Assembly: GCA_019096065.1 (NCBI GenBank)
Contig: JAGUCH010000001.1
Coordinates: 4,402,001-4,466,000, forward strand
DNA length: 64,000 nucleotides
Direction of reading: 5' to 3'
DNA from: Paracyclopina nana
Lineage: Eukaryota > Arthropoda > Copepoda > Cyclopoida > Cyclopettidae
Shown here in pieces: positions 1 to 64,000 of this stretch. Each line of letters begins with the position of its first letter. Position 1 is the first letter of the stretch. The notes under the pieces are model-generated. The model was given only the letters and a program-made list of their open reading frames with translations, was not told where the DNA came from and did no database searches. The position numbers and the translations under genes were made by a program.

Positions 1-331
1 TTGATTGAAAATGCTGCTGCACAACTACTTGTATCGATGTATCAACACTTTGTACTACTACTATTTTTGAGTGAACATGAGGTCCGGATTATGGTCTCCT
101 CATCTATAACACCTCATCATCATTTGCGAACAAATTGTATGCGTGAGCTAATAAAAACGGCTTTTTCACGATCTATCGTGTTGTAACTGTTTTCTCAGCA
201 GCTCTGCAAATGCCAAATCGTTTTCACCTTAGGAGTAGCATCAAAAGGCTCAAAATAGTTGAAGTAATCCTTGTTTAATTCCTAGAATGAATACTCTTAT
301 TTTGATGCGTAGCAAATTGGATGGCAACAGC
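1..331. other. 3' flank of the WAP gene
   Basis: Downstream (on the minus strand) of the WAP gene's stop codon. I see no further coding potential. No canonical AATAAA lies on the minus strand here; the closest is AATAAG just beyond the stop codon (about 308-313), so the transcript end is unplaced. The short plus-strand open frame at the left edge has no recognisable features. Confidence 0.4.
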
Positions 332-1727
332 CTATTCGATATTGAGTCCTGGGCAAATTTCCAGCCTGATGGTGTCGTAGACACACTTCAAGATTGCATC
401 CGCATCCTGGCACAGACTGCGACTTTGCGGCTCTGATCCGGATTTGGCACGGTAGCACACGTGGCCACCACACTCATTAGCGCAACAAACTTCGTCCTCA
501 GCACAGTCGGAATTAGTGAAACAATTCTCAGAGCACGTACTTGGAATCTCCATTGATTCCACGCTGAACTTGGATAGCCAACCCGGAGTCCTCCTCGCAT
601 CCGGACACTCTGAATAGGAATATCAGTTGAATTTGTAGTAAGCTGTCAAGCATTCAGACTAAACTCACTTGAAGAACTGCCGCTGGATTTCATGGGGTCT
701 GCACAGCTTGTCACTGTGTCAGATAATTGGAGAGCCAATTCGTCGTCTGACAATCCGGAGAAATACTCTTGGAAAATTTCCACATCAGGAAATCCGTTGC
801 TGTCAAGAGCATCAATTGCGGACATGTACTCATATCCGAAACACGAGGACTGCAGTAAAATTGTAATGATGATATTTAATGGCTCAATGCTATTTATGCT
901 CACCAAGTGGTCTTTGCTCTGCTTGGCACCATTTTTCCCCTTATTCCATCGTTTGGATTCCAAACTATTGGATTTGCTCTTGTAAAATCTGACTGGCTTT
1001 TTACTTTTAGCGTGTGGCTTTTTCTTCATCTTCAACATAGCTTCGACAGCTCCAACATTCATGCCAACAGCCTCTGAGGTTTTGGCATCATTTTGGCTTG
1101 GCTGCTCCTCTTCCAGGTCGTCAGCATTGAGACGACTTCTGCTCCGTTTCATCCGGATTCTGAATTGAGTGACATCATCTATCATCTGAGTGATGAGGCC
1201 AAGTTTGGTCAAAAAGTTTTCAGCACTATCCTCCTTGACGGACATACAAATTTTTGCTTTCTGTGAGAAGAAAAAGAAAAAAACCCTTATCTCTTGACAC
1301 GCATCTGAGAAAAAGCACTTTTTTGCTATATAGCTCCCGAATCTCAATTAGAAGTGTGAAATAACAGACGTGCCTCATTTTTGGATTCAACTGACGCCAA
1401 CTTCTCCTGCTCATCGAAAAAATACGTCTCAAGCGGACTTTGGGTGGCCTTCGCCACCGATGATTTGGCCCATTGCTCTGGCTTTTTGGGATACTTTGTT
1501 GAGAATATTGGCTTCTTGCTTTTCACTCCATTCTTTTCCATTAGTATCTTGCTGCTGCTGCTGACTCCTTCTTCCCCACCACCAGGTCTGGCCTAGAAGT
1601 AGAGAATCGTGGATTTCGGCCTTTACCACATTTACCTAATGATGGTAAAGAATAAGTGAGTTACCATGGCAAGGCCACCAAGGCCCAAGAGCAGGAGTAA
1701 TACTTTTCTTGTGGTCTTCTTCTTCAT
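332..1727 (-). CDS. Secreted WAP (four-disulfide core) protein with odorant-binding-like flanking cysteines, 5 exons
   Basis: I join five exons with matching phases: 1727-1665, 1592-1370, 1256-904, 849-669 and 609-332, giving about 365 residues. Introns are 72, about 113, 54 and 59 bp, with GT/AG ends; the 1257-1369 boundaries are the least certain. Exon 1 encodes a basic start and leucine-rich core, a clear signal peptide (residues 1-21). Residues 22-213 are basic, Lys/Ser/Glu-rich and low-complexity. Residues 275-325 form a WAP domain: Cys 275, 299, 303, 309, 315, 316, 320 and 325, with the C-x3-C-x5-C-x5-CC-x3-C-x4-C pattern. The first spacer, 23 residues, is longer than usual. Six other cysteines (99, 216, 262, 340, 349, 359) lie outside the WAP. 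Residues 216-262 (a DSNGFPD turn, then an acidic helix ending in Cys) and C340-x8-C349 resemble the C-terminal half of PBP/GOBP odorant-binding proteins. WAP proteins are secreted protease inhibitors or antimicrobials; the function here is inferred only. Confidence 0.8.
850..903 (-). other. 54-bp in-frame, stop-free intron of the WAP gene
   Basis: The minus strand reads TTG|GTGAGC at the left and ACTGCAG|TCC at the right, a good donor and acceptor pair. The interval is 54 nt, sits between whole codons, and contains no stop codon. If kept in the mRNA it would add 18 mostly hydrophobic residues just before Cys216. The abrupt switch from a Lys-rich tail to an Ile/Leu-rich run and back argues that it is normally removed. 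Confidence 0.6.
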
Positions 1728-4430
1728 CTCGTGTTTATTTCTGCAGTGGTGCTACAGCGGAACTGAAGGAGGAGAAATCACCTGGCTTCTTTTTACGGTA
1801 CTCTCTCGTAAAGCTTGCTGGCCCGGATCATCTTGGGCTGCTGCTACTCCTGGTTGGGGCAGGATTTCTGCCACCTCCAAAGGGCAACGGCCAGCTCACC
1901 ACAGTGGTGGAACCTACGAGAAACTGCACAATATCCTACAAAGGACATTTCGCGATAGGTGTGTGCATTCCATCTAAATCGCAAGATGAGCACGACTATT
2001 GCACCGAAACTGCACGATATCACAATATGCCTTGCAAACTCAGAGCATAGGCATATAGTTTAAATTCTGCAGGCAATTTATTCGTTTTTACAATTAGAAG
2101 CAAAGTACAACATGGATGTGTGCATTGAATTTAAAAAATGGGAAGCAGATGCAATTCCATGCATTTTTGCGAGATGTTACCCGTCAAAGTCTCGAAGATG
2201 ATGATCAGGTTCGAATTCCTGAGTTATCCTGTTTTCATGACTATTTGACCCGAGGAGAGCTTTGCTTCGAGCACGCGAGCTTCAGTCGGTAATTTGAGTG
2301 GCAAAGACTTTTCCAAAAAGCTTTTTGGTATGCAAAGGAGTTGGATTCCCTGGAACGAGTGCTAGCAGGGAATTTATTGTACCAAAAAAGTTAGCTAATC
2401 CATGCTGCAAAGTTGACAACTTCACCCTTTTTTATAGCTGTCTCCGCGTTTGCTTTTCTTTGTAGAAATTCCTCGGTCAGAGTTCACTAAATAGTGCGGC
2501 CAAGATTGATGATTGTCTTATACATGGAGAACTGGATGGGGAAAACTGAGCCAGATCGAAAGCATTTGTTTTAGCCCCAGCTGTTACAATTAACATACCT
2601 TACACTTTTTGAGAGAGCACTTTGAAGCACCACCACCACACTGTGCACTTGGGAAAATGAAAAGTTCTCTATTTTACAAGTTAGGTTAATATACACTAAA
2701 CATTCCTTGAAAAAATTAAACTACTTCAAGCAAATTTATTAGAAAATAGTCCCTGAGTGAAAGCTCTGTTGTTGAGAAGCAAAAATTCTCGAGATGGGAA
2801 AAAGTGCGAAGAGAATTTTGTCTCTTTAGTCGACGTTTGCCTCATTAGGAGCGATTTAAAAGGGCAAATTTATTTGCATCCTTTACTTTTATGCACCCAG
2901 AGTTAATATGCTGTAAAGAGTTGGAAAACAGGAAAAATTCATTCAAATTAGTGTAGGAAATTGCCTTGCGATTCGCGGCACCAGCTGCTCTTTTTTCCTT
3001 TGCTCATTTCGAAGATTGCTACGAAATCCATTCGGAAACAAATGAGTCCGTTTTATCAAGTTGTCTTTTGCAACCTCTTCTCCCTTTTTTACTCATCTAC
3101 TACCTGCAGCAGCGTGGGTGTCATTTTCTAATGATTCACTCCGAGCTCTTTCGGATTTGTGCCTCGAATTCAATTGCCCAGAATGACAAGGCTAGATGAA
3201 ATTGCTGAGAAAATCGGCTGTTAGGGCGAACTTTTGTCAATTCACCATCCACTGTGCCCACAATCTTGAACGGTTAATGGCTGTCATTATTTGGCTTTAA
3301 GTGAGCTTCTCACTCTTCCTGCAGAAAAATATCCTACATTTAGATCACAGATTTCGGCAATTAGAGTAGCAGTTTATGTTGTGCCAAGTGCAATTTCCAA
3401 ATCTATTCAGTCATAGGTACAGCAATTTAATGAGTTTGCAGCAATTCAGGAAAAATAACAGGAAATTGACTGACCATTATTGTCCTCTACCTCGTAGTTC
3501 CTCAACTACTCCTTCTATTTGAATGCAATGCGACTGCTTTTTCTCCATTTTTTGATAGCTTCTCATGCCGAGCAGAGAATGATCTACGATGACACGAAAG
3601 CTTTATGAATTATGAACCCGAGATGTCAGCTCGTTTGTGCTGCATTTTATCTGGTTAACGTTAAACCTGACATGAAATCAGACTAGGAGGGTAAAAATCA
3701 TCCACGGCTTTTTTGCAGGGTCTTAAGATAATCTTGTAGCTTACTTCGAGCGATGGATGGGAACTTGAGCAAATCCCTCACTACCATAACAACATTATTA
3801 TAGATACTAGATGCAAAAACGAACGCGATCGATTTTTGCGCAAGAGCATAAACTAGATTTAGGCGTCCACAATGTGGACAGCAGGGAGCGGCCGTTTTAA
3901 AAGTCTTTATAGCTCGACTCTATTACGTTGGCTTAAAGCGCTCCATCGGCTAATATTCGTACTTTGATTCAGTACCAAAATGCCATTGAAATCAAAATCA
4001 AAATCCCTTCTAAACAAGCACGGGGAAAAAACTCGCAAAATGGCTGGACGTAGTGATGAAACGAGCCAGAAATTTTCAGCTTAATCAAGCTTCAAGCTTT
4101 TAAAAATGTGTTCGAGCGATCCCAAGCTTTAGGGCAGAATGAGAATTTGGTGATTTGGCAGAATTTTTCATACGCGTGAAAACAGCTTTTTGAACCACTG
4201 TGCACCCTAATAAGACTACTTTTTATATTTAGAATTCAGTTAACAGTTTTACCTGTCAACTGGTCAAGTCGACTTTGCTACTTAAAGAGGTCAACTCGCA
4301 GTCAGTATGCTACTTGTCACCCGGTAACTTCTATTCTATTGATAAGGTCAATTTTCATTGGTCCTTTTAAATTCTCTGATCTGATTGGTTCCGTCAATTT
4401 TTGCCTTTTGCCCGTGTCAGAACGATTTGT
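1728..4430. other. Non-coding stretch upstream of the WAP gene
   Basis: This should contain the WAP gene's promoter, but I could not fix a start site. The plus-strand open frames around 1666-2050 are antisense shadows of exon 1; the apparent signal peptide on that strand is the reverse complement of the real one. Beyond 2.1 kb the sequence is AT-rich with short random frames and no recognisable protein, RNA or transposon. Confidence 0.4.
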
Positions 4431-4461
4431 GGGAGCGTGCGCGCTACGCGCGCCCGCTCCC
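4431..4461. repeat. GC-rich hairpin
   Basis: A 31-nt near-perfect inverted repeat: GGGAGCG, then alternating GC, a short central turn, and the complement ending CGCTCCC. The single T/C disagreement falls inside the stem. It is strikingly GC-rich against AT-rich flanks. I found no partner repeat or target duplication, so its nature (transposon relic, terminator-like or structural) is open. Confidence 0.7.
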
Positions 4462-7400
4462 AATCAATTATAGAATATATTGCATACTCCAAAAAGCATA
4501 TAACCTATTTTGTCTAGCGTAGGTTAGTGCTGTTTGGCAAAGACTGGCAGTATAATAGAAGGGATAATCTGATTTTTGCATGTTGTCACAACCATTCGCA
4601 ATTATCATTTGTTTGCAAAATGACTCATACTATCAAGCTACAATATTCATAGTTATTTAGCACTACCATTTTTAGGAAATGCTCGATTGTTGATTCAGCC
4701 AACGCAAATCATCATAAGCAAAGTTTGACGCACTACACTAGGCTCAATTGCAGCAATGAAAACGAGCAGCTAGCTTCATGGCTACTGTAGCATTCAGAAA
4801 ATGACAATGGGCTGCTCTGGTTTTGGTCATAAATCTCCGCAACGCCATGATACAGTAAATGAGTGTTTGCGAATCCCACGCTGCTCATCTTAGTGATCGG
4901 GAACGCGCTGAAGAAGATGGCCACGTGCTGGGTACATCCTGATTCTAGACCATCAGAAAGCGATCTAGTAAGTTGTAAACAACTCTTTTGCCAGCTTCCA
5001 TCTGAGCTGATGCAAAATAAAGCAATTTTTTATGACCAACTTTTCTTGAGCAATTTGCAGCTCCAGCAAGCATGCCAACAACTTAGCCTGAAATGTGAGA
5101 CTTTTAAATGCTTCCTAGCATGAGGTGAGAAGAGACTCATTCCCAAAAATTGCCCGCAATTTCGAGCTCATAAAAACCCTGAGCATAGTTCACGAGTGAG
5201 GAAACCTTGGGTTCATAGCTGTTAATTGAGGGAGACAAGCCTGGGCTAAATATTTGTGTGTATTTGTAGGTCCACGGATCACTTATAACGGCTCTCCTCG
5301 TTAAAATCGACCCCTTTTTGCGTAGAAGCTTCCTGATACGCTTGACGAACTAGCTCATCATTTCAAGCACCTTTCAATTTCGCCAACTTTCGTCCTTATT
5401 TGATTAGTTTCGTTCTCATGGTCGTTTTCAGGTCTGATGAGTTTCTCATGGCAGAGTTGATTCAAAATAGACTGATCTGTCTCTCTCTCAATCGAGTAGA
5501 CATGGACAAGTTCGACATGTTTATATCGGATTATAACAATGGCTGGCAAATCGTCATGCACGAGTTATGAGCAGAACAATTTTTCCTCGAAAATAGCAAT
5601 ATTTTTGTCGGCTTATGCAAACAGCATCATCAATGGGATCGGCGCAAATCCCTTCAACCGTTGCCAGAAACGAAGATAACGCCAGAGAGAAATGGTTGCA
5701 AACTGCTAATGTCAACATTTATGTTGCATCCGATACCATCACTTAGTAAGCCTCGAGAATCGACAACTACATGACACCCTTTGTGATAGGCAAAATAAGG
5801 CTCATTTGAATACTAAAGCCCCAGTTTCGTCGTATCAGAAAAGCAATATTGAAGTATTGCCATCAACTTAATCATAGGCTATCTCGTCACGCTGTCAAAA
5901 ACCAAATAAGCTGTTGTTCGTCAAATTGTCATCATCGATTGAGTGAGTGAGACATTTGGAATAGTACTATGAGCTGCAAGCTGGCTTTACTTTTCCCATG
6001 CATAAATTGCTTGATGATTGATAGCTGAATCAATGGAATCAGTCCGTGCAGTAATTTGGCGGATGCGCTTGTGGTTTTGGCTGGTGGACAAGTAGGCTTT
6101 AAATCATTCTCATATATGAACTAGAGATGACTCACGAGACTTGGTGGCCTTAACCGCAAAATAGCCCACGCCAATTCTGCTAATGATTTTTAGCACTTGT
6201 TTAAAGAACTCCAAACACGAGAGATTCCCAAAATATTCGAGTAAATTCAATTAGGCAATAGTATAGTACCTGCAGCTAGGGAAAACCGCAGCAAACAAGG
6301 GTTTTTGATTTCACGTCAAAACAAAGCAAACCAAGGTTGGGAATCTCTGTGTTCAAGTAAACAACTCTCGTACAAATCAGCCATCTGCAGTTATTCTCAA
6401 AGAGGCCACTGGTTTAAAGGCTCAATGAGTCCCATTTCCTCTGACGTTGCAAAGATGCTCGCACATGGTCCATTTGTTTCAGTGTTCAGGCCTCTCTGTG
6501 TTTCGTAGATTTTCTTTCAGAGGTCATTTGTGCAATGCTCAACATTTGGATCTTGCGGATGCCATGCGTTCTCCATGACTCGGAATAACTCAAATTTAAT
6601 GGCCGAAAACGAGCCACTTGTGCTCACCACGTTTCCACCCCATTTCTTTTAGTAAAGCACAACAGCCACAAAAAAGTGCTGCGAGAGGAATTTTTGAGGA
6701 AAAATGAAAAGACGGCCGTTTCAAACCATATCCTCTCATTAACAGCAAAGTTGAAAGCTTTCTCAAGGTCTTTTGATCCTTTTACCCACGAGGCCGCACT
6801 GCTGCACACTTAAGAATCATTAGTGGCAGAAAAGGCCCTCAAAGGCCAAATTATAGGCAAATGCAAACGTGTAGTATAAAAAGACGCCGAGCTCCATCTA
6901 AAGGCTTTGTTGGTCGAATCACTTAACTGCCATCATTGCTGAAAGTGAAAGCTGAACAGTTGAGCAAATATTTGCCAATCTTGGCTGATGTTGTTTTCGT
7001 ATTGTGAAATTAGTGTAGAAGAAGTAGGGAAAATCACTGTATGGAAAAAATGCCAAAAAAGCCCACGGTAATAACCTGATCTTAACTTTCACCACCCTTT
7101 TTAAAGTGAATGCAATTGTTTGGATGATGCTGGTGCAATTTCGTTGGCAGCATAAAGTGCACAAACTAAGCTCTCTCACAAGGCCAAAATAGGCTAAGGT
7201 TGAGTGGCAAAAGTGGTTTGGTGGCTGTAACCAGATTTTCCAGAGTAATAAAAGCTGCAATTGCAGTCAGCGAGGATTGGATGGCTGCCTTGGGATCTGA
7301 GTAAAACCTCATCTCATCATCATCACGCTCGAAAATCATCTGCTGCCAATTTTCTTCGGGTACAGAGGGTCGTATAAAAAACCTGGCTTCGTGAAGAATA

Positions 7401-10165
7401 AAGGGATCGATTCACAGACACACCCTAGCAAGATGGGCAGTAGCCGTTCTTTTTTATATTCATTGGCAACGCTCAACGTGAAGAGCGAGTTATTGCCTTG
7501 CGGATCATTGAGCTTTCTTGTAAGAGTTTTGTCTGAGCAAGAAACATGGCACATATTGGATCAGAGTCTGGGATGAAGAACTCTACACGATCCTCTAATG
7601 AGCATAAAAAATCTCCTGATTATACCAAGAGGTCTACGAGAAATTCTGTGGAAAGCAAAAAAGGTCAGAAAATGATTAATTTCAAATTCACCTATGACTC
7701 GTGTTTCCTCCCAAAAAAGATGTGGGTTTGGCTGGGCGATTTGTGCGAGACAGAGAAAGCCTAATGAATTGTGACACACAGACTCGAACGTTAATTTACC
7801 TCAGGTAAACGCAGCTCTAAATAGTTGGCGTGCCAAAAATCATCGGATTTCCTAATATTACCAATTCCAGAGGTAGAGCTGTCGTCACAGAACATCAATC
7901 ACGGCTCTTGTTTGCTCTACTGCCGAGATTTGCCCCAAAAGTCACCTCAAAATGTGCAACAGTCTGACAGACATTTTGTCAGGAACAATTCTGCAGTCAG
8001 CTCGCGGTTCTCTTTGTTCAAGAAAAGTGTACATGGGATATATTAAATAGTTGAACAGCAGTGAGCCTCAAGCTCATATTACGCGCGTGTGTGCAAATCT
8101 AATATTGCGCAAAATGAAAAAAGTGCAGTTGCAGCAGTTGCAATATTTGCGGATGTGCATGCAAAATAATTGCAAATGTTTGGAATAGTTCCCTCATCAG
8201 CAGTAGCCATTTGCATTTTAAAGATCTCATTATGAGTGCACGTCCACTGGTAGCATTTATTTTGAAAGCAATGAATGTATAAAAGTATGCACAGCAAGGA
8301 ATTGAATATGGAAAACTGGCAGATCTGCAAGCTATATCCATCGTTCAAAACTTTTTTGAGCATTCCACTGCAACCTGCAAAATTCAATGTAGATGCTGCA
8401 GCAATAGCAAGCAAGTCCCAAGGGACTCCGTGTGACATTGAAGATCGATAGATTGATAAAAGACCCAGAAATTGGAAAATCTTGCTTGGCATGCATCTTT
8501 TTCGACACTTTTTCGAGAATTCTAGAGAAAACCGAATTGTTCCGGACGCTAATTATTAGGACGCCATGGGAGCTTGCGGAAAGTATCATTTTGCACATGT
8601 GTCAATTGTTAAGTTGAGACTGTTGTTTCAAGGATGATTAGTTGGGGTAAAAATTGCTTCCAGCAGCTAGGAAAGTGGAGAATCTTGGAAAATAACAAAT
8701 AATGAGTGATGATTGAGGCTTTCTAAAATGATTCCCCTGGGAGCGCCTGTACCGATTAGCTGATTGAGAGATAGATATTCCCTAGGGCACATTAGACTGC
8801 ATCCAGACTCACTACTGTCTGATCGTTGCCACACACGAAAATGTTTCATCCCAGACAATTAACTCGACTTTCTCTTCTCTGGCTGCTGCGAATTACACCG
8901 AGCCAGACACAATAACTTCTTTCGTGTTCTGACTATTGAAAGCCCTGCCGCTGCTATCTCTACATCATTCATTAGAAGAGATAAGAAATCTTTCGGTTGA
9001 AGGCAGTTACGATGCTCCGTGTTTGGACTAGATTTACTCCCCAAAACACGTGGACCTAGTCAAAACAAAGATTATGAATATAGAACGATAAAAAACATGC
9101 AGCTTTCTAATTCAAGAGAGCGGGCGAGTTGAAACACTGCAAGAGATTAATTCTACTGGGAATCAAGGCAGCTTTGTTTCAGTATTCTTCTGTGACAGAT
9201 TCCGACCATTTTTCAGCTCCGCGGCAATAGAAAGCTAAAGCTTCTGTCTAATGACGTGAGGATATCTGTGATTCATTTGCCTACAAAGCTGATGATGTCT
9301 GGCTCTGCCATGCTACTCTACTACAGTAGCCAATGGCTACGCAATACGCCAGATAATGTGTCAAAACCAATGAAAATCGCCATCTTCTTCCCCCTTCAAT
9401 TAACACTACATCCACCCCTGCATGTAGGTAATTTACCACCATGCATACATACAGCGTGGTCCACTAAACAAAGGACAAAACGAATGATGGGAATCGATTT
9501 GAATAAAATCCCCATTACTTACAAAGAGGTTACGATATTTTGACAGCCATAAATTACGCTTGGAAATTTGTCAACTGTGCTCACGAGGAGTAGACAAAGC
9601 AGGGATGCAAAAATATTGAACAAAGATTTTCAACTTTCTCATTCTACCATTGAATCCTTTCCTCTTCCTTTTGAATTTTTGCACATCTTTGCTTGGCATT
9701 GCTGCATTCGTCGAAAAAAGCAAACTGTAAAGCCTACAGTTTTAGCAACTATTGTGGGTAGGTGAGTGACAGCCAATTATTTTAGCTGGCGACAAAATTG
9801 AATAATGTTCTTGAATCCAGTTTCGAGCACGACTATTTTTCTTTTAGAAATATTTTCCCACTTGCTCATTCTCAGGAGAGTTGAGCTATGCTTTCTTCGA
9901 AGAGTTCTCAAAACATCTTGAGCTAAAACCAGATCAGTCAGCTCATTAGCCTTTTAGGCGAATTTCTCCTGAACAACCAAAGTCTTTTCATCCCCTTGGG
10001 GATTTGGGCTAGGGAAATGGGGAAACTCCACTTCCTCACGCAACTGCAACATAAAAGTAGAACCAAAAGGCTTGCTATTTGTAGAAATTGCACAGCCTGC
10101 ATGTAGCTTTACCCACAACAAAGTCCTTTTTCAACCAGAAAAACGATAGTTCGTGTCAGATAGGG
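4462..10165. other. Intergenic, nothing recognised
   Basis: AT-rich sequence with scattered short open frames (all under about 140 residues) on both strands, none with domain-like composition or flanked by convincing splice sites. No tRNA, microRNA family member or terminal-repeat element was recognised by eye. Confidence 0.4.
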
Positions 10166-10802
10166 GGTAGCACAGTGGGGTCATCTCTTTGCGAAAAGTG
10201 GCGTTTGGCGGCAAAGTGAAAAAGTCTAGTGCTAAATTCCCTAGGCCTTTCAAACGTAGATTAAAGGCCTAGTTTTAAATTTTTTGGCTTGAATTGGTGA
10301 TTTTTCATTGTAAAGTGCTTTAAAACACGGTTTTGGCAGCTATTACTGAGTTTGTTATTGTTTTGAAAATTCAAAAAGGGCCACTGAAGCCGGGAAAATG
10401 GGCTCAGTGAAAACTGTGATATCTCAAAATGGCGCCAAAATGTGCAAATAAAACTTTGTCATAATGATTTCAGGTAATCAACTGAATGTTTCATGCAAAA
10501 ATTGTTGAGGAATTTTGAGGAGTAACGAGCAAATCAATATTTGAAAATGATCAAAAATAGCTTAACTTCAGGATCCCATTTTCGCGGAAAAATTGAGCGA
10601 ATCGCAAATTTCCATTTATAGTAATCATAATTTGTAATGTTACCAAAATTTAATTCTAATCCCACAATCATGATTGAATTGTTTTCGGCCTCGAAATTTC
10701 CAATTTTAAACAACCGCGTTTTCAGAGAGTTTAAATGATGCTGCCATTTCGCGAGATTTCCAAACGCCACTTTTTGCAACGGGATGTCCCCACTGTGGGT
10801 AG
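10166..10802. mobile_element. 627-bp miniature DNA transposon with CACAGTG termini (Transib-like), 5-bp target duplication
   Basis: The element spans 10171-10797. Its two ends, read inward, both begin CACAGTGGGG and stay alignable without gaps for about 30 bp (CACAGTGGGGTCATC versus CACAGTGGGGACATC, later both AAAAGTGGCGTTTGG-like). It is bounded by a perfect 5-bp duplication, GGTAG, at 10166-10170 and 10798-10802. Terminal CACAGTG plus a 5-bp duplication is the signature of Transib, the transposon group related to the RAG1 recombinase. The target is not the GC-rich type Transib is known for, so the family call is tentative. No transposase is encoded; an internal hairpin (CTAGGCCTTT and its complement) sits at 10241-10272. 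Confidence 0.75.
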
Positions 10803-13055
10803 TAACAAAGAACTGAAAGGGCTGGGACAACTGAAGTTCAACTAATAACAAAGTTAGATCTACGTATAGAGCAATAGTTTTGACTTTTTTGCACGATACT
10901 TAATGGGAAACTTCAGTTTGGTCAATGTGCAAAGCGAGCTTCAAATTCCCCCTATTTTTCAAAGGCACGAGGGTCACTTTTAGTCCATCGATTTTGGGAC
11001 AGAAAAAGGGGTCGACGCATGGGTAAATAGCATCTTTTTGCTGCTTTCGTCGTTTGTGCTAAGCGCCTGCTGCAACAATATACACTCAAGTTTCAATTAT
11101 GCATTGTCCTTGGTATGGAAGTGAAAACCGAGCTGAAATGGTAAGCAAACATTGGCTTGCCAAAATGCAATGTGGGAAAACCGACTAAGTTGGAAACTTT
11201 TGAACCAACAAATTGGTTCAAGGAGAGAAAGCTAGAAAAAGGGGGAAAAGTTTGCACCTTTTACCTTGATGACATAGCTCTGGCGCGCGAGGAGTGGATC
11301 AAGCGAAGAAAAGTTCATCAATTTTGGCGCTAAAAGATGCTCGGGCTAACTTTTTCTAAATGAAAAAGTTTTTCTTGCTTCCCAATCGATCCTCACGATG
11401 ATGGTAGCCTATTTATTCGGCAGCCTCTAATGAACACCAGACCAATTATTAGATTGGGTTTTTCGCCAGCCAGACAATTTTTCCTTAGTAGCTTTCTATG
11501 TATATAGTAGTGGTAATTTGAAAGCATCCCAAATCCGTGCGAGCTTATCTACAAATGAAATGATTTGAATTTGCGATGACCAATAAAAGAAGAGGAGCTG
11601 GAGGTCTCCGTGAATTATGATCATTTTGGGTGTCTCACATAGATAGTGGATGGGGATTTAGACCCCGAAATTGCTGTCTCCACAATTTTTTCGCCTATAG
11701 GGTGATCCTAATAAATGTGAGTCAACTGCTTCATGTTAGATAACGCTTTTCTCGCGTCGGTCCTATGGCACTATATAGTAATGTAGCCAGCAGTCTTTAG
11801 TGAATCATCCTTCCGTTTTATTATTGCCGATGAAATGGATGAGTTCCACGACGAGAGACCAAAAAATTTGGGCTCGGCTCATCTGCTTTTCCACCTAGAT
11901 TCTATGATGCGTGATAAGGCTCACAATTCAATATAAAGGGTATGATCATCAGTGATGAATGTCATCCTTTTTAAATGGCTTTGTTTAAAGATGCCAAACG
12001 TGTGTCTCCCGACATTAAAGCATTACTGACTTCGATGGTTCACATGGATGAGAAAGCTCGTTTTACAGTGGTTTGGCGTTATCATTTCCTTACCCAATTT
12101 TTTCCTCCGCTACGAGCATCTTTGGATTTCCATAAGAATGGAACGTGAAACGTCTCCCCTTTTTGCCTTTAAAACCACTGTGCATGTAATATTGATGGCT
12201 CGGTGTGAGTCATGAAAGCTGAATTATTTACTCAGAGTATCAACCGAGATTTGGTTCACCGTTGCACTATGGGAGTCATTTTCGGAATGTAAGTTTTGCC
12301 ACTTTTAGGAAAGGCAGCCAAAACACGTGGTCCACAGCATTTTCCCTGTACACGCGTACTCCAATTTTACAGACCCAATTCGAAGCTGGAGTTTATAGCG
12401 AAATTCCTACCATGTACTGCGGGCGAATTTCCGCGTCATTCCTTATGGATGGAAGACCTAGTTTCATTTGAAAAGCCATTTCTTCAGAGCATTAACAGCC
12501 GAACAAAATATGGCTTGAAGAGCAATGACGCATTTCATCAGCTTGACGAGTGGCTGTTAGGCTCTCTTGTACTTGGGAGGAAATTAGTTAGTGGCGAGGC
12601 TAAATATTGACTCTCTGGTAGGAGCTTTCAAACTCAACTTCATCATAAGCGATGATTTGGGCAGAACGGAAAAGTGAGACAGCAACTCTGTATGCTCAAA
12701 GAGGATGAGAATGACGCGCTGGATATTATTTTTGAGCACTTTATCATCAATTTCCTGGCGAGCCATGTGGGTGGTAAAACCACTAAGCTATTGATATTCC
12801 CCAATACCACTCTGGGGCTCTTTGAATCACATAGCAAGCGCGACGTAGGAAGCGCACGCTATGTTGGGAGAAATTAAGGAAATTTTTAGCACCATCTGGC
12901 CAAAATTAACATCTCTCGTTCAAAAGATAAGAAGCACCGCAAGCGTACTTTTCACATACCAGCCGATAATGGCGATGGCAGCATATTTTAATGTGTGTGT
13001 TTTTGCGTGTAAAAAAATGTGAAAAATCACTTTTCACTCTACGAGAGGTTTTGAC
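10803..13055. other. Intergenic, nothing recognised
   Basis: Two short overlapping open frames near 12262-12877 were examined; neither resembles a known domain nor shows a codon pattern different from the background. The rest is AT-rich non-coding sequence. Confidence 0.35.
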
Positions 13056-13387
13056 GTGTATTGTAACCCGTCTAAATCTCGGTGCGCGCGAAAGGGTCTA
13101 GCGATGCGTTACGACGCGTCAAATGTCAGGTGGGAAGAAGAAAGGCAAAAAAGTGGATCTTGGCTCCGACACCATCAATCCAGGGGAAAATGCAGAATCG
13201 TGATGTGTCAAAAGCTGTTGTTTGTTTTTTCCGAAAAAGCGGCAGTAGGACTCGTAGACAGCCGCGAGTAGTCAGCGGTCGTATGTGTAGCAGTAGTCGC
13301 GTTCTTTTGCCGGCGTTGAGCCTTGCGCGCGTCAAGAGCGCTTTACTGCATATCGAACGTGCTCAGAACGAAGTGAACTGAGTAGTC
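13056..13387 (+). promoter_or_regulatory. CpG-rich putative promoter
   Basis: Against AT-rich surroundings this block is dense in CG dinucleotides (several GCGCGC runs, CGACGCG, GTCGCG, TGCGCGCGTC). It ends at an arthropod initiator-like TCAGTT with the A at 13388. There is no clear TATA box and no downstream promoter element at the usual spacing. The overlapping open frames here (13056-13381) look like by-products of the CpG composition rather than genes. Confidence 0.4.
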
Positions 13388-13528
13388 AGTTGTTGGAGAA
13401 CCCTCCGTGAGCCAACATATAGCAGTGCACGTTTTTTCTCAGCTACACATTACACAGTACACCATCTTTTACTTTTGACACTTGCCTTTAGTTGTGTGCT
13501 TCAACGTAATATACACCACATTCTTGAG
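13388..13528 (+). other. Putative non-coding first exon with strong splice donor
   Basis: From the TCAGTT initiator to the donor TTGAG|GTAAGACTT there are 141 nt with no ATG in any frame, as expected of a 5' leader. The next well-supported plus-strand acceptor that leads into a coding exon is at 28967, just before the Toll start codon. I therefore suggest, without proof, that this is the Toll gene's first exon across a 15.4-kb intron. Confidence 0.3.
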
Positions 13529-15480
13529 GTAAGACTTGTCACTGTTGATTAAGTACCCGAAGGGTCATTCGAGCCACAAATCTTTGAGCCCCGATTCTTT
13601 CTAGAAAACTAAATGAGGTTTGGATAATTGTAGCTTTAATTTTAATGATCCTTCTCAATTGATCCGCCGCTTGATTGCCCCCCGCCTCAACAGTCTTCTT
13701 CGGTTTTCATGAGATGGCATCAATTTCCAGAATTGCTCCGGAAATGGCTTGTTTTCTTCGGGGGCTCGGCCACGAAAAAAAGACTCTTTTGGCTATCGTT
13801 CAATGGGAATTTCAGCTCGGTTTCCAATTGATCAAAATCGTTTTCTCGCGTTTTCGCAAGCCAGATTAATCTGAGAAAAAACATCGCTGCAGTAGCAGTT
13901 ATTTGCTGTTTTGTGGTAAAGCCTCTTTAAATTGTGGTATTTTGCCAGTGAACAGTTTTTATTGCCTCATGGTGCATTTTTTACTTGTTGATTGTTTTTG
14001 TTGGCTAATTGTTCCAAAAAAGTCCGCAATTTTGTGGTGGCATGTTGTGTGACTTGGCGCAATAAACATTACTTTATTTAGCCAACGTGGTTTTTTGCAG
14101 CCTCACTTTTGATTTGGGTAAAATTTCCAACTCCGTAGACATTAGACAATAGGCCATAAAATGCATGCACATCTTTTCATGTGTGGCTTTTAACACCTAT
14201 TAAAAGTAAATCTTTTGACATTGTCTGGCTAAATTTCTATCTTATCGAGCCAAGGCTGTTTTTTGGCAGAATTCTTGGGAAAATCTGAGAGAGATGAAAG
14301 AGTCCAATTTTTTATCTAGGGCACAAAGCAGATGACATTTCCATTCATGCCCTGACATTTCTCAAGGTGCAGGAGTTGGACAATGTCACCACATGGAATG
14401 TGTCAAAAGGTGCCCAAACCTTTCAATAATTTTGTTTGCCGAAGATGAGCAATTGCAAACATTCTTGACCCGAGCTTTTTTATCTCGGTTGAAGACATTC
14501 CTCTTCGTCACATGGAATCAACACTTTAGTTGTGCACTTATGAAATTCTTGACATCATTTTTCCTCTGCAGTGTCATGAACATGCTTGACATAACTGTTA
14601 ATGGGATAAGGCTTCAAAAAAATGCACGATGGAAGGGGGCTTTTAGCATAGCTAGACTACTTATTACTATAAGCTGCTTAGCCCAGCAGTTTGATGGAAA
14701 TATCAACAAATGCACACTTTTAACCAAGTTCTTATTATGAATTGGTAATCGATTTCCTCGTCATTTTGGCTCAGGTTTCTCAGCTCAAAATTGCCTTAGA
14801 CACCTGACTCCAAGTGCATTGAGATGAGGTGTTTTAAGAGATTAATGATTAGGCTGGAGCAATTATTGTGTTTCTTGTGAGAAAATAAGAAGTTACACAC
14901 CAACGAAGTTAAGCTTAATGACTTTGGACAGCTTTGCAGTCGAACATAAAGTAGGACAATAACAAGTCAACCCCCAAGTGACCTCCTCAAAGCAGCTGAG
15001 GATATTCATAATCATTTAAAGTTACAGGGTCGCGTGCATACCAAGCAGCTAATGATTTCAGCTTAAAGAGTCGGAAGGAGAAGTTTAGACATTTCTACTA
15101 ATGATCGTTAAGCTATCTTTAACGACCAAATAAAAACTTGCAAACTTCAACATTACCTTCAGGACGCTGCCGAAGCACGAAGGAAGGCAGGGGAAAATTC
15201 AACACATTCGGCTAGATGAATGGCTTCTAGTAGCATATATGCAAAGTAGCCTTAATCACCATCAGGTAGTAGTAGTCGTAGAATTTGTGAGCCATGGTAA
15301 TCCATAGGAAACGGGCGTTCCACGCTTGTTTTTCAGTCGTTAATGCAACATTACGTGCATACCTTACGCAGCTAGCTGTACACTTGTAATGTGTTTAGCA
15401 ATGTCTATTCTTGACTTTTAGCTCGAATTTGACCATTTGTGCGCGAGCAAAGGTGGTCGCAAAAATCCACCATCTCAGAT
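13529..15480. other. Non-coding; possibly the start of a long 5' UTR intron
   Basis: No coding segment was recognised. The 115-residue open frame at 14393-14740 has no domain-like features. The sequence is AT-rich with many short oligo(T) and oligo(A) runs. Confidence 0.35.
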
Positions 15481-16340
15481 AGTTAAAATGTAACAATAGG
15501 AACCCGAAGTCAAGCTGACTGCACTAGATGGCACTGAGTTCAGACGGCTTGACGTCATCAGTGCGCGCGCGTAGTTGACACGTTTAACAAATGAACTGCC
15601 AGATGTGAACTATATTAAAAAGTCAAAAAGAGCCAGCTCCCTCGTACAAAAACGCCACTTTAATAAAATGGGTCAATCTGGATACACTTTTAATTAGTGT
15701 TCTAGCTTGCCCGTAAGCCAGCCCAAAGGCCAGCCTGTAATTTGAGGAAAAGATGGAATTTCAGGAAAGATAGCTCTCTAAATATAGTAAGATGTAAATA
15801 TAATTGGTCAATTTGAATCTTAGACACTACTTAAGCTTGTAAAAATTATACCTTACGAAAAATAATCAAGAAAATAAGGCATTTTGCTCATTCAGACGGC
15901 GCTACGAAGTCAGCAATCAGCCGTCTGAAATCTTATGAGCTTGCCGGTAGGATAAATATGGTACGATTTACGGTTCCCTATACTGTCCTGATGACGAGTC
16001 CATATAGGGTTTTTCGCTCATGAGTAGTCAAATGAAAGATCATCGAGTGGCGAAGCCACGAGTGATCTGGAATTTTACTACGAATGAGCGGAAAACCTTA
16101 TATGGACTCGTCATCAGGACAGTATTGACATTTTTGTCAGCTTCGTGAGGGTCAAAAGTCCCAATAGTACTTTTAAAGGCAAAAAAATGATTAATTTAAC
16201 AATTAAATTTGCCTAAAAACAGATAGCTCGTTTGCAGGTAAAACTTTGCGGTCAATCACGCGCGCGCGTATATTCAGGTTAGCAACACAAAAGCTCAGCA
16301 GTCAACAGTCACTGCTAAATGCGGTGTCATTTCAATAGAT
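15481..16340. repeat. Foldback cluster with (GC)n-containing arms
   Basis: A GCGCGCGCGTAGTTGAC segment near 15563 is roughly mirrored by the complement of a segment near 16260 (GCGCGCGCGTGATTGAC on the other strand), giving loose inverted arms about 700 bp apart. A small CAGACGGC/GCCGTCTG hairpin lies at about 15894-15927 and a cAMP-response-like TGACGTCA at 15549-15556. AGATGGC(A/G)CT occurs near both edges. This looks like an old compound non-autonomous element; I could not define its ends or a target duplication. Confidence 0.35.
15980..16125. repeat. 146-bp nested perfect-arm hairpin
   Basis: The outer 26 bp (ATACTGTCCTGATGACGAGT onward) pair exactly with 16100-16125; pairing continues with a few mismatches to about 16029/16077. 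Inside lies a second hairpin, AGATCA...GTGGC-GAA-GCCAC...TGATCT, at 16038-16069. Near-exact arms imply a young insertion or a conserved structured RNA. Confidence 0.75.
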
Positions 16341-16392
16341 GGCGCTTTTACATGCAATTTTAAATCACACATCAGAGCTAGCCTTTAAAAGT

Positions 16393-16462
16393 GCTCTGGT
16401 GGCATAGTGGTAGTGTACAGGCCTTTCACTCAATAGACCCAGGTTCGAATCCTGGTGATGTC
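16393..16462 (+). pseudogene. Degenerate tRNA-like sequence (Glu-like, anticodon position TTC); tRNA pseudogene or SINE head
   Basis: An intact A box (TGGCATAGTGGT, 16400-16411) and B box (GGTTCGAATCC, 16442-16452) are at normal spacing. The D stem (with wobbles) and the five-pair T stem (CCAGG/CCTGG) form. The acceptor stem and the anticodon stem do not pair, so it cannot be a working tRNA. It is followed directly by a run of eight T (16463-16470), a polymerase III terminator. With both promoter boxes and a terminator, it may still be transcribed. It lies beside the foldback cluster, which suggests a mobile origin. Confidence 0.55.
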
Positions 16463-16470
16463 TTTTTTTT

Positions 16471-19400
16471 AATTGAAGACGAAATCTCAAGTCGTCAACC
16501 GTACAATAATGGATATTATTTCTTCACATGTGATGAAAAAAAGCTCATTATTGTAAGGTAGATGCGAGCGCACGCCAAATCTCAGCAAAATACGAGGATT
16601 TTCGCTTCACTGCCGTATGTAGTGAACCCACCGCCAAGTTGACAAAAATGCCAAATATCGTATTGTTGCTTCTTTTGTCACTGTTTAACGAGCTGTTAAA
16701 GTAGTTTTCCTAGAGGTGGAAAAAACCGAAGGAGACCAAGCAAAAAATTGTGTTGTTGATGCACTTGTAATCTTGGTACAGTGTGCACCGTGTAAGATAG
16801 CTGCAAAGAGATTGTCTGGATGTGTAATCTGCCACTGTGCAAGTGCTCCATCATTTTGCCACCCTTACACAGAGAAAGATGAAGTAACACACCAATCTGG
16901 GGTGGTAGTACAGCATGTTCCAAAATCGATCTGCCATATAATTAAGTGAGAATCTTACTATACGTACCCCTTTATCCCCAAAACGAATCAACCACAGCAG
17001 CTCTACATATAGCAAGCTTGCTGCTTCATTAATTTGTTCATTTGCCAGGAAGGAAGAGTTTTGGCCAAAAATGACCACTTTTATGGCTCTTTCCTGCTTA
17101 TTAAAACAAGATGAGCTCTCCTCCTAGAGCTGCCTTGGCATAAATTGGCCATCTTTTTAACAGCATACGAAGTAGCTCGTGGATTTTCTTTATTACTCTT
17201 CTGCGCCCAACTTTTTTGTCAAAAAGACTCCACTATAATACTTTGGCTATAAAGGAAAGAGAGGGTATCCAATGACATGCTAAAGTTGGCTAACTGAGCA
17301 CTGTGGGAATAGGGTTGGTTGCATTTGATCTCATCATAGAATACCTGCTTTTTTGCTTCATGCCTCAATAGTATCTCTACTGAAATGATATCTAGGTCTG
17401 ATATTGAGGGCTCAAACATAAGAAATGAGGTTTAGCAGCCAAATTGGGAAAACTTTTGTCCCCGATCTGTTGCAGTCCACACTATGTCTTCTTTAGATAC
17501 TCCAACACCCCTCTTTTATACGAGAGCATAGCTGGGCGAATTGCAAGAGCTTATGCTAGCCATGGTGGTGAGAGAAGAAAGTTTCTTCTCCCTTGAAGGG
17601 ATCGGATGAGTCGCTTCGAGTTGGGGCTGTGAAGCTAGGAAATCTCCTTTTGGAGATCCTTAGAAGCATTATTTGCAACATTATAGTTGACATGGATTTG
17701 CCGTTTGTTGCCCACGAATTCCAGCTCTCACTACTTTTGCTGAAATTCGAGAGCCGTCCCAACCAGAAATTTTCCCCAGTTTTCTGAAAGTTAATGTAAC
17801 GTGTTAGCACTCCTTCGTTTTACCCAGGTTGAGTTTATGTCGTTATGTAACATTAACTTCCATGACACCTATGTAAAAAAATTGGAAAAAAGCGAATGTG
17901 ACAAGGAAAACGGGTGTTTTCGATTTTACCTTGGTGGCAAGGTAGTTAATGTTACATAATGACTAAAACTCAATGTTGATAAAACGTATATGTTTCACTA
18001 AGTGTTTTTTTGCCGTATGAGGGCTCAGAATTTCTGGTTGGGGTAAATCCCCTCGGAAAACCAATGCACTATGAGAGTTTGACCCAGAAATATTTTGGCT
18101 CCATGACAATTTGGAGGATGGCTTTTTGCAGTTTTTGGCACACTGTGTGACATGTCTGCACAACAGTGCGTGGTGTTTTGTCACTGACATGAGAAACCAG
18201 CCACAAATTGGAGGCACTCCAAGATCAGCCTCATTGTTATTTGGGAGAGACTTAGCTTAACTTTTCCTCCACCCACCATATTGTTAAGAAAGGCTTAAAA
18301 AGGGAAAAGCCTGGAAGAATCATTATTGGAAGCATGCAGTCGTGTGCTGGAGGGTACATTTACTGAAGCTGCTTGATGAAAATTATTTTTACCTCGAGAA
18401 GAGTAACTGTAATGCCTTTCTGAAGCAAAAATGGCGCGAAAAAATACTTTTGTGCACAAAGATCATCTCGTAGCTTTCTTGCCTGACCCAAAATGAAAAA
18501 GTTCCATGACAAGCCTTTCATTCTGGGGAGAAATGATAAGAAAAGTTGGTCAACTCATATTAGAGCAATGTCAACTTTTGGGGATTTTCATAAAAGAAGG
18601 CTCAGACAAAGGGCTGTATATAAAAGAAAACATATTGGCCCAAAGATAGGCAGCTGAGGTCTTGATAATTCAGGCTAATGAAGTCGACTGTTTGCAGTAA
18701 ACAGTGCGTCTCCCATATTAAGCGCAATATTTGCGCACACTCATATTTGATCGAGACTAGTAGTAATGGCCTGAAGGACTCATCAATGCAGCAAAGTGAG
18801 CAAGAAACTGCATCATTCACTGCAAAAAGATGATGATGGCCTTGCCTCTTTGTTTTTGTCAACACAACAGCAGCAAGCAGGCTTTATATTGGTCGACCTC
18901 AATTATGTGTAGCGGTCAGTGGCAAACTTTACTCCTTTCTTGAGGCCGCCGAGGCCAACGATTATATGGGTGACGTGATGTTTGCACAGTGAGGAAACTT
19001 TCCTCGTCAGTGGATATGAAATGAGGATCATTCCGCTGCGCACTTTGTGATAGGCTTTATCCACACTGTGTGAGGGGGCTATATGTACAAGCTGCAACTT
19101 TTTGGCCTAATGGACTAAGCCTCTATATGAGGCTGCAACATTTTTCGCGAGGTCGCCCAATGTCCTCCATTACTGGGGAAATGGCACATCCATTGCAATT
19201 GCTTGCCTACTTGGCCACACTTTATGTAGTCGAGGGAACGACAACCGTCAGGCCTTTTTTATTATTTGCGCGAACACGAAAAATGAAGCACCATGCTACG
19301 AAAACCTAGGCATTTTTTGGTAGGCAGAGCAGAACTAATTCAATGACTGCAGCATCCCCTTTTAAGTTACTCGTCTTGATTACACAATGCAGAGAGAGCA

Positions 19401-22400
19401 GAAATCCTCTTCTTTAAAAGAGGTATTTTATCTCCATTTTAACAATATATACTATTCTCTGGCCAAAATAGCAGCACAATACATTTACGTTCGAAAGTAT
19501 GCCTGAGTACCATAATGTAACTCAATATGTTGGGTTACTCTCATGTGCTCCATCTTGGATGTGTGTCAAGCAATATAATCTGGTAGAAACATTCATATAT
19601 AGAAGGATATACACTTAACCGTGCATGTTGTTGACCTTGGCTTTCCAATTTCCGTGCAACTCTACTTCTATAGTATTTTCTGTGGTGTGATGATGAAATT
19701 TCACGGCCCAAGCGTTCTCTATGGCTGGCTATCATCAGTTCTCTATGCTACATATACATATCTGATGATTATGCAGCATTTTATCAATAGCATCACCGAG
19801 AGACTTCACAGGCAGAAAAAACGTATCAATCATCGCATGGCGTCGAGTCGACTTTGAAGTGATTTTTTTCTGCAATCATTACAACTTGTTGCAGAAGAGC
19901 AACATCATTTGTAGTTTAGTAAAAGATTGCTTGAATCATAAATCTCAAAGTGACATTGACTGCCAAGTTGCCGAGTAATTTCCTATCGAGATGAGTTTGT
20001 TAGAAACATGCACTACAACTACTTGTAGTACATGTAGTAGGTTATTGTGTTTCAGAGGAATTTCATGTGATTGGCCTTCAAATGGCACACACATGAAAAA
20101 GAACTTCCCTTACAAATGGAATTTTTGGGCATTTTTGCTTGTTTGGATTAGCAAACAATAGGAGGAAAAGTTCTTGCAGGATGAGCATTTTGATTGATGT
20201 AGCCCACAGTGCAAATGTAGACATCTTGAGCCTCCTGATGCATCTTGCGACGGTTGTTGTGCATCGTTGTTACAGCAGGAATAATTCCATATGCCACAGC
20301 ATATGCTCTAAGTTAACAAGACCGAAAAAAGGCACACATACGTATAGCACACAATTACCAAAATTACAGCTGAATTTTATTTCAGCCCTGACCCTCCGCA
20401 TGGATGATAACGAGTATAAGAAAGAACGAAATAATGATCTCGATTATTGATGACATGTTAGCGCCCATAAAATTATACTACACAGTCCTTGAGGGAGAGC
20501 AAGCTAAAAAATACCCCCCAATTTTCATTCCATCTGGAATATGCCCATTATGAGAGATTTTGCTGAAAATGCAAATCTTCATCCTCAGCAGGCCTTGAGA
20601 AGATAAGGAAAAAGTGATTTTTGGAGCCTCCACATTCTTGGGATCAAGTAAAAGGATGAGTACTACAGTAGCGTACAAACATATAGTCGTCACTATTCCG
20701 GTGCCAAAGTTGATGTTCACAGCCGAAAAAACACATTCTTCCCCAATATTTGGCCAAGCGGAAAATCAGTTAGACACGAAATATTGTTTACATGTCAGCG
20801 CAGAAAGAAACATGGTAAACTAAAGTCATATATGCAGCTAAAATGGGCTGCAACATGGCGAATTTTTGCTCCTTTCGTGCTGCTTGTCTCATATAGCGCC
20901 GCTTTAAAAAGCATTTGTACAAAATGTCCAAAAGTGACAGGAATTTAGCATAGCAGAAGCGAAATTTTGCACCCACTTGTGATGATGAGTTTACTCTCTG
21001 AGAAAGAAAGAAGCAACTTCGACTAGTTTTCATTAGCAACGGTACACAGGTGTTGTGCGTAATCTAGAGAGAGCTGTTATATATTCAGTTTTTATGTACT
21101 AACACAGCACCCCCACTCACTACGCACCACTATTTTCTGCACTGCTGGAAAAAATGTCTCATTTTTCCCATTTTCCCATGATATGCTATAGCATCTAGTA
21201 TATCTACAAAGAAAGACGGCCAGGGGTTGTTTAGCTTCTACCTCAGGGGGCGATGGGAACTGGAAGTAAATACAAAATATGATGAATTGGGGTCACCCAC
21301 GAGCAAAATTTGGCGAATAATGACCAGAAACTTGAGAGCTCTCCTGACAGCTTCCATAGAAATGGAGAGAGCTCATTAATTCAGGCTAACCTCAAACACG
21401 TGCGTACAGATGATGTTGGTTTCAAAAATAATGGCAGAGGCTGAAGTTTGCAGGCTGTGTGTGATTTTTTGAGATTGAGAAAAGATTAAAAACAATAATC
21501 CTAAGAGCCTCTCTCAGCTGTTGTGTGATGCAACAACAGATGATGATGCTTTTTACAATTGCTATCTACCCCAAGCATCACCAGATTTCCAGTCCTCCTC
21601 ATTCTCGCAGATTCTGTTTCTATTTGCCCTCATTGAATATGAGAGGTGAGTTTGCACAGTGTGTGTATAGTAAATAATAGAGGAGGCGGGACACGAAAAT
21701 AATTGCGCTCTTTCATGCATCATTGAACTTGGGAAAATCCTGCTGATATTTTCAATTAGCCCGAGCATGAAAGCTGATGCTATTTTTACATTCGAAAATG
21801 CTACAAATTAAAAAAACTTTTCAGCAGCAGGTTGAGCATTTCCATCAAAAACCATGATCTGTCAATTTTTTCCCCATATCTAGATCCATTTGGTCAAATA
21901 GACTTCCCCTACTCAGCTCTTCGCATTTGTGTCACCTCCCATCAGATGCCAGCCAAATGTTGGCCCACTTTTTGTCCATATACAACTACTACTACTTCTT
22001 CGTGCAGTGATTGTCATCATGCGAGAGGGCTTTTCGCTAAAGAAAGCTTTTTTTCAGCAGCAGTGCTCCTCACTATGCCACGAGTATTAATGGAGACTAG
22101 ACACTTCAGACAGGCTCGTGATCATTTCCTGCCATCTTTCGCCCATCTTTTTTGCGCACTTCTTCTGCAGCTATACAGGAAAGAGAGCACTTGGTTGTGA
22201 GATTTGTTACTCGAAGAAACATGTCTCTCCAAAGGCGAAAATGGGTGACCTGAATAGTTAGCCTAAAATGAAGATAGGCGCGCGTGGGAACAATTGCCAA
22301 GCGTATACCATATCGACGAGTGGTTAAAGTGGGCCTTTTTATCTTTAAAATATGGATATGTGCCGTTCTTTTCTTGATCTCAAGGATCATCCATCAATGT

Positions 22401-23157
22401 TTTGATGATGCACTCAAGTAAAGCTGATTATTGTCTCGTTCTCGCGCGCTTAGCTGGATCTAAGATCTATCTTCCATATTCTCCACTCAAAGTAACCCAC
22501 TCAGGTTTTTTCTTCCTGGCTGTTTTTCACAGCTCACAATGTTTGTTTGCTACTTGCTGACCCGTAAGACCTAAATACTCAATGGATGCAAAAAAGCAGT
22601 TTAATAGAGCTTGATCAATTGCTCTCAGGTCTTGCTAGAAAGGGCCTTAACAGTGGTGCACTCACCAAAAGCTGTTGTCTAGACTCCGGGTCCTAAGGCC
22701 TTTAATGTTGACCCTTGTCATATGTTTCAAGAATATATTGCTGTTGAAAAAAGCCCTGACCATTTCGTCAAATGATGTCCATTTCCTTGGGCTTTCTCAG
22801 TTTGCTCCAATTCATTGTTATCGCGGATATTGCTGCCTATTTCAATCAGGACAAATACCAGCAGTGCTATCTATGGAAATATCTATGGAAATGTCTGAGG
22901 CAAGTCACTTGAGCTGCCCCTTGAATGACTAGCTGCCCGGAAGTGCAGTTGAGTATCGATCCTATTTATCGGAAATGCGAGTAAAAAGCGTCAGAAGCGT
23001 TCTTTAGTCCATTCAGCGCTAAATTGGACCGTGAAAGTGGATCCCTTTTGTTCTTTGATTCAATGCACCAGTTACTTGGTAGGGGGGGCAATTTTCGTCT
23101 GCACTCTCTCGATCATTCGTCTCTATATAAAGGCCAGAGTAAAAAAAGCAGATATCA
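16471..23157. other. Non-coding stretch with two small inverted repeats
   Basis: No gene was recognised. The open frames here are short and anonymous. At 17829-17857 and 17945-17973 there is an inverted repeat (TTGAGTTT...TTATGTAACATTAAC) with an 87-bp spacer, a probable small foldback relic; a related GTTAATGTAAC occurs just upstream. A 12-bp hairpin with one mismatch lies at 20007-20034 (CATGCACTACAA and its complement). Confidence 0.4.
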
Positions 23158-23160
23158 ATG

Positions 23161-23286
23161 GTTGCGCTATATTTCCTCTGGTTGCTAATCAGTTGCCAGA
23201 TAGCGCAACGATGTTGATACCAGAGGAAAGTCAGCGCCGCACAGCTGAGCTGACTTTGAAAGCTCAGTCGTAGTAATTTCTGAGCT
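23161..23286. repeat. Chain of interleaved inverted repeats (pseudoknot-like layout)
   Basis: Arm A GTTGCGCTAT (23161-23170) pairs with 23200-23209. Arm B TTTCCTCTGGT (23172-23182) pairs with 23219-23229, so the order is A-B-A'-B'. Two further hairpins follow: AAAGTCAGC/GCTGACTTT (23227-23257) and AGCTCAG/CTGAGCT (23261-23286). Each match is exact. Four exact pairings in 130 bp is unlikely by chance in AT-rich DNA, but whether it is RNA, a protein-binding array or a transposon end is unknown. Confidence 0.5.
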
Positions 23287-23578
23287 CTTATCAGGGCTGG
23301 GAAACGATCACAAGGCCAATAAAAGAAGTAGCTCGAGACAGACAAAAGGAGAATAATCTTGAGCACACTGCGACATCCATAAAGGCCACAATCCCAGGCC
23401 GCAATCTCACGGTTGAGTAAAGACTCGAGCTGGTCACCAAAATAGCCTTGTCGACACGGTGATGTCGTTTTTTACTCGTTGTCTTATGCTTGCTGTTGTG
23501 TAGGGAGTTCTTTTCATCAAAATTCCTCCCTTTCTTTTTTCAGGTATGCAATTCACGTGAGACTGCATCTTTTTCATA

Positions 23579-23863
23579 ATGATGGCGCGGCCACTCAAGG
23601 AAACTATGACGACGGCTTCTTTTAACAGCAAAATCGAGTTAGTCAAAAACCAGAGAAATGCGGAGAACGTTTTAGAGCTTAGAGAGTTGAGCTTCGAAAA
23701 TAGACTTGAAAATTTTATAAGCGACCGCTATGAGGAAGTAGGGCCTTTTGATACCCTTGAAATTCCAGAATATTACCTTTCTTCAGGGTGCTCAGTCAAA
23801 AAGTCTGCAGCTCGGGTAGATCAAAGGATGTGTGAGCCCTCGCTCGGTCTCAGAATTAAATAG
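23579..23863 (+). CDS. Hypothetical 94-residue open frame behind a good splice acceptor
   Basis: A polypyrimidine tract and acceptor (CTTTCTTTTTTCAG) end at 23543, 35 nt before the ATG. The product is rich in Glu, Asn, Leu and Arg in its middle third and could form an amphipathic helix; no family is recognised. An in-frame stop lies between the acceptor and the ATG, so this would have to be a first coding exon. It may equally be a chance frame. No partner exon was found. Confidence 0.18.
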   Translation: MMARPLKETMTTASFNSKIELVKNQRNAENVLELRELSFENRLENFISDRYEEVGPFDTLEIPEYYLSSGCSVKKSAARVDQRMCEPSLGLRIK

Positions 23864-26800
23864 TGCTTAGGACGTGGCCAGAAAATGTCCGTAATATGCC
23901 GTGAAATAAGACGAAAACTCAACTCATTCCTCAGCCCCTTCTCTTTTTTTTCACAATACAGAAGCCTTTGGGTGACCTGCATGATTATTTACAAATTACC
24001 AGTCTCCTACTTAATGCATAAAGTTTATGAGCGCCAACTTTGGGGCGAAAATTGCCATGGTTAATGTCCTGCCTTTATGAGGTTACGGCCACTTTTTATT
24101 GAGAATGTAACCTCGCAGCTAGCTAGCTGCCTATTATTTTGTATCTGCAAGCAAATCGCTGCTGCATTTTTTCTGCTTGCAAAAGTTTGCTCCTGATGGT
24201 AGTTTACTAGCTACCTGGAAATGAGGATTTTGGATGGCAATCTCATGATCGTTAAACTTGCAGCAGCTGCTGTCGCTGGTCAAACAGCATTTGATCTACT
24301 CCTCTCGCCATTCATGATAATGGGATTTATAGAGCGGCCACCATTGCAATTTGAACACCCTAAATTACGGAGGGAAAGATGAGCTTCAAAGTGGTTTTCA
24401 ATTATTCAGGTCTTGGCATCATCATTTGATCTTTGCTCTGATTACGTAGAAACTTTATGATCATTGTGATATTCCTCACATGCTAGCTGTGCTAAGGCTT
24501 CATCTGCCTACTAGCACATATTTTCTTCGTCAGTCGTGAAGATAATTAGGAAAACAAAGCTGAGATTATACAGTCTATTTACCTGGGATAAGCTCTTATT
24601 ACGCCAGGTATATAGCTAAAACCTGCCTTTTGTCCACTTTTTCACTGCCAGCAAATGCATGCTATGCTGAGGAGCTTTAACGGACTTGAGCTTTCATAGG
24701 CATAAACAGCTTAGTGCAGTCATCTATTATTTAGAATACTTTTTTGCTCCTAGCATTAATTCAATCATTAGTGGTTGAGCATGGCTACGAAATATTATTA
24801 GCATTTTTTGCCTCTATGTGTTGACATGATCACATCTGAGCTTGGGAGTTCCATTATGAAAACCACTTTAGGTTTTTTTTTTTTGTTTCAGTAGCAATTT
24901 TAAAATTAGCCATCTACATCCACTAACGGCTACACCTTTTTTGTGTTTGATGAGGTTTTGGCAATGTTTTTCAACATGAAATTCACCAGGACACGCAACA
25001 AGAACTATAAAGATATATTTATAGCTAGCATCATTGCTGCAGCACACACTGGGACACATTTGAGCCAAAACTTTTCGTACTTTTAGATTCCAAATGCAAA
25101 ACTCTAGCTTGGTAGTGTAGTTAGACAGGCATTTTAAGCCATCATAACTTAATCCCCCACAGTGAAGCAAAAGTAACAAAAAAGCCCTCCCTTTTGTAAT
25201 ACGGACAGGCGTAGAGACGTCATGATATGATTACTTAGTAACATAAAATGCAAAAATGGCTGCTGAAAGCCGTGACGAATGTGCGTGCTGTAATGCAAGG
25301 AGGAATAATTGTATGGAGATAAAACAGCATCGTTCAAATCTGAGAGAGCTTTGCCCAAACGTTTCAGCAGCAGCAGCATCAGATTTGCTGAGAAAGCAAA
25401 TCGATTTTATATAGTCGAAAGCTCATTAGGAAAATTCCCAATGTCCCATAAAATTAGAGGAGTTGGGGTCGTGAAATTAGCATCGAACTTTATTGTTATG
25501 GCCTCCTCGTAGTTGGAGCCAAAATGAAGCCAACGAAAGGCCATATGACATCCTTGGAATACTTTTGGGGTTGGAAACTGCCTTGAGGCCGGATTAGAGG
25601 CTGCGATGATGCACTCTAAGAAAACCACTCAAGTTGACAAAGTAGTTGATGCCAGAGCCAGCCGCAGAAGCCACAAGAAAGCCAAAACCAGTCAATTTGC
25701 CAACATTCGCCACAGCTCGCAAATTTGCATCCATGGCCCTCCCTTTTTAAGAAAACTAGCCTGGTTTAAATACCACGCTGACTTGGGATTGTCTTTGTGA
25801 GGGACGTTTTTAGGTCATCAATCCTTCAAGGGCCCTTCGCAGGAAGCATATCGATCTCAAGTGGTCCTTGTAGAGTTGCAGTAATTTTGATTGAAGTCTC
25901 CCTTCTGTGCGCACAACATTCGATATCTTGACTTTTTTAGTGCTCTGCTACATGCTATTATTGGGCGAAATCAAAGGCTAGGGAAAGCTGTAGACTGCGA
26001 TAAATGCCCACTTTTTCCTTGCATTTTCTCGGCAAGTTTCCCACAGCAAAGTTAGAGACTAGCTGGATGTTAGTAGGTAGGTAAAAGTTTAGGCCCGCAC
26101 CAAATTAATTAGCTACTAATGTAACGGGATGGCATAAAAAGTGGTAGAAGCTTGGCTGTGGGTGAAATTGCTGTTTGTAGGCCAACTTTGTCAACACGGC
26201 AGTGGTATATGATTGCTGTAAGGTAAACTTTGCTCTATGTGTTATGAGGGTGATGTAGCTATAATGGGGACCAGACGAAGCCTTTGAACACATGCACTTT
26301 CATCATGAAAAGACCAAAGTTTGACTCAATTTGTTAAAATTTGCCTCTCTTCGAAAAATGAAGATGACTACTTTTCCACTCAGTCAAGCTTGAAGCCTTT
26401 TTATGTCTGCCATAGACGAGGGCCTTTAAAAAGGCCTGGTGAACAGGAAGAGGCTCACTTGAGAGCAGAGAGTTCTTTTTCATGGCTTTCTTGGACAAAA
26501 GATTGAAAACCAAGTTAAGTGCACCGGATTAGTCTAGCAAAAAAGACCCGCCGCTCCACCTGTTCAAACAAGTTAAATTCAAGTGGGATCAATTTTGGAA
26601 AGCAGCTCAGCTAGATCGATATTTTATAAAATAATCAAGTGTTCTCGAGGGAGACATAAATAATAGCATGACAGACTTGGTAATTGAAAAAGCCACTACT
26701 CTTATTCGTCACTATAATCAAGTTTGTACAGTGGTCACAATAAAAAAACCTATAAAACTTTGAGTAGAAGCTAGCCTCTCGTTTACATTTCGTTTTTCCT

Positions 26801-28967
26801 GATCCATTGGAAAGGGTATATGATATGGTATAGCTCGCAATTTGGCAAACCTTTGGCAATTGTTTTGGCCATATTGAGATCTAGACAGATTGGGCCAAAT
26901 GAAAGCGCGCGAGTCACAACAGATGCATTGCATAACAATAAGATTTGGGACTGGCAGCCAAACCAACAATAGTGGCTCCATATATATACTAGATTTGAAT
27001 TATGTATGCAATGCTAATCAGGTCACAGACGTGAGCATCAAAAATGAATCTTTTTTGCTGCTCGCTCCACCATACTTCCACGTTTCGATTTCACACATCG
27101 AACGTTTTTTTTTGTGGCGAATCGTGGTCACGCGAAAAGAATTCAATATTTGTGCTAGCCCAGATAAGGCGTCTAACAGTCATGCAGTCTGGTTATGCAC
27201 GCGTGGTAGTTGTAGCTCGCTTTGCCGAGTCAAAAGTGGTCAAGATTTGCTATGAAAAGCACAAACGAAAATATTATTGTTATCTTATAATGGCTTTTTC
27301 GTCCCAAAATTGCATACACAGGGGAAATGAGCAAATACGAGAATCGTCGCGTGTAATGGAATATTTATCTGATTTTTTCGAGCAAATTGAAATGGATTTT
27401 CCTGGGACTATTGCCAGTTTTTTCTCTTCTCGACGGTCCCCCCGGGGGTCACATATAATGAAGGTTTACAGTCTTCCGTGTCGGGAATTTGTCACCCTGT
27501 CACGCATAGATTTTTTCAGTCAATGAACCTTTGTCTGATTACCATTCCAGATACTCTCGCACAGTGGACATTTTCAATTACTCAAGTGCTAGAGAGAGCT
27601 TAACCCGCGAGCGCTTGAAACTAGTTTTTCCGTGCGAGCATTAAAAATGGATATTTCAACCCTTTCTAGATTCCCCGGGGTGAGCTCCCTTTATGAGTCA
27701 AAAGTCATGGTTCATCAATTTGACCAGACAGTAATATCTCGGTGAAATTTGCATAAAACCATGATTCGGTGGGATGAATAAACAGAAAAATTGCATCATT
27801 TTTCACTTTTCACCCCCTTTCGAGAGGATGGGAGCTCGGGCTCGTTAGTATCAGACAGCAATAATGGATTTTAACTTGATCACACCGGGGCTCACCCGAC
27901 TGAATGCAGAGCTCGACCGGAGCCGTTTTTCGCCAGTTTGGCCGAGTGTGCACCAATGACGCGGATTTTGACTCTCTGCGTGTGACCCGCAGTGACACAT
28001 TGCAAAATGGATGTGTGAAGTTGCTGCATCTGTCACAAATCCACATTTGAAAATACCCCACCAGAGGCGTCAGACAAAACAAATACTTGAAATAATATTA
28101 GCCACATTTGTCACGAAGAAGCTAGCGCGCGGCATCTCTAAAAGCTACTTGCTAGTGCGTTGTGAGAAAATCCCAAATTAAAGCCAATTTGTTCAAGTCA
28201 AATATGAACTGCGTGTGTGTGTTGAAAAGAGAACAATAATCGGCTTGGCATAAAGCGGAATTTCTGCTCGAATCATTAAATTGAGAATCATGGATAAAGA
28301 TCATTTCTCGTCGGGAATATGACTATTGATGAAGCATCCTCGCGCATAGCAGTAAAAGTATAACGAGCTATCATCAATCAAATCTCGAACAAAGTGTTAT
28401 GGCGATCATCGTCATTATCCTGAGCACAAAAGCCCAAATACGGAGCACACACGTTCGCATGTATCGAGCCCAACCTGATACAAAACTTGACATGATTGGA
28501 TGCGAGAAAGGAAATTTTCGCTTTGATCTTTCCAGGAATTTTCACCCTCAATAGAGACGTAAATTGCTATTTGTACATTGGCATCGCTCCTGCCGTGGCT
28601 TCAAATTAAACATTTCTGTCTTTGAGCACATCACTCTACATGGGGAGGTGCACGCGCTATTATGCATTGAAAAGTCCATTTTTCACGGCAAAAAACCGTT
28701 TTGCTCTCGGAAACGAAAAATTTTGATCCATTTCTGCCAGAAAATGGGACGACAAGTATGACAACAATTGGGCTTTATGTATGATAGATGATCTGAGCAA
28801 AGTGTAGGCAAAAACTGATTTGCCATACAGAGTAGTAGCAGCGGTTTTTTCGGGTTGGACAGGTAAAAATTAGCTTTGGCAAACGCCAGGGCGAAGAAAA
28901 ATTGGCCGGCCAAAACATCATGATCATTTGTCCACACTAAATGACCTCTCTTTTTCCCCTTTTCCAG
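23864..28967. other. Non-coding; region upstream of Toll
   Basis: AT-rich to about 26.9 kb, then moderately richer in CG dinucleotides from 26.9 to 28.6 kb, where open frames of 160 (27044-27526, plus) and 90 residues (27810-28082, minus) occur. Neither has a recognisable domain, and both match what CpG-richer sequence yields by chance. The CpG-richer block is a second candidate site for the Toll promoter. The last 40 nt contain the branch and pyrimidine tract (CTTTTTCCCCTTTTCCAG) of the acceptor at 28967. Confidence 0.35.
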
Positions 28968-29025
28968 ATGAGGCCGTGATGGTGGAGCAAGGTCGGCCGC
29001 CAACGATGAATAATTAGTCGGCAAT
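28968..29025 (+). promoter_or_regulatory. Toll 5' leader with two upstream ORFs
   Basis: Directly after a strong splice acceptor, the leader opens with a four-codon ORF (28968-28979, ATGAGGCCGTGA). It overlaps by one base a second ORF of twelve codons plus stop (28979-29017), which ends eight nt before the Toll ATG. Such upstream ORFs usually lower translation of the main frame. The acceptor means the real 5' end lies upstream. Confidence 0.6.
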
Positions 29026-32000
29026 ATGATTCGGTGGATCTGGAAAGGCTGCAGCGGCCTCTTCCTCATCTGCTGCCTCGTGGGCCTCGTTATCTGCACA
29101 GAGCCACCCGTACCAGATGACTGTAAATCAAGGCCCTACGAAAACGGCCTCGAGCTCGACTGCAGTCTCAGCGCAATCAACTCAGCAGACGAAAAGACCA
29201 ATTTCAGCGTGCTCCCCTCGGAGCACACGCTCAGCCTCAGAGTGAAATGTCGGGACCCGACCCTGAGCCAACTGGAGGCCAACGGCCTCAGCAGCCTCCA
29301 ACACTTGAAAAAGCTCACTTTGGACGGATGCCATCTCAGGTCGATTCCACCAAAAGCCTTCTGGGGCCTCAGCAATCTAGTCTCATTGACAGTTGTGACA
29401 CGTAACGCCGGAGTGCTGGCGGTCGAGCTAGGTGCCTTTGCCGGCCTCGAAGGCCTCCAAAGCCTAGATCTCAGTGGCAATTATATTCGCCACTTGGCCC
29501 CTGGCGTCCTTTGCTCCCTCCCAAAACTGTCGGTGCTCAATTTGTCCAAGAACGAAATTGGGTCGTTGACCGACCTCGGCCTCGAGCAGCCGCGAGGCTG
29601 CCAAATGGGAGACCTGCACACGCTCGACCTCTCGTCCAACGCCATCAGCGGGATCACGGGGAAGCAGCTCGAGGCCTGGCCTCGGCTGGCCACTTTGAAA
29701 TTGGCCAATAACTTTCTGAGGTCAGTTGAGCGTGATGCTTTCACCGCGAGCAGCCTCCGCGAGATTGACGTGTCAAATAATCAATTGAGCAGCCTCCACA
29801 AGAGCCTGTTCGAGGCCACGAGCGGCCTCCAAATGTTGGTTTTGGCCAACAACACACTGTCGGAGTTGCCCGATAGCATCTTTGACGCAGTGGCAACCTC
29901 AATTCAAAGGCTGGACCTCTCCGGCAACTTCCTGACATCAATCAGCTCGAGGGTCGTCAGTCGGCTGGCCAGCCTCACCACGCTCGACGTGAGCCAGAAC
30001 GAGGTCGAGTCCGTACACGCGCAGGCGTTCAGCGGCCTCAAAAGCCTCACCTACCTGAGGCTGGACGGCAACCGGATCTCGAAACTGTCCAAGAACCTGT
30101 TCAAGGCGTCGGAGAGCCTCCAGACCTTGATCTTATCCGACAATGCCTTGTCACGCCTCGGAGGCCAAGTGTTTGCCAATTTGGCCTCGCTGTCGCATCT
30201 GCTGCTGGATAAGAACCTCCTCGAGGATTTGCCCTCCAGCCTCTTTGACAACACATCGAGCTTGAGCGTGCTGGACCTCAGCCACAACAGGTTCTCCGCC
30301 CTCCCCGAGGCAGCCGAGGCTCTGCACAGCCTACAGTCGCTCTCAATGAGCGGCAACGTTGTGAGCGACCTCGGCAGCCTCAAGATGCCCTCCCTCTGGC
30401 GGCTGCAGGCCTCAGACAACCGACTGACCAACTTGACCTCGAGCAATCTGGCCGGCCTCACCAGCCTCCAAGTGCTGGACTTGTCCAACAACAAGATCAG
30501 CCACGTGGAAAAGGGCCTCTTCGGGGGGCGCAATCTGCCCATCAAGGCCCTGCGGCTGGACGCCAACAGGCTGGAACGGATGGACGGCCTCTTCCAGGAC
30601 CTGGCCGACCTCTCGTGGCTGAATGTTTCTGCGAATTCAATATCAGTTTTCGATTATGCCATGCTGCCTCGTGGTCTCACATGGCTCGACCTCCATCAAA
30701 ATGCGATAGCCTCGCTGGGAAACTACTTCTCCCTCGAGGCCGAGTTTCCGCGGCTGGCTCACATCGATGCCAGTTTCAACAGAATCGCGGAGCTGGGCCC
30801 CCAGAATGTGCCCAACCATGTGGAGACGCTGCTGCTGAACGACAACCAGATCAAGACCTTGGTGCCTTACACGTTCTTCAAGAAGAACAGCCTCAAGAGG
30901 GTGGACCTCACTGTCAACCAAATCGAATCAATTGACCGCAATGCCCTCCGACTGGGCCCCGACGACGATGTCAGTGTCAATAATCCCGAGTTTTTGTTCG
31001 GCGGCAATCCCATCAAGTGCGATTGCCTGATGGCCTGGTTCAAAACCATTAACCAAATGGAGGCCCCCGCAGTAGCAGTGGCGGATTCCGTCAGTTTGCA
31101 GCAAAAGTTCCCCCGAGTGGCCGACCTCGAGTCGATCTACTGTCAACTGCTCTATTCCCGTGACAAATCCTACGTGCCCCTCGTGGAGGCAGCCACTGAT
31201 GACTTTTTGTGCACCTACAAAACGCACTGCTTCGCCCTGTGCCACTGCTGCGAGTACGACGCCTGCGACTGCGAAATGACCTGCCCGGATAATTGCACCT
31301 GCTACCATGACAACTCCTGGTCCAAGAATATCGCAGAGTGCTCCGGATCCGATTTCCACGATCTGCCCGACCAGCTGCCCATGGATGCGACGGAAATCTT
31401 CCTGGACGGCAACAACGTGGGCGAGCTGCGGAGCCACACTTTCATTGGCAGGAAAAACCTCAAGGCACTGTACCTCAACCACTCACTGATCTCTAGTGTT
31501 CAAAATCACACCTTCAATGGACTGGTGTCCCTGCAGGTCCTCCACCTAGAAGGCAACAGCATCAAAGAGCTGCAGGGCGACGAGTTTCATGGCCTCAAGG
31601 CGCTGAGGGAGCTCTATTTGCAGAACAACCTCATCAGGAATGTGAACAACGTCACTTTCAGGGACCTCGAGAGCCTCGAGGTCCTCCACATCCATGGCAA
31701 CAGGTTGATCGACTTCCCGGTGTGGCAGCTCAGCTTCAACCCCAGGCTGGCCTCCATCCGGCTGGCGGACAACACGTGGTCGTGCGAGTGCCAGTTTGTG
31801 GAGAACTTCCACAACTGGCTCGTGAAGCACGCCTCGCATGTGCCCGACGGCAACGGCGTGGCCTGCGTCCTCGACCCCAACGCCCCTGAACTGGGCAGCG
31901 GAGAGGCCGCGGCCTCGGCCCTAGTCAAGACCACCTCTGACGAGTACGCCAGCAACGAGCGGTTCAACACGCACCTGCGGCTGCTGGTGAGGAGCAACAT

Positions 32001-32841
32001 ATCAACTTGTCAGGAGGCCAGCGCGACGACGCATGTTCAAGAAAAAATTGTCAGAGACTACTTGCCTCTCTTGGGAGCTACCTTGGCTGCCTTCGCAGTC
32101 CTTGCCGTCATCGTGATCCTCGTGTTTGTCTATCGGAACGAGGTGCGAGTGTGGCTGCACTCGCGCTACGGAGTGAGGTTTTTCCAGCGCATCGACGACT
32201 TCGAGTCGGACAAGATCTTCGATGCCTTCCTCACGTACAGCGCCAAAGACGACGCCTTTGTGAGGCAAGTGCTCGCTCCCGAGCTGGAGCATGGCCTTTC
32301 TAGTCAACAGTACAAATTGTGTCTCTTCTACCGAGACCTGCCCATCCAAGCCTACTTGGCCGACACCATCGTGCAGGCCAATGAGGCCTCGCGGCGAACC
32401 ATCCTCGTGCTCAGCGAGAACTTCCTCAAGTCTGAATGGAGTCGTTACGACTACAAGTCGGGCCTTCACCAAGCCCTGCGCTCTGGTCGCACAAAGCTGA
32501 TTGTGATTGTGTTGGGCGAAGTGGCCAACCGAGACATCGACCCCGATCTCAGGCTGTATCTCAAGACCAGCATTGTCCTCTACTGGGGCGACAGGCATTT
32601 CTGGGAGAAGCTCAAGTATGCCCTGCCGGATGTGGCCAAGAAGGCCAATGCCAACAACGCGCTCTTCTGCCATGGCTACAACTCGATGCAGCTCATGTCA
32701 TCAGAGTCGGACACAAATTCCTTCAGATATGAGACCTGTCCTCGGAGGCCGATTCCGGTGGCCACCAGTGGCAGTATTTACAACACGGTGGGCTCTGCGA
32801 GCGAGCAGGAATCCACGAGGACCATGACAATCCACATATGA
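29026..32841 (+). CDS. Toll receptor, long type (Toll-6/7/8/18-wheeler group), intronless coding region
   Basis: 1271 residues. The signal peptide covers about residues 1-25. LRRs of 24 residues (LxxLDLSxNxI) run from about 85 to 650. A first LRR C-cap begins near 660 (NPIKCDC) and leads into the cysteine cluster THCFALCHCCEYDACDCEMT near 735-751, a hallmark of long Tolls. An N-cap (CPDNCTC) at about 752, about five LRRs, and a second C-cap (NTWSCEC, about 915) follow. The transmembrane helix is at about 1012-1040. The TIR domain is at about 1062-1202, with FDAFLTYSAKDD, the BB loop RDLPIQAYLADTI (proline kept; Gln where Gly is common), SEW and the FWEKL box 3. The cytoplasmic tail after TIR is short, about 70 residues. 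In flies these receptors act at the cell surface in axis elongation, neural and epithelial patterning and immune modulation. The cluster is closest to Toll-6/Tollo as I recall them, but I cannot separate the paralogs. Codon use is much more GC-rich than its surroundings. Confidence 0.96.
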   Translation: MIRWIWKGCSGLFLICCLVGLVICTEPPVPDDCKSRPYENGLELDCSLSAINSADEKTNFSVLPSEHTLSLRVKCRDPTLSQLEANGLSSLQHLKKLTLDGCHLRSIPPKAFWGLSNLVSLTVVTRNAGVLAVELGAFAGLEGLQSLDLSGNYIRHLAPGVLCSLPKLSVLNLSKNEIGSLTDLGLEQPRGCQMGDLHTLDLSSNAISGITGKQLEAWPRLATLKLANNFLRSVERDAFTASSLREIDVSNNQLSSLHKSLFEATSGLQMLVLANNTLSELPDSIFDAVATSIQRLDLSGNFLTSISSRVVSRLASLTTLDVSQNEVESVHAQAFSGLKSLTYLRLDGNRISKLSKNLFKASESLQTLILSDNALSRLGGQVFANLASLSHLLLDKNLLEDLPSSLFDNTSSLSVLDLSHNRFSALPEAAEALHSLQSLSMSGNVVSDLGSLKMPSLWRLQASDNRLTNLTSSNLAGLTSLQVLDLSNNKISHVEKGLFGGRNLPIKALRLDANRLERMDGLFQDLADLSWLNVSANSISVFDYAMLPRGLTWLDLHQNAIASLGNYFSLEAEFPRLAHIDASFNRIAELGPQNVPNHVETLLLNDNQIKTLVPYTFFKKNSLKRVDLTVNQIESIDRNALRLGPDDDVSVNNPEFLFGGNPIKCDCLMAWFKTINQMEAPAVAVADSVSLQQKFPRVADLESIYCQLLYSRDKSYVPLVEAATDDFLCTYKTHCFALCHCCEYDACDCEMTCPDNCTCYHDNSWSKNIAECSGSDFHDLPDQLPMDATEIFLDGNNVGELRSHTFIGRKNLKALYLNHSLISSVQNHTFNGLVSLQVLHLEGNSIKELQGDEFHGLKALRELYLQNNLIRNVNNVTFRDLESLEVLHIHGNRLIDFPVWQLSFNPRLASIRLADNTWSCECQFVENFHNWLVKHASHVPDGNGVACVLDPNAPELGSGEAAASALVKTTSDEYASNERFNTHLRLLVRSNISTCQEASATTHVQEKIVRDYLPLLGATLAAFAVLAVIVILVFVYRNEVRVWLHSRYGVRFFQRIDDFESDKIFDAFLTYSAKDDAFVRQVLAPELEHGLSSQQYKLCLFYRDLPIQAYLADTIVQANEASRRTILVLSENFLKSEWSRYDYKSGLHQALRSGRTKLIVIVLGEVANRDIDPDLRLYLKTSIVLYWGDRHFWEKLKYALPDVAKKANANNALFCHGYNSMQLMSSESDTNSFRYETCPRRPIPVATSGSIYNTVGSASEQESTRTMTIHI

Positions 32842-33260
32842 AATGGGGTCGCCACCATCAAGGTGAAAATTTTTGCATCAAGCTGCTGCCAAGTGAATTA
32901 ATCATCGTCCTCGTCATGGACCCCTTCTTGAGATATATTACGGTGAAATTCTCAAGCTAAGGGGTCACTGCATAATTGAGGTAACGCGGCCTGCTGCTGC
33001 TGCTGCTGCAACGAAATTATGACGAGACCCACATTCTTTTATGAGGAAGAAAATTGTGCTGTGATAAAAACGCTGGAAAAGTGACCGAGTGTGTGTAACC
33101 TTAAACAGCAACGCGCATCTAAGAAGACGAGAGGGCTTTACACCATATTCAACATTGCACTAGATCTGATATCACTAATTACTCTCTATACCTGTAGTGG
33201 GTGTACGATTACTGCTCCTGTAGAAAATAAATACTACCACCACCACAACTGAGAACAAGT
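32842..33260 (+). other. Toll 3' UTR
   Basis: Begins after the TGA. It contains a short (CTG)n run at about 32991-33009 and the poly(A) signal AATAAA at 33226-33231, followed by a CCACCACCAC stretch. The exact cleavage site is not visible. Confidence 0.5.
33226..33231 (+). terminator. Poly(A) signal AATAAA of Toll
   Basis: Canonical hexamer about 385 nt after the stop codon. It is the first canonical AATAAA I see on the plus strand after the gene. Confidence 0.5.
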
Positions 33261-36200
33261 CACTGACCTCAATAAGAAATTCCTGCTCACACTACTTTAT
33301 TCTCCGTTGCTCCTTATAGGGCAAGGCTTTAAAATATGCGACTTGGTCAATAATAATGGCCAGACTCGAAGCATATAATCGTGACTCGTTCTTCGGCTAA
33401 AAATTGCGTTTCTATGCAGATGATCAGGCTCTGCCAGACGCGAGCCAACCCCTTAAACAAACGTAGCAAATCACTGCGGCCAAGTTTACCGCGGAAAGTT
33501 CACACTGCTAGGCTTCAGCTAAACCCTTTGCTACTCTACTTTTCACGCAGTGGTTGCTTTGAAAAGATAACGATTGGACTGCATACAAATAAGAGTCCAA
33601 AGTAAGTAAAGTTGAGATAAAATCCGATGACTTTTGTGTCACGACAGTAATTAATTAGTAGCATATCAATGCTACACAAATTGCAGCGAGCAATTTCATG
33701 CTCTGCAAATTAGGCGCAGCTTTAAAAGAAGGATGAATGTCACTGCTGTGCAAATTAATTAACGGAAAACCATTATGCCACAATTAATTATGCCTTTCCA
33801 ATGAAATATCGGAGAACTTGAACGAAACAAGAGTTCATTGAAAATATTCCCAATTTCACTAGCTAGTAAAAAAACACGCCCATTTTCCCCCCATGTAGAA
33901 GTTTCTTTTCCAAATTGCCTGCACGGAATCTTATCTCAAAATGATTCACACATTTTACCGGCAATTAAGGTCAACTACTGAAAATAACGCTTGCTTTACA
34001 CAAAAATGAAATCAAGCTCACTTTCAAGATGAATTCACATAAAAATCATTTTCCATTCAATAGACATTTTTTAGCTTTTTAAGGTTGCTTTTCATCCACG
34101 CGAAGTGAGATCATCATCAGTGTCCAACCTCAGTTTGGTGATCTCTCGTTTCAAACGTTTCCCCGTTAATTGGACACAATATATTGCCCCTTTCACCATT
34201 ACAGCACGGTGTCATGTCACTGTGAGACTCTGCTCCGCCGAATTTACAGTTCAACTCAAAAAATGGGGCCAGGCATTTGGAAGCTTTGGATGATGATCAC
34301 TTTATGGGACGACCAGTAGGATTTATGGCTTTAATCCCCACTGTGCTTTAGCAGATCAGACGCTCAAATAAAAAGAAGGGGTGTGGACAGATTCGTATGA
34401 GGATCTAAGTGAAAAATACCCTCCAACTACTAAGGGTCAAAATCGAGATCTTATCGCCAGCCATGTCCTATTTTCAGAGGAAAATGCTACCTACCTATCG
34501 AAATCTTCCTAAATTGTGTGTTAAATGGACTGAGACGATACTAAGCCACGACAACTCAGTGAAAAGAGTTCTGACAGAATATTGAATTGCCTAAAATTTT
34601 CCGATCGTTAATCAAAGGACATCATGAAGGCAAGTTCGTGCTTGAGCCATAATCAGGCAAAAAATTTCTCCACCGCCAATTAGCTGAGCTAAGTTTTCAG
34701 CCCTTAGCATCACAGTGGGGTGAAACTACTAGAAAAAAATTACAAATGGACTTGAGAGCCTACGAAATGGTGGGGTTGATCTCAACAGCTTTTAAAGTGA
34801 GTGCAACAACCAAGAGAAGTTGTCCACAGCTACCAAAGAAGTGCCAAAGTATTGGTTGCCCAAGGCCAAAGAAAGGCGTGAAAAGACGACGACACAACTG
34901 AGGAGGGCAATGGAAATACAACTAATAAATCAGACAAAAAATGGCATCATCATGAGCCCTTATTTACCTCACGAATTGCTGAGGTGAAAAGGCATTTATT
35001 TGCTCGACAAATTTGAGGAGGACCAGACTAAAAAAATATTTGCATTAAACACCACTTAGCCATTATTACACCAAATTTGACCAGAAGAACAAGCCTGCTG
35101 CTAACCTCCAGCTGAATTAAGCAAGTCAATTCTCCTTTGCTCTTCTGATGTAAATCTCGGCCCATTTCCTAACCTTTCTGGCCTTGATGGTTGCCAATTT
35201 CCTTCTTTGTATACGCAGTATAATACTGTATATAGTGGATGCTATATGGTGAAAGCTAGAGCTTTACCTTTGTTTTGGCATCCTCAGAAAACGCGGCCTC
35301 TAAAGGCTTGTACTACAGCCTTATAGACTAAGCAAACTTTTCCTCATGATCCTTGAAGATTTATCTTCATGCCTAAATTAGAGCAGTGCAAGGTCCTCAG
35401 AGTAATTAAAGAACTCGTGATTTTTAAAACCGCCTAGGCAATTGCAGCATAAAGGTCCCCCTAGTTTTTAAAATTCTCTAATTCTTTTCGCTTAATGTAG
35501 TTCAAGCATTAGTCAAGGTTGCCTATGTTGGGATTACAGGCAGATGACTTTGGTCCTGAATATCTGATCCCTTAACAAGATTTTGTTTCACGCCAAAACC
35601 TGCGAGCTGCTGACCCGGTGGACGATTTATGAGATGCAGTTAGGATTTTCGAAGGCCAGCAATGCTAGGGCGAGAGATGTGAAGCAAAGGCCTAGGAGAA
35701 TTTTAGAAATGCATTCTACAAAGTCATTGTTCTCCTGATAATTTATCTTGATTTATGCGCTGCACAACACTTTGGGCACTGGTCTGCTTGCATGATCTCA
35801 TCAGTTACAAGATAAAATACAATGTGAGAGAATTGTGTGCCCCCATAATTATTCATCCTCTACACCAGATTCTGAATGTTACTACAGCAAAAAAAGCAGC
35901 TAGACCGTTAAACTATGCTCTAATTGTGATGAGGTGTTTTTTTTGCATATCTGGATTCGTTTAAAATGCAGATTTTTCTTGTTTTGACGAGTCACTGCAA
36001 TTTTTCTTGCTGCCCCGCCGTGTACAAAAAAGTGGACATGGTTGGATGCCATTTAAAGTGGATTTTTTTGCACACTTGCTCGGGTCAAAATTAAGGTCAA
36101 TAGTATGGCCGTCATCATGACATGGATATTTTTGGGAGAGCCCGACTTTTGTAATTTCCCACCGCGCAGCAACGCTCATATTCCGGACGGCCATTAAAAA

Positions 36201-36329
36201 TATCAAGGAAAAATACTTTCTTACCGCATTTTTGAATGTAGCTTGCCAAAACCCGAGGGCGGTTCCTTTCGTACGATCCAATAATTTTCTTTCTTGGTCG
36301 ACATAATTACGAAAAAACTCTGTTTTGGT
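33261..36329. other. Intergenic, nothing recognised apart from two CACAGTGGGG motifs
   Basis: AT-rich, with short anonymous frames only. CCCCACTGTG at 34336-34345 and CACAGTGGGG at 34711-34720 copy the terminal decamer of the 10.2-kb transposon, but they face away from one another and have no matching target duplications. They may be broken ends of related elements. A CpG-richer patch begins near 35.99 kb, with an anonymous 125-residue frame on the minus strand (35961-36338). Confidence 0.35.
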
Positions 36330-36437
36330 CACTCTCACTCACTAGAATGCACGAGAACTGAAGCTGAAGAAGCTCAGCTGAGAAGTTCAGCAACTGATTC
36401 GAGAATGAACACGACGACGGACTCTCAGCTTTCGGAA
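36330..36437 (+). other. Possible first exon with splice donor
   Basis: In a CpG-richer patch, repeats of TCACTC (around 36330) precede a leader with a short upstream ORF. An ATG at 36405 opens a short Thr/Ser-rich frame that reaches a donor, GGAAA|GTAAGG, at 36438. It has the shape of a first exon, but no acceptor or downstream exon could be matched. Confidence 0.15.
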
Positions 36438-39400
36438 AGTAAGGAACGCAATCCTCGCAACCTTTGCCTCGAGCTTATTGTTGTGAAAAGCTGTGATTAG
36501 TTGCCATCGGCTTGCGACGTCGAGCCGTAATAATTCAATAATTTCTGCGAGGAAATTCAAGCCTGTCGTAACGAAGGATTTATGCTTACTATCGTCTGTG
36601 CTGGGCACGAGGCAATAAATTAGATTGTAAATTGCCATCTCAATAATCAGCAGGTAGGAAAATCGCGCATTATCATCACCTCGTTTTCTCCAGCTCGTTG
36701 TCGGAAATTCAAAAGATCAAAGCCGCATTTTCCGAGTATTGTGAGATTTAGCAGAAGTGTGACCATCAAAAAAGTTTGACCATCATCATGATGGATGGAT
36801 GTGGTGCTCCAACGTGATTGGAATTACCAGCCTTTGATCTCAAGCAGAAATTATTTGGGGGTTTCTCTGGTAACGTACGCGAGGAAAATTCTCATTTACT
36901 TGCACATTTGCAGGTTTTTTTGCCTTGTTAAATGAAAATGAAGGAAATCTTTTTCTCATTTTTCGGCCAGCAGAGTGTTTTTTTGTAGGATATGATCCTG
37001 TGGCGCGTTGGCAAAAAGCTCAAGTATTTTTCATTTGGGAGCCGACAATTTTGTTTTTGCCGGCCACATTTGTCATCACAGTGGTCTGTTTTGAGAAGTA
37101 ATTCTGCAATTTATGTCGAGCTCGCCCTCGGAAATGGCTGATTTATGCTATTTCCTGGCTACTGCTGCTGAGCCTGGTTGCTACAACTGCTCCTATTTTA
37201 AATTACTGGCCTCACCGGTCCATTTTCTTCGGTACTGGACGCGTGTTGTTCTTCTGTTGGCCAATTGGCAAAAATGGTATACCAATCTTTCTTGCCTTTT
37301 TTCGCATGAATGTTTAACCAGATATGCTACATAGCAGTGCTACATACGAAAAGGAGAGCCTCTCTGGTCTCTGGGGAACTTACTTTTGGATAGATAGAAA
37401 AGCGAGCAAAAACCGAAACATCAGCTCCCGGAAAACTTTTTTCTTCAGCAATAATGTGTTCTCCTTTAATTTCCGCACACACAACTTTGGCAAGGCTAGC
37501 TAATATTAGTGAATTCACGAATGTGCCGAGAATTCCGAAATTGAAAACGTTCAACTGAAGCGAGATGAGAAAAAGAGAGAGCACTTTAATGTATTCTTAC
37601 AGTCGTAGTAGTGCATGGGAATTCGAAGGCAGAAAGTAACCTACACTCGTCGCGAGCAGTAGTTTTTTGGGGACATAATTTATTAGCGTGCTAACTTGAG
37701 AAGCTCCACAAACCTATAAACACCGGCGCAAGTTTGTAGCCCTAAGCAAGAAAGTTGTTTTCCCCAATTGTGTGTAGAACATACTCACCCAGGTTTTTTG
37801 ATTATTTATAGGATGTAATGGCTTAGCAGCTCCCGTCTGAGTAGGTACGTAGTACTTCTGTTCATCTGCTCATATAAAATGCACAGAAAACCAGAGCACT
37901 TCCAAGATGTCATAAACTTCTCCCCTTTTTGTGAGCCAGCAGAACCTCTGCTGCTACGAGTTGCATTAAACAGCAGCAAAAACCAGCTCCTCTCGCTGAT
38001 TTCAGAGAATACTGTTAGATATGGCAAAGTTGGGGTTTTAGGTAAACAAATGCATGGCTATAAATTGTTGCCACTCGAGTGCAGTAGAAGTGAGGCCATG
38101 CTTCATCCTCTTTTTGGAAGTAGAACACCAAAATAGCCTCCAAACTTCCTGTTCTTTTGCCAGCAGATGCAGAAAACAAGAAATTTGAATAGAAGTTCAG
38201 GTGGAGTTAGTAAATGCAACAGTAGCAGCATTTGCTGGATTTCTCAAAAAGTCAGCCAATTTTTCTCTCACTCTGAAGCTGGCTTGAAAAGTCATTTGGA
38301 TGCTTGCCACTAACAATGCAATTTGGTGAAAACAAATTCGCGGAATGGCAGCGATGCCAGCTCTTTTAATGGTAACATTACCATATCACAACTATGGTGC
38401 TATATGGACATACTAATTTAAAATGGCTTCTTCGAAACAAAGCTAGGCAACATAAAAGCAGAACTTTGCTAAGCTTTCACAAGCTTGGCGGCAATGAGGA
38501 CTTTTACAATGAAAGAAAAGGTTGCTAGCTTAAGAAATGAACAACCATTTCTCTTTTTGTTCTTGGCCAGTGTGCATAAAAAGCCCAGCAGTGGTTTTAG
38601 TTTAATCAAGATTGAATTGAGAACCGACTGCGAAAACCGTCGCCTTTTATGCACTTTTGCAGGAAACCCCTTCACCATTTAAATTCATTTGGCTTTGGGC
38701 TCTCCTACAAATTCTAATTGCAAGCCGAGAAGAAAATGGGGGCATTTCAGCAACAGAGCCCTAAATCTTGCTATGTAAGGCATTTGCAATGAAAAAGAAG
38801 GAGATCACAAGATGGGCCATTCTAATGAAAGCTCCTCCATATTTTTGTGAGGTCTTTCTCAAACGACTGGTTAAATGCGATGTTGATGACTATATAACTG
38901 CTCTTCTTCTCCCCCTGCTGCAAACTGCATGATAATGTCAGAAAAATGGGACTTTTGGCCCCATTTTTTCCTCCTCGCACATGAGACGTTTTCATCAAAA
39001 TGCTCGTCGTAGACTTCACGCCTACAGTCAAGAGTGATTTTTTTCTCCCAAAGATGTAATAATTGGGAGTTATCAGATGCTCTTCGGCTCGCAAATAAAT
39101 TCCTTCCACTAAACTCATGAACTTATCAGGTTACAGAGGGGGAACTTTAGACAGGGCTAATTCGTCATCTTGCTACCTTAACTTAATCATGAAAGTATTT
39201 GAAAGCTATTTTTCCAGCTTCCGGTGTTTAAGAAGCTTGGGAAGACTTGCTGGATTTTACACTTCTAATTCAACCAATGCTACATTTTTAACAACTATCA
39301 GCACAAAAGAATGGAGCTATCGCATTTCCACTTCTATATAGGTATGCTTCATAATTACACGTTTCTATCCGGAGAGGCCACACCCCCTTAGATAAAGATC

Positions 39401-40400
39401 ATCTGCCCTAAGCTTCTGAATTCTTGCAAAACAACGCCACATACATGAAAAGATCGAGCTTTGAAAAAAGCATGGCCAATTGTTTTTGCTTCAAATTGAG
39501 GCACGTTTTGAAAAGTTGCTGGTGTTGTAAAATAACCCTCCAAGCTAGTTCACAGGATGTACTTGATTTTAGGCTGGTTGCGGATATTAATTTTGAGCTT
39601 TACAACAACAAAAGATGGCATCTTGACTTATGAGCAAAAAACCTCGACGTGACTATCATAAAATTTTGACTGACAAAATGTAAATGGGCTTGCAACATAT
39701 CGTGTCATGTTATGAAAAACTTTTTTCTCGGCATATTGGAATTAATTCTCACTTGATGTATGATGATGGGCAGTTACAAGTTAAGTGAAAAGCACGATAG
39801 TTGGCATGATCGGCAGATAATCGATCCTGTTCTTTATGTGATGTAGCATTAACAACAAAGCTCATTGAGATCCCTTAGTTTTGGACTTCTTCATGTGCAA
39901 CGATTATGAATTTTATCGAGGAAAGTAAAAAAGTGGTCCTGAGCTTATCACGACTGCTCATCCTGGTCATGTACCCACATATTTTGAGGAATTCTGACAT
40001 ACGAGATTTGAGGTGCATGGAGGAAGAAATCTGGACACACAAAATAGAAATATATTGTATTGTAGTAAATTGCATTTCCATCTTGACCACTTTGTCATAG
40101 CAGTCTTTTGTTCTTCAAGCTATTACAGCGTGCGGCACAAAAGAGAGAAACCATAAAGTTTGCCATAAAATGTCGCCCAATTTTGGCCGTGCCTGATGGG
40201 GCCTTATCGGCACAAAAAGTGAGCATCAAAACCCACATCGTCAAACTACAACTCGTAAAAAAGTGCTCACCAAAGGCTGGCTCTATGGAAGCTATCAGGT
40301 GTAAAATCTGCTTTATATTCACGCTTAAAAACTGATTATACGGCCCATTTTTCATTACCAGCTTTGGGCTCTTTTGTTTTTGTTTTCACCGCTCGGCCTG
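36438..40400. other. Intergenic, nothing recognised
   Basis: AT-rich sequence. Short frames near 37.1, 37.9 and 38.5 kb have no domain-like composition. No repeats with matching ends were noticed. Confidence 0.35.
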
Positions 40401-41211
40401 GGCTGGCTCAGGGCAATAAAAGGAGAGTATAGTGCTTGCTGAGACAAACTGAGATTCACTTTGCGAATTTGAGTCTGCACCCATGAGTCTATGTACTAAA
40501 AGTATTCTCCTGTCACACCTATGACGTTTTTGGAAGCATTACAACATTCGCCAATTTAAAAAAGATCCTTGCTGTAATTATCAAGCAAAAAGGAACTTCA
40601 ACTTGATCAGAAAATTGATTATAGAAATCACTTTGAAACTGAATATTCCCTCTTTTTTGGCAGCTTTGGCAGTCATGGCTGCTGTGTAGATAATTTGTCA
40701 GTGTGACAAGACTAATTTTAACATTTTGTTCAAAAGTTTTAGCAAAATGCCTCTAGTTGAAGGGAGATGGTATCTCTGATCAAGCAACACTGTTGATTCT
40801 CAACAGTTCATGCACTGTGTGATCATCCGATGTATAGTTATTCAATTCTCTGTCAATGGCAGATTAAGCTCAGCCCATCACTACAACTAAATAAAGCTTC
40901 ATAGGGGGAGGGAGGGAACTTTCATTTTGGCTTTAATTAGTGAACACTGACAAAAAGTGGCTGCCAGAAGCTCAAATACCCCTGATTTACATATTTAATC
41001 CACAATTGTGAGCCATGTGAGATATTAGAGTCAAAGTCATTAAAGAATCTTAAGTTTTCCCTTACCTTACTAATCAGCCATTTTGATTGCCTTTGCTCCA
41101 TCGGCCAATTTTTCTGTGGGCAGTAAATAGCTGAGGTAGACTCAAATGTGACAATTCCTCTCTTTTTACTCAGCAAGCACTATACTCTCCTTTTATTGCC
41201 CTGGGCTGGCT
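40401..41211. mobile_element. 795-bp hAT-type miniature transposon with perfect 8-bp target duplication
   Basis: The element runs 40409-41203. Its ends are exact inverted repeats for 35 bp, starting CAGGGCAATAAAAGG, with weaker similarity inward to a shared ATTTGAGTCT about 65 bp in. It is flanked by GGCTGGCT at 40401-40408 and again at 41204-41211. Termini beginning CAG(G/T)G and an 8-bp duplication are diagnostic of the hAT superfamily. No transposase is present, so it depends on a relative elsewhere. Exact ends and duplication imply a fairly recent insertion. Confidence 0.88.
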
Positions 41212-44200
41212 GATCCACTGAACAAATTGTCAACAAATAACCGCGCTACCAGATCCTTCCAACATTAGGAAAGAGCTGTCCAATTGCTTCTGAACTTTTC
41301 ATAGAGTTATAGTTAAATAGCTTTTTTGATGATTATTGAGTCGTGACTCTCAGCTTTTTCCACTGATGGCTTTTTAAAGAGTGTTTGCTCTAGCCATTCT
41401 AGTCTGGCTGGGATCCGAGCTTTTGAGGAAATTGTAAACAAAGATGACTGGGCAATTTTGATTCTTTGTGCAGGGAAGTTGATGCTCTGGATAAAACTTG
41501 ACTACAGAAAGTAAACATCCATTTTTCCCACACTTTGCTCAACCAAGACAAAAACCATGACTTGCAGATTTTCGTGTTAATTATTCATTGAGTGAATACA
41601 TGGATGCTCCGTACTTATTTTTGGTAGAATGCTTTCAAATGTGACGGTTTTGCAAACAGAAGCGTTGCATTCATCGGATTTTGTTAAAAGCCTCCTGCTC
41701 AGAAGCCTTATTTCTCACATATTCTCGGGTAAAATGATACTAATCCTTGTGCCAATTGGGGATCCGGAAAACGCAACATATTTTTTGCTAGCCTTAAATG
41801 AGAAGAAGCACTTAAAAAAGCCGAACAACTTTCAACTTGATCCCTCGAAACTCGAGGAATTATGCAATTATAACTGAAATGAGTTGATGCCATGAGAATG
41901 AATTATGGAATTTCAATTTTAGAGCTCATGTGTAGGTAATCAGTAGTGTGCAGTGAGCAGCCAAAAGTACTTAAGCAAAGCACTTATCGACAACTTTACA
42001 GACTTCAGAATTTACATAATTCTGTGTCCAGTAATTTGCATTTACATACATTGCGAGCAACACAAGGCAAGGCAAGGGGAGGAGGATAGTATGTAGCAGT
42101 AGTCATCTTTTAAGGCTGTGGGGGGGAATTCAAAAATTAAATTCACGTGCCAAAAAATTCAGAAATGTAGTTCAGAATAATAATACAGCCCGTCGTCGAC
42201 GAGTTCAATAAGTTCAAGCTGAATTGAATTCGGTTGTGCCCTGCAATTTAACAGTCGTCGATCTTATGCACATGTGATTGGCACCCTCCTCTCAATGGGA
42301 GACTCAATCCCATTGTTGCTCAACGAGAACACCCCTGAAAATTCAGTTTCCAAAAAGTTTTCATGTTTGAGTGTTGTTATCAACTTCAGCTTCTTCTTCG
42401 TCAGTCAAACACTTGTTTAACAAAATGGCACGTGGGATGCTGTGGCTCAAGAGCGCTCTTCAAAATCTCAAAAAAGTTCTCCTTCTGTTAGGTCTTGACG
42501 TAAACAAAATAAGGGCGTGATTATCTGCTAGCAAGCTAGGTGCTTTTTTTGTCGAGAAACTTAAAAAATAAGGGCTACTTTGAGCTAACAAAAGCAAGCT
42601 CGAGATTTGCCATAGTGTACGACAAGCCTCTTTTTGTTGAGCTATTCACAAGCCAGAGGAAAATTTGATGTCGTATTGACTCGCTCTGACACGAAATGAT
42701 GAAAGGCCGAATAATGACGGAGCGTGTGCAATTTGTGAGTGTGGGGATCCACCCCTTGATCAAGTGACAGCACGAATATCCAGCCAAAAATGTCCAATCT
42801 AACTGCGAGCTGGCAGATATCGAGAAATTCAATTTAGCTGTGCAGACATCCCATGATCCCATTATAAGCGTAGCATTCTGCAAAAAAGCTGACTCGTGGA
42901 TCCGGATAATTAGAAATCTGCAGCAGCAGCCCTTTCTGCATCACTCCAAACGAAGACCCTTCCGTTTGAAGGTACAATATAGTACAAGCTCTCAAAGTTG
43001 CTGCTAACGCAAGAATTTGCTCTGTTTTAGCGAGAGCAAAGGCTGCTAAAAGCGCAAATTTTGCTGGTGCATATGTTACTATAGCACACGTTCTCCCCTA
43101 TCCTAAATCTCGCTTCATTTTGTCCCTATTATAATGTTTTGATATAGCATGTGCCATATGGGTCCATATTTTACATGGGGTCGTTCCAGTGCTGCAGCAC
43201 CAAAGAGAAGAGCATTGAAATTCGAAAAAGCATGAGCTATAATGATGCATGATGTGCCAAGTTGCGATTGACGCCTGTGTTTGACACTTTTGTTAATGGA
43301 GTAAAAAAGTGGAATGCTTCTTCTGCCAACCATTTCGAATCAAAGTCAAACAAACCTCCCAGCTGGTCGCCAATTTTTTTTCAGCTTGTCCCAGCGGGTA
43401 ACTGATCAAACTCAGCAAAAGCTGCTGAGGGTTGAGATAATAAAAAGACGCGTCTGATGTCTATTATTTTGGGAGTCTATACAGCCACACAGGGGCACAA
43501 AACGGTTAGAACGAGCCGCGTTGTTCGACTTTTGAAAGCATCGGATTTCGGACATCAACCTTCCACCAAGTGAGTCCATTTGTTCATCATAAAATCAACA
43601 TGAGTTAGGATTTGCACCCTTATCTGATTCTGCTACCAAAACCACCAACTTCTCTTTTTTTGATCCAAGAAAAATCTTCACCATGGGAACTTGGGAATGG
43701 TTTTGCCAATTTCATATCAAACCAATAAAACTCTTGCCAGATTTCCAAGGTTTCCTTTCCCAACAAAGAGCATACACTAGAGTTCGGAATAGTTTCTGGT
43801 TTAGACAGATATTGCGATTTCGAAAAACAAGTGCAGGAACAAAATAGCAGTGACATTCTAGCACACAAATTGCAAAACTTGATGAAATTTGCTGCTTTTT
43901 TGCATGCTCCTTCAAAGAAGGGCTAATCCTTACTAATTGCAACTCACACAATCAAGGCTTTCTAGAGCTTCTTTACATTTCTTGGTCAATGTCAGTTGCA
44001 CCACATATATTGGCAAAGCTTTTTTCTGGTGGCCAATTGGCTTTGTCAGGCACAATACTGTTAGGTACGTGATAAACAAGACTTTGCGACCGCATTCATT
44101 TGGTTGAGACGTAAATTGAAAACGACAGATGTAGACGGTTGATAAGAAAGCCAATATTTTTGGACTCGACTCCTCTTTTAGATCACAGGGCGAGATTTCA

Positions 44201-47200
44201 TTCACGCGTGCCACCACCAGCCACATGGACTATTCATATCAATGACTTTTTTACCACACCACCAACCAACACCCTGATTTAATTGCCTCCTCGGAGTGAT
44301 ATGCTAAATTAGAACCATAAAGCTTTTTTCAACAGCATTAACTTTATTACAATCTCACACAAAAAATGTAGGAGAAGTTAGTTTTTAAAAGCAAGCAGGA
44401 GGAGCTCAGATTGCTGAAATGAGCCAATTCAACAAAGGGTTTCTGACTTTTAAATTGGAAGTTTTTCATCACCACCACCACCACTGCACCCTCTATATGT
44501 GTAGTTATGAAATGGGGGCATTGCTCTCTTGAGTACAATTCTGGAAGACTTTCAAGAGCGTGGAAATTGGTATCCAAAAGTTCATAGTACTTTATGGAAA
44601 GCATTTGTCATCTCTACCAGGAATTTCGGTCATAAATATATTCTTTTTGCCTGGCAGCAGAGGCAAAAATGAAAGTCAAGAAGCCATGGAAATGCCTTCG
44701 CGCTATAATAAATTCTCTCTCCCAAGTAGCGTAGTATATGCATGCTAATACAAAAAAGAAGTCCTTGACAATGCAGAAGTGTAATTAAATTCTAGGCATT
44801 TTTTATATGTCTCCTCTGGGATCTCAAGAGGGAAAGTGGTGTTTTATCTGCAGCATTTCTAAACCAAAGCCACCAAAATTCCAAATGCTCCCCAGAAAGA
44901 TGATGTTGCAGCTTGGGGGGAAATGGAGACTGACATAAATATCCACCGAGCAGAATTGGCCTTTTTGTAACTTTTTAAAGGGCTGAAAAAGGGGTTTCAA
45001 ATTGAACTTATATAGGTAGTACAGCATAATACACTAGGGCACTTGCGTTCATATTCTGTTTTCCCAGTAGACTTACCATCCCCTTGCTTGTGCTTACGTA
45101 CTCACCCCTATTTTAGCCACTTTGGAGTGGATCTCTTCCTTGGCTTTCATTTCCAACATTCTATTGTTGAGATGAAGCCATCACCAGGACCTTATGCCCA
45201 CTGAGGGGAAAATGCATATAAAAATCGTCTTATACTTAGAAAGACCATGTGCTCATTTCCTTCAAAAAAACTTTGGAGCTTTCCAACTATCAAGTGAAAA
45301 CAGCAATAAATAACTTTTAGCTACCACAGTGAGCCTTATGTTGAGCTAAGTAACTTTGGTCATATACGTAGAATAGACACTCGACAGGGGTAGTTGGAGA
45401 GAGACGGGGAGGAGGGATCCATCTAAAGCCCAAGTGCAAACTTTTACTAAAAATATTTGGCCATCCAACCTTGGCTGGTGGAATAAGCTTTGGTGCATTT
45501 AATACTTTTACTTAACAATTGACAGAAGTTCTACCTTCTCATGCTAGGTATGCTAGCAAGTTACAAAGATAAGGTTTTGCAAATGCGTCTGACTTGATTA
45601 TCAGTTAGTGTCTTGTAACTTTGAGCATATACTATGTAAATGTTTTTGATAATTAGGCGGAGGAAGCAGATGATATGAGCTCTTCCAATTGAATGAGGGG
45701 GAGAAAAGACAAGCCAAGAAAACGTGACTTGACACCGTAATTTCTAGCTTTTCTGGGTGGAGGAGGAGGTAGCAAACCACTACATAAAGTACGAACAAGT
45801 GGCCCCACGTTGTAGGATGTCCACTTTTATTCCTGATGTTTTCCTCTAAAATAAAATAAATCCCGAGATAAGACAACACAACAAGCATTTGAGTTCGAGT
45901 AGGGCATTCAGCACTCAAATGTGTCCCTAGAGATGAGTTTAGAGATCCAGAAATCACGACAACTGCAAACATACTCAAAATCTCATTGTTGGAGCCAATT
46001 TATCCCCCTATACAGTCAACTGCCACCAAGTGCGCGGCTATCTATGGGCTTTTCATCTGCCTAGATGCCAAATTGTGGAGATGAACCACTACAAATTTTT
46101 TAGCATTACTTCTTATGATTAACATGAATATAAATGATGAGAAAGTGACATGATGCAGACTTTCTTTCATTTTTTAGTGGTTTACCCCACAGTTATCTGA
46201 ATAGATGCTCAATGAAACGTGGAATGACCAGATGGAGGAAACAAGTGAAACTGAATGTACGTAGAAACTCTTTGTAATTATGCTATATTTTGGCCGGGAA
46301 GTTGAAATCGGTTTCGAGGTGAGGTTTGCGCATCAAAATTGCTGTCATTTCCTTGTGATTTAGGAGCTTGTTCAGAGTCCCTTCCAAGGGATAATTAACC
46401 ATTTCTCGTGGAAGAAAAGATTCTTGCTAAAATGGTTCATTTGCAAAAACCCATCATCATAAACGAGGCCAAGGCATGGCACAGTAAGAAAATCGCTCAC
46501 TAATCCTGCTTATGCAGTGCATATCATCAGTAGAAGATATTTTGCAGTATCTTGTGCATTTTAGGAAGTGTATCGGTAATTTGCCTGCCTATTTGGTTTT
46601 ACGAGCTCTTTTTGTTGGATGCTGCCAGTACCCACGGTGCAATTAGGTAGCTAGTAGCATATAGCAGTAAACAGTTAAGTGGTCAGCAGGCAAAAACAAA
46701 GTTCTCTACAGAAAACCAATTTTCCAATGTCACATTCGCTTTGGAAAGTTTCGCAGCAGCAGTAGCTGTTGTACTAATTGCAACTTGGCCAGAAATGGAC
46801 ACTGAGCATGCAAGGTTCAAACTTGGAACCACTATAGCCAAATAGTGGTAGAGGGGTCAGTATAGGCCGATATTTGACTGGTTCAAAGGCTTTAAAATGC
46901 AATATTTTGCAATTTCAAGAAGCATGAATTGTTTTTTTCATCGCTGTCAAGGTAATAAGGATGCTCAAATTAGAGCTCTTGGGTGCTGTAAAAATCCTGC
47001 AAAAGAAGCATGACGGAGAAAAGTTGCAATTAATGCTCTTCTGGATATGACGCGAAATTGTTACAGCCAAATCCTTTTTGTGCGATCTCGAGTGGTTGCA
47101 GCTCATGCTATCAATAAACTTGGTTCTCAGGCTTGTATTATATTGTGGACTTTTCCACTAAAGCTTGCTGCTGCCGAGCAGTTGATTTTTGTGAAGGGAT

Positions 47201-48049
47201 GCAGGTTTCAGTTTCGAGGTGGTTCGCCTGTGTAATTATGGTGGTTTAGAGCAAAAAAGAGGCACCACAATAGAATCGTAAAATCGATACACTGCTATAG
47301 CTACGATGAGCTTTTTTGCCTGGCGTTGCTGCAACTACGAGTAATAAAATGATTTCATTTACAAGCATCCTGGTCAATGGAGCAGCCGGCCAAAAATGTT
47401 CATTAGACGGCAGATTTGGAAAGTACAGCCATAAAATTAAGGGTGATGCAAAAAGTGCGGTTCTTTATCACTTTTGTCATAATGGCCATCTTTGCTATTT
47501 AGAGTGGGTCACAGCTGGCTATGCTAAGATGCTGAGAAGAATGGGTACAAGCGAGCGTCAACGTCAATACCAAATCCCATAGGGACAAGTTACAACGTTA
47601 TTGTGTTACCTGACATAAAGAAGACATGTGTTCAACCATCATTGCTCCAGGGCCAGATCGCATTAATAATGATTTCATTATACCGAAATTGGGCTGCAAA
47701 ATTATATTGCGTCTGGAGTCTTACACCTTCAGCAGTGTTTTCGCAACGTTGCACCAGAAGATTACTAGATAATTTGCATAATGCAAGGCATCTGTAGCAG
47801 TACTCCATGCTTGCAAAGGTGGCACATTCACATGAGTGATGGGATGGATTACTTTTTCCGGTTATGCTATATGGTAAGTTCACAGTAGGGCCGAGCACCC
47901 TCGAAGAACTGTTGAAATACTGCTGGACAATGAAGAGTAGGCTTGTGTATACCGAGAAAGCCCTTTAAAAATGTTCAATGGACATTTTAACCATAAGTGC
48001 ACTTGCCTAAGAGAGCAATAAGTGGGGTAAGACATTTATCGGATAAAAA
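41212..48049. other. Intergenic, nothing recognised
   Basis: Short frames near 41.6, 42.6, 43.6-44.2, 45.6 and 47.3 kb are anonymous. A (CAC)5 microsatellite lies at 44470-44484 and an 11-bp TCGTCGACGA-type palindrome near 42.19 kb. Nothing else stands out. Confidence 0.35.
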
Positions 48050-48067
48050 GGGCCATGTACATGGCCC
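48050..48067. repeat. Perfect 18-bp palindrome
   Basis: GGGCCATGTACATGGCCC reads the same on both strands. It is isolated and has no obvious partner; it could be a dimeric transcription-factor site or chance. Confidence 0.7.
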
Positions 48068-50622
48068 CAATTCTGAAAAGGGGAGGAGGGGGCATGGCAT
48101 GGTTGGCGGCTTTCACATTACCCAGCCATGTGTCATTATCCATAATGTCGTCAAGACTGGTTTGGCAGCATGCAAAAAATACTATCCCTTATAAGCTGAG
48201 ACCATCCCAACTGCACGTAGCAAAGGGGGTGATGGTGGCAACGTTAAAAAAGGCGAGAATACAGAGAAGAATTGATCCAATCACCAGAAAGACCCTTGGT
48301 AGCTCCAGAAGTCTCTTGAGAGTGACAAAACACCACTTTGTCCTGGTACTGCTCCTCTCTATGTCAAAATGGGAAAATTGACATAGCATGTGCATGAAAA
48401 GGGGAGAAAATTGGATCAGTTATGCAAAATCTTCGATATCTGTTGTGACAACCCACATTGGAGAAAAAATGTTGGGTGCTCTTTTTGCTGATTGACTCTT
48501 TTGGGCTCAAAGAGCTCACGTACCATATGATTTCAGCCAAAAAGCCTAGCATTGAATAAATAGTCACTGGTTTTGTGCAATTATGAAACGACGTCAGCTT
48601 CCAATATAAAATGGCATCATAGGAGCTGCGCAGTGTGACACAAGTGGTGTAACAAAGAGGCCATCGTTGCCACTTTAGATAGCTCAAGGCTGCAGAAGAT
48701 AAGTTAGAAAATGCAGAAGAGTCGCGAGTGGAGCATAGAAAGCAGCTTATCTAGTGTTCCACATGATGCCTGGAGGTAAATTTGGCCTAACAAATGGGGA
48801 GAACCACATCCAGACAGCTTTTTTCCCTGATAAATGGCTGAATTTCCGACTTGCTGCCTCAATCTCATCATCTTAGTTTAGCTCCGCAAAATGGGGACTT
48901 AGGAATACACTAGAAATTCCCGACCAACTAATTCAAACTCAATGAGACACTTCAAGCGAACATGGCACAGGTCCGGATTCGTCACCAAAACTACTGACAA
49001 ATGACTTTTACTTAAAAAAATTGATTTGGAATCTGATTGGTGGGGAACGCTAGGATGCTCTGCAGCATTATGCGAAATGCAAAACTTTTCACTTAGAAGA
49101 TGAGGGATCGAGTTCTGCAGTATTTTCCAGGAAAAGTTCATTTTTCTTGGCTGCTCTTGTTCACGATTCACACATATCATGGTTGTCATACAATTGTGAT
49201 TCGTCATTTTTCTCCTCATACATACTTGAGACTCGACTCGGGGCAAAACAGCTCAGAAGTCGGATTTGACAGCAGCACCTACTGAAATCTGACATGGCTG
49301 CTGGCACCAAAAAACCCAGTTCATCTCATGAAGATCTAGATTTGCTCGTGAGCATAAAAACCTAGTGGCATCTGATCATAACTGAAAAAGGAAATCATCA
49401 CATAAGGTGCTCTCGGTGTTTTGGCCATCCATCTTGTGAATTTGGAACAAAAAATCCTCCTTTTTCTGGCCCCTTCCAAAATGGATCAGAGGAGGCCCAC
49501 CAGACAAAGTTTGGGCTAACAACCTCTCCTAAAACAACATCGAGGGTCGATTTTATGTACCTTCTGCACTCAAAAATGGTGCTGCAGCAAGATACTATGA
49601 AGAAACGAGCATTGTTTATAGGAAAGGATCTAAAAGCGCAAGCGAATATATTTTAAAGGCACAGGAGCCGCCATCAAGGCCAGACTGCTGGTTTGGCACC
49701 ACCTGGTGGCTGATTTTACATTGAAAAACTTCCATTTATCTCAGAGCAGATTTTTACATACAATATTTTGCCATAACCTATCATTAATTCCCGGGTAACT
49801 TATCCCACCTGTGCAGGATTTTTTCTGAGTGTGGGGGGCATTCAATATCTGATCAGGCCAAACATACTTTGTATTCCAGCCATAAAGCATAGGGGGAGGC
49901 CTCCGCTTTGCCAATAAAAGTGTCTGATATTTGCACATTGGAAATCTTTCCTGGCAGCCACTTTACTGGAAAACTTTGCCAAAATGTGATCCCTTCAACC
50001 GTTTTGATGATGACGAGAGGCTGCGGAAACAGCTGCCAACTTCAAAAAAATCACTCTTCTTACGACGAGCGAGTCTGGTCCCCAAAATTCCTTTGTAATT
50101 TTAGTGCCACTTCCACGCACCAATTTCATCAAGTCAAAGCTGACGTGAATTTTACAAACTTCAAAAAGGAGCAAAATTGAAACTGGGTTCGTCCGGGCTC
50201 TGTTTTGTTTTAGATTAAAGAAAAATCGGATCGAATGACTATACCGAATTCGATTTCTGACCTTGCTCTACTTTGTTAATCCTGAGCTGAATATAGTATA
50301 TCAGATGAAGGAAAACTACATTTTAGATTTTTTTCTTGATCTTTCCTTCCAAAAATCATCGTCAAAAGGTTTGGTGTGAAATGAAATAAAATCGATTCAA
50401 TTCATCAATATGCTCTAAATAGACGAAAAAAAGCATGGAATGAAAAATGTTTAATACTTGAGCAATTTTTCAGTTTTATGATGATTTTGATTATTTTCAA
50501 GTTCAGCTCTTATCAGTGATCTGAAATGGCTAGTTTTGGGGAAGCCTGGTCACAGGAATTCCTGGCAGCTCCGATAGCAAGTGTTAAAATGGTTCAATGT
50601 GCATCAGAAGAATTTCAAGGAT
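48068..50622. other. Intergenic, nothing recognised
   Basis: AT-rich with short anonymous frames on both strands; no splice-flanked coding block, RNA gene or repeat with defined ends was noticed. Confidence 0.35.
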
Positions 50623-51006
50623 AGCTTGTTCTCATAAAACTCAGTAAGGCAGGCGGTAAGCAAAGCAAGGCACTTTGGAAGCTCATAGCTCAGTAAGTAT
50701 TGAGCCGATTGGAACCAAATTTGGAGGGATTCATAAGAGCATATTGAAGAATCTTCATGCCAATTTTCATCCGGATCGGAGAACTCTAAGGAGGTGGCTG
50801 ATTTTTCTCCTTTGCTTAACTGATTTGCCTCACTTTCAGTAAGGCGGCCTCAGCGTCCTCCAATCCGGATGAAAATTGGCATGAAGATTCTTCAATACGT
50901 CCTTATGAATTCCTCCAAATTTGGTTCCAATCGGACGAGTAGATGCTGAGGTATAAGCGCGCAAAGTGCCTTGCTTACCTTATAGAAATGTTTATGAGAA
51001 CAAGCT
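50623..51006. mobile_element. 384-bp foldback element (long inverted arms), copy 1
   Basis: Starts AGCTTGTTCTCATAAA and ends with its exact complement. Inward, the two arms match over most of about 180 bp, with divergence and small gaps, e.g. GATTGGAACCAAATTTGGAG and TTCTTCAT...TTTTCATCCGGAT on both arms. The centre is a short spacer near 50815-50840. The trinucleotide GAT lies on both sides and may be a 3-bp target duplication. No protein is encoded. The second copy of the left arm at the right edge of the window shows that it is a dispersed repeat family. Confidence 0.8.
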
Positions 51007-54000
51007 GATGCTTCAGACAGCAGGAGAAGCACAAGTTTATAAAGTGCCGTCCAAGGAGACATCTAAAGATCTCATCTTTTATATTTTCACTCTTTATTTG
51101 ATTGGGCAATCAAAAATGTGAGAGACCTGGCTCAGCTTCAAGGTGGAATAATGCAACAGGTCACTCCACACAAGCCATATTGCTGGTTGAAGCTGCCCTC
51201 AAAATGACATAAAACTGTCACATGCACCACTTGAAACTGTACATTTGAGTAGCACATGGTAAGGATAAAACAAATAAAAACTTTTACAACTCATTTTATG
51301 GTGGTTGTCCAGCCATCTGTGCTAAGTATTTTTTGCCCAGTTTTTCTGTTTAACAAAGATGGGGTGGGGGTCGCTCAACATTAGATTTTGATCCAACAAA
51401 GCCAGACTTGACTCCAAACCATAATTGTGGGAAGTTCTGGCAAGACAGAACCCTAATTATTGCAACTCAATCAAGCCTTTGATCTTGTTATACATCTACA
51501 TTGTCAGCTATATTCCCTATACTCTTTTTATAATCAGGCTGCTTCTATATCCAGAAGAAGACTTCGATGGTACTCTGCGGGGGCAGAAAATTAGCTTTCC
51601 CAATATGCAATTAAGGCATGGGTTAATCTTTTTTTGGTTTTGATTTTCAAATTCATTCTACCTTATCTGGAGATTTGAGCTTGGTCCTAGCAGATGGTAG
51701 AATGGCCCTAATGCAGATATTGTATAAATTGGAGCTCACAAAAGCGGTCTAATTTTGTAGGGATGTAAATCCATTTATCTTGAGTGTATCTTCTTAACAC
51801 AAGCCTCCAGGCTTTTTTGTGCCTCTTGCTTAATCAAGCTTAGTGGTAATTTGATTTTTGCCTTGAGCATTAATCTCCTTGGTATAGCATATCAGTAATC
51901 CTTTTTCTTAGGTAAAGAAGCGGCTTTAAGTTATTTTCCCCTTTTGATGCTTAGTCGAATTGAAGCTAGAATTAAGAGCAAAAGTTGACTGCTGCCACCA
52001 AATTCTCCAGCAAGTTTTTCTCAGTCGGAAAAACTTTTGGAATATAGAAGTCTGCAGCTACAAAAAGTTTTTCAGGTTTTTTCGGAGATTTAAGCGTCAG
52101 CACCCACCACCATTCCAGCAAAAAGATTGGAACTTGTAAGAATTTAAAATGAAGCACTTTGTCAAATTGGAGCTCATTAGCCTTATTGTGACTAGCACAG
52201 AAAAAGAAGAAGCTGAACTAGTCAGCTACCATATGAAACTCCATTACAACTTTGATGCAGGCTTATCAAAGATTCATGAAAACTCATGGTATATAGTAGT
52301 ATACCAATCTTGCTCTATGGTATATCCATTTCCTTCGGCACTTGGGAGAGATGAAACTTTGTTTGCGCGCCTTATTGAATGGCAATATAGTGTTTGACAG
52401 CTAAGGTTGCATTTTGTCAAATTCTTCCCACTGAAGCTATTGACTTTTTCCAAGCCTTGCTCCACTGTGTGCTACAGCTCTTTCAGAAGAAGGGATGGTC
52501 CCAAGAGTGACTTTTTTCTGCTAGAGGAAAATTTTTCATGGAGAGATGTGTGCTCAAAAAATTCTAGGCCAAACTAAATCCCTTTTGGGCTAGGATCAAA
52601 AGTGGAGGGATCGTCATGGTTTGGCAACCGACCATTACCGCGTAATTTCTCTCATGTCAAGTAATATCTACTGAGCCAGTATTTGAACAGGAGATCACCT
52701 CGATTTTAATTGCAGACCACTGTTGTCTGTTGAGGAGGCGTGGCCCGCCATTAATCCTCAAGAACCCTTTTCACCTACAATATTCACACGTAGAACATAG
52801 ATCATTTGCACTCAGCAAAGACAAGTAGCACGCTTAAACTTAAGGTATAGCTGTAGTGGTACTGCTAATAATTATCATTCTAACCCCTACTTACCAGCCT
52901 TCCGGACACACTGAGACAAAATAGATGATAGCCCCTCGTTACTTATCCAGTAGCTTAACCTTGTTTTCAGCGACTTTTTCCCGAAGTGGTCCTAAGGCTC
53001 CGGAAAGTGTCCGGATACATAACTAACGTAATTATTCAGGTGATACTAGCTCCATTGCGCCATTGTATACTTAGCTATGAAAATTATGGCTTATGATGGC
53101 CGAGTGCTGCAACTTTTCTAATTCTTGCTTGATTTAGAGGAGAGGCTGTATGAAACCTGTTTGTAATATTTGAACCAATGACCCTGTTTAGCTTCATTAA
53201 TTAGCCAAGTTTTTCCCATTACGCTCGAGAGCAAACCATTAATTCTGCCTCACTGTAAATTCACATCAAATGCTATAACACTGCCAAGTTTGCATAAAAA
53301 TCTCATTTTTGAATAATGCTGGGGAAAAAAAGTGGACGTAGTAGAAGCAAAACATCAAAAACGAGCCGCTTGTTTTACATTCCACCCTTGGCAAGTACTA
53401 CAAGTAGCATCGAGGTTGCATGATGGGGCATTAAAGCTACTGTCTCAAGGTTGAATCCCCTCCAGGGCAGTAGCCCAGAAAAGGGATAAAGCAGCCACCA
53501 GAACACCCCTCATTACGACACAAAACTGCGTACGACCAGTCCCGAAAAGGAAAAGATCTGAAACAATCATTGGGAGCTATTTTTCTCAGAAGAAAAGATC
53601 TTGATGCGCCTAATGATTCTTCAGAATAAGCTAGTTGTTCTTCAGCTTTTTTGTCTGTGAGCTAACCAAAATTGCTACTTCTCTACTCGTTGCCTAGTTG
53701 GCCTTTGGGACATTTTGGCTCCTCATTTCAAGAGGCAGCAAAAAGTCGCAAGCTTGAAATTATTACAGAAGGTGGGTGGTCATGCTATCAAGTCTATTAT
53801 TTGCTCTTATCATGTTTGATGACTTGATACAAATTGAAGTTGATATTGACTTTGAGCAGAAGCTGGAAGCTATGTAATTACAAGAATTGATGAGATATAC
53901 CAATTTTTGGCTGGCAAATTGTGCCCCTTGGCTCAATGCATGATCTTGATCGTTGCTAGTTTTTCGTCGCAAAATTGGCAAGTAGACGCAATAATGGAAA

Positions 54001-55560
54001 AGCTTTTTTGCACGCCCAGCCCAAACCACAAGATGGATCTGTGTGCTAATTAGCACCCAATTTCATTTAAATCTGCTTTTTGCTTGCCCACATTCGAGAA
54101 GCTTAATTAGCACCTTTGGTCAAACACTATTTGAGCTCTGCCGCATCTATTATCTTCTCAAATGATGGAAGAAGAAGCCAAGACGCCTTTTTTGTTGCTA
54201 TGAGCTACTAGAGTGTAACATAAACCTTGGGAGAATCTTATATCACCACCAACTTTGTGGGAGGCGAAAAGTGCCACACTTTTTCTCATGAAGATTCCTC
54301 TAGAGTCAAACTAAAACAAAAGCTAGCGGCTCAGGAGCTATTAGAGCTTCCACAAGGCCTCACAGAAGATGCATGGCACCTCATAATTTAGTCATTTCTT
54401 GCACATCTTTTACAGGATCGCATTTTTCATGCCTTGGATATGTGAAAAAAGCCAATTTTCCCAGCAGAAAAACTATCATCCACTTGGCTAACTAAGCTCT
54501 TGAGGAGCATAAACACGCTACTGCTGTAGAGTGATGATTGCACCCTAAGGACTAAGTTCTTACTTTTTTATCCCTAACAACAAGTATTGATTGAGGCACT
54601 ACAAGAGAGGAGTAGTGGCCTTTTTGGCGCCCTGTGTGGAGAAACTCTAGTTAAGGTTTTGCAGCACCCATTTTTTAGGACCATTAAAGAAGAGTGGGGC
54701 CACTTTTTGGGCTCTAGTTCATCGAGCCCAAACCTAAGGGTACTTGGGTGCCCAAAATGCGGAACATCACGAAGTGTTTATTGCTTCCAAGGGATACTGA
54801 AAAAGTGTTTACACTGCACACAAATAAATATAGTATACGGTTATGGTCATGCAGTCAAAAATGACCTTACAGAAGAGGCTTCTTCTTGCATCAACGTATA
54901 TTAGCTGTTGCTCCAGTATCTAGCTCTAATCCCGAGGGTTTGTCAACAACGATTATCGTAAAAAAAGCCTTGACGAGGGTGCAGGCTGACAAGTGAAATG
55001 ATTACCAGTGTTTCCTGGGCATTGTTTAAAAAATCACGTCCAACTAGTTTTTACGGTTGGGCTAGCAAAAAGAGCAGCTGGTTGATTTTCAAAAAATTCC
55101 TTTTATCAATGAAGTCTAAATAATGTTTGAGTGACTGATTTTCTCTTGGCCAGAAGCATCCAACCTTATAGCTCATAATTACAGACTTCGTCATTAGCTC
55201 ATTATGAATAGTACTCTAGTGGTAGCCATGAGCTATGTATTTAAACCATCAACACTGTGGGTAAATGAATCCTTCGATATAATCAATGCCGCTAAGCAAA
55301 AGTTGGCTCTAGACAATCTGGTTGCAGGCTTGATTGAGATGCTCAGAGGCAAACTTTAGTTTGCTTCGATTGCACACTGTGTGGCTTGTAAACAAGCAAA
55401 TGCAACCTAATTAAAAGTGAATTTTCCAGTTTGGCAATTGGTGGTACACCTGCGTGGCATTTCCAATTTAGCTTCGGCTGAGGCATGGCAATAAAACAGT
55501 AAAAAAGCTAAACAAGCCTCCCTCTAAACCTAATAGGGCTGTCGGGGTCGTAGAAAAAGT
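51007..55560. other. Intergenic, nothing firm
   Basis: The 105-residue plus frame at 54587-54904 has a CPKCG...CLHC spacing reminiscent of a zinc ribbon, but nothing else supports it as a gene. A weak polymerase III B-box-like GGTTGAATCCC at about 53449 lacks a clear A box. The remainder is AT-rich non-coding sequence. Confidence 0.3.
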
Positions 55561-56295
55561 TCGCATGTTTTGCCCGCTGACAGACACGCGAGTTAGCAGC
55601 AGCAGCAACAACCTGGATTGTAACTGCCGAAAATTGCGCTCAAATTATCATCGAGTTTGGAGGAATACCATTTTAAGGGAGGACGAGGAGGGTGAAAACA
55701 ATCAGCCACTTTTTTCGGCTCCCCTTGCTTGCTTCGTCTGTTCAAAAGTCCAAGTCGAAAACAAGCACGTGACTTGAGCACGAAAACAAGCGCATAGTGT
55801 GGAAATTCAGTTTCCGTCGAGCGAGATCCGCAGCACAGAGAGGGTGAAACATTGCCCTGGAAAATAGTTAGCTTCTTCATGGAACTCATATTCCCCCATG
55901 TGCCAAGCTCACCCCTGCTATTTTTTTACTTGGTCCTGCGACAACATTTTCAGTTTTTCAATATTGTCTGTCGCACTTTTCAAATATCGATTTCGAACGT
56001 CAAGTTGGCATTTTGCACCAGACGAAGTCATCAATAATTACGACCTAGTTTTCGAAGTGGGCCGCATCGCAGTCGAACGAACTATCTAGCTTCATTTCGA
56101 CACCATTCAAAGTTTGGACATTATTGAGTGAGCCACGTGAGTTGGGTGAGAAAATCAAATCGTTGAAAGGTTCTCCTCGCTCACTCGTGAGCTTTTCGAC
56201 TACTATATGCTTTTCTCACGTGAGCGTGACTTTTGGCTTTTTATCACTTTTCTATCGGCCTCACTGAATCTGCTAAATCACCGTAAAAAACTTAC
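55561..56295. promoter_or_regulatory. CpG-richer, E-box-bearing flank of the divergent promoter
   Basis: CG dinucleotides are frequent compared with the neighbouring kilobases. CACGTG E-boxes occur at 55766-55771, 56134-56139 and 56217-56222, and a fourth at 56410-56415 in the promoter core. Two have the CACGTGAC form bound by MITF/TFEB- or USF-type factors. Frames of 70-98 residues here are probably by-products of composition. Confidence 0.35.
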
Positions 56296-56353
56296 CTTCA
56301 ATTCCAGAGGAGCTTCCACGATCCAACTTGAGTCCGATGAATTGAATATTCAT
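56296..56353 (-). CDS. Probable first coding exon of an unidentified minus-strand gene
   Basis: An ATG at 56353-56351 opens 19 codons reading MNIQFIGLKLDRGSSSGIE and ends one base into the next codon at a very strong donor, TTGAAG|GTAAGT (intron from 56295 downward). It lies just below a CpG-rich block with a TTTTAAAAG box 8 bp upstream of the ATG. The peptide has balanced, protein-like composition. I do not recognise the gene, and I found no matching phase-1 exon in the window; the rest may sit further left across a long intron. Confidence 0.4.
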
Positions 56354-56369
56354 TCGTGCTTTTAAAAGG

Positions 56370-56454
56370 CAGCTGACGTCCAAGCCAAGCGGTCACGCGC
56401 GAGCGCAAGCACGTGACCCACTCGCCACTTTGTTAGTTTGTTTACTTTTCGTGC
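56370..56454. promoter_or_regulatory. Core of a divergent promoter
   Basis: GC-rich (GTCACGCGCGAGCGC) with a CACGTGAC E-box at 56410 and GACGTCAGCTG at about 56373. On one side it faces the minus-strand exon at 56353; on the other, an initiator-like GTGCAGTCTT with the A at 56455. There is no plus-strand TATA box. Confidence 0.4.
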
Positions 56455-56510
56455 AGTCTTGACCGGCGCGTGTGCGAAGCCGCCGAGCAACTTGAATCGA
56501 GCGAGAAATA
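56455..56510 (+). other. Possible plus-strand non-coding first exon
   Basis: 56 nt, CpG-rich and free of ATG, from the initiator A to the donor GAAATA|GTGAGT; an alternative donor, CTGAAG|GTAGGA, lies at 56578. This suggests a gene or non-coding transcript running right from the shared promoter. No acceptor could be matched. Confidence 0.25.
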
Positions 56511-56580
56511 GTGAGTTATAGAGCTTGAAATCTCCGCAAAACTCGGTGAAGGAATCGATCCACGTACCCTTGCTGAAGGT

Positions 56581-59500
56581 AGGAACCATTGAATTGCACA
56601 ATGGGTTCAATTTTAGCCCATCATGTTGGCCACATTTCATATTTGACACTGGAGCGCAGTTTCTCTCATGGCGGGCTAATGAGCAATTGTTCTTTGTTTT
56701 TTCCCTATGCCTGGCTCAGGAATGCAAGATGATTATTGTAGCTAGTTAAAAACGTCAATAATTCTTTAGTCAGGCAGTTGTCTGGTTTGGCACAAACATG
56801 AGGAATGGTGAGGTGGCACGCAATCTGTCTCTGGAGCAGTTCCAATTTTGACTCTTGTTAATGACTTTTCAAGAAGCCAATCATCGTGAAAATTCTGGTC
56901 AGTTTTCCTGGCCGAATTTATGAATCTCCGGCACGAATGGGGTTTGGTTCAGTAGTTGCAGTAAAGCTGCCCAAAGCCCAGATTGATGGAATGCCTCATT
57001 TTACGCTTTGCGATCACGTTCGCACTATTTATGACATCCATGGGCTGCTACTGTCTACTATAAAAGGAGGAGCCCCTCTCTTTGGGTTTCTTGCTGCAAG
57101 AAAACTTTGCGCCTCGATAAAAGCACACTTTTCTCATCAAAACAAGAATTTTTGCTCCTGGAATTAGTTGATAGGAGAAATCTATTCACTAATCAAGGAG
57201 AAAAGGCGAAAACAATTTGTCAAGCTTAATTGAATTTTTCAACAAGGTTTTTCACTAGCGCTCAGGTCACACGTAATTTCCTAGCTGTGCACCGCTATAC
57301 TCTGAGCCAAAAATGGCGGTATATAGCCTTTCATCGTGAGAAACACATTACGAATAAATCAGAGAGACTTTATTGGCTTCTTCAATCTAAATTCGAGTAC
57401 AAATCTGCGTTCAGCCTAGTTTTTTTCACTTTGAATTTTTTCTTCTTCTAAAATAGAGCTGAGGGTGTCCACAGGGAGCCATAAAAGGTGAAATTCCAGT
57501 GTGAGGAAATTCAATGCATTTAATTTCTATCTGGCAGCAGCCGAAGCACAAATTGTTTTTGTATTTGATTTTCCTCTTCCCAATTTCAGGTGATGACAGA
57601 ATTCCATTTATTATAAGATGTGTCTAAACTAGCTAATCTTTAGGGGAAACTTCTGGAGACTTTTTCCAAACAAACTTCAGCAGCTTCCTTTAGCTCGAGA
57701 GGAAAAAGAGGAACAATTCTTGATCGCAAAGTTGAGACTGCACAATGCGCGCCAGTATCCTGAGCCTGACACTTTTTGTAGGCCAGCGAAGGAGTTCTTT
57801 AAAAAACGATCTCGCAATTTGTTGTTATAAATCTTGCCTAAAGAATGGTTTGGAAGCTTTTATCGTGATGAAAGTGTAACTAAGTTAAAACCAAGGCAAA
57901 AACAGTTTCTTTGGCTGCCAGCCAGTTACCTCTCTGATAGGAGGAATGCAGAAATCGAGTTATTTTGTGGAGCTACAAATTGGTACAAGGCTGTTCCTAC
58001 AGCCATGAAGCCATCTTGTCAGACCTACGCTTTAGTGGCAGTGTGGTCTGCGGTGGCAGCAAGTCCGTAGAGATCGACTGCAATCCAAACTAATCGAACA
58101 CAAATTGGATTTGGGACACATTTGGAAAAACGCGGCGGGAGAAGGGGAAGAAGAACGGGGAAATCAGTTCTCATTAGCATCAATTGGAAGACAAGCAGAT
58201 GCTTTCAGTGTTCTGTGGCCGAGTAACGTTAGAAAGCAAATAATGCTAAGGCATCGCACGTAATGATGTGCATGGTATAGTGGTATAGCATAATGGGCCT
58301 TTATTATCATGCTACTACTATATTGTGGTGGTGGTCTCCTCCGCATATTGCCAGACTAATGACCCCACAAATGACCTCAAATGTTGGCTTTCCCTCTTTG
58401 TGCTTCTGCAACAAAATAATTACAACTTTTCATATCTCACAACACAATGCGAACTAGTCCGAATGTAAATAAGCATATACTTCTATAGCTCCATTTGGTA
58501 TCGACCTCAATGCGAGTTTTCAATTGCAGATACGGTATAGTTGCGGGCGAAAGGGGTGGATTGTTTGCACTATTTTCATAGAACTTGTTTTCATTGTGCT
58601 CTATTCAAATATGCTGTCAAAGCAATTCTAACTTTTAGCCACATCAGTCGCGTGTGTTCTACTAGATGGTGATGAAAGTCGAGAGACAGCTTTGCTCATT
58701 AAACTGACACACTGAGGTCATATGCGAGGCTTTTGGGAGGATGACATGGTCATCTAGTTGCAATGCATAGTATCTTGTTCCAAAAGCAGAGAGGAGTAGT
58801 AGATGTATCCTAAGAAAGTCTAGAGCATGCATGGAAATGGTCCACTAATTGACTAAGGTCATGATATTCCGAGGTCGTCCTCTATAGAGGCCCTTGCCTT
58901 TGCATGACGGATCTCTGGCAGCGTGAGAGATCCATCATCATCAATGTTGTCATTTTTTGGGCGTCCAACAATGAATGCTGTATGGTAATCGCATAGGATT
59001 ATGATTACTATTTGTCTAGGATCCAAGTATTGCCGAAAAAGGAGTGAACAAAGGCGGAAGACGAGAGAACCTTTGTGCTACTACTACTACATATTTGCTA
59101 GCTGGGTAATCGCTTTTCTCCACTGCACAGGGCTATTGCCGCGAAAATTGGATCTATAGAAAAAAGTCATTGGCCCCCTACGTCCAATCCCAACTCTTCT
59201 TCCCCTAAAATCTTGGAAAAAATCATTTCCAACCTCTCTCTCTGTATGGTCATGTTAGTAGTTGTCGTGTTTCCATTCTGTAGCACATGGCGAGATTGAC
59301 TTTGCAGAATTCCTCTTGAGGAAAGGAGGAGCTGGCAAATTAGTGGTATTTGCAGGTTTCTTGGTAAGTCATCAGCATCTAAGGGAGATAAAGGGCTCCT
59401 TGTTCAACAAAAGATGATGGTGGCCTTGGCTCAATTTTTCGACGATGGCAAAACGCTGCAGCTCATTAACTTTGACTCAGCAGAAATTCTTCAAAGTACG

Positions 59501-62500
59501 CAGAAAAGGAAAATTGCGTTTTTGCTCACGTTCTATTCTCCTTAGAGAGAGCAATAGCCATGTGATGTAGCTGGTATAAATAAGGCACTTTTTGATCTGT
59601 TTGAAATGTGACTTCCTGCTTTTGTGAAAATTCTGTCAATTATTTGAGGGAAAAGCCAAAACTTCCTGATCCATATCTTGCTGCTGCAGAAATCATTAAA
59701 AGATAGGGTTACAGAGGAGCTTTTTTCTGCTTTTTTACTGAATTGGTTATTGATGTTAATTGCTGATAGTACGTAAATATGGTAGGTTTCAGACTCCCTT
59801 TGTGTGTGGCAGCATATTGTTGCTGAGTATTAAACTGGATTTGCATTTTGAAAAGGTCAGGTTTTCCCACAGTGCAGAGGTGCATTACTAAATCTGAATG
59901 TGTGGCATTGTTGTGGAAGTAAATCGACCGTAAAACCTGACTTATTTCCCTCAACAAAGGATCAATTCGGGCATTTATGAGTCACTTTGTGCATTTGGAT
60001 CCTCTTTTTGAAATTGAATGCCCTAGCTGCCTGAAGAATAGGCTCTAAAAAGGACATTTGGAAGCACTGAGGTTATTGCCTCTGTAAAAACTTGGCATAG
60101 TAAAAGGTGGCACAAAAATTGCCATCATGATGACCATTATACTCAATTTCATCGCCTTCCATTTGATGGCATCCCTTTGTATGAGGGATTTGTTGTGTGT
60201 CCTGCATAAAAATAGCCATAAATCAGCCACTTATTTGCCCATGGATTTTCAGCCATATTACAGCGTAGCTGTGGCATTTTAGAAGAAAGTCATGGCTCTC
60301 AATTGGCTTATTTTTTGTTTACAGATTGATCTTTTGTAGTAGCTGCCATGACATTGTGTAATTTTGGCTTATTTACAACTGCTTATCAAGATCATGTTAA
60401 AGTGGCAATAGCGCAATAACAACAGAGGGAGATCCTCTCCGCCATTATTCTGTTACTGCTGGCCTCTGGATGAGTTATGAATCTGGCTAACCCATAATTT
60501 CCAGCTTATTGGGCAAGCCACCACCCTGGAAAAAGTTGACTCAATATTTGCCATGTTTTGTTCTCTACAGCAGCACAATGAATGTGGTTGATGAGGCAAA
60601 AGTCCATCTTTTTGCATCACTCCACATTTGTTGGAGAGAGGAACCTATTCAATAAGTTATGCAGCCAGTCGACCTACATGATGGAGATTATTTGTTGCGA
60701 TGTGATGGATGGATTTTTGTAACGAGTGCTATGTGATGGTGGTGCTCAGCACAATGGGCTCACTCTCAAAAAAACATAAAATGAGAGCTTTTTCACCACA
60801 CTCCTACAACTTAAGATCTGCAAAAATCTGTATGGGCTTTGATGCTGTTGTAGAGTTTCTAGCGTTGCGACTTTCTGGGGTTCACCCTAATGACTTACGT
60901 GCATCAAGATCAAGCCATGTACTTGCCTGCTTTGAATGATGAACTAAAGCCATTGCCAAATAAGGAGCTCCTCAATTGGGCTGATTTTCCAACGAATAGT
61001 GTAGCATATCATAGCTTAATGCTAGTTGCTTCAGGCCCCAAAACTAGGTAACCAAGATTTTGCCAGAGATATGCTCACTCAGTTGAGGATTTGGGGCGTT
61101 TTTGACGTTTTGTGGCATGAACTTTAGTGCTCCAAATTCAGCCCATGATGCTGATCACTTATGGGATGATGAATGCCATCACATGTGTGGCATCATGAAG
61201 CCTTTGAGATGATGATGATGATGCAAACCAAGTAGAAAGTGGATGCATTGACCATGCTAGCCTCCTCATTGAATTCCAAGTGAGTCACTTCTTCTTTTGT
61301 GGCACATCATCACCAAAATAAGCATTATAAGCCAATGTTTGCGAGCGAAAATCCCCGAAATATTGTGACAACTAATCCAAGAGGCTTTAGCTTTTCAAAG
61401 GAAATTCGAGCATTTAGGGGACGCAAAACGCAACGCAATGGGCGTTAACCTAGCCCGATCTATGACGATGCTGCCAACGTTTCAGCACAAAATTATGACA
61501 CCTTAAATCGCATCGCGTGCCATCGCTCCATTTTGGCTTTTTGGGCTACTTTCTACTCCTCTCGTGGCTGCAGATAACAAATTGGCCAAAAATGCATCGT
61601 AAGCTTGAGCAAGGAGCCAAAAAAGTTTTTTTACTTCTCAATTAGAAATGTGGCAAAAATACTCGACCATTTTTCAGCAGCCCTGAATTTTTCCATTAGC
61701 GCACTTTTTCATACTATGAATTAATGATCAGTACTTTTTGCGCACTTATTCTGCTTGGTGGTGGCCGATGTGGAACAAAGCTTCTTTATGTTTTGGAAAG
61801 GATGCTGAAAGAAATGATTGATAAATGAAGAAGAATCCGTACGTCAATCTCCATTAGAATAGGGATCTTGCCAAATTAATGGATGCTGAAGTCGACTTTT
61901 GAGTGGCACCTACATGAAAGAGGTTTGGATGATCATGATGCTAAAGAGAACTGACAATTGAAGGCCGCGTTGTTGCATAAAAGCTACTTCTCGTGCAAGC
62001 ATTCTTGGCACGGGAGCTGAATGACAGATTTTTATTTTATTGGCACCCCTTTTTTCGAGGGGTCAGCAAAAAAATTGGTGGTGCTGCTGCTGACCAATCT
62101 CAAGAGGAGAAAATCCAATGAAGTGAAGGATCGAGACTCAAGAGGGGGGAGAGATCTATAGTGGCAAAAAAACGTCTTTTCCCCTTAAATTGACCGAGAC
62201 AAATTTTCGGTGATAACCAGAACAATCATAAAGACTACGTGGTTGGGCAAGATAAGAAAATCACTGCAAAAAATGAGCTTGTTTACTGAGCCAATTTTGG
62301 AGCATGATTACTGCCCCAAGCTTGCTGGCTGCTCAAATTATTACTATCATCTTAGATTAGCTGGCTGGTAAATATAATTCTGAAGAGGAACACACGCAAA
62401 AAAGCATTTTGATATATGAGGATTTGAGAGGCAGAAGACATCTTTCAAGTTCAAAGACAGAAAGATTTTTTGCAAACTAAGTTGCGTGATCATTAGTGAT

Positions 62501-63813
62501 TTATTTGCGAGGCAATAAGTCTCGCTGGAAACTGGATAAAATGGATGTCGATTCGCCTTTTTACGTCTGCTCTGGTATTTGTCCAACTTGTTCTTCCAGA
62601 CACATGGCTTTGCAACTCACAAAAGTGGGAATCCATGATTTACTTTTCCCCTGTCCCGCACTGTGAAAATTGTCAATGGCGTCACGTCGCGTCCACGACG
62701 GTGGTGTCAACTTTTATGGCGACCAAATCTCCAAAAATGCTTACTGCAACTTGCTTGCTTGCTGGTCAAGGAAAAAAAAGTGGAAGAAACTCGTAAAAGT
62801 GTCCAGAATTGTTCCAATTCCATGCTGTGAGAAAAGAAAGACATCTTCCTCCCTCATGAGAAACGCAAAGAAAGTTTTGTAGTACTTTTGTTTTAAGCCA
62901 ATAATAATCCCTATATAGCTGAGAGGACAATAGGTGCTTGGCTTTTTTATGCCATATTTTGACCTTATTTGACCTTTTTCCGCACTCGAATTGGCGGTGA
63001 GATCCTTGTGCGGCTAACAATTATCTGGGAAACTTTACAAAAGGGTTTCTTTCCGCTCTATGGAGGAGAATGAGCCTTGACTGACTAATTAGGAGGAGCC
63101 CACTTAAGGTTTTTTCCATTTTCTACCTGATTTTTATGATCATTCTCTCAAGAGAATTGCAAAAAGCATTTTTCAAAAGAAAGAAAACTACAAATTGAAC
63201 ATTTTTTCCGCAAAGCTGACTTTAGAGTAGCTAGGGTTTGAATTGTAAATGCAAATTAAGATGGACAGCGCAAAAAATTGTTGGTTCTTATGTAGATTTG
63301 CACTCTGATGCATGCTTCTGCTACTCAAAATGATGATGCATGTACTACTATTTTCACATTTAAATTGTTATATCACGACTCTTTACAATATTTTGACCAG
63401 AAGGCATCAAGCATGAATGCATTTACCCACCTCATTGTGCACTTTGGAGCTACGTATTTTTAGAAACTGGCAGTCTGGCCCATGGCCACTTTTGATGTTT
63501 CAATTTTCAGCCGAGCAAAAAAAAGACCATGATTTGATGGGTTCATGCAAAAAGAACTCCTATTAGTAGGGCAGCAGATATTCCAGCCTTATAATTATGT
63601 GCTTCAATCATCGTGAATTTTGATCATTACCAAAACATGACATGAGCATCAAGCTTGGTGAATTAGAAAAAACTTGAGCCAAATTGACAAGGCTTTGTGT
63701 TGGAATATATGGTGCCTGTGTGGTCAGAAACCATTGGAATGAGGTCTGACATAATGTAAGGTTTTGTGTCTCTCGTGGCCTGTGGTTTGGAAGCCGGTTG
63801 CCAAAAACCTAAT
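56581..63813. other. Intergenic or intronic, nothing recognised
   Basis: AT-rich with short anonymous frames (e.g. 56886-57167, 57834-58070, 60709-60939). A (GAT)5 microsatellite lies at 61208-61223. A modest CpG-richer patch occurs at 61.38-61.55 kb with no exon signature. Confidence 0.35.
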
Positions 63814-64000
63814 AGCTTGTTCTCATAAAACTCAGTAAGGCAGGCGGTAAGCAAAGCAAGGCACTTTGGAAGCTCATAACTCAGTAAGTACTGAGCCGAT
63901 TGGAACCAAATTTGGAGGGATTCATAAGAGCATATTGAAGAATCTACATGCAAAATTTCATCCGGATCGGAGAACTCTAAGGAGGTGGCTGATTTTTCTC
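63814..64000. mobile_element. Foldback element, copy 2 (left arm only, cut by window edge)
   Basis: Same orientation and start (AGCTTGTTCTCATAAAACTC) as the left arm at 50623. The two copies align without gaps over the 187 visible bases with about five differences. The right arm lies beyond the window. Such closeness, compared with the greater divergence between the two arms of copy 1, suggests that both copies come from one recent source element. Confidence 0.85.

Follow-up and report, generated by a model that had tools for sequence, protein, structure and literature searches.

A WAP domain probably placed between the C4 and C5 cysteines of a degenerate OBP-like protein

A five-exon gene on the minus strand (1727-332) of the 64,000-nucleotide stretch analysed here, called the window below, encodes a protein of 365 amino acids (1098 nt including the stop codon) in which a WAP domain has, with fair likelihood, been inserted into a degenerate OBP-like fold, as judged from sequence comparison. 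The gene model as derived from the sequence, the WAP domain, and an OBP-like profile signal regained on WAP excision are the firm parts of this account. A preliminary description had proposed a secreted chimera joining ligand binding with a protease-inhibitor fold; the OBP-like/WAP chimera is probable given the restored profile signal, but the formal tests for an OBP fail. We class the product as an OBP-like and WAP-domain protein rather than a classic OBP because both the curated model PF01395 and the full cysteine pattern fail.

Gene model and genomic surroundings

The predicted introns are of the GT-AG type except intron 2, a GC-AG intron with weaker in-frame alternatives, and exon GC content is 0.43-0.51 versus 0.32-0.38 in the introns (Table 1). 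With codon usage trained on the Toll frame of the window, the predicted frame ranked highest of the three sense frames in all five exons, and was itself outscored by one antisense frame in exons 1 and 2. Retention of intron 3 could yield an isoform with 18 additional, mostly hydrophobic, residues directly before C216. The predicted product has a basic N-terminal half (pI 9.8) and an acidic, presumably helical core (pI 4.1); exon 3 carries the motif RMKR at residues 130-133, which we take to be furin-like, within a region whose charged insert (residues 131-213) holds 16 Lys, 5 Arg, 4 Asp and 6 Glu. Searched against the 92-Mb genome, the protein matched its own exons only at E ≤ 10 (five matches from four first-look candidates), and no relatives turned up in viral and prokaryote contigs.

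Table 1. Predicted features of the gene (window coordinates).
Feature	Position	Strand	Content	Basis
Exon 1	1665..1727	-	aa 1-21; start codon and hydrophobic signal-peptide-like segment	donor ATG/GTAACT; ORF
Exon 2	1374..1592	-	aa 22-94, basic; GC-AG donor at end
Exon 3	904..1260	-	aa 95-213; C99 and charged insert
Intron 3	850..903	-	54 nt, stop-free, in frame
Exon 4	669..849	-	contains OBP-like segment 1; first base of codon 274
Exon 5	332..609	-	WAP and tail, ends at stop
OBP-like segment 1	694..849	-	aa 214-265, within exon 4; C216 (C2 register), E220 at C3, DSNGFPD turn, C262 (C4)
WAP domain	452..609	-	aa 274-326; eight cysteines, C275-C325	PF00095
OBP-like segment 2	350..427	-	aa 335-360, in the exon of the WAP; C340-x8-C349 (C5-C6 register), C359	deletion and tail-swap scans

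Elsewhere in the window, positions 29014-32841 of the plus strand hold a Toll-family receptor with LRRs and a TIR in one uninterrupted frame of 1275 codons; ten other long window ORFs gave no Pfam match at E ≤ 0.01. To the left of the window (contig 1, 4392001-4402000), GPCR-like, aldehyde dehydrogenase and LHFPL-like tetraspan exons were recognized on the plus strand among ten ORFs examined. These surveys drew on 185 ORFs of at least 72 aa, taken from the left-hand 10 kb and from the window except 28.6-33 kb, and may miss other genes.

The assembly comprises nine large contigs and one small one. Four of the ten contig starts show TTAGG-type repeats, two only N, one a GGCCT array and three neither; contig 1 opens (1-1500) with the 5-bp GGCCT tandem array, unlike the TTAGG-type starts of the four others. 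A compact Hox cluster of ~190 kb lies on contig 5 at about 6.10-6.29 Mb, where two genes, presumably Dfd and ftz, occupy the strand opposite to that of the remaining seven matches. The presumed Ubx gene is 96% identical to its query over the match, and its C-terminal tail, QAQAAKAVHGGHPVHLDGPDGH, contains QAQA, no poly-Ala and no Ser/Thr, close to the pattern given for Collembola in PMC7616481. The TTAGG-type repeats and this tail point to a springtail as the likely, though unproven, host; a search for COX1 found no match.

The WAP domain and the OBP-like segments

The WAP assignment of the preliminary description holds on the curated profile: the match to PF00095 (21.0 bits, E 4e-4) narrowly clears the Pfam cut-off of 20.8 bits, and the same domain scored 25.5 bits in a six-frame genome search. 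Its eight cysteines (275, 299, 303, 309, 315, 316, 320, 325), spaced by 23, 3, 5, 5, 0, 3 and 4 residues and including the adjacent C5-C6, display the family pattern. The domain shares with WAP four-disulfide core proteins such as waprins and crustins the eight-cysteine core with its CC pair and a passing PF00095 score, but differs from them in the long interval, 23 residues, that separates WAP cysteine 1 from cysteine 2, and in being apparently embedded in another fold. Other WAP genes occur in the genome, for example at loci L016 and L021, with L016 the strongest at 42.5 bits; two other WAP regions inspected by eye were without OBP-like flanks.

Outside the WAP domain the 365-residue translation contains exactly the six cysteines that had been listed before (99, 216, 262, 340, 349, 359). 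The C340-x8-C349 spacing assigned to C5-C6 is likewise exact, the 41 residues counted from position 220 to C262 fit the family range, and C3 is truly absent, its place being taken by Glu. The classic OBP pattern is given as C1-x24-33-C2-x3-C3-x35-47-C4-x8-18-C5-x8-C6 in PMC5054612; here, with Glu220 at C3 and distances of 116 residues between C99 and C216 and 77 between C262 and C340, both too long, that six-cysteine pattern is absent.

The PBP/GOBP profile that an OBP would be expected to match, PF01395, was silent on the intact protein, its pieces and its WAP-excised forms (controls: LUSH, 4.9e-23; a provisional, unverified Drosophila Obp59a sequence, 2.3e-8), and exon 4 searched against Pfam let through the unrelated GIPC1_GH2 at E 0.14 but not PF01395. 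No OBP chain appeared among the PDB sequence hits; the top PDB hit in one search was THR5 (E 6.7e-5), with no single stretch passing alone. Across the whole genome PF01395 gave 0 matches and 0 first-look candidates, a result that is uninformative since 14 control genomes also gave none. An OBP consensus found one genomic match (E 1.39), unrelated by eye, and VdesOBP1 and the provisional Obp59a found none; the first look missed this window too in each of these searches. An EF-hand reading of the DSNGFPD turn was considered by eye and set aside, no EF-hand family being among the Pfam matches. The protein shares with classic insect OBPs (PBP/GOBP, PF01395) the C2, C4, C5 and C6 register once the WAP domain is excised, the C5-x8-C6 spacing and, in a low-confidence model, the helix order, and departs from them in the lack of a curated-model match, the missing C3, the displaced first cysteine, the extra C359 and the inserted domain.

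Profile evidence for the placement of the WAP domain

We built an insect OBP HMM from eight sequences with PDB-verified letters plus ASP1 and a consensus, the last two being included in most of the profiles, together with core profiles including or omitting Obp59a and a verified-only profile of the eight PDB-verified OBPs. Exon 4 alone scored 8.8 bits against the insect HMM, a value reached by 0 and 0 of 5000 shuffles (free and cysteine-fixed) with --nonull2, and by 1 and 0 of 5000 with null2. The intact protein scored 5.6 bits with null2 (reached by 36 and 7 of 5000 shuffles) and 10.7 bits without it (7 and 10 of 5000, --nonull2). Among 1604 six-frame ORFs of at least 45 aa from the window and further loci, 12 overlapping or repeated loci having been excluded, exon 4 ranked first with the insect profile (next 6.4 bits) and the intact gene fourth; the core profile without Obp59a again placed exon 4 first, at 10.5 bits, with the intact gene absent among the best six ORFs. 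On the unedited protein the verified-only HMM gave 1.2 bits (P 0.02). Pairwise, exon 4 was near or at chance against most single OBPs (LUSH, for example, 752 of 2000 shuffles) and did best against ASP1 (11 of 2000), AtraPBP (18) and BmorPBP1 (26). The tail alone was insignificant, both with the insect HMM (101 and 631 of 5000 shuffles) and with the provisional Obp59a (896 and 1976 of 10000).

Blind deletion of 40-80 residues from residue 96 onward (215 variants) selected residues 266-335, the WAP with short flanks, as the best deletion in all four profiles, reaching 15.7 bits with the insect HMM and leading by a small margin (9.9 versus 9.2 bits) with the verified-only profile. Fine excision, best of 224, raised the insect score to 21.6 bits, which neither 400 free nor 400 cysteine-fixed shuffles, likewise optimised, could match (0 and 0), nor any of 200 decoy HMMs whose non-cysteine columns had been permuted. 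The corresponding values were 17.9 bits for the core profile without Obp59a and 16.7 bits for the verified-only profile, each matched by 0 and 1 of 400 shuffles. OBP profile homology at lower stringency is present in the WAP-excised protein at 21.6 bits and weak in the unexcised one (1.2 bits, verified-only). Because the best deletion is the WAP itself and its excision beats shuffles and decoys, we conclude that the WAP domain probably lies between OBP cysteines C4 and C5.

In a complementary tail swap, each of 336 stretches of 30 aa was placed behind residue 265, and in three of three profiles the best was the true tail, which starts at 335 and gives a C4-C5 spacing of 8. With the insect profile and the register used initially (tail 336-365), WAP stretches from 310 and 311 (17.0 and 17.9 bits) beat the tail (15.7 bits); shuffled tails in this register equalled the real one in 39 and 112 of 3000 cases with the insect profile, 34 and 107 with the core profile without Obp59a, and 7 and 36 with Obp59a included. 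These results bear on whether exons 1-4 form one gene and exon 5, with the WAP and tail, another. Such an artefact would account for intron 4 lying at the WAP border of a splice model that is itself predicted, and for the weak OBP similarity of the tail on its own, but we regard it as very improbable, given that the splice sites are in phase, that nothing continues exon 4 better than the tail once the WAP is removed, and that no Met precedes the first WAP cysteine in the frame of exon 5 (332-622).

The unexcised alignments, with the provisional Obp59a and with the core profile, begin in exon 4, continue into residues 272-294 and pair the OBP C5 with WAP C275 instead of C340, and our confidence in the insertion is set slightly lower for this reason. 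By hhalign, the WAP-excised core reached 55%, a form with a longer linker 48%, the intact protein 7-8% and an unrelated control ORF 0%. AF2 models computed without an alignment were of low confidence: exon 4 (pLDDT 54) showed helices at 221-230, 235-242 and 248-263, and exon 5 (pLDDT 51.5) two WAP strands and a helix at 335-358. Foldseek returned no match for the exon 4 model and 123 matches at E ≤ 10 for exon 5, none at E ≤ 0.001 and with no OBP among the best 50 of the 123. The modelled topology is compatible with the OBP reading but is no evidence for it.

A WAP protein with unrelated helical, low-complexity flanks, whose acidic amphipathic helices and cysteine spacing came to resemble those of OBPs by convergence, would fit the absence of any curated OBP hit, the insignificance of the tail together with its bypassing in the unedited alignments, and the 7-8% obtained by hhalign for the intact protein. 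We judge it unlikely, since blind deletions choose the WAP in four of four profiles and the optimised excision was equalled by only 0, 1 and 1 of 800 shuffles in three profiles and by 0 of 200 decoys. The C4-C5 placement given in the preliminary description is in this way supported by the deletion scans, shuffles and decoys, whereas the silent PF01395, the low-confidence AF2 models and the unexcised alignments that bypass the tail weigh against it.

Kinship with Obp59a and proposed architecture

The Drosophila Obp59a query is a provisional sequence, unlike the PDB-verified OBPs above. Against it exon 4 scored 58 and the whole protein 69, values reached by none of 10000 shuffles of either kind, and a phmmer search of 1606 sequences with the same query returned the gene at E 1.7e-4 and the next unrelated ORF at 0.14. 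The N-terminal region showed no similarity to this query (7582 of 10000 shuffles reach its score).

Published accounts concur on the length of Obp59a and disagree on its cysteines: the Anastrepha protein has 134 aa between C1 and C2, is treated as a classic OBP, and has an unusual length already known from other arthropods (PMC5054612); the medfly protein of 342 aa is listed as Plus-C (PMC12539182); and the Drosophila protein is listed as being without C1 (PMC3428353). Obp59a orthologs are said to occur in almost all insects, Hymenoptera excepted (PMC8067015), and the humidity responses of flies require Obp59a (PMC6191283). A very long C1-C2 region of the Obp59a type is also found here, at 116 aa if C99 is C1, and the published pattern explains this insert at least as well as a displaced classic C1. 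The distant C1 and extra C359, held against the OBP reading in the preliminary description, are both real, and both resemble the Obp59a clade.

With that clade the protein shares the long C1-C2 insert (as in the Anastrepha protein), a C2-C4 segment similar to the provisional Drosophila sequence and extra cysteines (as in the medfly Plus-C listing), and it differs in the WAP between C4 and C5, the lost C3, the Lys-rich insert and the lack of N-terminal similarity. Given an OBP origin, we rate kinship with Obp59a as slightly better than even; insertion of the WAP into an OBP-like fold together with that kinship is tentative. An OBP-like protein outside the clade, that is, an independent degenerate collembolan OBP with a long insert of its own, strikes us as somewhat unlikely. 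It would be in keeping with the provisional nature of the Obp59a query, the dissimilar N-terminal region and the lower exon 4 score (9.2 instead of 10.5 bits) when Obp59a is added to the core profile, but it sits poorly with the exon 4 score of 58 against the provisional Obp59a, compared with 19-40 against ten other OBP sequences, and with the long C1-C2 insert, a published Obp59a trait (PMC5054612).

Relative to chelicerate OBPs (VdesOBP1, PDB 7nyj/7nza; TurtOBP1), C99 and C359 are placed so that a bridge from the N to the C terminus is possible, and the first cysteine of mite OBPs is described as bridged to the last (PMC8222343, PMC8269058). TurtOBP1 has the spacing C4-x20-C5-x8-C6, and the chelicerate OBPs have no WAP. 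Kinship with chelicerate OBPs was rejected, since the VdesOBP1 score is equalled by 3822 of 5000 free shuffles for the tail and by 938 of 5000 for the WAP-excised core. In four mosquito OBP domains the C1/C3 pair is recorded as having gone in a single event (PMC3428353). OBPs were reported in two springtails and, at that date, in no crustaceans, myriapods or chelicerates (PMC4145409); OBP-like proteins were later described in chelicerates and millipedes (PMC8222343).

From these comparisons we infer the fold, the disulfides, the relation to Obp59a and all functions as follows. The gene would encode a single secreted protein in which the WAP occupies the loop that links helix 5 to helix 6 (C4-C5) in a degenerate OBP fold, and that fold may represent a relative of the Obp59a clade in a basal hexapod. 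Putative bridges would join C216 to C340 (insect C2-C5) and C262 to C349 (insect C4-C6), and, by analogy with mite OBPs, C99 may pair with C359 between the N and C termini, the insect C1-C3 bridge having presumably gone as a pair. The helical, acidic core might serve as a lymph protein with a carrier or structural role; the WAP would project from it as a module for protease inhibition, antimicrobial defence or binding, and the basic half at the N terminus, possibly cut at RMKR, could tether or mask the core. That all of this describes a springtail Obp59a ortholog, which acquired a WAP in its C4-C5 loop, exchanged its C1-C3 bridge for one between the N and C termini and became a bifunctional lymph protein, is a possibility we hold at less than even confidence.

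OBP variants in the literature used are single, double-domain, cysteine-poor and cysteine-rich, and no precedent for a WAP-OBP fusion was found in the literature on odorant-binding and WAP/whey acidic proteins, judged by title. Were a foreign disulfide module to lie within the fold, the C4-C5 loop would be shown to accommodate an inserted domain, and a carrier and a protease-inhibitor fold would be naturally fused in one protein. Should the protein be related to Obp59a, it connects a probable non-insect hexapod with one of the two OBPs that are conserved between insect orders, and may offer a new handle on the role of Obp59a in humidity sensing. Were the ortholog reading true as a whole, a hygrosensory-type OBP would be joined to a protease-inhibitor/antimicrobial fold, and the Obp59a clade would stand at the base of Hexapoda.
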